Virus record (IMG/VR): IMGVR_UViG_3300046011_000969
Location: 1 to 38,219 of that record
From: a virus
Length of the DNA stretch: 38,219 nucleotides
Strand: one strand, 5' to 3'
Positions 1 to 38,219 of this stretch are shown piece after piece. The translations under genes were made by a program, and so were the position numbers. The notes under the pieces are model-generated. The model made no database searches. It saw only the letters and a list, made by a program, of their open reading frames with translations, and was not told where the DNA came from. The first letter of the stretch is position 1. Every line of letters begins with the position of its first letter.

Positions 1-2
1 AA

Positions 3-127
3 TGTAGACGTTTACACATACCTAATCAACGGAGGTTAACCATGAATGTACAGCGTGAATACAGTATCCAAGAAGCAATGGACATAGCACTGCAAAGCCT
101 AGTTGTAGAACGTCAATTGGCTGAACG
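3..127. repeat. Terminal direct repeat, left copy
   Basis: These 125 bases are identical to 38092-38216. The two bases before (aa versus cg) and the three bases after the right copy (tcc versus gtt) do not match. The repeat contains the ribosome binding site and first codons of the first early gene. The simplest reading is a circular genome assembled with an overlap about one k-mer long, with a few unreliable bases at the contig tips. A true short terminal repeat is the alternative. Confidence 0.9.
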
Positions 128-227
128 GTTGTATCGCATCAGACAAGAGGCCAACGAGGTAGCAGACTTACTAACCAAGGCCAAGGAACGCAGGCTACAG
201 TTAGACCAAGAAGCAAGACTAGACTAA
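42..227 (+). CDS. Small helical hypothetical protein, first early gene
   Basis: A 61-residue acidic and basic helical protein with no recognised family. The second half (roughly residues 20-60) is rich in Glu, Lys, Arg, Leu and Ala and looks like a short coiled coil. The start is supported by a strong GGAGG about 6 bases before the ATG. It is the first gene after the promoter and operator-like palindrome that lie at the other end of the contig (38055-38106), so it probably leads the early plus-strand operon. The gene begins again at 38131 in the terminal repeat. Function is unknown. Confidence 0.7.
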   Translation: MNVQREYSIQEAMDIALQSLVVERQLAERLYRIRQEANEVADLLTKAKERRLQLDQEARLD

Positions 228-244
228 TCAATCAGGGGGCTGAT

Positions 245-436
245 ATGAAAGACATTGATCCAATGCTGTTTGACGTTGGTAGTCACATTGTTCAAATGAA
301 CAAGTTGATGAACGAGTTAAACCGTTTAAGCCGCAATGCCTACAAACCAAACTGGGATGATATAGACGGGGTAGCCACAGAGATACGTCATCACTGCTCA
401 ATGATCCAGCGCATCGTAGACGAGGTGGCTAAATGA
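245..436 (+). CDS. Small hypothetical early protein
   Basis: A 63-residue protein, helical by composition, with a His-His-Cys near residues 49-51 but no recognisable domain. The leader AGGGGGCTGATATG is identical to that of the YqaJ exonuclease gene at 1565, which supports the start. Its stop TGA overlaps the ATG of the next gene (ATGA), so the two are probably translationally coupled. Small proteins of this kind in phage early regions often act on host functions, but nothing here shows which. Confidence 0.65.
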   Translation: MKDIDPMLFDVGSHIVQMNKLMNELNRLSRNAYKPNWDDIDGVATEIRHHCSMIQRIVDEVAK

Positions 437-561
437 ACCCCTCTACATTCGATTGGTGGCTACGCTCACAGCAGGCAGCAGACGCTGCTCAGAGCATAGC
501 GTGGGCGGTGATGATATTCTTTATCGTAGTCGCAATCATCATTTGGCGGGGGGAGAAATGA
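433..561 (+). CDS. Single-pass membrane mini-protein (42 aa)
   Basis: A 42-codon reading frame joined to both neighbours by ATGA overlaps (433-436 and 558-561). Residues 1-20 are polar with two Trp. Residues about 23-38 form a hydrophobic stretch (AWAVMIFFIVVAIIIW) long enough for one membrane pass, followed by a short basic tail. It is real by position, since it exactly fills the space between two coupled genes. Function is unknown; a small membrane modulator is possible. Confidence 0.6.
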   Translation: MNPSTFDWWLRSQQAADAAQSIAWAVMIFFIVVAIIIWRGEK

Positions 562-749
562 AGAAACTATGTTGGGCTTTGCAGTACCAGCGTGGCTTTG
601 TGCAAGACCTATCTTACCCAATACAGCCACTCAAAACCCTGCTATTTCGTACACGGAACCACGCCCTTGCATGGCTTCAGGATAACCCATATTGGGTGAA
701 ACTTAAGGCTACACCAGTGCGGGTCAAGGTTACGATAGATGAGGTGTAA
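558..749 (+). CDS. Hypothetical early protein (63 aa)
   Basis: The open frame extends upstream to 453, but the ATG at 558 is preferred: it overlaps the previous stop as ATGA and has GGGGGAG a few bases upstream. The 63-residue product contains several Trp and aromatic residues and a basic C-terminal strand-like segment (VRVKVTIDEV). No family is recognised. It lies in a run of four tiny, tightly packed genes ahead of the glycosyltransferase. Confidence 0.6.
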   Translation: MKKLCWALQYQRGFVQDLSYPIQPLKTLLFRTRNHALAWLQDNPYWVKLKATPVRVKVTIDEV

Positions 750-751
750 AC

Positions 752-895
752 GTGTATGAGGCTTTGATTGGCATAGGTTTCATTGTGCTGGTCATCTATT
801 TGGGAATCAGGATTGGATATGGAGAAGAACGTGACACCGATAGTAATCGCGACAAAGGGCAGCAAAAGCATAAACGTACTACTCGCAAGCATTGA
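752..895 (+). CDS. Small membrane protein with charged tail, GTG start (47 aa)
   Basis: A GTG-started frame begins three bases after the previous stop. Residues about 4-22 (ALIGIGFIVLVIYLGIRIG) are a single hydrophobic span and the remainder is a highly charged tail rich in Lys, Arg and His. The last 77 bases overlap the start of the glycosyltransferase in another frame, which is longer than most overlaps here and lowers confidence. Function is unknown. Confidence 0.45.
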   Translation: MYEALIGIGFIVLVIYLGIRIGYGEERDTDSNRDKGQQKHKRTTRKH

Positions 896-1538
896 GCAGT
901 ACGTTCCACGGGAAACACAGGTGTATGTCTACGGGGATTGGAATACGATCCAATGTTGGGACTTTGTGAAGTGGATAGGGGAAAACGATAAGGACAACTT
1001 CGGAGATTCCTTTAACCACGCCATAACCCAAGTCTTCTTAGATGGGCATGAGACAGTCATCATGGCTAACGATGACGTAGTTCTTGACCCCAACACATAC
1101 TGGCTACTGACCCATGATCGGGTGATTTTGAAGCAACAGGGTCATAAGGTGGGCTTTGTATCTGCCCGTAGCAACATGGCCTCAATGCCTCAGAACGTCA
1201 GGGCTAGGCAAGAGAACGACACATGGGCAGGCATGAAGTGGGCTAGTGAAGAGTCAATCCAGCAGGTAGAGTGGACTGCTCCCTTGTTTGCCAGTATCGA
1301 TAAGGAAGGCTGGCCCGGATTTCCGCCAATCAACTTCTACTCAGACAATGTGGCCTGCGCTGATATGGCTACTGAAGGCTACAAACACTTCAACAGCCGT
1401 GCCTACGTGCATCACGTGGGTAGTAGCACAATCGGGCGTGGGTTTGGCTCTGACAGCAAAAACACTATGGAAGCAGAAGATTGGCTTAAACTTAATAGAC
1501 CTATCTTGCATAAACGTTATTTCCTTGGTAGTATTTAA
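819..1538 (+). CDS. GT-A-like glycosyltransferase (family 2 type)
   Basis: A 239-residue protein resembling family 2 GT-A glycosyltransferases. The first strand (PIVIATKG) and the acidic motif MANDDVVLD near residues 82-90 match the nucleotide-binding fold and DxD-type metal site. An open frame starts upstream at 783, but the ATG at 819 places the first strand immediately after the start and has AGGA upstream. The C-terminal part contains HHVGSSTIGRG, typical of late loops in this fold. Such enzymes in phages can glycosylate DNA, virion proteins or cell-surface sugars; the substrate cannot be read from sequence. A second protein of this kind lies at 5255. It stands between tiny membrane genes and the exonuclease. 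Confidence 0.7.
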   Translation: MEKNVTPIVIATKGSKSINVLLASIEQYVPRETQVYVYGDWNTIQCWDFVKWIGENDKDNFGDSFNHAITQVFLDGHETVIMANDDVVLDPNTYWLLTHDRVILKQQGHKVGFVSARSNMASMPQNVRARQENDTWAGMKWASEESIQQVEWTAPLFASIDKEGWPGFPPINFYSDNVACADMATEGYKHFNSRAYVHHVGSSTIGRGFGSDSKNTMEAEDWLKLNRPILHKRYFLGSI

Positions 1539-1564
1539 TTTCGCTAATTTATGAGGGGGCTGAT

Positions 1565-2467
1565 ATGGCACTAAGCGAAGCAGACTTGGCAGTACGCGAT
1601 CAGGCTATCTGGTCATCAGATGCAGGCATGATTGCAGAAGGTAAGGGCGGAGAGGTTTACCTTACCAAGATTGGGCAGCGGGAAAAGCCTGATCTATCAG
1701 ACGTAGAACCCGTACAGATGGGCTTGCTCATGCAAGAACCAATTATGCGGATAGCGGCAGGCAGATGGGGTTGGGAGTTCAAAGACGCAGACTATGCGCT
1801 CAGACACCCAAAGCACAATTGGCTTGCATCACACTTTGACTACATCTCATCCGATGGTAAGACCTTGTATGAGGTCAAGAACCTTGGCGTACACCAGCGC
1901 AAAAAATACGGTGACGATGGCACTGAGATGATCTCTGAGAAGTATCGCGCTCAGTGTATGCACGAGCAAATAGTGCATGAGGGCGTTGAGAACATTATCC
2001 TTGTGGTTCTGTTCGGTGGTCAGGAGTTATGCCACTTCCCGCAGAACTTCACACAATTAGAGGCAGAGGCTCACATCCGGGCTATGGCTGAGTTTTGGGC
2101 GCAGGTACAGACTAAAAACTGGAACCCACAGACGATGGCTGACGTTACAAAGGACATCTACAAGGTGGATGACGGTCAGGACATGGTAGCCAATGCTGCG
2201 CTCGAGTTAGCCTGCCAGCAACTAGGGCAGATTAAGGCCAAGATGAAGGAATACGAGGAAGCAGAGGAAGGGCTGAAGGAGATGATTCAAGCAGCCATGC
2301 TGTCTAAGGCTACCTTGAAAGCCTTTGATGGCTCGATCCTAGCCACTTGGAAAACCAGTAAGTCTACGAAGAAGTTCAGTGCTGATTTGTTGAAGAAAGC
2401 ATTGCCGGAGACTTATGAGAAATTCGTCGTAGAACAACCCGGCTCACGCCGATTCCTAGTTAAATGA
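1565..2467 (+). CDS. YqaJ/lambda-Exo family recombination exonuclease
   Basis: A 300-residue protein whose first 200 residues match the YqaJ/lambda exonuclease fold of the PD-(D/E)XK superfamily. Visible catalytic residues are Glu58 (MQEPI), Asp92 (HFDY), Glu103-x-Lys105 (YEVKN) and Gln130 (YRAQCMHEQ). It should digest one strand of duplex DNA to expose single strands for annealing. The C-terminal 100 residues hold a charged helical segment (about 220-250), probably a coiled coil. The annealing protein lies one gene downstream, the usual pairing. The leader AGGGGGCTGATATG supports the start. Confidence 0.87.
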   Translation: MALSEADLAVRDQAIWSSDAGMIAEGKGGEVYLTKIGQREKPDLSDVEPVQMGLLMQEPIMRIAAGRWGWEFKDADYALRHPKHNWLASHFDYISSDGKTLYEVKNLGVHQRKKYGDDGTEMISEKYRAQCMHEQIVHEGVENIILVVLFGGQELCHFPQNFTQLEAEAHIRAMAEFWAQVQTKNWNPQTMADVTKDIYKVDDGQDMVANAALELACQQLGQIKAKMKEYEEAEEGLKEMIQAAMLSKATLKAFDGSILATWKTSKSTKKFSADLLKKALPETYEKFVVEQPGSRRFLVK

Positions 2468-2478
2468 GGGGCTAAATT

Positions 2479-2784
2479 ATGCAAATAGATATGGCAATAA
2501 AAGAATATGAAGAGGGAGACAGATTTTTTACTTTCGAGATAGACAGAAGGCTTCAGTATGATTTTGAAGAGGAAGAAATAGCGAGGATTTGTTATTTATA
2601 TTTAAAAAACCAGATTGAACGGTTAGAAACATGGTTACATGAAGACGAAAAAAATGGAGCAACTGAGGATGCAGAAAGCACTGCGAAAGCCTTGAACGCG
2701 ACAATAACTGCAATTAACTTTATGACTGAATACGGAGTTTTAAATAAATTATTTGATAAACCATTAGGGGCTAAAGATGAGTAA
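2479..2784 (+). CDS. AT-rich acidic hypothetical protein between exonuclease and annealing protein
   Basis: A 101-residue acidic protein, mostly helical, with no recognised domain. It lies between the exonuclease and the annealing protein and overlaps the latter by 8 bases. Its codon use is clearly richer in A and T (many tta, aat, aaa, att) than its neighbours, resembling the broken GNAT gene at 4132, so recent acquisition is likely. The leader AGGGGCTAAATT precedes the ATG. A role in the recombination step is possible by position only. Confidence 0.65.
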   Translation: MQIDMAIKEYEEGDRFFTFEIDRRLQYDFEEEEIARICYLYLKNQIERLETWLHEDEKNGATEDAESTAKALNATITAINFMTEYGVLNKLFDKPLGAKDE

Positions 2785-3598
2785 CGTAATCAGTATGCCG
2801 AAGGGTGAAGCAGCAGTAATTGATCCAACCATTATTGAAAGTATTGTCACCAAAGGTGATTTGTCGGGGCTTAATCAGGTTCAGAAGGTGCAGTATTACA
2901 ACTATCGTTGCAAGCAGATTGGCCTAGACCCTAGCGCCAAACCGTTTGACCTGCTGAACCTATCAGGAAAGCAGGTGCTATATGCCAACGCGGGAGCCAC
3001 GCAACAACTCTGTAACCTCCACAAATTGTCAACTCAAATTACGAATAAGGAACGCGTGGATGATATTTACGTTGTCTCAGTCAGAGTTACCGGGGCTGAT
3101 GGACGCTCTAGCGAAAATCAAGGGGCTGTTAGCATCGGAAACCTCAAGGGAGATGCACTTGCTAACGCAGTGCTTAAATGCACTACCAAAGCAATACGCA
3201 GATCAGTGCTTGCTCATTGCGGACTTGGGATGCTCGATGAAACCGAAGTCGAAACAATCCCTAATGCCCATAAGGAAAATATCGTAATCCCGCAGGCAGA
3301 GCCAATCCCTACGGTTATCTCCGAGCCACAAGGTGATTGGGCTTTACTGCTACCCGGATCGGATGAGCCGTATTCCTACCATCAGAACGAGGATGACTAC
3401 TTAGCCGCCTTTGAGAAGATGGGCATCAAGATTCTCGATTCTAAGAAACTTGCAGCCGAAGAGAAGGTGCAGAAGATTAGCGACCTAATCTCTGCCAACG
3501 AAGCCACTCAGAGCCTTTTGAAGGGCGTACACGTAGAGATTGCAGACCGGATCACAGCGGGTTTACTCAAGGCAGCGAGTGACGCACTCCCAAAGTAA
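2777..3598 (+). CDS. Single-strand annealing protein, RecT/Redbeta-like
   Basis: A 273-residue protein likely to anneal complementary single-stranded DNA. Residues about 28-150 form the conserved part: QKVQYYNYRCKQIGLDP, then FDLLNLSGKQVLYANAGATQ, then a Lys/Arg-rich helix TKAIRRSVLAHCGLGMLDE that is characteristic of phage annealing proteins of the RecT/Redbeta superfamily. The C-terminal 110 residues are variable, as expected for a partner-binding tail. Its place just after a YqaJ exonuclease and before an SSB-tailed protein supports the call. Start chosen by the AGGGGCTAAAG leader before the ATG. The exact family (RecT, Erf, Rad52-like) cannot be fixed without profile search. Confidence 0.75.
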   Translation: MSNVISMPKGEAAVIDPTIIESIVTKGDLSGLNQVQKVQYYNYRCKQIGLDPSAKPFDLLNLSGKQVLYANAGATQQLCNLHKLSTQITNKERVDDIYVVSVRVTGADGRSSENQGAVSIGNLKGDALANAVLKCTTKAIRRSVLAHCGLGMLDETEVETIPNAHKENIVIPQAEPIPTVISEPQGDWALLLPGSDEPYSYHQNEDDYLAAFEKMGIKILDSKKLAAEEKVQKISDLISANEATQSLLKGVHVEIADRITAGLLKAASDALPK

Positions 3599-3609
3599 TC
3601 CAGCCAATC

Positions 3610-3837
3610 TTGGAGCAGGTAGCAAAGAACACAAAGCGAACACAGAACGGAGAGATTTTGAATTATTTAACTAAGGGTAATAGCCTGACTGCAATGAACG
3701 CTTTGAGTTTATTTGGCTGTGCAAGGTTGGCAGCAAGGATCGATGACCTGCGTAAGGCAGGGCATAACATAATCACGGAAGATGTAAAACAGAACGGGAA
3801 GACGTTTGCCCGTTATCATTTGGCGAAAGGAAAGTAA
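3610..3837 (+). CDS. Winged helix-turn-helix domain protein, TTG start
   Basis: A 75-residue protein consisting of one helix-turn-helix domain of the HTH_39 type: ILNYLTKGNSLTAMNALSLF, then GCARLAARIDDLRKAGHNI, then a wing. Such domains bind DNA and are common between recombination genes of phages. The only plausible start that keeps the first helix is TTG at 3610; no good ribosome binding site is visible, so expression may depend on coupling to the annealing gene that ends 11 bases before. It is the best candidate for an early transcription regulator here. Confidence 0.75.
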   Translation: MEQVAKNTKRTQNGEILNYLTKGNSLTAMNALSLFGCARLAARIDDLRKAGHNIITEDVKQNGKTFARYHLAKGK

Positions 3838-3838
3838 G

Positions 3839-4126
3839 ATGGCGTATCAACCACAAGAACGACAAGCAGGCACCGGAGTATTGTTCACCAATCACAAGAA
3901 AGGTGAGTCTGGATCAGGCCCGGATTGGAAGGGAGAATTGAAACTAGAACGTGACTACACTGCTGGTGAGGTAGTTAAGATAGCAGCGTGGACAAAGCAA
4001 TCTGCCAAGGGGCCATTGATTAGCCTCAAGGAAGATAACTGGAAGCCCGATCCCGGCTATAAGCAGAACGTGCAGCCAGTTCCGAGCAAGTCGATGGATG
4101 ACTTGGATGACGATGTGCCTTTTTAA
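3839..4126 (+). CDS. Small SSB-like protein ending in an SSB-type acidic tip
   Basis: A 95-residue protein that ends in MDDLDDDVPF, nearly the same as the C-terminal tip by which bacterial SSB recruits its partners (DDDIPF in E. coli). The first 65 residues contain alternating strands (GELKLERDYTAGEVVKIAAW) compatible with a short OB-like barrel and recall the DUF736 pattern; the middle is a flexible Pro/Asp linker. The frame extends upstream to 3806, but ATG 3839 has AAAGGAAAG just before it. It probably coats single-stranded DNA and recruits host SSB partners in the phage recombination pathway. The fold assignment is inference; the tip is seen directly. Confidence 0.65.
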   Translation: MAYQPQERQAGTGVLFTNHKKGESGSGPDWKGELKLERDYTAGEVVKIAAWTKQSAKGPLISLKEDNWKPDPGYKQNVQPVPSKSMDDLDDDVPF

Positions 4127-4131
4127 TATAA

Positions 4132-4674
4132 ATGATTCGATCTGCGAAACTTGATGACTTGCCGTACATTGTTTCTCTTTCTAATAAAGAGAGTCTAAGT
4201 CTAGGTTTTATTCCATAACCTGCTTACGAAGCCTGCATTACTGGAATAAAAACTGGCAAAAGGTGGTCTACGACTTGTAACGACAAATTATTTGTATGCG
4301 AGGAAAATAAACAGTTAGTAGGATTTGTTATGTTTTCTTATGGAAAAATTGCAAAATGCAACCAGATAGCAATACAACATGACGCAAGACTTTTTGAACG
4401 CGGAAAAGCCTTGTTAAGTTCTGCAATAACTCATGGAAATTTAGTTGGAATTGAGGATTTTGCTTGCGGTTGTGCAGATGATTTGCCGTCAAACATTTTT
4501 TGGAAAACAATGGGATGGATAAAAGTAGGCCAAAGAAAAGGAATAAGTCATAAAAACACATGGAAAGAATCAAGTAAAAGAAGTGTTAACATTTATCGTT
4601 ACCAAACAAACAGTTTATTTGTAAATGATTTTGGTTTAATTTTGCCAAAAGAAAATGAAATTATTGCTTTATAA
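4132..4674 (+). pseudogene. GNAT acetyltransferase gene interrupted by one in-frame TAA
   Basis: Read through, this frame gives 180 residues of a GNAT-type N-acetyltransferase: N-terminal MIRSAKLDDLPYIVSLSNKE, then a strand with KLFVCEENKQLVGFVMFSYG, a helix with ERGKALLSSAI, and the C-terminal part with DDLPSNIFWKTMGW. The frame is perfectly maintained from 4132 to 4674 except for a single TAA at 4216-4218 (codon 29, after GFIP). One base change from AAA (Lys) would explain it. The piece after the stop could restart at ATG 4330 (114 aa), but it would lack the first strand and has no clear ribosome binding site. The gene is A/T-rich relative to its neighbours. A sequencing error or real nonsense mutation are both possible. 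Confidence 0.8.
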
Positions 4675-4690
4675 CAAAGGAGAGTCAAAA

Positions 4691-4840
4691 ATGAAGAAAA
4701 TTTTTATGGCGGTGATCGGTTTGACATTTGCGGGCGCAGTTTATGCTAGTTGCACAACCCACACGATTATGAGTGGTGGCAAGATGATGACTTGCACAAC
4801 CTGCTGCTACAACGGTAACTGCAACACGACCTGCTTCTAA
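4691..4840 (+). CDS. Small exported cysteine-rich protein
   Basis: A 49-residue protein with a clear Sec signal peptide (MKKIFMAVIGLTFAGAVYA) and a 30-residue mature part holding six Cys, including the TCTTCC cluster and a final CNTTCF. The ATG at 4691 is chosen over an upstream in-frame start at 4655 because AAAGGAGAG lies just before it and the signal peptide then starts the protein. It should reach the periplasm, where the cysteines could form disulphides or bind metal. Why a phage would export this is unclear; envelope modification or exclusion of other phages are possible roles. Confidence 0.75.
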   Translation: MKKIFMAVIGLTFAGAVYASCTTHTIMSGGKMMTCTTCCYNGNCNTTCF

Positions 4841-5202
4841 TGGGCAAGTTACAGCGTCAACGCGGAGCGCAGTACGAGAGAGATATAGTCAATGATTTGT
4901 ACATGATCCTTGGCTATAAGACCAGACGTAATCTTGTACAGTATCAAGAGGCTGGCGAGGGTGACATCATCCTTGAGCAGTTTGTGATCGAGTGCAAGCG
5001 CCGCCGCAAGATTGCTGTGTATGAGTTTATGAAGCAGGCAGAAGCGTCATGTAAAGAGGGGCAGACTCCCATCGTGGTGATGAGGGCAGACGGAGAGAAG
5101 TCGCTTGCATTGGTACGGTGGGAGGATATGTTGAAATTTTTGGGGAACGAATTACCCCCCGCACAGACCGAGGTGCAGCCTTCCGTAGAGGATGGCGATT
5201 AG
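4840..5202 (+). CDS. PD-(D/E)XK nuclease, Holliday-junction-resolvase-like
   Basis: A 120-residue protein with the compact PD-(D/E)XK core: Glu13 in the first helix (RGAQYERDIV), Asp42 (EGDIILEQF), Glu51-x-Lys53 (FVIECKRRR) and Gln66 (FMKQAE). Length and motif order match archaeal-type Hjc and phage resolvase-like nucleases. It would cut branched intermediates made by the exonuclease and annealing protein. The ATG overlaps the stop of the preceding gene by one base (TAATG). The last 20 residues are acidic and Pro-rich. Confidence 0.78.
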   Translation: MGKLQRQRGAQYERDIVNDLYMILGYKTRRNLVQYQEAGEGDIILEQFVIECKRRRKIAVYEFMKQAEASCKEGQTPIVVMRADGEKSLALVRWEDMLKFLGNELPPAQTEVQPSVEDGD

Positions 5203-5254
5203 GACATTGACGGGGGACAGTGTTTCGGTCATCCCCCACTAATACGGAGAAAGC

Positions 5255-6016
5255 ATGGAAGAGCAAAAGCATAAAGTTTTTTTGGCAACGCCGATGTATG
5301 GCGGGAACTGCACCGGAGTCTTCGTGCAGTCCTTACTAGATATGTCTGGCATATTCAGCAGCAAGGGCATACGCTTGTCATGCGCTTTCATGTTTAACGA
5401 AAGCCTGATCACACGGGCGCGGAACAATTTAGTCAATCAGTTCTTAGAGACTGACAACACGCACCTGCTGTTTATTGACGCAGACCAGCAGTGGAGAGGA
5501 TCAGACATTTACCATATGCTGATGGCTGACAAGGAGATCATTGTCGGTATCTGCCCAAAGAAAGAGATCAACTGGTCAACAGTTAAAGAGGCTGCACTAC
5601 GCGGTGAGGCTGACCTATCCAAGTTCACGGGTTCATTTGTCGTAAACCTTCTGAGTGGCTCATCGAGCATCTCTGTGCCTCAGAACCAGCCCTTTGAGGT
5701 GGCTGCTGGTGGCACTGGGATCATGCTAATCAAGCGGGAAGTGTTTGAAAAGATGATTGAACACACACCGATATTCAGAAACGATATGAGTCATATGCCC
5801 GGAGGCAAGCCTGTCTACAGGTTTTTTACGGAAAGCATAGACCCTGAAAGCCAGCGGCTTCTGAGTGAAGATTACCACTTTTGCCATGAGTGGCGCAAAC
5901 ATGGTGGCAAAGTATGGGCAGCGCCTTGGTGCAAGATTGGTCACTTTGGCACCTACAACTTTTCAGGACAATTAGTCGAAACGCCGGAGCCAAAGAATGA
6001 CTACATTACAAGATGA
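5255..6016 (+). CDS. GT-A-like glycosyltransferase with DxD motif
   Basis: A 253-residue protein. The N-terminal strand KVFLATPMYGG, the motif LLFIDADQQW near residues 70-79 (DxD metal and sugar-nucleotide site), and SEDYHFCHEWRKHGGKVWAA near residues 208-227 match a family of GT-A glycosyltransferase-like phage proteins. ACGGAGAAAGC just before the ATG supports the start. The donor and acceptor are unknown. Being in the early operon it may act on cell-surface sugars or on DNA before virions are assembled. It ends 20 bases inside the next gene. Confidence 0.72.
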   Translation: MEEQKHKVFLATPMYGGNCTGVFVQSLLDMSGIFSSKGIRLSCAFMFNESLITRARNNLVNQFLETDNTHLLFIDADQQWRGSDIYHMLMADKEIIVGICPKKEINWSTVKEAALRGEADLSKFTGSFVVNLLSGSSSISVPQNQPFEVAAGGTGIMLIKREVFEKMIEHTPIFRNDMSHMPGGKPVYRFFTESIDPESQRLLSEDYHFCHEWRKHGGKVWAAPWCKIGHFGTYNFSGQLVETPEPKNDYITR

Positions 6017-6239
6017 GATTGATGATGACCGTCAGAGATGGGAGCATGAAGTGGGGGATGAACCGAAGTGGGTGGTGGATATGTGCCAACTTCCTTGGGC
6101 TGTTATGTCGCGCAGGGATGGCAGTCTTGAGATCATTACTGAGAATGATCGCGTGATCTGCAAGATGATTGATGGCACAGCAGAGGAACGTGCGCTAGTC
6201 GCAGGCGTAATCTGCGATCAGGTAAACAGACTTAAATAA
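5997..6239 (+). CDS. Last early-operon hypothetical protein (80 aa)
   Basis: An 80-residue acidic protein with no recognised domain. It overlaps the end of the glycosyltransferase by 20 bases in another frame and is the last plus-strand gene before the convergent terminator. The pattern WAVMSRRDGSLEIITENDRV followed by a Cys and a short helix suggests a small mixed alpha/beta fold. Function is unknown. Confidence 0.6.
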   Translation: MTTLQDEIDDDRQRWEHEVGDEPKWVVDMCQLPWAVMSRRDGSLEIITENDRVICKMIDGTAEERALVAGVICDQVNRLK

Positions 6240-6295
6240 AAAAACCCCCGGCACTAGACCGGGGGGGTTCAAGCCTGCCGGGAAGGTACGGCAGG
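6235..6295 (-). terminator. Convergent-junction terminator hairpins
   Basis: A 7-bp stem CCCCCGG (6245-6251) pairs with CCGGGGG (6259-6265). On the minus strand it is followed directly by a run of T (complement of 6238-6244), making a good intrinsic terminator for the leftward late operon. A second perfect 7-bp inverted repeat, CCTGCCG (6274-6280) with CGGCAGG (6289-6295), lies upstream on the same transcript without a T-run. The plus-strand operon ends here too. Confidence 0.85.
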
Positions 6296-6305
6296 GAAGG
6301 AGAAG

Positions 6306-6443
6306 TTAGCGTGGTTTACGTGCGGTCTTGGCGGATCGCACGAAAGCCTCGCGTGTTGGGTAGCCCCTCTGTCCGGGCTTCTTTGGAGTCTTGCCTTCTT
6401 TACGGCGTTTGTTGATGTTGTAATACAGTCCTTTGGCTTTCAT
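6306..6443 (-). CDS. Small basic phage protein (45 aa)
   Basis: A 45-residue, strongly basic protein beginning MKAKGLYYNINKRRKEGKTP. The motif KGLYYNIN followed by a Lys/Arg-rich linker is a recognisable small phage family of unknown function. Its ATG overlaps the stop of the preceding gene (ATGA), so it is coupled to it. It is the last gene of the leftward operon before the terminator. High charge suggests nucleic-acid or virion-core binding. Confidence 0.7.
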   Translation of the reverse strand: MKAKGLYYNINKRRKEGKTPKKPGQRGYPTREAFVRSAKTARKPR

Positions 6444-6673
6444 CTACACCCCCATCGTTTACGTGCGGCTCTGCCGCGCTCACCTTTCCAACTACGGCTT
6501 CTAGCGCAGAACGACTTGTGCCTGCCGCTGTTGGTATCTTTGGTTGGAGCCTTCAGATCACTCCCGGTTTCCCGGTTGTACTTGGCCCTACCCTTGGCTG
6601 TCAGACCAGCACCACGGCTAACAGGTAACTTCTCACCCCGGCTGATGGCTAGGGACACGTTCTTCTTAGCCAT
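6440..6673 (-). CDS. Small basic phage protein, DUF6321-like
   Basis: A 77-residue basic protein starting MAKKNVSLAISRGEKLPVSR and ending with a conserved Cys-containing block (SFCARSRSWKGERGRAARKR). From memory this resembles the DUF6321 family found near phage late genes; the exact number should be checked. The open frame extends 8 codons further upstream, but ATG 6673 has AAGGGA before it and overlaps the end of the endolysin gene by 8 bases. Function is unknown. Confidence 0.72.
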   Translation of the reverse strand: MAKKNVSLAISRGEKLPVSRGAGLTAKGRAKYNRETGSDLKAPTKDTNSGRHKSFCARSRSWKGERGRAARKRWGCR

Positions 6674-7103
6674 ACTGTCGCGTCCCTTGCTTATCAATAA
6701 TTAACTTCTGTCCTCGCAACGCAGCGTCAGGTGTGTTAGCCACAGAGATGTGCGTCCAAGAATCAAACTCAAGGATGATCTGATCGAATGGCACCTGCGC
6801 CTCGATACAAGCCTCTACGACCTGCCGTGGGGTCATTCCGGGTACACGTATGTCTGCCGCACAGCCAAGCCTATGCTGGCTGGAATCTTTTGATCCAGCA
6901 GCATCATTGGTCTGTTTGCTACGAAACCCGCTATTTATCATCACGGGCTTGCCGCCTACAGCCTTCTTTACTTCTTCGAGAAGAGCCGCAAGACGCTTGA
7001 GATTATCGACTTCACCTTCGTTTGGAGTGTTGTCAAAGCCGTGGCGAGCCGCTGTTTCACTTCTTGTAAGTTCATCATAAGTAAAATGCTCCGATAAGTT
7101 CAT
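6666..7103 (-). CDS. Endolysin, peptidase M15 type
   Basis: A 145-residue zinc peptidase of the M15 (D-Ala-D-Ala carboxypeptidase/VanY-like) group used by many phages as endolysin. Metal ligands are visible: His77 and Asp84 in SSQHRLGCAADI, and His118 in SWTHIS. It should cleave peptide cross-bridges of peptidoglycan at the end of infection. There is no signal peptide, so it needs a holin; two membrane proteins lie immediately upstream in the same operon and overlap its start as ATGA. Confidence 0.9.
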   Translation of the reverse strand: MNLSEHFTYDELTRSETAARHGFDNTPNEGEVDNLKRLAALLEEVKKAVGGKPVMINSGFRSKQTNDAAGSKDSSQHRLGCAADIRVPGMTPRQVVEACIEAQVPFDQIILEFDSWTHISVANTPDAALRGQKLIIDKQGTRQYG

Positions 7104-7327
7104 TTTTGCTGGTTGCTTCCTATCTTGATCCCGGTAATTAGCCCGATAAATCCACCCACGATGGTTTGAAAGGCTGGCATCAGCATCTCAAAAATCTTGT
7201 TGTTGTCTACCTTGTCGTCAAATAAACCAACGCAGACCGACATTGTCATACCTAGAAGAATCATCGAAAGAGAAATGGTTGCAATAATTGTTATCCAAAA
7301 TCCAAGTCTTTCAAGGTTTGAAGTCAT
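7100..7327 (-). CDS. Two-span membrane protein, putative holin component
   Basis: A 75-residue protein with two predicted membrane segments (about residues 10-33 and 52-68) and a short polar tail. It is coupled on both sides by ATGA overlaps to a 3-span holin-like protein and to the M15 endolysin. Size, topology and position fit a holin, antiholin or accessory pore protein. No specific family is recognised. Confidence 0.65.
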   Translation of the reverse strand: MTSNLERLGFWITIIATISLSMILLGMTMSVCVGLFDDKVDNNKIFEMLMPAFQTIVGGFIGLITGIKIGSNQQK

Positions 7328-7764
7328 TTCTTTTGTTCCAAAAGTTCATCTAATTGTTGAGACTTTTCCTTGCTTCCAGCGCTTGATCCAAAGTAGTAGC
7401 CCAATACCATAGTCATGGCGCTAGTCAAAGCACCAAGCACATAGATCAAAATGTCCTTAGATTGGCTATTTACCTCAACGAAAATGATTACTAAGAACAA
7501 GATAAAGGTAAGGGACACAGTGCCTAATGCGAGGATGGGAGTGACAATCTTATTGATTGTCGGGGCAAACTCGCTAGTAGCAATCTCAATCTCACGCTTA
7601 CGGGCAGAATCCATTTCCTTTACGTGAGCCTCAAGTTCAGCCAGTTGACCTTTCTGAGCCATTTCCATCAGGGTAGCCTGAGCCTTAGCCTTAGCCTCTG
7701 GGTCAGGCAAAACCTTATCTAATACCTTTTCCCCAATTGAAAGTAGTGCTGCTATAGGAATCAT
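7324..7764 (-). CDS. Holin of the GTA 3-TM type
   Basis: A 146-residue protein with an N-terminal amphipathic region (IPIAALLSIGEKVLDKVLPD), a charged helix around residues 30-65, and hydrophobic spans at about 75-95 and 105-125. The pattern of LxxxGxxLDKxxPDPxxxA followed by spans is that of the holin family first described in gene transfer agents (GTA_holin_3TM). It would form the membrane lesion that lets the endolysin out. It precedes the endolysin with one small membrane protein in between. Confidence 0.75.
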   Translation of the reverse strand: MIPIAALLSIGEKVLDKVLPDPEAKAKAQATLMEMAQKGQLAELEAHVKEMDSARKREIEIATSEFAPTINKIVTPILALGTVSLTFILFLVIIFVEVNSQSKDILIYVLGALTSAMTMVLGYYFGSSAGSKEKSQQLDELLEQKK

Positions 7765-8219
7765 AAGTGGCCTTTAGCGATGTAATAAATAGTGACAACC
7801 ATAAACGCCATCATCACGCAAATAATTTGCAACTCCCGCATCTTCTTAATGTCTCTGCCCAGTGCATCTTTGCTTTTAGCATGACGAGTCATCATGTCCT
7901 CTTTAATCTTTTTAACCTTCTCAAACTCTTCCAGCCCTTTGAACTCACCAAACTGCTGAACAAGAAAGTCTCTTACTTCTAACTCCATACGGCGGATTTG
8001 ATCTAGCCTACGCCACTCACTCATGGCGGTCATAATGGTTATCTCGCCATCTTGCTTACTACGTACAGTCTTGAAGGCATGACGGGCTTTTACCTCCGCC
8101 ATGCCAAAGTTTTGAATCGACTCTACTGCTGAACTAATCTCCCTGCCAGATTCAATCGCAGACTTTATGCTTTTCGTTGCCGCTTTCGCGGTACCGATAA
8201 TTGGATCTAAGTCGCTCAC
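7761..8219 (-). CDS. Coiled-coil protein with C-terminal membrane anchor
   Basis: A 152-residue protein starting with GTG; AAGGTGAT sits just upstream. Residues 1-130 are helical and charged (an extended coiled coil is likely), and residues about 130-148 (LQIICVMMAFMVVTIYYIA) form one C-terminal membrane span. It opens the lysis cluster. A virion membrane-interaction role or a spanin-like role are both conceivable; no signal peptide or lipobox is visible. Confidence 0.65.
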   Translation of the reverse strand: MSDLDPIIGTAKAATKSIKSAIESGREISSAVESIQNFGMAEVKARHAFKTVRSKQDGEITIMTAMSEWRRLDQIRRMELEVRDFLVQQFGEFKGLEEFEKVKKIKEDMMTRHAKSKDALGRDIKKMRELQIICVMMAFMVVTIYYIAKGHL

Positions 8220-8244
8220 ATATCACCTTAAATGCCCCTGACTA

Positions 8245-8592
8245 TTACAAGCCTTCGCCCGGAGTAATATACAACTCAGCGTTATTGTGTGGTGCAATAA
8301 TCCTAGCGTACACAGTTTTTGTAGGGCTGACCTGCGGCCCCGTAAATGTCTTCTCAGCGTAAGGCGCTATGGCTACAACAGCGGCACCGTTGGTGCTTGG
8401 TATCGCCGCTGTAATGTTGACGTTATCCCCATAAGCAACGAAGACAGGATTGTTCTTGTCCGGGTTAAACACAAAATACTGGTTCACTGGACTTACGGCA
8501 GTAATGGCAACCACCACTCCCTGCGTGTTAGCCGTTGATGCGGTTGCAACAACGCAATTACCCATCGGTTGAAATGGAATGTTATTAGCCAT
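8245..8592 (-). CDS. Beta-rich virion-type protein, paralogue of next gene
   Basis: A 115-residue Thr/Val/Ala/Asn-rich protein, probably a beta sandwich. It shares with the adjacent upstream gene the start MANNIxFQxxGN, a central block, and the end (Y)ITPGEG. The two are tandem duplicates that have diverged. Such small beta proteins are typically capsid decoration or fibre-associated proteins, though this pair is far from the capsid gene. The start overlaps the preceding stop as TAATG. Confidence 0.65.
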   Translation of the reverse strand: MANNIPFQPMGNCVVATASTANTQGVVVAITAVSPVNQYFVFNPDKNNPVFVAYGDNVNITAAIPSTNGAAVVAIAPYAEKTFTGPQVSPTKTVYARIIAPHNNAELYITPGEGL

Positions 8593-8933
8593 TAAGAGAT
8601 TCCTTCTCCCGGCGTGATGTATATCACACCGTTAGCGTCTTGAGAGATAACGGAGATGAACACCGTTCTATCGGCGCTAGTCTGTTGAGAGGTAACGACT
8701 GCGGTTTGCCCGTTGGCAAGCCATAGTCCCGGCTGGCTAGTAGTCATAGTCGGCAACACGGCAGTTACGTTGGATTCCGACAGCAGAACAAATGCCGTGG
8801 TGTTTCCAGACGTAATACGGTATTGGTTGCTAGGAGCGTTACCAGTAACACTCTTGCTTACCGCCGTATTAGCCGTGGTTGTTACGACTACAAAGGTATT
8901 CCCAGTAGCCTGAAATGCTATGTTATTAGCCAT
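8592..8933 (-). CDS. Beta-rich virion-type protein, tandem paralogue
   Basis: A 113-residue protein starting MANNIAFQATGNTFVVVTTT and ending VIYITPGEGIS, homologous to the downstream neighbour at 8245-8592. Strand-forming residues dominate and there are no Cys. Tandem duplication followed by divergence may give two related surface proteins with different binding properties. Its start directly abuts the stop of the preceding gene. Confidence 0.65.
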   Translation of the reverse strand: MANNIAFQATGNTFVVVTTTANTAVSKSVTGNAPSNQYRITSGNTTAFVLLSESNVTAVLPTMTTSQPGLWLANGQTAVVTSQQTSADRTVFISVISQDANGVIYITPGEGIS

Positions 8934-9182
8934 TTAGATAATCCTTTTGCCTCCGGCATTTCCCGGCTTAGATGTTGGGGATAGTTTTGTACTACCGGAG
9001 CCAGAGTAGTCCCAAACGCCTACAAAGCCTTGAGGCTGGCGGCGGGTAGGCTGCATATGACCACAAGCGTCCGTAATGACTGCTGGACGATAAGGCTCAC
9101 CTGCGGGGCCTTTCTTGTACTCACCGTTGCCATTCCCGTTTCCGTTCATGTACACACTAGTTTTGCTGATCTTTAGTTTCAT
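8934..9182 (-). CDS. Gly/Asn-rich hypothetical protein
   Basis: An 82-residue basic, low-complexity protein with an NGNGNGNG run at residues 13-20 and an extended Gly/Pro/Ser tail. The longer frame reaches 9293, but ATG 9182 is preferred because GAGAGGAT sits just before it. It overlaps the end of the membrane-protein gene upstream by 26 bases. It looks unstructured and may be a virion linker or assembly protein; no family is recognised. Confidence 0.5.
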   Translation of the reverse strand: MKLKISKTSVYMNGNGNGNGEYKKGPAGEPYRPAVITDACGHMQPTRRQPQGFVGVWDYSGSGSTKLSPTSKPGNAGGKRII

Positions 9183-9384
9183 TTTTAATCCTCTCAATGT
9201 TAATGCAAGGTAAAAAGACGCACACTGCAAAAAACGCAGCCATCGCCATACGTTCCCAAGAAGGCTCTTGCATCGTCCACAGAGCCAGTCCAAAACTCAT
9301 CCCCATAGATAAGATGGTCAATAACCGCATAGATATTACTTCCATCGTTATCCGTAGAATCTTCAACAACATTCCTTCCGTCAT
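9157..9384 (-). CDS. Small two-span membrane protein
   Basis: A 75-residue protein with hydrophobic segments at about residues 19-37 (MRLLTILSMGMSFGLALW) and 47-60 (AMAAFFAVCVFLPC) and a polar C-terminal tail. The start has AGGAG at ideal spacing and lies 2 bases after the preceding stop. It is in the tract of tiny genes between internal virion proteins and lysis genes, so an extra holin or a membrane-interaction protein is possible. Confidence 0.6.
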   Translation of the reverse strand: MTEGMLLKILRITMEVISMRLLTILSMGMSFGLALWTMQEPSWERMAMAAFFAVCVFLPCINIERIKNETKDQQN

Positions 9385-9386
9385 AA

Positions 9387-9590
9387 CTACTCTCCTTCTT
9401 CATCGTTATAAAAACCTTTACCCCACTCGTCATCCGAAATCTTCTGTTTGATCTGTTCCAGTTTGAGAGCGCGGTCTAATACTTTAGTCTTGTCGGTCAA
9501 AGAGGCAGTCGAGTCACTCATTACTTGACGCAGTAACGTGTTCACCGCTTCCTCTAGTTCCGGGTTCAGCCCCTTTTGTTTCTTGCTCAT
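9387..9590 (-). CDS. Small acidic helical protein
   Basis: A 67-residue helical protein (NPELEEAVNTLLRQVM, then KTKVLDRALKLEQIKQK) with an acidic tail. Its ATG overlaps the stop of the preceding small gene as ATGA. No family is recognised. The helical pattern with regular Leu suggests oligomerisation, as in small scaffold-like or portal-plug proteins. Confidence 0.6.
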   Translation of the reverse strand: MSKKQKGLNPELEEAVNTLLRQVMSDSTASLTDKTKVLDRALKLEQIKQKISDDEWGKGFYNDEEGE

Positions 9591-9757
9591 CTACTTATTT
9601 TTCTAAGGGAACGAGTAGTCTTCTTTGCGTCTAGTGGTTTTAGATTACGCGCTCTCATAGCATCCTCAGAGCCAGTTGTCTCATTGGCAGAGTTGCGAGC
9701 AGCAGAGCGATCAGCCTGACGCTTTTCCATATTAGTCATTTCTTGATAGTTTTTCAT
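9587..9757 (-). CDS. Small charged protein (56 aa)
   Basis: A 56-codon frame linked to both neighbours by ATGA overlaps, which makes it very likely real. The product is highly charged, starts MKNYQEMTNMEKRQADRSAA and ends in a basic tail. It shares a loose pattern (KRQADRSAAR versus KNEADRASRD) with the protein encoded just upstream, so the two may be old duplicates. Function is unknown. Confidence 0.6.
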   Translation of the reverse strand: MKNYQEMTNMEKRQADRSAARNSANETTGSEDAMRARNLKPLDAKKTTRSLRKISR

Positions 9758-9939
9758 CGTTTGCCCTTGCGTGTCTCACGCTTCGTAACCTTCATTTCAC
9801 CACGGGTCATGGCTGCACCAGAACGCTCATTCATATCACGCGAAGCGCGATCAGCCTCATTCTTTTGCATTTGACGCATCATTTCATTACGTTCTGATTC
9901 AGTAATTGCTGAACCATACATATTTCTCATATCTTTCAT
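9754..9939 (-). CDS. Small Met/Arg-rich charged protein (61 aa)
   Basis: A 61-residue protein very rich in Met, Arg, Lys and Glu with a basic end (KVTKRETRKGKR). It is coupled by ATGA overlaps to the DUF6496-like gene before it and to the 56-residue gene after it. Composition suggests an RNA- or DNA-binding or virion-packaged peptide. No family is recognised. Confidence 0.6.
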   Translation of the reverse strand: MKDMRNMYGSAITESERNEMMRQMQKNEADRASRDMNERSGAAMTRGEMKVTKRETRKGKR

Positions 9940-10112
9940 TTGCGCTTGCTCTTTCTGGCGCTGGCGTATGCGGCAGCAGCAGCCTGTTTCATTGCGGCAC
10001 GTTTGCTAGACGGACGGGAAGTGCCGAGTTTTCCAGTACGCTTAAACTTGCTCACCATCTCACCGATATTCTTTGAGATGGTCTTTTGGCTAGAGCCTTT
10101 CATTAACGGCAT
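9936..10112 (-). CDS. DUF6496-like small basic protein
   Basis: A 58-residue basic protein that begins MPLMKGSSQKTISKNIGEMV, the signature start of a family of small phage proteins (DUF6496, from memory), and ends with an Ala-rich helix and Lys/Arg tail. A strong AGGAGG lies upstream and its ATG overlaps the stop of the large upstream gene (TAATG). Usually found next to late virion genes; function is unknown. Confidence 0.72.
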   Translation of the reverse strand: MPLMKGSSQKTISKNIGEMVSKFKRTGKLGTSRPSSKRAAMKQAAAAAYASARKSKRK

Positions 10113-11725
10113 TATCTTTCCTCCTGTGGAGTTGCTGGTATAAATTGTCGTGTAGCCGCTACTGGAGCAGCAAAGGATGCTGGTGTAGGCTGCGGACTTG
10201 CGCCACGCAACATGAGCCTTTGACCGCTTGGGCTATACAGATAAGACTGCAATCCCTTGCCTGCCAACAGCCCTGTTGGAATTGCTGCGCTTGCACCGCC
10301 AGTAAAAGGTATTCCAGCCAAACCAACCAATCCGCTAGTAGCACGGATATAGGGTGCTACGGCAGTTGCTTCCCTACCATAAACATCTAACCCACCGCCA
10401 ACAGCGCCAAGGGTTGTTTGTGGCCTACCGCCAGCGGTAGTTGCACCCGGTGCCGCAGGCGCAGCAAATGGCCTTTGCAAAAACTCAGTAGGACGCTTTT
10501 GAGCCACTACGTTCATCAAATCTGTTGGATCAACAATGCCACGAAGAATTAGTTGCCGTGACTTTTCGTTACGATTTGCGGCTTCTTGTATGTCTGAAAA
10601 AGCCGTGTATTTTGCTTTCCAATTAACAAAGTTGTTTTTGAAGTTTGGGTCTTTAACGCTGTTATATGCAGCATCGTCCCATTCGTTTATTAGTGTACGC
10701 AAAGCATTTGAACGCTGATAATCACCAGCATTTAAAGAACTAACATATTGACGATTTAATTGTTGCCGTGCAAGGTGCCATTCCTGTCCTGAAACAGGAA
10801 CATTTGTAAGTGACATATCCCTTGCGTTGGCAATAAGTTTTTGGAGCGGTTTGTTTTCAAGTTGTGGTATTGCAGAAAATGTTTCGTTTAGGGCTTGTTG
10901 AGCGCCGGGAGTTAGCGTTCTCAAACTAACTTTTTGGTTTGCAACTAATCCCTGCACTTCTTGGCTAAGATTTGCCCCTGCTTTACCAAGATCAATAAAC
11001 TCGCCTGTTTGACCCATAGCGCGATTTAATTCACGGCTAACAATAGGCGCATTACGAGCCATTAAAGGATTTTCGAATACTCGATCTAAAGTACGCACAA
11101 ATGCGTTTTCAGTCATATCGCTGATTGGCACTGTAATTCCGCGTTTTTCAGCCTCTTCCAATAGTTTACGCGTAGGAGCATTAGCAACATTAATTGCGCC
11201 GGGAGCCAACCGTGTAAAGCCTTCCTTAAATGCTTGACCGGCAGCACCAGCCCCAAATCCGATAGCACCAGCCTTTAGTCGTTGTTCCAACATACCCGCA
11301 TCTTCTTCAATAGAAGGGGTTGTCAAAGCGGTAGCGCCTGCCGCTGTGCCAGCAGTTTTAGCCATTCTCCCGGTTGCGGTAGCCGCTTGCAATGGCTTTG
11401 TAAGTTTTCCAAGGCCAAGGACATCAAACAACAAAGCGCCAGCCTGACGCTCTGGTTTCTCTTCTATTGCCGCTTGTGCGCGTTTTGCACCCCTTGTAGA
11501 GGCTTCTGAAATACCGGGAATCAATTGACCTACAGCAGTAGCCGCCCTAGCAGCACCAAGACCAGCGCCGTAGACCACTTGTGGATAGTCTACTTCCGGC
11601 TTCATAACTTTGAAAAACTCTTCCCAACTAGGCTCTTTTTTTGGTTTTGGAGTAAAAGTTTTTTTATCGTCTTCACCTAAAAGATCAATACCATCTTCAT
11701 CTGATAACAAGTCACGATCTTCCAT
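10112..11725 (-). CDS. Large internal virion protein (537 aa), putative DNA-ejection protein
   Basis: A 537-residue protein with Gly/Ala-rich stretches that could insert in membranes (about residues 50-70, 115-175 and 455-490) separated by helical regions rich in Arg, Asn and Gln. Acidic N-terminus, flexible Pro/Ala-rich C-terminus. No catalytic motif is seen. Length, composition and its place with two other large helical proteins after the tail genes match the internal core or ejection proteins of short-tailed phages, which leave the head first and extend the tail channel through the envelope. This role is inferred. Confidence 0.6.
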   Translation of the reverse strand: MEDRDLLSDEDGIDLLGEDDKKTFTPKPKKEPSWEEFFKVMKPEVDYPQVVYGAGLGAARAATAVGQLIPGISEASTRGAKRAQAAIEEKPERQAGALLFDVLGLGKLTKPLQAATATGRMAKTAGTAAGATALTTPSIEEDAGMLEQRLKAGAIGFGAGAAGQAFKEGFTRLAPGAINVANAPTRKLLEEAEKRGITVPISDMTENAFVRTLDRVFENPLMARNAPIVSRELNRAMGQTGEFIDLGKAGANLSQEVQGLVANQKVSLRTLTPGAQQALNETFSAIPQLENKPLQKLIANARDMSLTNVPVSGQEWHLARQQLNRQYVSSLNAGDYQRSNALRTLINEWDDAAYNSVKDPNFKNNFVNWKAKYTAFSDIQEAANRNEKSRQLILRGIVDPTDLMNVVAQKRPTEFLQRPFAAPAAPGATTAGGRPQTTLGAVGGGLDVYGREATAVAPYIRATSGLVGLAGIPFTGGASAAIPTGLLAGKGLQSYLYSPSGQRLMLRGASPQPTPASFAAPVAATRQFIPATPQEER

Positions 11726-11727
11726 TT

Positions 11728-12993
11728 TTATTCCTCTGCAATCGTATAACCACGTTTAATGTATAGTTCTTTTGCAGCGTCTTCTGAAATGTTTCTGGCT
11801 TTGGCGGTTGCTCTTACATTAGCCATTTTTGCAGATTTAATTTCCGGTGAATTACTTACTGGAGCGGTGCCACCGAGCCTAGCCATAAAATCTGGGTAGA
11901 GTTGTCTGTAGACGTTTTGATCTGTCTCCACATAACTTTCCAGTGCGTTTAGTTGGTTAACGATTGATTCTGCTGTTTTACCTTTCCAATCAGTAACGCC
12001 ACGCAAAATCTCATTTTCGTTTTTAGTAAGCGCTTTACCACCTTTTGAAAACCTATAGTCAGCGTCCATTTGGGCAAGCGCTGAACGCAATGGAACTCCA
12101 CCAACATCTAATCGGCTTATAAGTTGTTCGTTTAGAAGCGTTTTCAAGCCAAGTTGCTGCTTGTTATCTTTAATTAGACTAATCAAAGCAGGTATTCGAT
12201 TTTTAATACTTTGCCGCAGTGCAATACGGTCACGCTCTTCTTTGCTAGGTTCTTTTTCTTTTCCTTTGCCTTCAATTGCCTTATAAAGCGTTAGTTCCAC
12301 ATTATCGGCTAATTTCTTAGCGTCTTGAATACTTTGCCCAACCTCTGTAAAGCCTCTTGTTCTGCCTTTCAATGCTATAAAACTGTCTTGCAAAAGAGGG
12401 TCAAGTTCTTTTAACTTTACGGCACCAGCACCACGCCGAGCATTTTCAAGTTTCAATGCATCTTCGTAAATGTCTTTAGCAATTGATATTTTGTCTTTAA
12501 ATTTTGCAACTTCTGCTTCATATGCTTTTAATTCTCGGTTATAAAGGTCTTGCCTGCCTTCTTTAACCCCTCGGCTCATTCCTTCCATAGCAGCCAAGCC
12601 AGCACGACCACTGACAGAACCGCCAAAAGCGCCAATCAAAGCGGTCAAAGAAGCCAATTCCAATCCAGAAGCAGCGTCAAAATTGGTTATTTTGCGCTCT
12701 GGATAACCTTGCGTTGCAGCGCGTAATTCACCACTAGCCTTTTCTAGCCCTTTGACATAACCTTCTTCGTTTCTTCCCTCAGCGGCAATTTGGGCTTTTT
12801 TTAACCGTGCAAGTTCACGGTCTTCTTCCATCTGCGCTTGTGACTTTTCGCGCAAAAAAGACTCTTCCATTTCACGCGCTTTTTTACCACGGGCTAACCC
12901 GCTTGACTGTGTATTGATCTGACCTAAAGACGCAAACGGATCAATAGGTCTGTTAATAGTTTCAGTAAGTGTTGAGTCTTCTGGTGTAGCCAT
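11728..12993 (-). CDS. Coiled-coil internal virion protein (421 aa)
   Basis: A 421-residue charged, largely helical protein. Residues 35-90 and 140-190 look like coiled coils; residues 110-135 form a Gly/Ala-rich hydrophobic segment (LASLTALIGAFGGSVSGRAG) that may touch membrane. The start overlaps the stop of the preceding gene by one base. It is the middle member of a trio of internal-protein-like genes; a role in genome delivery is inferred from position only. Confidence 0.58.
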   Translation of the reverse strand: MATPEDSTLTETINRPIDPFASLGQINTQSSGLARGKKAREMEESFLREKSQAQMEEDRELARLKKAQIAAEGRNEEGYVKGLEKASGELRAATQGYPERKITNFDAASGLELASLTALIGAFGGSVSGRAGLAAMEGMSRGVKEGRQDLYNRELKAYEAEVAKFKDKISIAKDIYEDALKLENARRGAGAVKLKELDPLLQDSFIALKGRTRGFTEVGQSIQDAKKLADNVELTLYKAIEGKGKEKEPSKEERDRIALRQSIKNRIPALISLIKDNKQQLGLKTLLNEQLISRLDVGGVPLRSALAQMDADYRFSKGGKALTKNENEILRGVTDWKGKTAESIVNQLNALESYVETDQNVYRQLYPDFMARLGGTAPVSNSPEIKSAKMANVRATAKARNISEDAAKELYIKRGYTIAEE

Positions 12994-14147
12994 TATTCAT
13001 TCCTTTGACCGGGGCGCGGGGTTACTGGCTTTTCTTGCAAAACTGCGTCTGAAGCCTTTGTAGTTGCTGCTGGAGGGGCTGGAGGAGTTTGATTTTGTTG
13101 TGACGTTCCGCCATATTGTTGACCAATGTACGTATAAATACGGCCTAATGTATCTGACACATCACGATCAGCGGCAAGTTTTGCCCTGATAGCCGCTTCA
13201 TCGTAAGCATTAGCAAGGTTTAATTGTTTGATGGCATTGTTAAGATTTGTCTCGCTCAATTGAGCGCGACTACGTCCTAATTGGCCTTCAATCATTGCTT
13301 GCTGTGTACCCGTAGTTGCTCCACGGGAAGAACCTGCTTGACGTAACCGTGCCCGTGATGCTTCTTGTTGAGCCGCCTGTTGAGGTGTTAATTGTCCAGC
13401 CAAAGCCTGCTGACGCAATGCCTCACCTTGAGCGCGTAATGGTGCGCCTAACGCTCTCAACTCTGCTGCACTCTTTTCTGCTTCTCTTCTGGAACGTATT
13501 GCGTTAATTAAGGCTGGCAACGTAGTGGCACCAGTAGAAAGCATCTTTGCAACCGTAGGATACTGTCGTGCCAAATCTCTATATTGCGCCGCAGTATCTT
13601 CAATTCCTTGGGCGGCTGTTTGCAGAAATCCCGGTTCACCGCCGCCTGTCATTCTTTGAAACTGATCGGGTGCCATTCCAGCAACATCACTTGGAGTGTA
13701 TTGTGGGCCAAACCTACCGGGGCCAAAACCTATATCCATTTCTGGTTGCGCTTGAGGCTGCGCTTGAAAGTCTTGCCCAAAAAACTGATCTGCTGGCCCA
13801 AAGTTTGACTGCCCCGGCGCTTGTCGAACAGCATTTTGCGTATAATACGCTTCTGCTTCAGGGCTGATGCCACCGCTTGCGCTAGTCACTGGTTGACCCA
13901 TATATGGATCAAATTCAGAATTAAATTCAGAAGCCAGCAATTGTCCGTAATCTTCTTGAAACTCAGGCAAGCCAGTGTTCGGGTTTATATCCCCGGAACC
14001 ACCAGCGTCCATAAGCATCTGAGCCTCTTCTGGCGTGATATGGGCAAGCACGGTATCCCGGCCTCGACCAAGTTGACGTAGCATTTCTGCTAGTTCACGG
14101 GCATTTCCAGAGCCACCCATTCCAACTAAACTTTTCATTCCGGGCAT
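12993..14147 (-). CDS. Internal virion protein with GGSG-NPxTGLPEF motif (384 aa)
   Basis: A 384-residue protein. Residues 36-63 hold HITPEEAQMLMDAGG followed by GDINPNTGLPEF, a motif that recurs in many phage internal or tail-associated proteins. Residues 138-166 hold a block starting DIGFGPG that recurs in the adjacent 470-residue protein. The centre and C-terminus are Ala/Gln/Arg-rich and helical, with a Pro-rich end. It is probably a virion component involved in DNA ejection, by its context between two other large helical proteins. Confidence 0.6.
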   Translation of the reverse strand: MPGMKSLVGMGGSGNARELAEMLRQLGRGRDTVLAHITPEEAQMLMDAGGSGDINPNTGLPEFQEDYGQLLASEFNSEFDPYMGQPVTSASGGISPEAEAYYTQNAVRQAPGQSNFGPADQFFGQDFQAQPQAQPEMDIGFGPGRFGPQYTPSDVAGMAPDQFQRMTGGGEPGFLQTAAQGIEDTAAQYRDLARQYPTVAKMLSTGATTLPALINAIRSRREAEKSAAELRALGAPLRAQGEALRQQALAGQLTPQQAAQQEASRARLRQAGSSRGATTGTQQAMIEGQLGRSRAQLSETNLNNAIKQLNLANAYDEAAIRAKLAADRDVSDTLGRIYTYIGQQYGGTSQQNQTPPAPPAATTKASDAVLQEKPVTPRPGQRNE

Positions 14148-14148
14148 A

Positions 14149-15561
14149 TTAGAATCCTAACGCGCGTCTGAGGCGCAGTGAACGGCGGTTCCATACCGCA
14201 CGTTGATCATCTTCATCGCCGCCAAATAACGGCTCTTTCTCTCCAAGGATGCCTTCGCCTGCCTCACCAGTAACGCGGGTAGAGATTGCAGGTGTTTCAC
14301 GGGCAGCAGTCGATTCGGGGGCTTCTCTAGCAATACGCAACTGCACTGTAGATAGATCAGAAGGCTGACGAATAACCTGTTGACTACCTGAAGGTGGAGT
14401 CATTTCCTGTTCGATTTGACGCAAGATTTGGTCTTCAGGTTCTACGCCACGCGCAGTAACGGTTTCCCTATCACGCGGCACAGTAAGCCCAGTGCCACCG
14501 CCCATACCCTCGGCAGTAGATACTTCTGGCACCCCTAGACCTTCACCGCCATACTCGCCAGCAAAAATCTCTTCAAAGTTAATATCTTCTGGTAACTCTT
14601 GTAATTCACCGCCAGCGCCTTGAGCGCCGCCCATCTCTTGTCTTGGCCTGCGAGTAGTGCCAGCGGTTAGGCTGAAATCTTGTGGCCCAATACCGGGAGC
14701 ATCAGCAGCAAACAACTGTTCACGCTCTGTCGTGCTTAGATCCTGTTCAATCGCACTCATCATGCGGTCAAACTGGTCTTCAGGCATACCAGCAATATCT
14801 TCTTGGGTCAGGTCTTGCTTAAACTTGCCGGGGCCAAAGCCAATGTCAACTTCGTCTGTCGTAAGTTTCTTTAACTCACGGTTCAGTTCGCCCAGTAGCG
14901 CACCTGTAACAGCGGACTCTGTATCGCCTGTGGCAGCGCCTCCAGCAGCAGCCCCTACTACCCGACCAATTGTTTCAGCGGTAGATGCTGACAAGCCACT
15001 TTGCCCACCTGTGCCAACTGGTTCTGCTCCTCTAATTGCTTCTGGTTCAACTGGTGTGCCGCCAAATCCTGTTAATCCTTCTTTGACTTCTGCGCCTACG
15101 CCACTGGCTATAGCGCTACCAAGGGCGGACTCAGCAATATCGCCACCCGTAATGGCTGCGGCTGTAGCGCCACCTGCGGCACCACCTACTGCGTTAGCCA
15201 AAGTGTTTTGAAGGCCAGCAGTTGATGCCATGCCTGCGGCTTTGCCTGCTATCTGAGGGGCAATGTAAGCAGCCAGCGCTGCCTTACCAATATCTTCAAG
15301 ATCACCGCCTTGGCTTGCAGTAATTGCGGCTGCTGTAATCGGTGCTGTAGCGGCTGTTATTGCTGCTGCTGACGCTCCAATAGCGGTTCCCGCTGCTGCA
15401 ACTGCATAGGGCGCGGCAATGGCAATAAGTAAAATCTCTGGGTTTTCAGCAACGGCTTTGGCTACAGTTTCAACAGTCTCTACTACGTCTTCAACCGCGT
15501 CACCTACCGCCTCGGCTACGTCTTCTACAACATCTACAACCGCCTCAACTACTTTACTCAT
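14149..15561 (-). CDS. Ala/Gly-rich membrane-active virion protein (470 aa)
   Basis: A 470-residue protein. Residues 3-38 form an acidic amphipathic repeat of Val-Val-Glu-Asp type; residues 43-80 and 95-155 are long Ala/Gly/Ile stretches compatible with membrane insertion. Residues 239-267 carry the block DIGFGPGKFKQDLTQEDIAG shared with the neighbour protein. The C-terminal 190 residues are acidic and likely disordered. It follows the acyl-type cassette with a TAATG overlap. A membrane-penetrating ejection protein is the best guess. Confidence 0.58.
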   Translation of the reverse strand: MSKVVEAVVDVVEDVAEAVGDAVEDVVETVETVAKAVAENPEILLIAIAAPYAVAAAGTAIGASAAAITAATAPITAAAITASQGGDLEDIGKAALAAYIAPQIAGKAAGMASTAGLQNTLANAVGGAAGGATAAAITGGDIAESALGSAIASGVGAEVKEGLTGFGGTPVEPEAIRGAEPVGTGGQSGLSASTAETIGRVVGAAAGGAATGDTESAVTGALLGELNRELKKLTTDEVDIGFGPGKFKQDLTQEDIAGMPEDQFDRMMSAIEQDLSTTEREQLFAADAPGIGPQDFSLTAGTTRRPRQEMGGAQGAGGELQELPEDINFEEIFAGEYGGEGLGVPEVSTAEGMGGGTGLTVPRDRETVTARGVEPEDQILRQIEQEMTPPSGSQQVIRQPSDLSTVQLRIAREAPESTAARETPAISTRVTGEAGEGILGEKEPLFGGDEDDQRAVWNRRSLRLRRALGF

Positions 15562-16013
15562 TATTTGTCCCCTCTTGCTGGCCCCGTTTTAACGGTTACA
15601 TAGAAACTCCCGTTGCCAGTTTCTTGTACTTGGTATCCCATGCCTTCGATTGGGGGGTTTTCCGAAATGAACCGGAAAATGGTTAGCAGTGACGGATCAG
15701 TAAACTCTGTAGCCATCGTATCGAAGCCCATCTTGTAACAGGCTTTGATAAACTCCACGCTGTTCGCAAGGAAGTTTCTAGCAGTGTCGGCGTTTAGCGC
15801 ACGAAAGAACCCCACCCCACGGTCTGCCTTGTGGATAATGAATAGAGTATTTCCTTGCCGAATGAACAATGTGTTCGGCATTTGAAGTTCTGCGTTTATC
15901 ATAGCGATATAACGCGGAGTCTCCATCGGATCTGGAGAAGACCAGTTTACAATGTCGAGGATTTCATCGACACTTATCTCTTGTTGCTGGCTATCAACTA
16001 ATTGCGCCATCAT
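15561..16013 (-). CDS. Putative GNAT-fold acyltransferase-like protein in ACP cassette
   Basis: A 150-residue protein coupled by ATGA overlap to the ketosynthase. The order of elements (helix with YIAMINAELQ, strand-turn-strand NTLFIRQGNTLFIIHKADRG, then helix ARNFLANSVEFIKACYKMGF, then helix SLLTIFRFISENPP and strand GMGYQVQET) resembles a small GNAT-like fold, but the acyl-CoA pyrophosphate loop is not convincing. If it is an acyltransferase, it could move an acyl chain from the phage ACP to a protein. The family is not recognised, so this is a structural guess. Two start codons lie in tandem (ATGATG). Confidence 0.5.
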   Translation of the reverse strand: MMAQLVDSQQQEISVDEILDIVNWSSPDPMETPRYIAMINAELQMPNTLFIRQGNTLFIIHKADRGVGFFRALNADTARNFLANSVEFIKACYKMGFDTMATEFTDPSLLTIFRFISENPPIEGMGYQVQETGNGSFYVTVKTGPARGDK

Positions 16014-17110
16014 GCCCCCATAGGCTCAAACACGGCGGCAGAATAGATGTTGCCCATGCCAGCCGCCAAACTTAACACTAGCCCCTTGGGTGCCTCTACA
16101 GGCTTTGACAAGAAAACGTAGTCATCCTCTGTACGATTGGGTATTTCAGGCACAAACCCATTCCTCATATTTTCCAACAATAATAGGGTTTCTAGCAAGC
16201 CCGAAGCGCCCATAGTATGACCTATTTTTGCTTTGTAACTGGTAGCGACAAAGTGGGTGTTTAGGTCTTTCAGGGCGTTCCTTTCGGCCTCATTGTTGGA
16301 CTTAGTACCCGTTCCATGACTCTTTACCACGGTTATGGCCTCCGGGTCTAGCCCCTGATCGACACATCCATTGATCGCCCGGATGAATCCCTCACCGCTA
16401 GGGTTCTGGCCTATGGCATTGGTACTCTTTTCTGAGGCATTGGCGCTATGACGCAGTGCAGCAATTGTGTTTTCTTGGGGAGTAGCCTCAAAAATTGCCA
16501 AAGCAGCACCCTGTGCGACATGGAAACCATAGTTTTTGCTGTCAAAAGCGCTTGGTAGCACCCCTTTTTCTTCCTCTTCTGGGGTCAAAATGGCCTTTGC
16601 CTCCCCAAAAAACTCCAAAACAGAGTTAGAAACGGCATCTTCCACGCTTAAAACGACTACCCGATCAAACTTCTCATAAAGCATTAGGTTTCTTACGTCC
16701 GTCATCACCTTGAGGCTAGAAGCGCAGGCAGAAGCGTCTGTCTGGATCAGGTCATGCACGCCCATCATCTGAGCCAGCCTTCCAGCGTAGACCTGAGTAA
16801 GCGTAAACGGTAGAAACTTGTAAACGTAGGACAACTGGGTGTCTTTAATCTTGCGAGGATTGATCCCGGCAAAGTGTTGGTTGCCCCCTGCTAGGATGAA
16901 CGCCTGCTTAGACTTAGGGTTTTCCCTAATATGGGAAATTATTTGGGGGGTGAGGAGCATTTCGACTAGGCGGTGTGGCGCGTAGACGAGTCCGGTGTCT
17001 TTTTTGGCGTATGTAGCGGGGAAAAAATGTACCTTTTGGGGGAAAATTAGGTCTTCCATGAGCGTAGTTTGCTCAGTACAGACCGTATTCCAGTGATTAA
17101 GGTAGATCAT
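16010..17110 (-). CDS. Beta-ketoacyl-ACP synthase (FabF/FabB-like thiolase fold)
   Basis: A 366-residue condensing enzyme. The nucleophile Cys129 lies in TDASACASSLKVM, the first His265 in KSHGTGTKSNNEAE, and Lys293 and His298 in YKAKIGHTMGASG. The spacing Cys-His 136 and His-His 33 is close to that of FabF (140 and 37), so the Cys-His-His decarboxylating condensation site seems intact. The protein is about 45 residues shorter than FabF. The gene is joined to the ACP gene before it and to the 150-residue gene after it by ATGA overlaps. It should extend an acyl chain on the phage ACP by two carbons, or act as chain-length or initiation factor; substrate is unknown. Confidence 0.9.
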   Translation of the reverse strand: MIYLNHWNTVCTEQTTLMEDLIFPQKVHFFPATYAKKDTGLVYAPHRLVEMLLTPQIISHIRENPKSKQAFILAGGNQHFAGINPRKIKDTQLSYVYKFLPFTLTQVYAGRLAQMMGVHDLIQTDASACASSLKVMTDVRNLMLYEKFDRVVVLSVEDAVSNSVLEFFGEAKAILTPEEEEKGVLPSAFDSKNYGFHVAQGAALAIFEATPQENTIAALRHSANASEKSTNAIGQNPSGEGFIRAINGCVDQGLDPEAITVVKSHGTGTKSNNEAERNALKDLNTHFVATSYKAKIGHTMGASGLLETLLLLENMRNGFVPEIPNRTEDDYVFLSKPVEAPKGLVLSLAAGMGNIYSAAVFEPMGA

Positions 17111-17388
17111 TTGATCGACTCAATCGCCGCCTCTAGGCTTTCTGGCTCTTTAGTCTTGTGCTGGTCAATAAATGCCTTCAATTGGGTGCAATTTGTGACC
17201 TGCATGGTCTTGCCAACCTCTTCTGGCACCCCGTATAGGTCACACATATACAAACCCACCATGAGCATATCTAGGCTGTCAAAGCCTAGTTCGTTAAATG
17301 GTGAATCCCAATCCGGTTTTTCAAGTGAGTCTTGGTGCATAGGCTTGGCTATCTTGCCTACCTCATGCACCAGCGCTAGGAAATCCAT
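17107..17388 (-). CDS. Acyl carrier protein
   Basis: A 93-residue acidic helical protein with the phosphopantetheine attachment motif ELGFDSLDMLMVGL; Ser38 is the expected modified residue. Helix order and length fit a stand-alone ACP, with a C-terminal extension of about 15 residues. The host holo-ACP synthase would have to load it, since no such enzyme is seen here. The leader AAGGGGCTAAAT precedes the ATG. Its stop overlaps the ketosynthase start, giving a dedicated ACP-ketosynthase pair within the virion operon. Confidence 0.88.
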   Translation of the reverse strand: MDFLALVHEVGKIAKPMHQDSLEKPDWDSPFNELGFDSLDMLMVGLYMCDLYGVPEEVGKTMQVTNCTQLKAFIDQHKTKEPESLEAAIESIK

Positions 17389-17398
17389 ATTTAGCCCC

Positions 17399-17740
17399 TT
17401 ATGTAACGCCTAATGCTTTAGCAATCTGCTCATGGATCAGCAGATGGCTGTTGATCCAATCGTAGAAATCGTCCTCTTGGTTCCAATCCGTGTCAAGCAA
17501 ATTAAACGGGTTGTCCAAGTCTAGTATGGTAGCAAAAGCCTGATGCTCAATTTGATGGATAGCCAGCCAATCGTCCAAGTCTTCTACGTCAGCGTCTATC
17601 AACGGATAGCGTGGAACCGTAAACCCAAGGTCAATTAGGCGCTCGGCAAATGCTTGGTGCTGTACCCCGTTTTCAAACAGAAACTCTTTAAGCCCATCTG
17701 GATCGCCAAAGCGTACTTGGGCGAGTGACTCAAAGTTCAC
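17399..17740 (-). CDS. Three-repeat Trp/His helical protein, GTG start
   Basis: A 113-residue acidic protein built from three copies of a roughly 30-residue unit: residues 11-40 (LKEFLFENGVQHQAFAERL), 49-78 (LDDWLAIHQIEHQAFATIL) and 86-112 (FYDWINSHLLIHEQIAKAL). Each has an aromatic residue, a His and an Ala/Leu helix. The GTG at 17740 is preferred over a TTG at 17779 because it overlaps the previous stop as GTGA, the pattern seen for its neighbours. Comparable repeats occur near tail genes of other phages. Function is unknown. Confidence 0.65.
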   Translation of the reverse strand: MNFESLAQVRFGDPDGLKEFLFENGVQHQAFAERLIDLGFTVPRYPLIDADVEDLDDWLAIHQIEHQAFATILDLDNPFNLLDTDWNQEDDFYDWINSHLLIHEQIAKALGVT

Positions 17741-17937
17741 AGTTTTGCTACCAAGCCAATCAGCAGGTTTATTACCCAACCCATAGCGGCAATGATTGTT
17801 GCAGTTGCACCAATGCCAATAACCTCAATGCGCTTTAGCCGTGCATTGATCCCACGGTATCTTTCGGCGCAAATGATCTCATGGGCCGATAGTTTAGTTT
17901 CTACAATGTCCGTATGGGTAGGCATAGGTAGGATCAC
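17737..17937 (-). CDS. Small XhlA-like membrane protein, GTG start
   Basis: A 66-residue protein: a charged N-terminal helix with ICAERYRGINARLKRIEVIG and one long C-terminal hydrophobic segment (about residues 42-66). This layout resembles XhlA-type haemolysin or holin accessory proteins found after tail-fibre genes. The GTG start overlaps the preceding stop as GTGA; an ATG four codons later is the alternative. It could be a second holin-type protein far from the endolysin. Confidence 0.6.
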   Translation of the reverse strand: MILPMPTHTDIVETKLSAHEIICAERYRGINARLKRIEVIGIGATATIIAAMGWVINLLIGLVAKL

Positions 17938-18149
17938 GGCAGGGTTGCTATGAAGGCTTTAGCGGCCTTAGCGGTCATTTTCACGCCATCAGCGTCTTGC
18001 AGTTCTGCGCCAGCCGTGACTGCCTTCTTAAACTCTGCGTAGTCTGTGTTGGCGGGGTCAAATGGAATGCTCATATACATTCCTGACTCTATGGTTGTGC
18101 TTACAGAATCAACAACACCGTCTGAATTTTTATGTAATTTATATTGCAT
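17934..18149 (-). CDS. Small tail-fibre-associated hypothetical protein
   Basis: A 71-residue protein with the phrase IPFDPANTDYAEFKKAVTAG, a pattern that recurs in small genes placed next to tail-fibre genes in other phages. It lies 2 bases after the receptor-binding-type protein and overlaps the next gene as GTGA. It may be a fibre chaperone or attached subunit. No enzyme motif is present. Confidence 0.65.
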   Translation of the reverse strand: MQYKLHKNSDGVVDSVSTTIESGMYMSIPFDPANTDYAEFKKAVTAGAELQDADGVKMTAKAAKAFIATLP

Positions 18150-18151
18150 GA

Positions 18152-19288
18152 TTAAAGTTCCGAAGTTACGCCAAAATATCCAGCAGTGCTATCTCGGTTA
18201 TTTACCCATCCAGTATTGCCTGCTGTTAATCCTGTAAAGCCCGTAAAATTTAGCCTAAAACTTGTAGCCGTTGCGTTTGCAATAGTTGGGTTTGTATCGG
18301 AATTTTGATCCGTGTTACCCGTATTAACACGATATTTTGTAGTTCCACCTGACAAAGTAATTGCTAATGCTGGCGCGGCTCGCATTGGTACTGGTAAAAA
18401 AGTAACACCAAGACCTTCAGTTGTACTAGTTGCTACAAAACTTGATAGGTATGCAGCACTACCAGTTGACACAACCAAAGTTTGAAAATACCGTTGGCAC
18501 AACATTAACTCACGCCCATAATCCCTGCGCTCAAACGGTGTAGCAACAGAGCCTACTTCGAGTTGAACGCCTGTGATGTACCAAGTGGCGTTGAGAGTTC
18601 CGATGACTGAGACTGCGCCTGATGATGAAAACTTTGATCCCGCTTGCCAAGAACCAACAGTTCCATCAAAATTAGTTCCAGCGCCAAGGGCAAACCTTAA
18701 ACCTAACCCTCGTTGGTTATTAGTTAACCATGTCCCACTTGTGTCTCCAGCAATTGTTACCGTTTTATATTCAAATGTATTTGCAGAAGAAATTGTGTAA
18801 TTAAATACATAACTTCTATCTCCTGCATTGTTATCAATTCCAGCAGCAAAAGTTCCGGTTAAACTTGAACGAACCCAAAATGACAGCGTTATTGTTTTTG
18901 CGTTTGCTGTTCCCCACATTAAATCATCGGTATTAAATCCTTCAATAAACTGGTTTGCAGCCATGTATTGATTTGACGATAAACTTCCATCAGCAGTTGT
19001 CGTTGTTATTTTTAAAGAATTTACAAAACCCGTTGGAACGTCTTGCACCTGCTCGCCTGTTGCAGCACCATCAGTATTTTCATCACAACGCCAACGGTCT
19101 ACTGGGTAAACACCATTACTATCTAAGGTAACACTCGCCCCAGCATTACGCTGGTCTATAACCATCGCACCATTGATGATGCGGTTGCGGAAGCCCTGCA
19201 AACTATCCGCAGTAGGGGTCATGCTATTTATAGTAGCGGTATTGCCACCACTAGCGTCTAAGATTGCGTTAGTTTTTACTGTACTCAT
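18152..19288 (-). CDS. Tail fibre / receptor-binding protein with beta-sandwich domain
   Basis: A 378-residue protein. The start (STVKTNAILDASGGNTATIN) is a common phage fibre attachment motif. Residues 32-260 contain FRNRIINGAMVIDQRNAGAS and GVQLEVGSVATPFERRDYGR, which bracket a carbohydrate-binding beta-sandwich typical of tail fibres. The last 100 residues are Thr/Asn/Gly-rich strands, probably the distal tip. It likely binds a cell-surface glycan. Its start overlaps the stop of the S74 fibre gene (TAATG). Confidence 0.78.
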   Translation of the reverse strand: MSTVKTNAILDASGGNTATINSMTPTADSLQGFRNRIINGAMVIDQRNAGASVTLDSNGVYPVDRWRCDENTDGAATGEQVQDVPTGFVNSLKITTTTADGSLSSNQYMAANQFIEGFNTDDLMWGTANAKTITLSFWVRSSLTGTFAAGIDNNAGDRSYVFNYTISSANTFEYKTVTIAGDTSGTWLTNNQRGLGLRFALGAGTNFDGTVGSWQAGSKFSSSGAVSVIGTLNATWYITGVQLEVGSVATPFERRDYGRELMLCQRYFQTLVVSTGSAAYLSSFVATSTTEGLGVTFLPVPMRAAPALAITLSGGTTKYRVNTGNTDQNSDTNPTIANATATSFRLNFTGFTGLTAGNTGWVNNRDSTAGYFGVTSEL

Positions 19289-20394
19289 TATTTAGCCTCC
19301 AATGCGGCAAGACGGGCTTCAAGTGCGTCAATTTTTGCTTGCTGTTCCGCAATCATCTTTTCATGCGCTTGCCAGCCAGCAACAAGGTGAAATGTAAAGG
19401 CAGTCTTGTCTACGCCCCAAGGATTGTATTTTGTAGTGACATTACCTTCTTCGTCAGTTTTCTCTACATCACCACCAACAGATACCGCACCCTTAAATGT
19501 CTCGTAAAGTTCTTGGGCGATAACACCAATTTGAGGTTTCTGGGTTGTATCGTCTTTCCAAGCAAACTCACGGATGCGGGTAGAGTTAAGAATCTCTACT
19601 GACTTCTGACCGTCTGCATCGCCAATGATGTTTTTAAATGTTGCGTCTGATGTAGTGTTATACCTAACCTGTCCTGCGCCACGGTTATAATCAATTTTAC
19701 CTCTTTCCGCAATAGGAGAAGTGTCTGTTAAAAATGCTTGAAAATTGTTATTGCCGCTGTCAGCAGTATTCCAAGCGTACAAAGGATAAGCGCTAGTGGC
19801 GCCACCGGGACCGCTAACATATTTAAAAATTGCACAATCGCTATCCCTAGAAGCCGCTATCCTTGTCTCATACCCAACTCCTGCACCAGCAGCAGTAGTC
19901 CCCACCAGTAAGTTACCGTTAGTATTGATACGGGCACGTTCTGTTCCATTTATTTCAAACAACATCGGAATTGCGCCATTAGTTCCTAACTTAACTTGGC
20001 TACTACCACCTTCGATATAACCATATAGAGTACCGCCCTGTCTTAATCCTATTGTTGAATAAGACGAAGCGTTGTTTATGTCTAGTTGATATGCAGGAGA
20101 AGTTGTACCAATTCCAAAATTTCCGCTTGAGTTAAACCTAGCAACCTCTGCACCGCCCTCTGCAAAGGCTATGGTGTCTGCCGCAGGGAAGAAGATACCT
20201 GTGTTGGTATCTCCAGCGGGGTAGATAGACGGTGCTGATGCTGAACCCGCTGGTACTTCGTTGACCGCACCAGAGGTGTTGATCGTGCCAGTAGCATCTG
20301 GAAGCGTCAGCGTCCTGTTTGTGTTGCTATTAGGGCTGGCAATCGTGAATATGCCCGTCCCGCTGGCGTTGCCCTGTATCGATACGCTAGACAT
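19288..20394 (-). CDS. Tail fibre with C-terminal S74 self-cleaving chaperone
   Basis: A 368-residue fibre. The first 170 residues hold phage fibre repeats (NRTLTLPDATGTIN, FNSSGNFGIGTTSP). The C-terminal 120 residues are an S74 intramolecular chaperone: TTSDATFKNIIGD with Ser249 and Lys254 in the catalytic dyad spacing, GVIAQELYETF, and a final coiled coil (AEQQAKIDALEARLAALEAK). The domain trimerises the fibre, then cuts itself off at Ser249, so the mature fibre would be about 248 residues. It overlaps the preceding gene by 8 bases. Confidence 0.88.
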   Translation of the reverse strand: MSSVSIQGNASGTGIFTIASPNSNTNRTLTLPDATGTINTSGAVNEVPAGSASAPSIYPAGDTNTGIFFPAADTIAFAEGGAEVARFNSSGNFGIGTTSPAYQLDINNASSYSTIGLRQGGTLYGYIEGGSSQVKLGTNGAIPMLFEINGTERARINTNGNLLVGTTAAGAGVGYETRIAASRDSDCAIFKYVSGPGGATSAYPLYAWNTADSGNNNFQAFLTDTSPIAERGKIDYNRGAGQVRYNTTSDATFKNIIGDADGQKSVEILNSTRIREFAWKDDTTQKPQIGVIAQELYETFKGAVSVGGDVEKTDEEGNVTTKYNPWGVDKTAFTFHLVAGWQAHEKMIAEQQAKIDALEARLAALEAK

Positions 20395-20737
20395 TATTGA
20401 CCTCTACCCAGTTAGTTGTTGCCTCATCCCATGTGTACTGCTTGCCATCGTCAGGGTAAGCCACCGGAGCGTCCCATAGGCAAGTATCCTCGTTAAGCGT
20501 CCATGAGGCATAAGGCTGTGGTGGTATGAACGCATCCCGTACAGGATCGTAGGTGTAGCCAATCCCTGCATAGTTCTTACGCAGAGGTGTACCGCCTAAT
20601 GTGTGTACGCCACCATGTGTGTTGTAAGAAGTTTGAACCCAAGATGTTTTATCAGGCAGAGTGTCAATAAAGTCTTGTTCAGCAACAATGACCTGTTCAA
20701 CAATGCCTTGTGCAGTAACTCTAGCAAAATGGCTCAT
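20387..20737 (-). CDS. Tail-fibre-associated protein (116 aa)
   Basis: A 116-residue protein beginning MSHFARVTAQGIVEQVIVAE with several Trp/Tyr-rich segments (NYAGIGYTYDP, FIPPQPYASWTLNEDTCLWD, YTWDEATTNWVEV). This arrangement is frequent beside tail-fibre genes in environmental phages and is thought to be a fibre component or chaperone. The start overlaps the stop of the Gly-rich fibre (ATGA). Confidence 0.68.
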   Translation of the reverse strand: MSHFARVTAQGIVEQVIVAEQDFIDTLPDKTSWVQTSYNTHGGVHTLGGTPLRKNYAGIGYTYDPVRDAFIPPQPYASWTLNEDTCLWDAPVAYPDDGKQYTWDEATTNWVEVNNV

Positions 20738-21714
20738 GCTGTATACGTCCCTGAAGAAGTAAATGTGTGAATAGTGTTGCCGCCACTAGTGGTTACTGTA
20801 CCGCCAGTTCCTCTTTGAGAACCAGCGTAACTAATAATGACGATACCTGAGCCACCAGCACCGCCCGCTAATGCCCCGGCTGAATTAGTAGCGCCGCCGC
20901 CACCACCGCCTGTGTTAACCGTTCCGCTAAACCCTGCTTGTGCCGATGTTTGGCCAGCATTTCCGCCACCACCAGCACCACCAAGACCTCCAGCAATCGT
21001 GTAAGCACCACCGCCGCCACCTCCGGCGTAAGTTACAGATGAGCCGCTAATTGATGAGGCAGTTCCAGCCCCTCCAGCGCCGCCTGCGTTTGATTGACCA
21101 GCACCTCCAGCAGCACTAGCGCCGCCACCGCCGCCGCATCCGTAGTTATTTGCTGACGTACTTCCAGTTCCACCATTATTTCCTTGACCAGCAGTTCCAG
21201 CACCGCCTGCACCACCATAAACCCCGCCCCCACCAGAGCCACCAGCAGTTCCAGCCTGAATTCCAGCGGGGCCTCCAGCAGATCCACTACCACCACCGCC
21301 AGTAGAAGTTATAGTGTCAAAAACTGAATTTGAGCCGTTAGTCCCGCTAGTTCCAAAAGCAGTAGCGCCTGTTCCACCAGCACCAACGGTAACGGTGTAA
21401 GCAGTTCCGGCTACTAATGTAAATCCAGAAGCAGTTCTAAAACCGCCTGCGCCACCTCCACCACCGTAACCAGCGCCGCCACCAGCACCTCCAGCCACCA
21501 CAAGATACTCAACGGCGTATGGGTAACCGGTTTGCGTTAATTTAGTCCATTGAGTGCCGCTATAAACCTCATACTGTGATTCTGTTGTGTTATATCGAAT
21601 CATCCCAACCGCAGGGGAACTGGGACGTTCTGCCGTAGTGCCAACAGCAACCCCAAAAGCGCCAGTTACGTTAGGTTGCGTAATGCCACTTGTGCCATCT
21701 AATACGATTGCCAT
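20734..21714 (-). CDS. Glycine-rich tail fibre/adhesin
   Basis: A 326-residue protein. Residues 1-65 are a fibre N-terminus (GTSGITQPNVTGAFGVAVGT, then IRYNTTESQYEVYSGTQW). Residues 70-300 are dominated by Gly (runs such as GGGAGYGGGGGAGG) with spaced Ala, Thr and aromatic residues, matching polyglycine-II type adhesin tips such as T-even gp38. The final residues (IVIISYAG..., then TIHTFTSSGTYTA) close the fold. It is a likely exchangeable host-range determinant. Confidence 0.78.
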   Translation of the reverse strand: MAIVLDGTSGITQPNVTGAFGVAVGTTAERPSSPAVGMIRYNTTESQYEVYSGTQWTKLTQTGYPYAVEYLVVAGGAGGGAGYGGGGGAGGFRTASGFTLVAGTAYTVTVGAGGTGATAFGTSGTNGSNSVFDTITSTGGGGSGSAGGPAGIQAGTAGGSGGGGVYGGAGGAGTAGQGNNGGTGSTSANNYGCGGGGGASAAGGAGQSNAGGAGGAGTASSISGSSVTYAGGGGGGAYTIAGGLGGAGGGGNAGQTSAQAGFSGTVNTGGGGGGATNSAGALAGGAGGSGIVIISYAGSQRGTGGTVTTSGGNTIHTFTSSGTYTA

Positions 21715-21723
21715 GTTGTCTCC

Positions 21724-23589
21724 TTAAACCACAGTCCAGACGCTTCCGCTGGAAACGGTTACGTTTGCACCACTATTAACAGTGATCGGGCCTGCCGACA
21801 TTGCGTTATACCCTGATCCAATTGTGTAACTTGTAGCCACGTTTGCCTTATTGACGATCAGACCGTTATCTGCCGCAATAACCTGAGATGTAAGTTGTCC
21901 CGTACTTGGCTGGTAGACAATGCTTGCATTGCTGGTAAATACGTTAGAAACCGTGCCTGAGACTACGTTGGCAAGCAGCGGGTAGATGTTAGCGGCTGTC
22001 GCTGTATCGTTAGATACCGTAATCGATCCACCCCCGCCAGCAGACCAAGCCAAAGTTCCAGAACCATTGGTAGACAATACCTGCCCGTTAGTTCCATCTG
22101 CGGCTGGTAAAGTCCACGTTACGTTTGCAGGGATCGAGGCCGCTGCCTTGAACGCTACATAATTAGTACCGTTGTCGGTGTCCTCGTACAGTTTGATGTC
22201 AGCGCCAGAAGCGGACGTACCGCTAATGTCTACCGAACCTACAAATATTGGAGCGCCAGCATCACTAAGGGTAGCGTTAGAATTTTGCAGTAACTTACCA
22301 GTGGTCAGGTCAAACCTAGCAAAGGCGTTATCTGTAGAACTTGCAGGGCCTACTACGTCACCCGTTCCACCACCACCCCCGGCAGACCATGACAAGGTGC
22401 CGCTACCGTCTGTGGTTAGAACTTCGCCACTTGCACCGTCCACTGATGGCAGTGTCCAAGTGACGTTGGTTGCAACCGTTGCAGGGCCTTGGAAAGCCAC
22501 CCAGTTTGACGAATCTGCATCAGCAAACCGTACATCGCCCTGAGCGTTTAGCGTAATGTCTGACACCGTAATGGTGCCGCCAGTGATCTGAGCGTTAGCA
22601 GTCTGTAGGTTTCCAACATTTGCGGTAGTCAGGTTAGCCTGAGTAGCCGTTACATTGGTAAATGTTGCATTGCCACTAGAAATGGTGACAGATGCCATGC
22701 TAATGCTATTGGCTGTACCGCCAGTGGCCTGTAGGCTGGCTGTCTGAACTGTGCCAATGTTGGCTGTTGTCAGATTGGCCTGCGTAGCCGTGACGTTAGT
22801 AAACGATGCGTTACCGCTTGAAATAGTTACGTTTGCAAAAGATACGCCGCTGACAGAACCACCCGTAATTTGAGCATTGGCGGTCTGTAAATTGCCTACG
22901 TTAGCCGTAGTTAGGTTGGCTTGCGTGGCAGTTACGTTGGTCAGCGTGGCATTTCCAGACGAAATGTTAGCGCCAGCAATGTTGGCTGCTGTGATTCCAG
23001 TAAATGTACCGCTAGTTACTGAAACATTGACCAGCGTTACGTTACTAAGGGTTTCTACGTCCACTGTCACGTTATCAAGGGTGACGTTGGCTATAATTCC
23101 GCCGGAAATGGACACGTTATTAGCGTCTTGAGTGGCTATAGTGCCAAGCCCAAGGTTAGTCCTAGCCCCAGAAGCGCTCGATGCGCCCGTACCACCATCG
23201 GCAATGGCTAGGTCAGTAATGCCAGTAATTGAACCGCCAGTAATTGTGACGTTGGCACTCTGCATATTGGCAACATTTGCCGTTGTAACATTGGCTTGGG
23301 TTGCGGTTATGTTGGTTAGGGTAGCGTTTCCGCTAAGAATACTGACGTTTGAAAGCGTTACGTTGTCAAAATTCTCTGTTTGGATCGTTACATTGTCTAG
23401 CGTGACATTGCTAATAATGCCGCCAGTGATGGTTACATTGCTTGACTTTAGGTTTGCCAGTATTTCTGAGCCACTGTTGATGCCGTTGATTGCGTTAGAA
23501 AGCGTAGAAAAGTCGCTATCCAAATACGATAACGGAATCGCTGTAGTAGCGTTGGCAAACGTGTGTGGTATCGTTACCGGAAGTGCCAT
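21724..23589 (-). CDS. Repetitive beta-repeat tail fibre (621 aa)
   Basis: A 621-residue fibre rich in Asn, Thr, Val and Ser. Three consecutive 47-residue repeats occupy residues 210-350, each containing ATQANLTTAN and ITGG- or ATGG-type turns; a fourth, more diverged copy is at 86-132. Shorter units SNVTLDNVTI recur at 60-80 and 167-185. Two later modules (residues 352-407 and 465-520) share TWTLPxxDGxxGxVLxTxGS and end in WSAGGGG. The periodic hydrophobic Val/Leu pattern suggests a beta-solenoid shaft. A new protein of this kind can gain or lose repeats. Confidence 0.8.
   Translation of the reverse strand: MALPVTIPHTFANATTAIPLSYLDSDFSTLSNAINGINSGSEILANLKSSNVTITGGIISNVTLDNVTIQTENFDNVTLSNVSILSGNATLTNITATQANVTTANVANMQSANVTITGGSITGITDLAIADGGTGASSASGARTNLGLGTIATQDANNVSISGGIIANVTLDNVTVDVETLSNVTLVNVSVTSGTFTGITAANIAGANISSGNATLTNVTATQANLTTANVGNLQTANAQITGGSVSGVSFANVTISSGNASFTNVTATQANLTTANIGTVQTASLQATGGTANSISMASVTISSGNATFTNVTATQANLTTANVGNLQTANAQITGGTITVSDITLNAQGDVRFADADSSNWVAFQGPATVATNVTWTLPSVDGASGEVLTTDGSGTLSWSAGGGGGTGDVVGPASSTDNAFARFDLTTGKLLQNSNATLSDAGAPIFVGSVDISGTSASGADIKLYEDTDNGTNYVAFKAAASIPANVTWTLPAADGTNGQVLSTNGSGTLAWSAGGGGSITVSNDTATAANIYPLLANVVSGTVSNVFTSNASIVYQPSTGQLTSQVIAADNGLIVNKANVATSYTIGSGYNAMSAGPITVNSGANVTVSSGSVWTVV
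22540..22962 (-). repeat. Tandem 141-bp repeats inside fibre gene
   Basis: Three in-frame copies of about 141 bases encode the 47-residue units of the fibre, with a diverged fourth copy near 23194-23334. The DNA copies differ at many silent positions, so the repeat is old or is kept by selection on the protein. Confidence 0.75.
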
Positions 23590-25338
23590 TTAGAACCTCG
23601 CTCTTAATTCATGCTCTAGTTGAAAGCCGTTCATGGTGAATGGCGCACTAGTACCTGTAAGGGTTAATCCAAGATATTTACCGTACATTTTCGCATCAGA
23701 ACGGTATAAATAATAGTTACCCGCCCCTAAAACTGTATTAGAAATCCAGCCAATAGCAACTGCTGATCCGCTGCTATTGATCCACGGAATGTTGGTTCCT
23801 ACATTGTTAAACCAAGCAATAGAGTTAGTAAACGTGATTGCCGGAGACTGCTGGTTCTCTGAATCAATGAAGCAAGAAAATCCAGCGTAGCCAGACGTAA
23901 GGGTTGCCTCAACACCCACCTTCAATGCTTGCTTGTCCCTAATTGGATCGCCCATAGGCCACAAGGCTGTAATAACTTCCCAATCTATGCCACTAATACT
24001 ATCGTTATAAAACCTGATCAAATTTTGACCAGTAGTGCCATACATATTGATGTTGCCAGCAGTAACGGCTGAAGCAGTCCTAGTGATGGTGCTGCCTTGG
24101 CTAGTAAAAAACCACTTACGGTCAAAAAATATGGCTTGAATCTTTCTTGGCGTAACTACGTTATTTACTGATTCGTTATATGTGAACGTCCAGCAGGCGC
24201 ACAAGATATTGTTGAGAAGAACTTGACCGCCAGTTATAGGCTCGTTGAAGTCAATGTCTGGAAATATCCCGTCAATGTCATCGCTGATCTTTGACGTTGT
24301 AGCGCCGACCAAGGCGTAAATACCGTAGCGGTTCATAAACAGCATGGATCGGAAATACGGGAAAATCGCGTATTTGAACCCAGAGCCTATTGAAGCCGAT
24401 ACGTTAGTATTGGTAAAAACAGTCTCTCCAGTGGTGCTGTTGACCCGCACATCGGAAAAGACGTTGATTGAGTCTTCGCCGTAAATGTAGAGAAAGTTAT
24501 TAGCGGCAATGATTGCCGCAATGTCTGTTCTTAGCGTTGAGTCGGTAAGCGTAATGAATCCGCTAGATACCGATATAAAGTCATTGTAGGTGTCAGCAGC
24601 AGAGTAGTAGACCGTGCGACCATCAGCAATCCAAGTACGACCACTGAAAGTAGCAACACCAGTGCCATTTTGACTAAAAAGAGTGCAGGTGACATTAGCG
24701 TTTGCGCCAGTTGGGTCTGTGATCGTGACCGTAGGTGCAGATGTGTACCCTGTGCCTGCTTCTGTGACGATGATTTGAGAAACTGCATTTCCGACTAACA
24801 CCACCTCTCCGGTAGCCGTTACTCCTCCGGTTTCCCCCGGCGCTCCAAAAGTTACAGTAGGAGCAGAATAATTGCTACCACCGTTATTAACAGTGACAGT
24901 GCCAATAGAACCAATGCTAACCAGATTAGTGCCATCCCAAGTTTTGTACCCTTTAACCGGATCAATAATTAGGATTCGGTCATTTTTCCACTGCACAATT
25001 TGCACATTTGAGTTGGAAAACGTGTTTGCTGGCGCTAGGTTTGCTTGTGTATTTGTAACAATATCAACGTATTGAGCGCTTCCATTTTGCTGGAAGGCAA
25101 ACATATATTCTGTATTGTTGATATTTGAAGATGCCATATACGTAACCGTATTGGCAAAAGCCACGTTAGCCAGCGTTTCTGGCGCGTTGACAATCCTGAT
25201 GTTTCCGTAGCCAATTGGCTGTGCGTTTTCAAGCGAAGTAAACTCACCTTCACCGATAGCGGTGCGGTTGTTTTTGACGTTTACACCCTTGAAATCCTTA
25301 CTTACAAAGTATGATTTTTTTTGTTCTACCGCAGCCAT
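23590..25338 (-). CDS. Tail hub / stabilisation protein (gp10- or tubular-B-like)
   Basis: A 582-residue beta-rich protein in the position of P22 gp10 or T7 gp12-like tail proteins, just after the adaptor. Features: an N-terminal segment KDFKGVNVKNNRTAIGEGEF, a propeller-like series of Trp/Tyr/Asp strands (FSGRTWIADGRTVYYSAAD, NNFLYIYGEDSINVFSDV) and an inserted domain at residues 145-225 with two copies of a G(x)YxxxPTVxI unit. It should form the tail nozzle or hub that holds fibres. The assignment rests on order and composition. Confidence 0.65.
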   Translation of the reverse strand: MAAVEQKKSYFVSKDFKGVNVKNNRTAIGEGEFTSLENAQPIGYGNIRIVNAPETLANVAFANTVTYMASSNINNTEYMFAFQQNGSAQYVDIVTNTQANLAPANTFSNSNVQIVQWKNDRILIIDPVKGYKTWDGTNLVSIGSIGTVTVNNGGSNYSAPTVTFGAPGETGGVTATGEVVLVGNAVSQIIVTEAGTGYTSAPTVTITDPTGANANVTCTLFSQNGTGVATFSGRTWIADGRTVYYSAADTYNDFISVSSGFITLTDSTLRTDIAAIIAANNFLYIYGEDSINVFSDVRVNSTTGETVFTNTNVSASIGSGFKYAIFPYFRSMLFMNRYGIYALVGATTSKISDDIDGIFPDIDFNEPITGGQVLLNNILCACWTFTYNESVNNVVTPRKIQAIFFDRKWFFTSQGSTITRTASAVTAGNINMYGTTGQNLIRFYNDSISGIDWEVITALWPMGDPIRDKQALKVGVEATLTSGYAGFSCFIDSENQQSPAITFTNSIAWFNNVGTNIPWINSSGSAVAIGWISNTVLGAGNYYLYRSDAKMYGKYLGLTLTGTSAPFTMNGFQLEHELRARF

Positions 25339-25977
25339 TTAGTACCCCGACTGATAAACAGACGGTAGGCGGCGAGTGAATGTGCTATTTAGCGCACCGA
25401 GGATTTGCTTCGTGTATTCTTGCTTGAAGAGTTCCGATTCACCGTAACTTTGCTCTTGGTACTTGGCTTTGCTTGCCGCGTAGTATGCGACTGCTTCGTA
25501 GTACGGGCTTGGGATTTCTGTGTCCGGTTGCCCACCAGTGACAAGAGGGCTTGGAAGAACGACTGTATCCAATTCAATTTCATATGCTTGATCCGGTTTT
25601 GGCCCTATGTAAATAGTTTTAGCGCCATATATCGAGAAGCCAATTGGCCTTCCGTTGTAGTTTTGCCAAAAACGCAATTGGGCATTGAAATCCGTCCAAG
25701 CCATGTAGTACATAGGCCAGCGACTATCGCCCCAATAAAGGTTGATATTAAGAATATCAATTGTATTGTTGCCTTGCGTAAGGTCAGCGTAGTCGATGGT
25801 TTCATCGCCTACAGTCAACGTGTACGTTTGCAATACCCTACGACACCCGGAGTCTTGTACCGTGTGTCCTCTGGCATCGTTAATGTAATCTGTTAGTTCT
25901 TGATCAGTCCAGAAATTACCATTAACGTCATGCAGCAATCGCCGCGTTTCGGTGATGTATTCGTTTAGAGTTGGCAT
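25339..25977 (-). CDS. Head-tail adaptor protein (tubular-A-like)
   Basis: A 212-residue protein with the adaptor pattern LNEYITETRRLLHD...WTDQELTDYINDA at the N-terminus and a C-terminal helix PSPYYEAVAYYAASKAKYQE. This matches the head-completion/adaptor family (T7 gp11, P22 gp4-like) of short-tailed phages, which binds below the portal ring. It lies between capsid-associated genes and the tail hub, as expected. Confidence 0.78.
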   Translation of the reverse strand: MPTLNEYITETRRLLHDVNGNFWTDQELTDYINDARGHTVQDSGCRRVLQTYTLTVGDETIDYADLTQGNNTIDILNINLYWGDSRWPMYYMAWTDFNAQLRFWQNYNGRPIGFSIYGAKTIYIGPKPDQAYEIELDTVVLPSPLVTGGQPDTEIPSPYYEAVAYYAASKAKYQEQSYGESELFKQEYTKQILGALNSTFTRRLPSVYQSGY

Positions 25978-25986
25978 TTTTTACCA

Positions 25987-26337
25987 TTACTGTAACTGGA
26001 CTTTTGCCACACCTTTGCTTTCAGGCTTTAACACCTTCGGCATTGGTGCGGCTACTCGTTCCACCACCGGGGCTGACAAGTGGACTTTTTTTGCAGGCTC
26101 AGATGAAAATGAAACGGTCTGCATACGCTCTATAGCGCGGGGCAGATCAGTGTTCATCTTCATCCAACCAAGCCTTACAAAATATGGCTCTTTATTATCT
26201 TCGCCGTAACCAAGAATGTGTTTTGCAGCCTCAAGGGATAACTCCACTTCTTTGCCGTTATCAAACGTGTATTCCACGTTTTCAAAGCGACCAACGAAAG
26301 GAACGCCTTTATTGGTTACAAAAACACTCTTGCTCAT
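25987..26337 (-). CDS. Hypothetical virion-operon protein (116 aa)
   Basis: A 116-residue protein. Residues 1-65 hold short strands and a helix (YTFDNGKEVELSLEAAKHIL), the rest is a basic, Pro-rich tail. It lies between small beta proteins after the capsid gene and the adaptor. It could be a completion protein. Its ATG overlaps the preceding stop as ATGA. No family is recognised. Confidence 0.6.
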   Translation of the reverse strand: MSKSVFVTNKGVPFVGRFENVEYTFDNGKEVELSLEAAKHILGYGEDNKEPYFVRLGWMKMNTDLPRAIERMQTVSFSSEPAKKVHLSAPVVERVAAPMPKVLKPESKGVAKVQLQ

Positions 26338-26735
26338 AGCGTGACAATATCTCCATAAATTGCTACGTCACAGGTAACACCTGTAGCAGCAACATTGACG
26401 TTGAAATACAAAGCAGGTGCAGTAAACACATTGGCATTTGCAGCAGAAGACAACGTAAGATTTACATACGATGCTGTGCTGGATGCGCCAGTTAGTGTTT
26501 GAGTATCAGCAACATCGGTACCAGTTGCCGCCGTTGAGGTATGAACCCCAACGTCAGCACCAGTAGCAGCAGCGCTAAAATTGCTCAAAGTAACTTGACG
26601 CACAATGTACTTATTGCCGTCCTGAACGGAAACAACAGTGTCTCCAGCCGTGCCAAGTGATTGACCCGGAAGGAAACCAAGGCGCTTGTACCCAAAACCA
26701 TCTGGGTATTCACGGCCTACGGCATTTGCGTCCAT
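26334..26735 (-). CDS. Beta-rich capsid-associated protein (133 aa)
   Basis: A 133-residue protein rich in Ala, Thr and Val, likely a beta sandwich (VRQVTLSNFSAAATGADVGV and ASYVNLTLSSAANANVFTAP). Its place two genes after the major capsid protein suggests a decoration or head-stabilising protein. GGAGACACT before the ATG supports the start. Confidence 0.62.
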   Translation of the reverse strand: MDANAVGREYPDGFGYKRLGFLPGQSLGTAGDTVVSVQDGNKYIVRQVTLSNFSAAATGADVGVHTSTAATGTDVADTQTLTGASSTASYVNLTLSSAANANVFTAPALYFNVNVAATGVTCDVAIYGDIVTL

Positions 26736-26744
26736 AGTGTCTCC

Positions 26745-27083
26745 TTAGTTACCGAAGGTGTCGGGAGCCGCTTGTTCGCTTCCAACAACAACGTAAGTGG
26801 ACGTTGCCAACTGGTTGCCCAAGTTGGTAATCCGCACGTTGGTGCCATCTGCAATCATAAAGCCGCCAGTGTTGTTTGCTAACACGTTGGCAAAACCTGT
26901 ACCAGCAGATGAGTTATTCACCTGAACGGCTACGTTTGCAACGGGGTAGAAAACATAAGAACCAGCAGCAAGCACAGAAGATGCGCCTGAAGTCAGGCCA
27001 GTTGAGCCTGCAACAAAGTACGCAGCCGTGCTGTTAGCGTTTGCACTAGCAAGGACGATTTTATTAAGGGCTAATGAAGGCAT
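26745..27083 (-). CDS. Putative capsid decoration protein (112 aa)
   Basis: A 112-residue Ala/Gly/Val-rich beta protein immediately after the major capsid gene (15-base gap), with a GGAGAAA leader. Composition and place match capsid cement proteins of small phages. It resembles in style the pair at 8245-8933, but I cannot show homology by eye. Confidence 0.62.
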   Translation of the reverse strand: MPSLALNKIVLASANANSTAAYFVAGSTGLTSGASSVLAAGSYVFYPVANVAVQVNNSSAGTGFANVLANNTGGFMIADGTNVRITNLGNQLATSTYVVVGSEQAAPDTFGN

Positions 27084-27097
27084 TGTCTATTTCTCCT

Positions 27098-28099
27098 TTA
27101 CAGTGTCAGAGAGTTGTAGCCAGTGACCTTCGTCATCGACTTAGGTTTGGTGCTTACCATTTCGGCAATCATCAGAACCGCGCCAACGTAACCAATCTGG
27201 AAGTTGGGCAGAGTCGATTCAAAGCCAGTGAACGCAAACGAAGCCTGCTCATGGATGTACATGGACAGATAGTTTGTGTTCAGCAGGTACAGAGTACCTT
27301 CCGGGCAATAAGGATCAGGATAGATTGGAACGCCAGCAACCATCAGGGCGCGGAAAGCAGCCTGTGGGCCATTGGCATCGGCATCAAAACCGGAACCCGG
27401 AGTAATCATGTACTGCTCTTGGCCTACGTAGTCCTGAGCCAGAAGCGTCCAAGTACCAAAGCCGCAAACGCCAAAAGTAGGTACTTCAGCGCAGTTCTTA
27501 ACGGTACCGGAGATGTACTGGAGTACGTTCTGACGGGTCGGGTTAACCGAACCAGCAGCGTATTCCTTGGAAGCCCACCATGAGTATGCGCTACGGCTGA
27601 TGTTGCCGTATGTACCCGATGAGTCAACAGCGATTGGCAAGCCAGTAAACTGTTGGGTGTCGCTGGTGTTGTTGTACAGGGACGTAGCCATTGCATCCAT
27701 CATCACGTTGGTCGCGTCATTCATGCGAGCCTCGATGAGGGGGATGATTGCGTAGTCTTGCTGTACTGCACCTTCCATACCGAGGAACGGTACGGGAGAG
27801 ACAAGTAACTTCAAGTTGAACTCAGCGTTGTACGCGCCTTGCTGAACGCTAGGCTGTGCAAACGAGCCAGAATAGTCTGACCACTGAGCGTTAACGAACT
27901 GCGAACCCTGAACTGGAACCGTCACCGAGGACACACCGCCAGAAGCGGTTTGACTATTGGCGATCAGTGCAGCCATGAGGGGCGTAGAGTTGTAAATCTG
28001 CACGACCATCTTGGGAATAAACGCACGGCGCGTTACATACGTAAGTTCCGTGTATTGTTGACTCCCAGAGGCCGGTATAATTCCTCCGCCAATAGGCAT
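27098..28099 (-). CDS. Major capsid protein (HK97 fold)
   Basis: A 333-residue protein fitting the HK97-fold capsid family in size and pattern: N-terminal arm with QQYTELTYVTRRAFIPKMVV, an E-loop-like region (VSSVTVPVQGSQFVNAQWSD), a spine helix (LIEARMNDATNVMMDAMATSL) and a P-domain C-terminal strand set ending KSMTKVTGYNSLTL. It follows the scaffold gene, as expected, with a good AGGAGA leader. The unusual number of Trp/Tyr in the middle is typical of podophage capsids. Confidence 0.88.
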   Translation of the reverse strand: MPIGGGIIPASGSQQYTELTYVTRRAFIPKMVVQIYNSTPLMAALIANSQTASGGVSSVTVPVQGSQFVNAQWSDYSGSFAQPSVQQGAYNAEFNLKLLVSPVPFLGMEGAVQQDYAIIPLIEARMNDATNVMMDAMATSLYNNTSDTQQFTGLPIAVDSSGTYGNISRSAYSWWASKEYAAGSVNPTRQNVLQYISGTVKNCAEVPTFGVCGFGTWTLLAQDYVGQEQYMITPGSGFDADANGPQAAFRALMVAGVPIYPDPYCPEGTLYLLNTNYLSMYIHEQASFAFTGFESTLPNFQIGYVGAVLMIAEMVSTKPKSMTKVTGYNSLTL

Positions 28100-28137
28100 T
28101 TTTAATCTCCTAGAAAAAAGCCCCTAAAACAATAAAA

Positions 28138-28668
28138 TCAAAAGCCAATAGGCTTCGGATTTTTCCTAAATTCACTTAATGCTGCATGAGCCGCGTCACG
28201 GGCCGCACCAACAGGGTTCTTCATAAAGTCCTTGGTATTAAACTTGGACATTACTGGTTGAGGAAACTGTGATGGTGTAGGCGCAGCCGCTTGCTTCATC
28301 CACGAATGGTATTCGGCAGCGGTTTCGTGATTGGCAATACCTTTTTCAACCATGATCTTCTCTACGTCTTTAATGTCTTGCTCAGATTCGACAAGACCCT
28401 TCTTGATCAGGGTATCGCGGCGTTTCATTAACTCTTCCCGTGCTTCCTTAGCCCGTAGTTTGTCTTCAAGAGACTTAACACGGTCTTCGGCTTGCTGAAG
28501 GACTGAGTTAGTACGCTCTTCAATCTCAATCTCAGGGATTGGAACATCCGGGCGTACTTGCTTAGTAAGTTGAAGGAATGATCTGCGCGTCTTTGGGTCT
28601 TCAGCCAAAGTCTTTGCGAGCATTGCCAACTCTTGTTGTGCTTCTACGGATAAATTCTCTAATGACAT
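28138..28668 (-). CDS. Scaffolding protein
   Basis: A 176-residue, charged, helical protein. Residues 60-125 are strong coiled coil (SVLQQAEDRVKSLEDKLRAK, then EQDIKDVEKIMVEKG); the C-terminus is a short basic helix suited to capsid binding (AAHAALSEFRKNPKPIGF). Position just before the capsid gene and the AGGGGCTAACAAA leader support a capsid assembly scaffold. There is no protease motif. Confidence 0.8.
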   Translation of the reverse strand: MSLENLSVEAQQELAMLAKTLAEDPKTRRSFLQLTKQVRPDVPIPEIEIEERTNSVLQQAEDRVKSLEDKLRAKEAREELMKRRDTLIKKGLVESEQDIKDVEKIMVEKGIANHETAAEYHSWMKQAAAPTPSQFPQPVMSKFNTKDFMKNPVGAARDAAHAALSEFRKNPKPIGF

Positions 28669-28690
28669 TTTGTTAGCCCCTTTCTGTCAA

Positions 28691-28876
28691 TTAGATGACT
28701 TTTTTACCGTCACCCGGCTTACCAAGAGTCATTTTGTTCTTGGGGCCGATTTTGTTGGGAGCAGTTAAGCCGCCAAACTCTGCAAAGCGCGGAGTGTTGA
28801 CGATTTGACCGTTCTGTTGGGTGTTGTCTGTGGGTCGGCGGGGAGCCAAGTTTCCACGGGGTTTGAAGAGTTCCAT
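28691..28876 (-). CDS. Small Pro/Asn-rich hypothetical protein
   Basis: A 61-residue basic, mostly disordered protein (MELFKPRGNLAPRRPTDNTQ). It has a GGAGAAGTAA leader and lies between the 139-residue gene and the scaffold. It could be a small head-assembly peptide. No family is recognised. Confidence 0.6.
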   Translation of the reverse strand: MELFKPRGNLAPRRPTDNTQQNGQIVNTPRFAEFGGLTAPNKIGPKNKMTLGKPGDGKKVI

Positions 28877-28886
28877 TTACTTCTCC

Positions 28887-29306
28887 TTAAATGGGTAATG
28901 GAGGTTGTTGAGTTCCGGGTGCTGGTGCCGCTGCTACTGCCCTTGCTTCAGGGGTTGCACCACCCGCCTGCGGCAAGGTTTGAATCAAGTTCATAATTTC
29001 TGCTGGCATGAGTTGACGGGTATCAGACTCACGCTCTCCGAATTTTGAAGTAATCTTGCCAACAACGTCCTGAAGTGCCATTCCTTCTTCTGACTGAAGA
29101 CCAAATGTTTGCAGTGCGTTTTGCAGCATATCGAGAGCCATCATCACGTTCAACCGCGCTTGCTCCATGTTGCCCGACTGTGGCTCAGGCGTGGTCATGG
29201 GGGAAGGCATGGGTGCAGTCTGGCTTGCCTGCTCGTTGGGAGGCGGCGTAGGTTGTGGTTGCTCAGACTTGAGCATATCCATCATTTCTTTGCTTGAAAC
29301 AGCCAT
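28887..29306 (-). CDS. Head-assembly-type hypothetical protein (139 aa)
   Basis: A 139-residue protein with a disordered Pro/Gln/Thr N-terminal third (residues 15-48), a helical core (ARLNVMMALDMLQNALQTFG, MALQDVVGKITSKF) and a Pro/Ala tail. It is the first gene after the portal-capsid gap with its own promoter-like sequence upstream. A scaffold accessory role is possible. CAGGAAAC precedes the ATG. Confidence 0.6.
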   Translation of the reverse strand: MAVSSKEMMDMLKSEQPQPTPPPNEQASQTAPMPSPMTTPEPQSGNMEQARLNVMMALDMLQNALQTFGLQSEEGMALQDVVGKITSKFGERESDTRQLMPAEIMNLIQTLPQAGGATPEARAVAAAPAPGTQQPPLPI

Positions 29307-29334
29307 GAAGTTTCCTGTTCCTATGATGTGCGGA

Positions 29335-29363
29335 TTTTCAATTGAGACAAACTATAGTGTCAA
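29335..29363 (-). promoter_or_regulatory. Candidate promoter for capsid module
   Basis: On the minus strand TTGACA (29363-29358), a perfect -35 box, is followed after 17 bases by TGAAAA (29340-29335), a poor -10 box. The same stretch contains GACACTATAG, which resembles the core of the SP6 phage promoter. It sits 29 bases ahead of the first head-assembly gene. The -35 box is seen directly; function is inferred. Confidence 0.35.
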
Positions 29364-29365
29364 CC

Positions 29366-29394
29366 AAAAAAAAGGGCGTGACCGCATTTTCGCC
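29366..29394 (-). terminator. Weak hairpin plus T8 after portal gene
   Basis: On the minus strand a short GGCG/CGCC stem (29391-29394 with 29375-29378) with a 12-base loop is followed, after one C, by eight T (complement of 29366-29373). The stem is only 4 bp, so termination would be partial. It lies just ahead of the TTGACA box. Confidence 0.35.
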
Positions 29395-29396
29395 AC

Positions 29397-29483
29397 TTAT
29401 GATTTCCTCATGTATCGTGTACCGTATGAGGTCTTGGGGAACCCTCCACGCTGTGCTTGGCGTGTATAGGAGATTCTTCCCAT
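29397..29483 (-). CDS. Possible 28-residue basic peptide
   Basis: An ATG frame of 28 codons encoding a basic peptide that starts MGRISYTRQAQRGGFPKTSY and ends RYMRKS. AAGGA lies about 12 bases upstream. It fills part of the gap after the portal gene and ends just before a T-run. It may be a real leader peptide or a chance frame; there is no independent support. Confidence 0.25.
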   Translation of the reverse strand: MGRISYTRQAQRGGFPKTSYGTRYMRKS

Positions 29484-29559
29484 GCTTCGCTCAGTATCCT
29501 TGACGGACGTTTCGGTAGCGCGGGGTTGATCCCCGGTGCGGAGGTTTCCTTCTGGTTGG

Positions 29560-31203
29560 TTAGGCAGGGCCGCCATCTATCTCTCCCGGTTGAGGTGCGA
29601 TTGGCTCTTGGCCTTGAGGAATCTCAGGGCTTTGAGGCGTTTGTACAGTTTGAGCCTGTTTTTTCAGGTCTTCAAGTAGTTGTTGCTTCATGGGCGGATC
29701 AATCATTTCGATTAAGCGCTCTTTGCTGATAGTTCCGGCCTGATACAGGCTGAAAGCCATCTCACGCTGGTCTTCCATGAAGATTGGACTGTTGCTGTGC
29801 GCGTCCACTTTCACTGTGAAATCATCGGTAAACTGCTTGGCTATAAACTTATTACCCTTTTCATCAACGTAAACGGTATCGTCATATACCATCATCATCT
29901 TCAGATAGAGGGTTGCCAGTTTCTCCAAGGCGCTTTCAATGACCAAAGCACGTTTTTTAGCGCGTGAAGAGCCGAGTCGAGCCAGTTGGGAGGCGTGTCC
30001 AGCACTACGAACACCACTTTCACCCCGGCCTTGCAGAACGGAAACGATACCTGAAGCCTCCGCAAACATGGCATCAATCTCAGCAATCTCACGAAATATG
30101 TCATTTGGTATGTCTGGAGCAAACTGTTCGACCTTGCCATTGGGCATATCGTTAGCCAATAGGCCACCAGCACGGCGCAATGCAAAGGTTTTCTCATCCA
30201 ATAGGCCACCAAAACCCTGTAATACCGTGGGTGGGTCTACCTGTTTGTCTAGCAATTGCATGATCTGAGTGGTGCGCTTATTCCTCATGTCTTGCAAGAA
30301 GATCAAGCGTTGCACTTCTGACTGCCCCCAGTAGTAGTCGTATTGCGGATTGGGAGAAATCTGAACAAAAGGTACTTCGCCTTCCAAGAACATCATCTTG
30401 GACGCACGATCAAAGATTACTACGTTAGGGTCAGCAATCGTGACGCATAGGTAGTCATCAATCTCATCATCGTAAATCCAAAGTTCGTGCATCATCACCG
30501 TGTCTTCGGCAATCATTGGCACGTAGCGGTTTACGCCAGTGAGGTTTAAGTTAATGTTTCCGTAAATGGTAGGATTGGTTGCGGACGTAATCACACGATC
30601 CATACCGGAAGCATTGTCAGACGTTTCTTGCTGAGAGAAGGTGATGCGGCGCACCAATTCATCTCTCTTGGGATGCGACCACAGCCGTGAGAACAATTCG
30701 CTCTTGGTCATGTAGTAGCGTTGAATCATTGCTTCTTGACGATCAGTGTACGGAACGTCTTCGCGCAATACGCCAATGGCAGCGGGTTCCACCATGTACG
30801 GATGGATGCCGTTACGCCAAACTGGTTTTACAAAGGTGGTGTTGTAGCAAAATGACCAGTTCAATGCTTGACCAAAGACCTGATCTGCATTGCTATTAAG
30901 CCAATAATCGTAGAGCGCTTTAGTTAAAACAGGCACCATGCGCTGATACTCTTCAGACTCACTTGCTCCAATGTTGATTGAAAAGCGTGTAGAATCTGCT
31001 GCATACATAAACGCAGATAGTTGGTCTATGTGCGGGAAGATTTTGTTATATTGCGCTGGCGCTTCCTCTGGCCCTGCACCAAACAGGTAGTAGGATCGCA
31101 AGCCTTCTGATTCTGTGCGTCTGCTTTCCATAGACACCATGCACTTTTGCATAATGTCCATGTAGAACATCTCGCGTTCTAATGGGTCGGTAGGTATTCT
31201 CAT
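29560..31203 (-). CDS. Portal protein
   Basis: A 547-residue protein matching the portal proteins of short-tailed phages: N-terminal helices (MFYMDIMQKCMVSMESRRTE), central stem and wing strands (YDYYWGQSEVQRLIFLQDMR, VDPPTVLQGFGGLLDEKTFA), a long clip/crown helix (SGIVSVLQGRGESGVRSAGH, LESALEKLATLYLK-like) and a Pro/Gln-rich C-terminus. It forms the dodecameric DNA gate. It overlaps the zinc-ribbon gene as ATGA and follows terminase genes by two small genes. Confidence 0.87.
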   Translation of the reverse strand: MRIPTDPLEREMFYMDIMQKCMVSMESRRTESEGLRSYYLFGAGPEEAPAQYNKIFPHIDQLSAFMYAADSTRFSINIGASESEEYQRMVPVLTKALYDYWLNSNADQVFGQALNWSFCYNTTFVKPVWRNGIHPYMVEPAAIGVLREDVPYTDRQEAMIQRYYMTKSELFSRLWSHPKRDELVRRITFSQQETSDNASGMDRVITSATNPTIYGNINLNLTGVNRYVPMIAEDTVMMHELWIYDDEIDDYLCVTIADPNVVIFDRASKMMFLEGEVPFVQISPNPQYDYYWGQSEVQRLIFLQDMRNKRTTQIMQLLDKQVDPPTVLQGFGGLLDEKTFALRRAGGLLANDMPNGKVEQFAPDIPNDIFREIAEIDAMFAEASGIVSVLQGRGESGVRSAGHASQLARLGSSRAKKRALVIESALEKLATLYLKMMMVYDDTVYVDEKGNKFIAKQFTDDFTVKVDAHSNSPIFMEDQREMAFSLYQAGTISKERLIEMIDPPMKQQLLEDLKKQAQTVQTPQSPEIPQGQEPIAPQPGEIDGGPA

Positions 31204-31613
31204 TTGTCAAGTTTCAAGTTTTGATGGTCAGCAATGTAACTGCCAACACGCGGCCCCGAAAGTTTTGATCCTTCTTTCACTGCTCCAATGCCGGATACGT
31301 TTTCGCCTCCGACAGAGCGCAAGTTAAAGCCGCCAAGATCACCCGGAGAACCCCATCGCGGAGCAAACGGATTATCTGGTTTAGCAAACCGTGGTGGTTG
31401 TGCTTCGCCTTGTTTGACAGACTTCACATCGCTCATCTTAAAGTCCAGTGCAAGTTGTTTCAGGGTCTTGTCGCTACCCTTGGTACGATCACTTGTCATA
31501 CCTACAGGCTGCAAGAAAACCACTTGTACATCGGTACATCCATGAGGACATACCGCTTCACGCGATTCAAAGTACCCGTGAGCCGGACACTTATAGTCGT
31601 TCATCACTGCCAT
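31200..31613 (-). CDS. Zinc-ribbon-type protein beside portal
   Basis: A 137-residue protein. The first 30 residues hold KCPAHGYFESREAVCPHGC, a Cys/His knuckle likely to bind one zinc; the rest is basic and Gly-rich. Genes of this form are often found between small and large packaging genes and the portal in related phages. It might act as an assembly or DNA-binding factor. The leader AAAGGGGCTAAT supports the start. Confidence 0.7.
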   Translation of the reverse strand: MAVMNDYKCPAHGYFESREAVCPHGCTDVQVVFLQPVGMTSDRTKGSDKTLKQLALDFKMSDVKSVKQGEAQPPRFAKPDNPFAPRWGSPGDLGGFNLRSVGGENVSGIGAVKEGSKLSGPRVGSYIADHQNLKLDK

Positions 31614-31614
31614 A

Positions 31615-32013
31615 TTAGCCCCTTTTTTTCAATGCGTCATCAAGTCGCGGTTTAGAAAAATCGTATTTATTGGTGATTCCTACCTTCATTTTGATGCCGG
31701 AAGGGGTCATTTCTATCCCCATTGCCCGCTTCAAAACTGGTTTAGCCCTTGGGTGGTAGTCAATAAACTTGCGCCCCAGAATGTCTATTCTTGGGCCAGC
31801 CTCCCCTTTTTCCAAGGCTAGAAGCGCTTTACTTAGTTTGCGCTGAGTCAGTTCAGTAAAGGTGCTTGATCCGTCACGGGTTATGGATTCCATGTGCCGA
31901 TAGCCTATGGCGGCAAAGGAAGCGAACATCCGCATGGTAAATCCGCGCTTACGCTTGGAGCGCATGGCCTCAAGCCTGCGGATGATGTCTTGTTTAGTCA
32001 GTACCGTATCCAT
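31615..32013 (-). CDS. HTH DNA-binding protein beside terminase, possible small terminase
   Basis: A 132-residue basic protein. Residues 25-75 form a helix-turn-helix-like unit (MFASFAAIGYRHMESITRDG, then TELTQRKLSKALLALEKGEA) of the Cro/XRE style; the C-terminus is basic with short strands. It lies 2 bases after the large terminase. No separate small terminase is recognised, so this protein is the best candidate for that role, or it is a late regulator. The motif is seen; the role is inferred. Confidence 0.55.
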   Translation of the reverse strand: MDTVLTKQDIIRRLEAMRSKRKRGFTMRMFASFAAIGYRHMESITRDGSSTFTELTQRKLSKALLALEKGEAGPRIDILGRKFIDYHPRAKPVLKRAMGIEMTPSGIKMKVGITNKYDFSKPRLDDALKKRG

Positions 32014-32015
32014 AC

Positions 32016-33776
32016 CTAAAAGCCAAGTGCCTTGAGGTAGTTATTGACCTGTTTCCTGACTTGCTCTCCTTCAGGATTTGTGGCGGCTGTGTCTTGGGCT
32101 TCTTTTTTGACACGGGTAAGTCTTTGGGCAATGAGTCTGGGCTGTACTTGCTCTGCATAGGCTGCACAGGCCAGCGCTGAAGCAATAACGCGATCATCTT
32201 TTCCCCTTCCATACGCTGCAATCGTCCCTTGGTCACGTACTATACCTTTCATCTCGTCTAATAAATCTATGCCATACACGTTACACATACCACGCTCAAA
32301 GTAATCCTTGAAGTAATTGAGCATCCGTTCTTTGCTGGAGTGAGTGGTCACCCACCCAATACTGTTTGACACCCCGCCAAAGTTGTCATTACGCCGCCAT
32401 AGGTAGTGCTGCATATTGGCTAGTACGTTGTATAGGCTGGCAGCATCAGAGCCTCCCATAGCGGTTGCCTGCCGTTTAAGGTTACGCATTTCGTTAATGA
32501 CTGCCTGCCCCGGCCCGTTGACCTCAAGGTTTAAGGTTGAGTTCTTATATGCGCCTGCCAAGTAGCAAATAATCCAAGCAAACTGGTAGGTATTGAGTTC
32601 GGATGAGCAAAATTCAGCCACTTGATCTAGCCCATCGGCATAGCAGCGGTAAACCTGAATACAAAAGCGGTCTGCCCAATCAGATGAACCGTAGGCAGGG
32701 TCAGCACCGATCACGTAATAGGCTGAGTCAATGGGCTCTTCCCAAATTGTCATCGTTGCCAGCCGTGCGGTAGACTGTAGTAACTCAGTATCCTGAAAGT
32801 TTGCCCCCATAGAAAAACGGTAATAGTTAGCGTCTATGGATTTTGCTAATTTCATAGCATCAGTACATCTGCTGGTAGAAAAGAACGATGAGCCTGTCAT
32901 TACAAAGGCGTAGTCCTCTGTGGGAGGAAACTCTTGGTACATCAAGCCTTCGTCTTTTAGCCCTTCGTGTAATTTCCAGCGCCACCAAGCCATCTGGCGG
33001 CTATTGATCTCGTAGTTGTATATCTTTTTAATCTCCCGCGTCCATTCTTTCTCTTCTGCGGAGAGTTTTCCGTCCCAATAGACTCGGTATACGTCTGAAT
33101 CTGGTTTGGCAGCGTAGAGTTGATTGCGCCACCAGCCGCAGAATATGGCTCTTTGTGTACGCGCTCTCTTGGCTGTTACCCACATATCATGGAACATATT
33201 GAACCCACGGGCGGTGGATTCGAACATATAGTATCTAAGGGGGTTGGTTTCTGCGAGGGAGGCGAGAAGAGAGGCGAGTCCTTCTTCGTCACCCCAAGAA
33301 GAAGTCTCAGTGCCGTGCAAGAAAGTGATACCTTTACCGCGTCCCAGTGTTCCCTTTGACCTTGTGCCAGCGACTTGGTAGAACATTCTGGATCGGTTTT
33401 TGAGAACCATCTGGTTTCGGTTGTGGGACATAAGGGGTATCTTGTACTCCTTGGGTAGTCCGTCCATGTACATCTGTAGGGTGCTTCTAAACTGCTCACG
33501 GTTTTCCTCCGTATCAGTAGTTAGAGTGCCTTGCATACCGGGGTTTAGGAAGTGCCAGTACAAGTCCATAGCAAGGCTGATGGTGGTGATACCTAACTGC
33601 CTGCCTTTCAGCACAATGAAGAAATGAATATCGTCTTCTAAACCCTTGGCTACCTCATCAATCACATAGGTCTGAGTACCTAGTAGGGTTTCCCCCAAGG
33701 TAATCATGCCTTGCTCTTTAGATTCAATCTTTAGGTTGCGGCAAAACTGGTAAAACTTCTTGGTGTCAAACTTCAA
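32016..33776 (-). CDS. terL: Terminase large subunit
   Basis: A roughly 586-residue packaging motor. The ATPase part has a variant Walker A (LKGRQLGITT, about residue 57) and Walker B with the catalytic acidic residues (FLHGTETSSWGDEE, about 150-164). The nuclease part has an RNase-H fold with the first Asp in GADPAYGSSDW (about 359), a middle Glu (LNLEVNGPG, about 420) and a last Asp in GKDDRVIASALA (about 543). It cuts and pumps concatemeric DNA into the head. Start: TTG at 33776, with AGGAT about 7 bases before; the frame also allows TTG at 33782. The start overlaps the methyltransferase gene. Confidence 0.92.
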   Translation of the reverse strand: MKFDTKKFYQFCRNLKIESKEQGMITLGETLLGTQTYVIDEVAKGLEDDIHFFIVLKGRQLGITTISLAMDLYWHFLNPGMQGTLTTDTEENREQFRSTLQMYMDGLPKEYKIPLMSHNRNQMVLKNRSRMFYQVAGTRSKGTLGRGKGITFLHGTETSSWGDEEGLASLLASLAETNPLRYYMFESTARGFNMFHDMWVTAKRARTQRAIFCGWWRNQLYAAKPDSDVYRVYWDGKLSAEEKEWTREIKKIYNYEINSRQMAWWRWKLHEGLKDEGLMYQEFPPTEDYAFVMTGSSFFSTSRCTDAMKLAKSIDANYYRFSMGANFQDTELLQSTARLATMTIWEEPIDSAYYVIGADPAYGSSDWADRFCIQVYRCYADGLDQVAEFCSSELNTYQFAWIICYLAGAYKNSTLNLEVNGPGQAVINEMRNLKRQATAMGGSDAASLYNVLANMQHYLWRRNDNFGGVSNSIGWVTTHSSKERMLNYFKDYFERGMCNVYGIDLLDEMKGIVRDQGTIAAYGRGKDDRVIASALACAAYAEQVQPRLIAQRLTRVKKEAQDTAATNPEGEQVRKQVNNYLKALGF

Positions 33777-34320
33777 GATCAATCCTATCTGGGTAAAGGT
33801 GGGACAGGTCTTTGTCTTTAATGTAGATTGCTACCATGTCGTGCCATATCGGAGCGCTATCAACAAAGGCTTCTAGCAAGATAGTGTTATATCCATTGTG
33901 GTTAGCCCAGTTCATAAGCGCCATGCTTGCGTCTAGCCTAAACCGCCAGCAGTCAACAGGAAAGGCGTGATGAGGGCCACCAGAGGGTGCATTGATGTAG
34001 ATCAAGCCATCAGGCTTAGTAATCCTGACTATTTCCAAAAAGGTTAGCCAAAAGAACTCAGAGTGTTCTAGGCATGAAGAAGACACCACAATGTCTACAG
34101 ACTCAGACTCAAATGGCAAGACGTATGGCTCTTTAAGCACCACATCCACGTTTGCTGCCTCTTTAAAATCTACGCCAACGTACTTAAACCGTTCAGGGGT
34201 ATAAGACCTAAGACTACCGTTTACGTCTTGGCTACCAATGTCAACTACCACACCACCGTCTTTATGCTTGGCATAGGTTTCAAAAAACCGTTTGCCATTT
34301 TTAATGGCTGATTCGTGCAT
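33766..34320 (-). CDS. SAM-dependent methyltransferase (Methyltransf_11-like)
   Basis: A 184-residue class I methyltransferase. Motif I is VVVDIGSQDVNGSL (about residues 24-37), motif II YVGVDFKEAANVDVV, and motif IV-like DIVVSSSCLEHSEFFW. A downstream motif INAPSGGPHHAFPVDCWRF looks like a substrate loop. It starts with TAATG overlap on the second methyltransferase gene and ends inside the terminase gene. Sugar or surface-polymer methylation is likelier than DNA methylation, since no DNA target motif (NPPY type) is seen. Confidence 0.8.
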   Translation of the reverse strand: MHESAIKNGKRFFETYAKHKDGGVVVDIGSQDVNGSLRSYTPERFKYVGVDFKEAANVDVVLKEPYVLPFESESVDIVVSSSCLEHSEFFWLTFLEIVRITKPDGLIYINAPSGGPHHAFPVDCWRFRLDASMALMNWANHNGYNTILLEAFVDSAPIWHDMVAIYIKDKDLSHLYPDRIDLEV

Positions 34321-34883
34321 TAGGCTCTCAACAGTATGGTTAGCCCGTGGCAGTTACGGAAGCGTTCATGCACTTGCCACTTAGGGTGTTCCTTTTCAAA
34401 CTCCTCGATGGCAGGCCAAAGTCCACGGTCAGGTGAGCCATCATCAACCTCGTTCTTAAACCCCCAAGGGGCATCGGTGTCGTGCATGATGATGTACTTC
34501 TTAGCCTTCTCATGGTGGAGCGATAGTTCTAACTTCAACTGCCCATAGGTATGGAGCGTATCGATAAAGAGTAGGTCACAGGTAGGTATATCAATGTGTC
34601 GGGAGTCCGCCTGCTTAAACTCGATGCTGATGTCAGATAGTTTGCACAGTTCTTCTAACTTGGGGTTTTGGCAGGCGTTAATATCCAAGTAGAGCATCCA
34701 CTTGCCTTTGTAGGGGCTGGCTTCTAGTCCAGCAGCCAAGGCGTAGGCAGAGCAGCCACCACGTACTCCCATCTCAACCACGGAAGAACACTCTTGTGCG
34801 TAGTCTCTAAGGGTGGTGAAGTGTTCCCACATATCTGTACACATGGAAGCGATTTGAGGGAGAACCTTATTTAAGTTTGACAA
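34320..34883 (-). CDS. SAM-dependent methyltransferase (Methyltransf_24-like), TTG start
   Basis: A 187-residue class I methyltransferase-like protein. Motif I is SVVEMGVRGGCSAYALAAGL (about residues 34-53), then LYLDINACQNP and the motif LLFIDTLHTYGQLKLEL, which place it with sugar O-methyltransferases and cephalosporin-hydroxylase-like enzymes. A later HDTDAPWGF is consistent with a metal-binding Asp/His. TTG at 34883 fits AGGAG about 10 bases upstream. Paired with the other methyltransferase it may decorate a sugar made by the phage glycosyltransferases. Confidence 0.75.
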   Translation of the reverse strand: MSNLNKVLPQIASMCTDMWEHFTTLRDYAQECSSVVEMGVRGGCSAYALAAGLEASPYKGKWMLYLDINACQNPKLEELCKLSDISIEFKQADSRHIDIPTCDLLFIDTLHTYGQLKLELSLHHEKAKKYIIMHDTDAPWGFKNEVDDGSPDRGLWPAIEEFEKEHPKWQVHERFRNCHGLTILLRA

Positions 34884-35088
34884 TTTTTAGATACTCCTGA
34901 CCCCAAGGGTGATTAACCATCAGTTTATATGTTTCAGCGTGTATACCGCAGTAAGGATAGTCTCCATTAGGTTTAGAGTTTTCCTTATGGCTTTTCATGC
35001 AGCGCCAAAAGTAATCCTTATCGATATTGACCGCCTGCTTGAACCAAGCCTCGGCAGTCTTCTTTACATCAAACCCCCGCACAGTCAC
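34867..35088 (-). CDS. Hypothetical protein with Cys/Trp pattern (73 aa)
   Basis: A 73-residue protein starting with GTG. The pattern DYFWRCMKSHKENSKPNGDY followed by CGIHAETYKLM suggests a small fold with Cys and His that could bind metal. It overlaps the methyltransferase by 17 bases and the previous gene by 20. No family is recognised. Confidence 0.5.
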   Translation of the reverse strand: MTVRGFDVKKTAEAWFKQAVNIDKDYFWRCMKSHKENSKPNGDYPYCGIHAETYKLMVNHPWGQEYLKIVKLK

Positions 35089-35263
35089 TACTGCTTTCTT
35101 TCTTTAATTCATCAATCTGGGCTTGCAGGTCAGTAGCCAGCCTATTAGCCTCGGTATGCACCCTCATGAGTTCGGCAAAGAGTTCAGCATGGCTCATCTT
35201 GTAGACACAGGCTATGTAGTCATGCCGTGCATCGTCAGGTGCTACCTCGGTAGGTGCGCTCAC
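35069..35263 (-). CDS. Small coiled-coil protein, GTG start (64 aa)
   Basis: The open frame begins at 35380, but the GTG at 35263 is preferred: it overlaps the stop of the 25-codon gene before it as GTGA, while the upstream part lies over two other small genes. Residues 25-58 (KMSHAELFAELMRVHTEANR, then LATDLQAQIDELKKE) form a coiled coil. Function is unknown. Confidence 0.55.
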   Translation of the reverse strand: MSAPTEVAPDDARHDYIACVYKMSHAELFAELMRVHTEANRLATDLQAQIDELKKESSSDCAGV

Positions 35264-35337
35264 TTTTTCTCCAATTCTGCAAATATCAATCCAAACACAA
35301 AGCCAGTAAAAGCACCTAGCCCAAAGACAGCCAACAT
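35260..35337 (-). CDS. 25-residue membrane peptide
   Basis: A 25-codon frame (MLAVFGLGAFTGFVFGLIFA plus ELEKK) that is one membrane span with a charged tail. It fits exactly between two small genes, with a GTGA overlap downstream, so it is plausibly real. A GTG three codons earlier could be an alternative start. Function is unknown. Confidence 0.45.
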   Translation of the reverse strand: MLAVFGLGAFTGFVFGLIFAELEKK

Positions 35338-35342
35338 CACGC

Positions 35343-35510
35343 TCACTCTTCTTGTTCCATGGGAACGTCTTTCCACTCACCCTTGACCATATGGGTTGGC
35401 CCCATCTTCACATTGGCCTGATTACTCCACCACTGCTGGAGCGTGTACTCCTTACCGTTCTTAACCCATCTTAGTTTGGCAGTAGGCTCTAATTGATCTG
35501 CATAACTCAT
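35343..35510 (-). CDS. Small hypothetical protein (55 aa)
   Basis: A 55-residue protein with a strong GGAGGG leader and an ATGA overlap on the preceding gene. It contains two adjacent Trp (LQQWWSNQANVKMGPTHMVK) and an acidic end (WKDVPMEQEE). No family is recognised; the tight coupling makes it very likely translated. Confidence 0.6.
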   Translation of the reverse strand: MSYADQLEPTAKLRWVKNGKEYTLQQWWSNQANVKMGPTHMVKGEWKDVPMEQEE

Positions 35511-35728
35511 GACACCCTCCAGACCCTAACCCCGTCCTTTTCCTTACGGCAGATAAACTTCCTCTCCAACCGCTTACTCTGCCTCCTATTGGAGTTGCAA
35601 AGGGACTGCATACTGATTCCAGTAACCCAGAACGACTCCCCCACCTGCAACTGCTCATAAGGGTAGTTATGCCGCTTAATCGGCTGCGGTATAGGCACAT
35701 CCTTACTCACTTCATACACCTGTTGCAT
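35507..35728 (-). CDS. First gene of the leftward block (73 aa)
   Basis: A 73-residue basic protein with the pattern VPIPQPIKRHNYPYEQLQVG, then ESFWV, then a Lys/Arg stretch and DGVRVWRV at the end. This resembles a small phage protein family of unknown function that is widespread in environmental phages. The ideal leader TAAGGAGGACGT precedes the ATG. It follows the divergent control region directly and so leads the minus transcript. Confidence 0.68.
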   Translation of the reverse strand: MQQVYEVSKDVPIPQPIKRHNYPYEQLQVGESFWVTGISMQSLCNSNRRQSKRLERKFICRKEKDGVRVWRVS

Positions 35729-36162
35729 ACGTCCTCCTTAAACGATATGTGCAAATACTACACGAAATATAGCGTGTAGGGAAAACCTGATTTTTCCTTG
35801 GGGCGGGGAGGGTTATGGGGCACTGAAAAACGCAATCCCAAACCCATTTGATCGCCACATTTGCACGGGCAAAAGAATCACGCGGGGAGAGGCATTAATT
35901 GCCATGACTGCGCAGGGGAAAGGCTAACAATAGCAAGGGTGTCATGCCCCATATTAGGAACCGCGACTAGAGCGCGGGTGGTCAATCCCCCCGCATATCG
36001 CTAGAACCCCCTTAGTACTCATATATGAATTATAGGATACACCTATTATAAGACATATATAAATTAAAAAATACAATGTATGACATATAGTAAAAGTAAA
36101 CGCTCTAGGCTACTAATCCGTTAACATATAGATTCTTAATCACTTAACGAAGGGGCTTCAAA
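35729..36162. promoter_or_regulatory. Divergent control region (434 bases, no gene)
   Basis: This gap separates the leftward block from the rightward cassette. It contains an operator-like inverted repeat at 35758-35779, a GC-rich middle with an imperfect hairpin GCGGG (35974-35978) with CCCGC (35990-35994), and a strongly AT-rich stretch at 36008-36150 with several TATA-like boxes and the inverted repeat ATAGG-ATACA-CCTAT (36032-36046). No convincing -35/-10 pair was found for either direction. Confidence 0.65.
35758..35779. promoter_or_regulatory. Operator-like inverted repeat CTACACG-N8-CGTGTAG
   Basis: A perfect 7-bp inverted repeat with 8-base spacer. On the minus strand the spacer holds TATATT, close to a -10 box, about 30 bases before the first leftward gene. 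The half-site CGTGTAG also starts the imperfect palindrome at 38090-38106 before the early genes, so the same protein may control both promoters. Confidence 0.55.
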
Positions 36163-36345
36163 ATGTCAACAGATCTAAAAATCGGTTTAACTCTCGCTTC
36201 AATCCTCGGTTTTAACTCGCTGGCTTGTTTTATCGCTTTTTTTGTCTTATTTCACGATCCGATTGCATGGGCTTTATGGGCTATCGGCATGATTGGCGCG
36301 CTACTAACCGCCAAAGTCATTAATGATCTATCGAAGGGGGTTTAA
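36163..36345 (+). CDS. Two-span membrane protein (60 aa)
   Basis: A 60-residue protein with hydrophobic segments at about residues 7-28 (GLTLASILGFNSLACFIAFF) and 34-50 (AWALWAIGMIGALLTA) and a short polar end. GAAGGGGCTTC precedes the ATG. It opens a small plus-strand cassette whose genes have unlike composition to the rest of the phage. A membrane role in superinfection exclusion is possible but not shown. Confidence 0.62.
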   Translation: MSTDLKIGLTLASILGFNSLACFIAFFVLFHDPIAWALWAIGMIGALLTAKVINDLSKGV

Positions 36346-36347
36346 TC

Positions 36348-36764
36348 ATGCAAATTCAAGAATTCTCATCTCTCCGTGAAAAAATCGCTCACGATTCCCG
36401 GCTTCGGGTAGAGCGTGACGCGGGCTTCTCCGCTCTCGCCAGTGTCGCTTATGCCGCCGGTATCAAAGCGGGCCGCGAATGCCGCCCTATTCCCATGGTT
36501 GTCTGTGATTCTACGGGTGAACCTATCGAATGCGTAGACGATGGCGCTTGCGGCTTCGCATGGATCGCTTTCGCTGGCAATACCGCATGGGGCCGGTGGG
36601 CTAAAAAACAAGGTCTAGCCCGCTCTCACTACCCCTCGGGCTTATGCATATGGGTGAGCGAGTTCGGGCAGTCTATCGACCGCAAAGCGGCTTTTGCTGG
36701 CGCTTATGCGCAAGTGTTACGCAATGCGGGCATTGATTGTCACGCTGGCTCACGGCTTGATTAA
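36348..36764 (+). CDS. GC-rich hypothetical protein (138 aa)
   Basis: A 138-residue protein of unknown family, Ala/Gly/Trp-rich with a helix (ASVAYAAGIKAGRECRP), a short strand segment (PMVVCDSTGEPIECVDDG) and GFAWIAFAGNTAWGRWAKKQ. Base use is visibly more GC-rich (cgg, ggc, gcc) than in the early genes, and close to the next gene. GAAGGGGGTTTAATC leads to the ATG. It forms a cassette with the Cys-rich protein downstream. Confidence 0.6.
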   Translation: MQIQEFSSLREKIAHDSRLRVERDAGFSALASVAYAAGIKAGRECRPIPMVVCDSTGEPIECVDDGACGFAWIAFAGNTAWGRWAKKQGLARSHYPSGLCIWVSEFGQSIDRKAAFAGAYAQVLRNAGIDCHAGSRLD

Positions 36765-36847
36765 TTTTCGGCCTTTTGCCCCTTGTCTCACGATAGGGGG
36801 CAGCGGGCCGGGAATTGATCCGGCGATCCTAATCGAAGGGGCTTATC

Positions 36848-37552
36848 ATGCAAAAATCAAAAGCGGCTCAGGCCGTAATTTTCGTTTTAAAGTCTAGCAA
36901 TTCTAAAACCGGGCCGATTCCCGTAACCTACTCAGGCCGCGACACTTGCCCGCCCTCATGCCCGCATTATCGGGCCTCATGCTATGCCGAGGGCTATTAC
37001 ACTTCGCTGGCTTGGAACCGGGTCGAGCGCGATGGGGTCGAATGGCGCGAATTGTGCGAAAAGGTCGCAGCGCTGCCCGATGGTACTTTATGGCGGCATA
37101 ATATCGCCGGTGATCTACCGGGAGAGGGTGAGCGAGTAGACTCTAAAGCGCTAGCGGCTCTCGTTTTATCTAATAAAGGCAAAAGGGGCTTCACTTACTC
37201 TCACAAGAAAAGCGCTCAGGCCGTGCGATCCATTCGGGAGGCTAACCGGGCAGGGTTTACGGTTAACCTATCCGCCGATAACGCCAGCGAGGCCGATACC
37301 CTTGCGAAGTTAAAAGCCGGGCCGGTTGTGGTTGTGGTTCCAATCGATACACCCGAAAAGACTTACACCCCCGAAGGCCGAAAAATTATCGTATGTCCGG
37401 CTCAAAGCCGCGAGGACGTAACGTGCAAAACGTGCGGGCTTTGCGCCCGTGCGGATAGGGACGCGATAATCGGCTTTCGGGCTCACGGTACCCGCGAGAA
37501 GTTAGCCGATAGCATTGCCCGCCGGGTGATTCCAATCGCGAGGGCTGCATGA
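36848..37552 (+). CDS. Cys-rich protein, GP88/DUF7227-like
   Basis: A 234-residue protein with two Cys clusters: TCPPSCPHYRASCYAEGYY near residues 36-54 and CPAQ...VTCKTCGLCARADR near residues 182-203. The middle part has repeated beta/alpha units (GFTYSHKKSAQAVRSIREAN, FTVNLSADNASEADTLAKLK) and PVVVVVPIDTPEKTY. From memory this resembles the mycobacteriophage gene product 88 family or DUF7227, of unknown function; the Cys set suggests zinc or an iron-sulphur cluster. GAAGGGGCTTATC leads to the ATG. The gene is GC-rich and could be imported. Confidence 0.65.
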   Translation: MQKSKAAQAVIFVLKSSNSKTGPIPVTYSGRDTCPPSCPHYRASCYAEGYYTSLAWNRVERDGVEWRELCEKVAALPDGTLWRHNIAGDLPGEGERVDSKALAALVLSNKGKRGFTYSHKKSAQAVRSIREANRAGFTVNLSADNASEADTLAKLKAGPVVVVVPIDTPEKTYTPEGRKIIVCPAQSREDVTCKTCGLCARADRDAIIGFRAHGTREKLADSIARRVIPIARAA

Positions 37553-37635
37553 GTGACGAAAAAGCCATTTTAATTGCAATTCTTGTCGCGCCATTCGTTT
37601 ATGGGCTCATTTTTATAGTATTCGGCTCGTTTTAA
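37549..37635 (+). CDS. 28-residue membrane peptide
   Basis: A 28-codon frame starting with an ATGA overlap on the Cys-rich gene and ending just ahead of a terminator. The product (MSDEKAILIAILVAPFVYGL plus IFIVFGSF) is one long hydrophobic span. Overlap and terminator position make it likely to be the last gene of the cassette. Function is unknown. Confidence 0.55.
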   Translation: MSDEKAILIAILVAPFVYGLIFIVFGSF

Positions 37636-37654
37636 GCCCCTTCAGGGGCTTTTT
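37635..37654 (+). terminator. Intrinsic terminator after cassette
   Basis: AGCCCC (37635-37640), loop TTCA, GGGGCT (37645-37650), then TTTT. A textbook rho-independent terminator for the plus-strand cassette. Confidence 0.85.
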
Positions 37655-37694
37655 AATGGCGGGGTGTGGCCTTACCATTCCCCGCTTTTTTTAT

Positions 37695-37712
37695 GCCCGC
37701 CACGGGCTTTTT
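37695..37712 (+). terminator. Second intrinsic terminator
   Basis: GCCCG (37695-37699), three-base loop, CGGGC (37703-37707), then five T. It backs up the first terminator 40 bases earlier and isolates the origin-like region from the cassette. Confidence 0.7.
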
Positions 37713-37761
37713 AATCGGTTTTCACTTTCCAGCGCTTTTGCCCTCATTTTTCGTCAATCGC

Positions 37762-37828
37762 CACTAGAGGTCGCATTGACCATGCGCGTGTGTCCAATGC
37801 TCACTGGTAGTCGCATTAGCCATGCGCC
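37762..37828 (+). repeat. Pair of 27-bp imperfect direct repeats
   Basis: Copies at 37762-37788 and 37802-37828, 40 bases apart, share CACTxGxxGTCGCATT and CCATGCGC with few differences. Their spacing (close to four helical turns) and place next to DnaA boxes suggest iteron-like or regulator-binding sites. Confidence 0.6.
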
Positions 37829-37833
37829 CAAAG

Positions 37834-38009
37834 TTATCCACAACCCAATCCCAACCTATAGGCTATATGTTTTGTTATCAAAGGTAAGGGCGTAGATTCT
37901 ACGTCCATATATTTTAAATCTAAGTACCCATATTCTACGCCCGTAATAAGACGTATATAGGCTATATCCAGTTTAAGTTATCCACAAGTTATCCACAGGG
38001 TTATCCACA
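37834..38009. other. Origin-like region with four consensus DnaA boxes
   Basis: Four exact copies of the DnaA box TTATCCACA lie at 37834-37842, 37978-37986, 37989-37997 and 38001-38009, all in the same direction; the last three are in tandem at 11-12 base spacing, about one helical turn. Between the first and the tandem set is an AT-rich stretch (37904-37970) that contains the 12-bp direct repeat TATAGGCTATAT (37857-37868 and 37956-37967) and the palindrome CGTAGA-T-TCTACG (37891-37903). This is a typical layout for a DnaA-dependent origin. Confidence 0.75.
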
Positions 38010-38054
38010 GACCACTCCCATGCAAGGGAGGGGTATAAATAATTCATACCCCAC

Positions 38055-38106
38055 TTGACACCCACGTAAAACAGGTATACGGTTCATATCGTGTAGACGT
38101 TTACAC
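38055..38106 (+). promoter_or_regulatory. Early promoter with operator-like palindrome
   Basis: TTGACA (38055-38060) is a perfect -35 box; TATACG 15 bases later (38076-38081) is a modest -10 box. Just downstream, GTGTAGACGTTTACAC (38091-38106) is a 16-bp imperfect palindrome with 14 of 16 symmetric positions. It stands 25 bases before the first early gene (second copy at 38131) and probably drives the early operon through the circle junction. Confidence 0.6.
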
Positions 38107-38216
38107 ATACCTAATCAACGGAGGTTAACCATGAATGTACAGCGTGAATACAGTATCCAAGAAGCAATGGACATAGCACTGCAAAGCCTAGTTGTAGAAC
38201 GTCAATTGGCTGAACG
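38092..38216. repeat. Terminal direct repeat, right copy
   Basis: Identical to 3-127. See the left copy. It gives an offset of 38089 bases, the likely length of the circular genome. Confidence 0.9.
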
Positions 38217-38219
38217 TCC
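38131..38219 (+). CDS. Partial second copy of the first early gene
   Basis: The first 86 bases repeat the start of the gene at 42-227; the last three bases of the window (tcc) differ from the left copy and are probably unreliable contig-end bases. It is the same gene seen twice because of the terminal repeat and should not be counted as a separate locus. Confidence 0.85.
   Translation, partial: MNVQREYSIQEAMDIALQSLVVERQLAER

Follow-up and report, generated by a model that had tools for sequence, protein, structure and literature searches.

A recurrent phage gene trio for an acyl carrier protein, a ketosynthase and a predicted GNAT-fold protein, and its possible role in acylating a virion protein

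The sequence that we analysed is the viral record IMGVR_UViG_3300046011_000969, and its whole length of 38,219 nt is what we refer to as the window. On its minus strand lie three adjoining genes, encoding an acyl carrier protein (ACP), a beta-ketoacyl synthase (KS) and a protein predicted to adopt the GNAT fold, which run into the gene for an ejection-like, internal virion protein (Table 1). Judging by the ORF coordinates, the ACP and KS genes and the KS and GNAT genes overlap by 4 nt each (ATGA), and the GNAT and ejection-like genes by 1 nt; an earlier note made from this DNA had described the three frames, their ATGA overlaps, the ACP Ser38 and the numbering of the KS residues correctly. Upstream of the cassette are found the genes for terminase, portal, major capsid, an SU10-type adaptor and tail fibres, and downstream those for ejection-like proteins; the neighbours of the cassette are thus virion genes. 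A scan for promoters and terminators inside the cassette gave hits no more numerous than those in shuffled sequences, and no reductase, dehydratase or phosphopantetheinyl transferase (PPTase) was found within the window. The 126-aa gene upstream of the ACP served as a marker for finding syntenic relatives, both those that have the cassette and those that lack it.

Table 1. Positions of the cassette genes and flanking features in the window.
Feature	Position	Strand	Remarks
126-aa conserved gene, context marker	17399..17779	-	upstream of ACP
ACP	17107..17388	-	93 aa; 4'-phosphopantetheine site Ser38 in DSLD (predicted); extra C-terminal helix
Beta-ketoacyl synthase (KS)	16010..17110	-	366 aa; Cys129, His265, Lys293, His298; shortened N-terminus
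GNAT-fold protein, candidate acyltransferase	15561..16013	-	150 aa; predicted fold
Ejection-like (internal virion) protein, proposed acyl acceptor	14149..15561	-	470 aa; directly after GNAT
N-terminal 40 residues of ejection-like protein	15442..15561	-	M-S-K-V-V-E-A-V..., Val-rich amphipathic helix

Going by its sequence, the 366-aa protein is certain to belong to the beta-ketoacyl synthase superfamily, since it matches PF02801 with 58.2 bits (1.1e-15) and PF00109 with 37.6 bits (2.5e-9) against a cut-off of 20.8 bits. Its catalytic Cys129, His265, Lys293 and His298 are invariant in 132 of 132 aligned sequences, the one exception, locus L313 with Arg in place of the nucleophilic Cys, standing outside that alignment. 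With the condensing enzymes FabF and FabB of type II fatty-acid synthesis it has in common the superfamily, the Cys-His-Lys-His site and an alignable C-terminal two thirds; its N-terminus, however, is shorter (366 versus about 410 aa in total). By sequence criteria it is not a FabF (KAS II) proper, because the curated score and the gate loop both fail: the NCBIfam FabF model is hit at E 9e-27 with 93.7 bits versus a cut-off of 493.75, the scores lie far under the cut-offs of every NCBIfam KS subfamily, and every aligned phage KS that covers the region carries AAGMGN instead of FGFGG[HT]N, whereas 22 of the 23 cellular or other KSs compared end this loop in FGFGG (the remaining one, L044, reads YAFGG). 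In the tree, the phage enzymes form a single clade with support of 100/100 on a long branch, very distant from cellular KSs, which rules out the recent insertion of a host FabF that the earlier note had weighed against itself. IMG/VR contains no fewer than 569 relatives of this KS. In a GTDB scan two loci passed: a distant cellular KS, and a trio-bearing, phage-like contig within a Balneolaceae MAG.

Profile searches were thus clear for the KS; the ACP, in contrast, stayed below the Pfam cut-off (PF00550, 18.1 bits against 20.8 bits, E=0.003), and this family was matched by only 5 of 28 members of the ACP family at E up to 0.01. A profile of the ACP family searched against the PDB returned mostly ACPs (best E 3e-4). 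The AF2 model (pLDDT 85.7; helices 3-14, 38-52, 56-59, 67-77 and 85-92) has the helix order of an ACP, helix 2 beginning with Ser38; carrier proteins head its structural matches, with Z reaching 7.8 over 67-79 residues. Residues D37, S38, D40 and K60 are invariant in all 119 aligned sequences. By its model, the 93-aa protein is therefore ACP-like, its phosphopantetheine Ser being placed as in the ACP fold.

For the 150-aa protein, searches by sequence gave no match in Pfam or PHROGs and nothing meaningful in the PDB. Its AF2 model (pLDDT 92.6) shows the helix and strand order of GNATs; Foldseek retrieved GNATs with it (best, RimI 5isv, 2.9e-4), VIA gave Z of 11.3 and 11.2 to HP0935 (8iyo) and RimI (2cnm) over 124-125 residues at 3.1-3.2 A, and the N-terminal acetyltransferases RimI, Ard1 and NAA80 are among the best structural matches. 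Where the CoA-binding Q/RxxGxG/A would stand, the loop between beta4 and alpha3 reads NADTARNF, with NAD in 119 of 121 rows and glycine in 1 of 121. The protein is accordingly predicted to be a GNAT fold that lacks the CoA-pyrophosphate loop, and this predicted acyltransferase fold provides the link to acyl transfer on which the earlier note had made its reading depend. No general base was identified in the fold; His61 is common but altered in some KS-less relatives. The absence of RtxC-type structures among the structural matches listed for the model carries no weight either way. Taken together, profiles, predicted fold and neighbours support the earlier description of a dedicated ACP, KS and acyltransferase-fold protein in a virion operon.

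Three groups of proteins invite comparison with the predicted GNAT. First, the RtxC/HlyC toxin-activating acyltransferases and CdiC also have a GNAT fold without CoA elements, take acyl-ACP as donor (as reviewed for RtxC/ApxIC in PMC8339906) and each serve just one neighbouring protein (PMC8339906, PMC8510554), an arrangement to which we liken the one proposed for the phage. No sequence match between them and the phage protein was found, however, and they have a His/Asp dyad and acylate internal lysines, whereas no conserved HlyC-type acceptor Lys was found in the first 160 residues of the ejection-like protein: no Lys column there exceeds 55%, and 109 of 157 proteins have no Lys in residues 2-30. 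With Lys so few and variable near the N-terminus, a fixed acceptor of this type is unlikely there. Second, the GNAT fold is shared with the RimI/NAT acetyltransferases and eukaryotic N-myristoyltransferase (NMT), and N-terminal acyltransferases act on a free N-terminal Ser, Gly or Ala after Met removal, NMT on Gly (PMC8339906). These enzymes use acyl-CoA, whereas the phage protein has no CoA loop in its model and sits with an ACP. Third, the Cobavirus (SIO1) GNAT and T7 gp13 are small proteins encoded, as here, directly before internal virion proteins (PMC6775973); there is, however, no detectable sequence similarity to them, and no ACP or KS adjoins them on the maps consulted. Homology of the GNAT-fold protein to T7 gp13 (PF11090) or SIO1 gp26.2 was rejected (hhalign probability 0.4%, hmmsearch negative).

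The 470-aa protein encoded next belongs to no Pfam family and has a weak PHROG match (0.042), and its position beside tail and internal genes suggests a role in ejection; it probably enters the bacterium by injection. A slot after GNAT with the matching N-terminal type was seen at 157 distinct loci, where the N-terminus follows the pattern M-[Ser/Gly]-Ala-Val and continues into a long amphipathic helix that is rich in Val and mostly acidic. Residue 2 is Ser or Gly in 141 of these 157 genes versus 15% of 868 other coupled genes, with Ala at residue 3 in 122 and Val at residue 4 in 138. Among the syntenic relatives that have the GNAT, 35 distinct proteins have the helix N-terminus and 30 of them Ser or Gly as second residue (the start of one is in doubt), whereas among those that lack it none of 13 distinct slot proteins has the helix and none has Ser or Gly (Fisher 4e-8, on sequences that are not phylogenetically independent). 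In about four further types of phage (L456, L467, L468-471, L478) such a helix N-terminus is seen in the absence of this GNAT; small genes upstream of it look like GNATs in L467, L468 and L478, but neither Pfam nor PHROGs confirmed them. The N-terminal Ser or Gly could also be retained for other reasons. Behind a GNAT without ACP-KS, the N-terminus is cationic (+4 to +6) in 4 of 8 distinct proteins, as against 0 of 27 behind the full trio (p 0.001, coming from only 2-3 lineages), a pattern as expected if charge replaces lipid. The earlier proposal, still hypothetical, of an acyl product tied to a virion protein thus gains a sequence link between the GNAT and the ejection-like N-terminus.

In our neighbourhood survey the order ACP-KS-GNAT recurred at 166 distinct viral loci; with the order identical in all of them the association is not due to chance, and related phages evidently do keep the trio. 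One example is MW202545.1 (ctpbd312, a Manatee Spring phage), where the trio stands in identical order with a KS 58% identical to ours and where, of the three, only the KS is annotated in GenBank; in other respects this phage is one more member of the group. The earlier guess that such genes may already be annotated in other phages was therefore right, the more so as published accounts describe fabG-acpP-fabF from prophages of Rhodobacteraceae (PMC8224337) and fabF from pelagimyophages (PMC7029224). The Rhodobacteraceae prophages, which we compared by description only, likewise have ACP and KS genes in a phage context; their genes, however, bear ordinary fab names, include fabG and are reported with no link to a GNAT or virion gene.

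The reading of the earlier note has to be narrowed in two other respects. Late-operon placement holds at this locus but not in one clade: in the 59-kb genome G200, the sole KS lies at 33.6-34.7 kb on the minus strand in a replication-type module, and the sole GNAT lies 15 kb away from ACP-KS in the virion operon, at 17.7-18.2 kb on the plus strand. That both parts are nevertheless present indicates that they are retained jointly without linkage; the KS clade of this type is nested among other phage KS clades in the tree. Nor is the trio always whole, as 10 of 63 surveyed relatives have the GNAT without ACP-KS, so that either host acyl-ACP or acyl-CoA is needed there or the GNAT has another role. 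Inspected by eye, the 137-187-bp gaps of the KS-less relatives contained no ACP or KS remnant that would mark a deletion scar. Some of these gaps contain a TTGACA-type promoter-like box. Conversely, 21 distinct ACP-KS loci had no GNAT on the available stretch, most of them being fragments.

We tentatively favor, at somewhat short of an even chance, the view that the trio is a phage-encoded acylation cassette that supplies acyl-ACP for N-acylation of the ejection-like protein. A host PPTase would convert the phage ACP to its holo form, the phage KS would set the acyl chain on this dedicated carrier, host reductases probably carrying out the rest of the cycle, and the GNAT-fold protein would take the chain from acyl-ACP and pass it to the protein encoded next. 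The likeliest acceptor would be the alpha-amine of Ser2 or Gly2 after removal of the initiator Met, and a fatty chain at the tip of the Val-rich helix would hold the ejection-like protein at the membrane during assembly or DNA entry. The more specific version, a lipidation system that places a fatty chain on the N-terminal Ser or Gly of a virion ejection protein as a phage counterpart of N-myristoylation, is possible, but we hold it more loosely.

The main alternative, which is conceivable though we rather doubt it, is that ACP-KS is an auxiliary lipid-metabolism module shifting host fatty-acid or membrane synthesis, and that the GNAT is a separate, merely neighbouring morphogenesis factor or chaperone. 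The replication-type location of ACP-KS in one clade and the GNATs found without ACP-KS are in its favor, as is the Cobavirus GNAT beside internal virion proteins, which has been likened to T7 gp13 (PMC6775973); yet the adjacency of the trio in 166 distinct loci and the co-retention in G200 argue against it, the GNAT resembles neither T7 gp13 nor SIO1 gp26.2 in sequence, and a dedicated, highly derived KS with its own ACP exceeds what boosting host fatty-acid synthesis needs. It is unlikely that the GNAT fold, without any catalysis, serves the ejection-like protein as chaperone or scaffold while the ACP (and KS) act as protein partners rather than acyl donors, in the manner of ACP in LYR-type complexes. 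The lack of a classical catalytic or CoA-binding motif, the strict coupling of the GNAT with the next gene and the filing of T7 gp13 as a probable scaffold in Pfam would suit such a role, but KS catalytic residues invariant in 132 sequences are not required by a structural one, and ApxIC-type enzymes are active though they lack CoA elements (PMC8339906). As far as a small acylated product is concerned, acyl-ACP is a substrate of GNAT-fold synthases, LuxI among them. Despite that precedent of acyl-ACP-dependent GNAT synthases and a GNAT fold adjoining a dedicated ACP and KS, an N-acyl amino acid or homoserine-lactone-like signal is quite improbable, as a protein target is favored by the position in a late virion operon, by the constant tie to the structural gene that follows and by the N-terminal sequence encoded there.

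Even if only the lipid-metabolism reading were true, there would still be a ketosynthase family that is deep-branching, confined to phages and altered in its gate loop. As for acylation, we found no report of a phage-encoded acylation of a virion protein in the open-licence literature, and since the cassette points to a single set of enzymes and a single acceptor protein, the idea is testable with four genes. The way in which short-tailed phages move their internal proteins and DNA through the cell envelope is understood only in part. Among IMG/VR phage contigs the cassette is common, and what we describe suggests that hundreds of uncultivated phages may attach a fatty chain to a part of their own particle.

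The late genes of the 38,219-base virus record lie on the minus strand, and the cassette that the earlier note had claimed among them, an acyl carrier protein (ACP), a ketosynthase (KS) and a 150-residue third protein, is borne out together with its residue numbering. The ACP and KS genes overlap by 4 nt, as do those of the KS and the third protein, and the latter overlaps the next gene by 1 nt. Two neighbouring genes past the terminase (33766-34883) are methyltransferase-like, the second weakly, and a YqaJ-like recombinase (1565-2467) with a weak Rad52-like gene (2777-3598) is likely a phage recombination pair.

Late genes of the window in and around the cassette
Feature	Coordinates	Strand	Placement
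Terminase	32016-33782	minus	
SU10-type portal	29560-31203	minus	
Major capsid	27098-28099	minus	
SU10-type adaptor	25339-25977	minus	
Tail-fibre-like proteins	reaching 18152	minus	between adaptor and 126-aa gene
126-aa gene	17399-17779	minus	between tail-fibre-like genes and ACP
ACP	17107-17388	minus	
KS	16010-17110	minus	
150-aa protein	15561-16013	minus	
Ejection-like proteins, a series	first 14149-15561, more beyond	minus	after 150-aa protein

Pfam, NCBIfam and PDB profiles, the check that the earlier note had proposed, all place the KS in the KS superfamily, with 93.7 bits on the FabF model, far under its cut-off of 493.75. Cys129, His265, Lys293 and His298 are invariant among 132 distinct phage KS, and the gate loop close to the C-terminus reads AAGMGN in every phage KS covering the region, whereas, of the 23 KS of cellular or other origin used for comparison, 22 have FGFGG[HT]N or a near match (the exception, L044, has YAFGG). 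A tree built from 30 phage KS and 23 others groups the phage sequences in a single clade with 100/100 support, set apart by a branch of 3.46 changes per column; a grouping with host FabF as a recent insertion was thus not found, and a recent host gene is ruled out as the origin. Judged from this tree, the phage KS is an old family held by phages. The L044 enzyme (L044:7674-8825, 383 aa) is a different, FabF-like KS on a viral contig, close to desaturase-like membrane proteins, an unrelated context. One fragment (L313:5720-6829) encodes a KS with Arg for the catalytic Cys (DASARASS), which could reflect a sequencing error or mark an inactive copy.

As a single sequence the ACP falls under the Pfam cut-off, but its family profile matches mostly ACPs in the PDB. 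In its AlphaFold2 model the helices are predicted to follow the ACP order, helix 2 beginning at Ser38, with one more helix at the C-terminus, and its best structural matches are carrier proteins; D37, S38, D40 and K60 are fixed in 119/119 ACP sequences. No phosphopantetheinyl transferase or other fatty acid synthesis gene was found among the proteins scanned, and the host would thus need to provide these.

For the third protein, suspected from the start of acyl transfer, no sequence library searched gave a match, but structure prediction points to a GNAT fold: the model (pLDDT 92.6) runs helix-helix-three strands-helix-strand-helix-two strands, its Foldseek matches are GNATs, and VIA-align aligns 124-125 of its residues with HP0935 (Z 11.3) and RimI (Z 11.2). 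GNATs bind the CoA pyrophosphate by a Q/RxxGxG/A loop between strand 4 and helix 3. Here that loop is NADTARNF, with N, A and D in 119/121 rows and glycine in 1/121. RtxC-type enzymes (ApxIC, HlyC) are likewise GNAT folds without CoA-binding elements, and use acyl-ACP (reviewed in PMC8339906); by analogy, a GNAT free of the CoA loop next to a dedicated ACP would fit acyl-ACP use of this type.

A close KS relative occurs in just one of 50,697 GenBank phages (MW202545.1, 58%), which carries the entire trio in unchanged order, the KS annotated and the other two genes 'hypothetical'; relatives in IMG/VR number at least 569 for the KS and at least 350 for the third protein. Among the loci read, 166 distinct KS stand between the ACP and the third protein, in that order, showing that related phages retain the trio, and 21 have the ACP but no adjacent third protein, the remaining loci being cut by contig ends. 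A Balneolaceae MAG also contains the trio, on a contig of 37.6 kb (L046, JAGYJQ010000016.1), which is either a weak host lead or a phage contig that was binned there by chance.

In 157 distinct loci, the GNAT gene is followed by one for a large protein that we call ejection-like from its position; its N-terminus, M-[SG]-A-V-[VA], leads into a long amphipathic helix that is rich in Val and mostly acidic. Ser or Gly occupies residue 2 in 141 of the 157, versus 15% of 868 other translationally coupled genes in the same loci (Fisher 1e-76, overstated since rows are related). Lysine is missing from residues 2-30 in 109 of the 157 proteins, and up to residue 160 none is conserved (55% at most in any column), which would make the N-terminal amine the more likely site, if this segment is acylated at all.

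From the genes, their conservation and co-retention, and the predicted folds, we infer an acyl transfer with the following chain, acceptor and effect. A host phosphopantetheinyl transferase would produce holo-ACP, the KS together with host enzymes would set the acyl chain, the GNAT would transfer it onto the Ser/Gly at the start of the ejection-like protein, and the lipid-tipped helix would work at a membrane during assembly or entry. That the cassette is a dedicated acyl-ACP system serving the ejection-like protein is a reading we tentatively prefer, at somewhat less than even confidence; its stricter version, acylation at the N-terminus of that protein, is more doubtful.

Syntenic relatives, picked by the 126-aa gene upstream of the ACP, include natural losses: among 63 loci with enough sequence, 35 have the trio, 10 the GNAT only and 18 neither ACP-KS nor GNAT. 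The helix N-terminus is present in all de-duplicated GNAT-bearing loci except L341 (start doubtful), with Ser/Gly at residue 2 in 30/35 distinct loci, whereas the 13 distinct GNAT-less loci have quite different N-termini, with Ser/Gly there in 0/13 (Fisher 4e-8, likewise inflated by relatedness of the rows). When the helix N-terminus served as query in a reverse search, 60 loci came up; the trio accompanies it in 42, KS plus GNAT in 4 and the GNAT alone in 8, but this GNAT is missing from the other 6, so the N-terminus is not strictly dependent on it. Some of these six have a small gene one or two places upstream for which Pfam and PHROGs gave no identification. At L456:1320-2999, an ADP-ribosyltransferase (ART-PolyVal) protein directly precedes a helix-type ejection-like protein, in the GNAT's usual slot.

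Cationic N-termini (MSWLKK..., MSIFHKIGRGVKK..., MGRLSKAWK...) mark 4/8 distinct GNAT-only cases versus 0/27 with the trio; this pattern, seen in two or three lineages, might be expected if positive charge stands in for a lipid. Several otherwise nearly fixed GNAT positions are altered in GNAT-only phages. A TTGACA-type promoter-like box lies in the gap before the GNAT in such relatives (L379:3012-3148, L396:6355-6509, L399:6355-6509), as if the GNAT had acquired its own promoter where ACP-KS is missing.

The main rival, which we hold to be only a little less likely than the preferred reading, is that ACP-KS is a host-lipid module beside an independent GNAT morphogenesis factor; a paper on Cobaviruses reports such a factor and sees a likeness to T7 gp13 (PMC6775973).

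ACP-KS does occur away from the GNAT: in a second clade (L278, L291, L302, L308 and others), nested within the other phage KS, it sits in a replication-type module with no adjoining GNAT. At L291/G200, L278, L283, L302, L308, L312 and L313 it lies outside the virion operon, a helicase-like gene before it and small early-type genes after. The missing GNAT says little in the members searched as fragments under 20 kb; on the sole long contig, G200 (59,077 bases), there is a single KS (33.6-34.7 kb, minus strand) and a single GNAT (17.7-18.2 kb, plus strand), the latter in the virion operon immediately ahead of an ejection-like gene with the same type of N-terminus (MGAVAEVV). In this one genome, ACP-KS apparently moved and the GNAT stayed, both being retained despite their separation, which speaks for a link between them and against the main rival.

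ACP and KS genes are already on record in phages, as had been guessed (PMC8224337; PMC7029224; MW202545.1). Our search of open-licence papers found neither a phage ketosynthase with an acyl-transfer role nor an acylated virion protein of any phage. The cassette we propose for the ejection-like protein is a variant of known acyl-ACP machinery, and would become categorically new for phages if that protein were shown to be acylated.

Follow-up and report, generated by a model that had tools for sequence, protein, structure and literature searches.

Most of the tailed phages studied so far bring their own initiator or helicase loader into a cell in which DnaA activity is tightly rationed. In bacterial oriC and oriC minichromosomes, high-affinity DnaA boxes stand in tandem, in phase with the helix, next to an unstable AT-rich stretch, and in many bacteria oriC has a box triple with spacers of 2 and 3 nt. 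Phage lambda, whose DNA is synthesized by the host Pol III, also has host DnaA boxes near an early promoter, together with its own initiator O and loader P, and plasmid oriV combines DnaA boxes with an AT-rich region in a small circular replicon, usually accompanied by a Rep gene and iterons. Phages lacking most replication genes and reliant on the host replisome have been acknowledged in general (PMC11348598), and among open-licence papers our literature search found no tailed phage shown to use DnaA as its sole initiator.

The locus described here shares with oriC both the helical-phase boxes beside an unstable stretch and the spacing of the triple, but it is phage-borne, lacks an adjacent dnaA or dnaN (a beta-clamp-like gene lies nearby in two relatives) and shows at best a weak sign of a DnaA-trio. 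Unlike lambda, this phage has no initiator or loader of the O or P kind that we could find, and unlike plasmid oriV, the region has neither a Rep gene that could be found nor a convincing iteron array. Like the phages that depend on the host replisome, it shows no polymerase, helicase or primase; it differs from them in having a candidate cis element for host initiation, conserved across much of its family. A conserved oriC-like cis element in a phage family with no apparent replicase, probably a variant of the known DnaA-box origins, is what appears to be new here.

The window is the whole stretch of DNA that was analysed, the 38,219 nucleotides of virus record IMGVR_UViG_3300046011_000969. 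Its two ends overlap, with 125 of 128 bases identical, and the record thus amounts to a closed genome of about 38.1 kb, with late structural genes running leftward and early genes rightward. The features of the region, with their strands where they have one, are as follows.

36848..37552, + strand: DUF7227 protein, directly upstream of the candidate origin region (Pfam DUF7227, 2.3e-79)
37755-37787 and 37795-37827, + strand: 33-nt direct repeat, 76% identity, 5' of box 1 and outside the conserved core
37834..37842, + strand: DnaA box 1, solitary, exact match to TTATCCACA
37843..37977: AT-rich stretch of low stability, 64% A+T, candidate DNA unwinding element
37857..37868, + strand: repeat TATAGGCTATAT, copy 1, exact
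37885..37945: imperfect inverted repeat within the AT-rich stretch, 30-nt arms GGGCGTAGA / TTCTACGCCC, centred at about 37915
37956..37967, + strand: repeat TATAGGCTATAT, copy 2, exact
37978..37986, + strand: DnaA box 2, array, exact match
37989..37997, + strand: DnaA box 3, array, 11 bp from box 2, exact match
38001..38009, + strand: DnaA box 4, array, 12 bp from box 3, exact match
38055..38083, + strand: candidate early promoter, TTGACA with a weak -10, perfect counterparts in relatives L090, L094 and L101
38131..38219, + strand: beginning of the first early gene, present in full at 42-227 across the terminal overlap

The preliminary description, made from the letters of the window, had reported four exact boxes with three in helical phase, and this is what we found: all four exact TTATCCACA copies (starts 37834, 37978, 37989 and 38001) are on the + strand, and successive boxes of the array start 11 and 12 bp apart, about one helical turn. 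The cluster is far beyond chance. Markov simulations of the window gave an expectation of 0.305 exact boxes per genome and never placed two of them within 176 bp, while the analytic expectation for four boxes in 176 bp is 1.4e-10 clusters per genome. One more exact copy, the fifth, stands alone within a gene at 15830 on the - strand. The AT-rich stretch reported beside the boxes was equally confirmed, the 135-bp interval from box 1 to the array having 64% A+T versus 52% for the locus, and positions 37893-37992 being the third least stable 100 bp genome-wide. As expected for an oriC-type origin, a cluster of consensus boxes exceeding chance therefore adjoins an easily melted AT-rich stretch. 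Two further claims survived in part. Repeats do exist (TATAGGCTATAT twice, the 33-nt repeat and the inverted repeat, whose ACGCCCGTAATA is invariant in type A relatives), but they are not obviously iterons; the early promoter is only fair, with TTGACA at 38055, a poor -10 and no score in the consensus scan; several relatives (those named above) have a perfect TTGACA-16-TATAAT at the matching place. CTA triplets number 6 in the window against 3.1 expected (P 0.010), with an enrichment in only some of the relatives, so that a DnaA-trio element in the phage region is at best weakly indicated.

The phage family is abundant, uncultured and of freshwater; it is also large, a terminase search returning at least 600 stretches, and the closest entries in the phage collection are two uncultured Manatee Spring genomes. 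For an unbiased estimate of conservation we used 39 non-redundant loci, the window included, chosen independently of the array, in which 3 kb or more of sequence precedes the exonuclease. An array or box pair lies upstream of the recombination genes in 25/39, a count that takes in the full layout or the array part of it, and is absent from 14/39. The conserved layout consists of a solitary box, an AT-rich stretch mostly of 131-207 bp and then boxes 11-12 bp apart; its orientation is constant, an array on the opposite strand never being seen, and where arrays have partly decayed the 11-12 bp register is preserved. The AT-rich stretch occurs in three versions that differ in sequence while the flanking boxes are unchanged. 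Types A, B and C of the region retain the solitary box, with an AT-rich stretch containing CTA some 5-15 nt further on, though an exact copy of this box was not seen in every relative. All 11 array-bearing genomes have this AT stretch among the bottom three of their 100-bp segments by stability; it ranks as least or second least stable in ten (G001-G010) and third in the window.

With array-selected loci included, relatives with as little as about 41% exonuclease identity still have the array, and array-bearing and array-less relatives are interleaved; the array has therefore evidently been lost or repeatedly gained within the family. On the exonuclease tree the array label needs five changes, at least three of them forced by well-supported branches, versus 12.6 when labels are shuffled. 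Different genes lie 3' of the array (the first early gene, another small gene or an HNH gene) and the array itself is retained, which speaks against an operator that serves a single gene only. On the upstream side, the slot of the DUF7227 gene is exchanged in relatives for ArdC-like or beta-clamp-like genes, and in array-less relatives the matching region holds DUF7227/GP88-type or ArdC-like genes.

That the phage has no visible replicase had been claimed at the outset and was upheld by profile searches with Pfam, PHROGs and NCBIfam as well as by targeted genome searches. Neither the window nor any of 16 related records yielded a polymerase, helicase, helicase loader, primase or Rep, and whole-genome searches of these same records gave zero matches for Pol A, an IstB/DnaC-type ATPase or Prim-Pol; DnaB had no match in 22 relatives. 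The early proteins of the window revealed no replication enzyme against Pfam, PHROGs and, for selected early genes, NCBIfam, and neither did the early ORFs of array-bearing and array-less relatives; the late proteins showed no replicase against Pfam and the first 25 of 54 families in PHROGs. A Rep or helicase hidden among early, late or relatives' proteins was accordingly rejected, although a cryptic small initiator or loader could still be present among the small proteins. The late operon does include, at 16010-17388, a beta-ketoacyl synthase (Pfam ketoacyl-synt) and an acyl-carrier-like gene, possible auxiliary metabolic genes. The only DNA-metabolism functions recognised in the window are those of recombination, encoded by or near the following early genes.

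1565..2467, + strand: RecE/YqaJ-type exonuclease (phrog_434, 3.6e-38; Pfam YqaJ at cut-off)
2777..3598, + strand: Rad52-like single-strand annealing protein (Pfam Rad52_Rad22, 8e-4, just under cut-off)
3610..3837, + strand: small winged-helix protein, HTH_39 (Pfam HTH_39, 5.4e-14)
3806..4126, + strand: SSB-like protein (phrog_18154, 2.4e-5)
4840..5202, + strand: PDDEXK endonuclease, possible Holliday-junction resolvase (phrog_244, 5e-19; Pfam PDDEXK_15, 1.9e-7)

As in a RecE/RecT-type module, the exonuclease and the annealing protein are in one operon, the match of the latter being weak in the window; RecT matches occur among the relatives' early proteins, and a sequence profile of the annealing protein retrieved no credible solved relative. 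The PHROGs match of the PDDEXK protein is a RusA-like resolvase family. In two relatives with the array, G003 and G006, a gene lying 1-2 kb away from it codes for a beta-clamp-like protein (TIGR00663, 7e-16 for the G006 copy); these genes, at G003:C1:35361-36005 and G006:C1:22155-22796, cover part of DnaN only.

Array-less relatives were approached in the same way. Six such records, read whole or nearly whole, contain no DnaA-box cluster anywhere, and a cluster that had moved elsewhere in these genomes was thus rejected; the early ORFs of five of the six show no replicase, and a replacement initiator, also not found among the early ORFs, was rejected as well. Because the array-less relatives that were checked also show no replicase, the array cannot be the sole solution of the family, which is thus able to replicate in another way.

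As a control, the exact arrangement TTATCCACA-N2-TTATCCACA-N3-TTATCCACA was sought in bacterial genomes. Among the 121 proteins nearest to a bacterial triple, 33-34 are DnaA and about 30 DnaN, and at least 46 of 76 bacterial loci with the triple adjoin a DnaA, DnaN or YidC-type gene, the YidC assignment in this count resting on matching group sizes. Since it stands mostly beside such genes, the exact triple is a signature of chromosomal origins. Similar arrays are also present in phages with their own replication genes, and there are array-bearing contigs with DnaB or toprim domains. Escherichia phage P483 (KP090453; T7-like, Studiervirinae) has eight intergenic, same-strand boxes at L398:1410-1535, exact or with one mismatch to TTATCCACA, and the T5-like Proteus phage PM135 has a similar array in a shorter form; both phages presumably carry their own replication genes. 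The array alone is therefore no proof of initiation without a phage replicase, and it may act as a decoy or in transcription. In a second viral group (L165, L173, L185, L208, L216 and others) the exact triple lies beside terminase-like genes, with a PDDEXK gene on the other strand at a near-fixed distance; read from its sequence, a putative Prim-Pol/RepA-like protein is encoded there too. Microvirus genes were likewise observed among the array-bearing viral contigs, and the 4.8-kb single-stranded-DNA phage Gokushovirus WZ-2015a (KT264804) has, at L399:1269-1640, several DnaA boxes on one strand and, after them, CCCTACTACTACTACTATACTAAAAAAAATAAAATAAATT, a sequence resembling a textbook DnaA-trio plus AT-rich unwinding element.

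We consider it reasonably probable that the segment at 37.83-38.01 kb is a phage replication origin that imitates bacterial oriC, depends on host DnaA and is followed by recombination. The suggestion of a DnaA-box origin had already been made for this DNA, and conservation of the layout across relatives strengthens it. Reasoning from what is known of oriC and of RecE/RecT-type phages, we infer that host DnaA would bind the high-affinity boxes, namely the solitary box and the same-strand helical-phase array, and would open the AT-rich stretch between box 1 and the array, whereupon host helicase, primase and Pol III would be loaded onto the circularised genome. From the monomeric copies, the phage exonuclease, annealing protein, SSB and endonuclease may then build the concatemers that are packaged. 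The idea of a later switch to recombination-dependent synthesis, also proposed before, comes from gene content only. GC skew, recommended earlier as a check, proved uninformative: the cumulative skew follows gene strand, for which reason it was rejected as support for an origin, and at fourfold sites neither 38 kb nor its antipode marks a switch. An RNA-primed origin was rejected as the region had no Rfam match, as was a plasmid-derived one, blastn of the region giving no plasmid match.

Replication might instead begin at another place, with the DnaA array as an accessory:

36001..36101: lowest stability of any 100-bp segment of the genome, where leftward and rightward genes meet; rival origin or promoter region

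An unstable segment matching this one was seen in most relatives examined, some array-less ones included. If transcription or a small protein fired an origin at this AT-rich junction of divergent genes near 36.0 kb, that would agree with its being the least stable segment in the window, with the first or second rank of the matching segment in other array-bearing genomes and its first rank in several array-less ones, and with the need of array-less relatives to start replication somewhere. However, these are diverging transcription units whose promoters explain the A+T richness, there is no array of known initiator sites, and the kept DnaA layout would be left unexplained; we regard such an origin as unlikely.

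The array could also act on DnaA itself, as a datA-like decoy that soaks up the host protein or lowers its active form and so blocks initiation of the host chromosome. TTATCCACA is among the strongest box classes, plasmid-borne boxes titrate DnaA in E. coli (PMC5835720), and phages with their own replication machinery also have arrays, yet titration needs no fixed orientation, no intervening AT-rich stretch and no position at the early operon, and we regard this role as quite unlikely. Decidedly unlikely, in our judgement, is a third role, in which DnaA regulates transcription and sets the timing of the early promoter, as at lambda pR and pO, and replication takes another route. In most relatives a TTGACA promoter is indeed located some 25-90 nt downstream of the last box, and there is a precedent in lambda, where DnaA boxes near pO have been footprinted and DnaA stimulates origin transcription (PMC3985674). 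Nevertheless, the distance from box to promoter varies widely, in L084 and L099 a ribosome-binding site comes straight after the array without an intervening promoter, and the solitary box and AT stretch would have no explanation.

Returning to an origin fired by host DnaA, it is quite possible, though we advance this more tentatively than the reading of the locus itself, that a widespread family of tailed phages uses an oriC mimic with host DnaA as sole initiator, and that the phages themselves supply no initiator, loader, helicase, primase or polymerase, the single addition in some members being a beta-clamp-like protein of their own. If so, replication of these phages would be tied to the cell-cycle initiator of the host, or would escape its control, and it becomes testable whether phage replication escapes the limits that the host places on DnaA. 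Such a phage would be a natural minichromosome, showing how few parts phage replication needs, and could offer small, portable DnaA origins.
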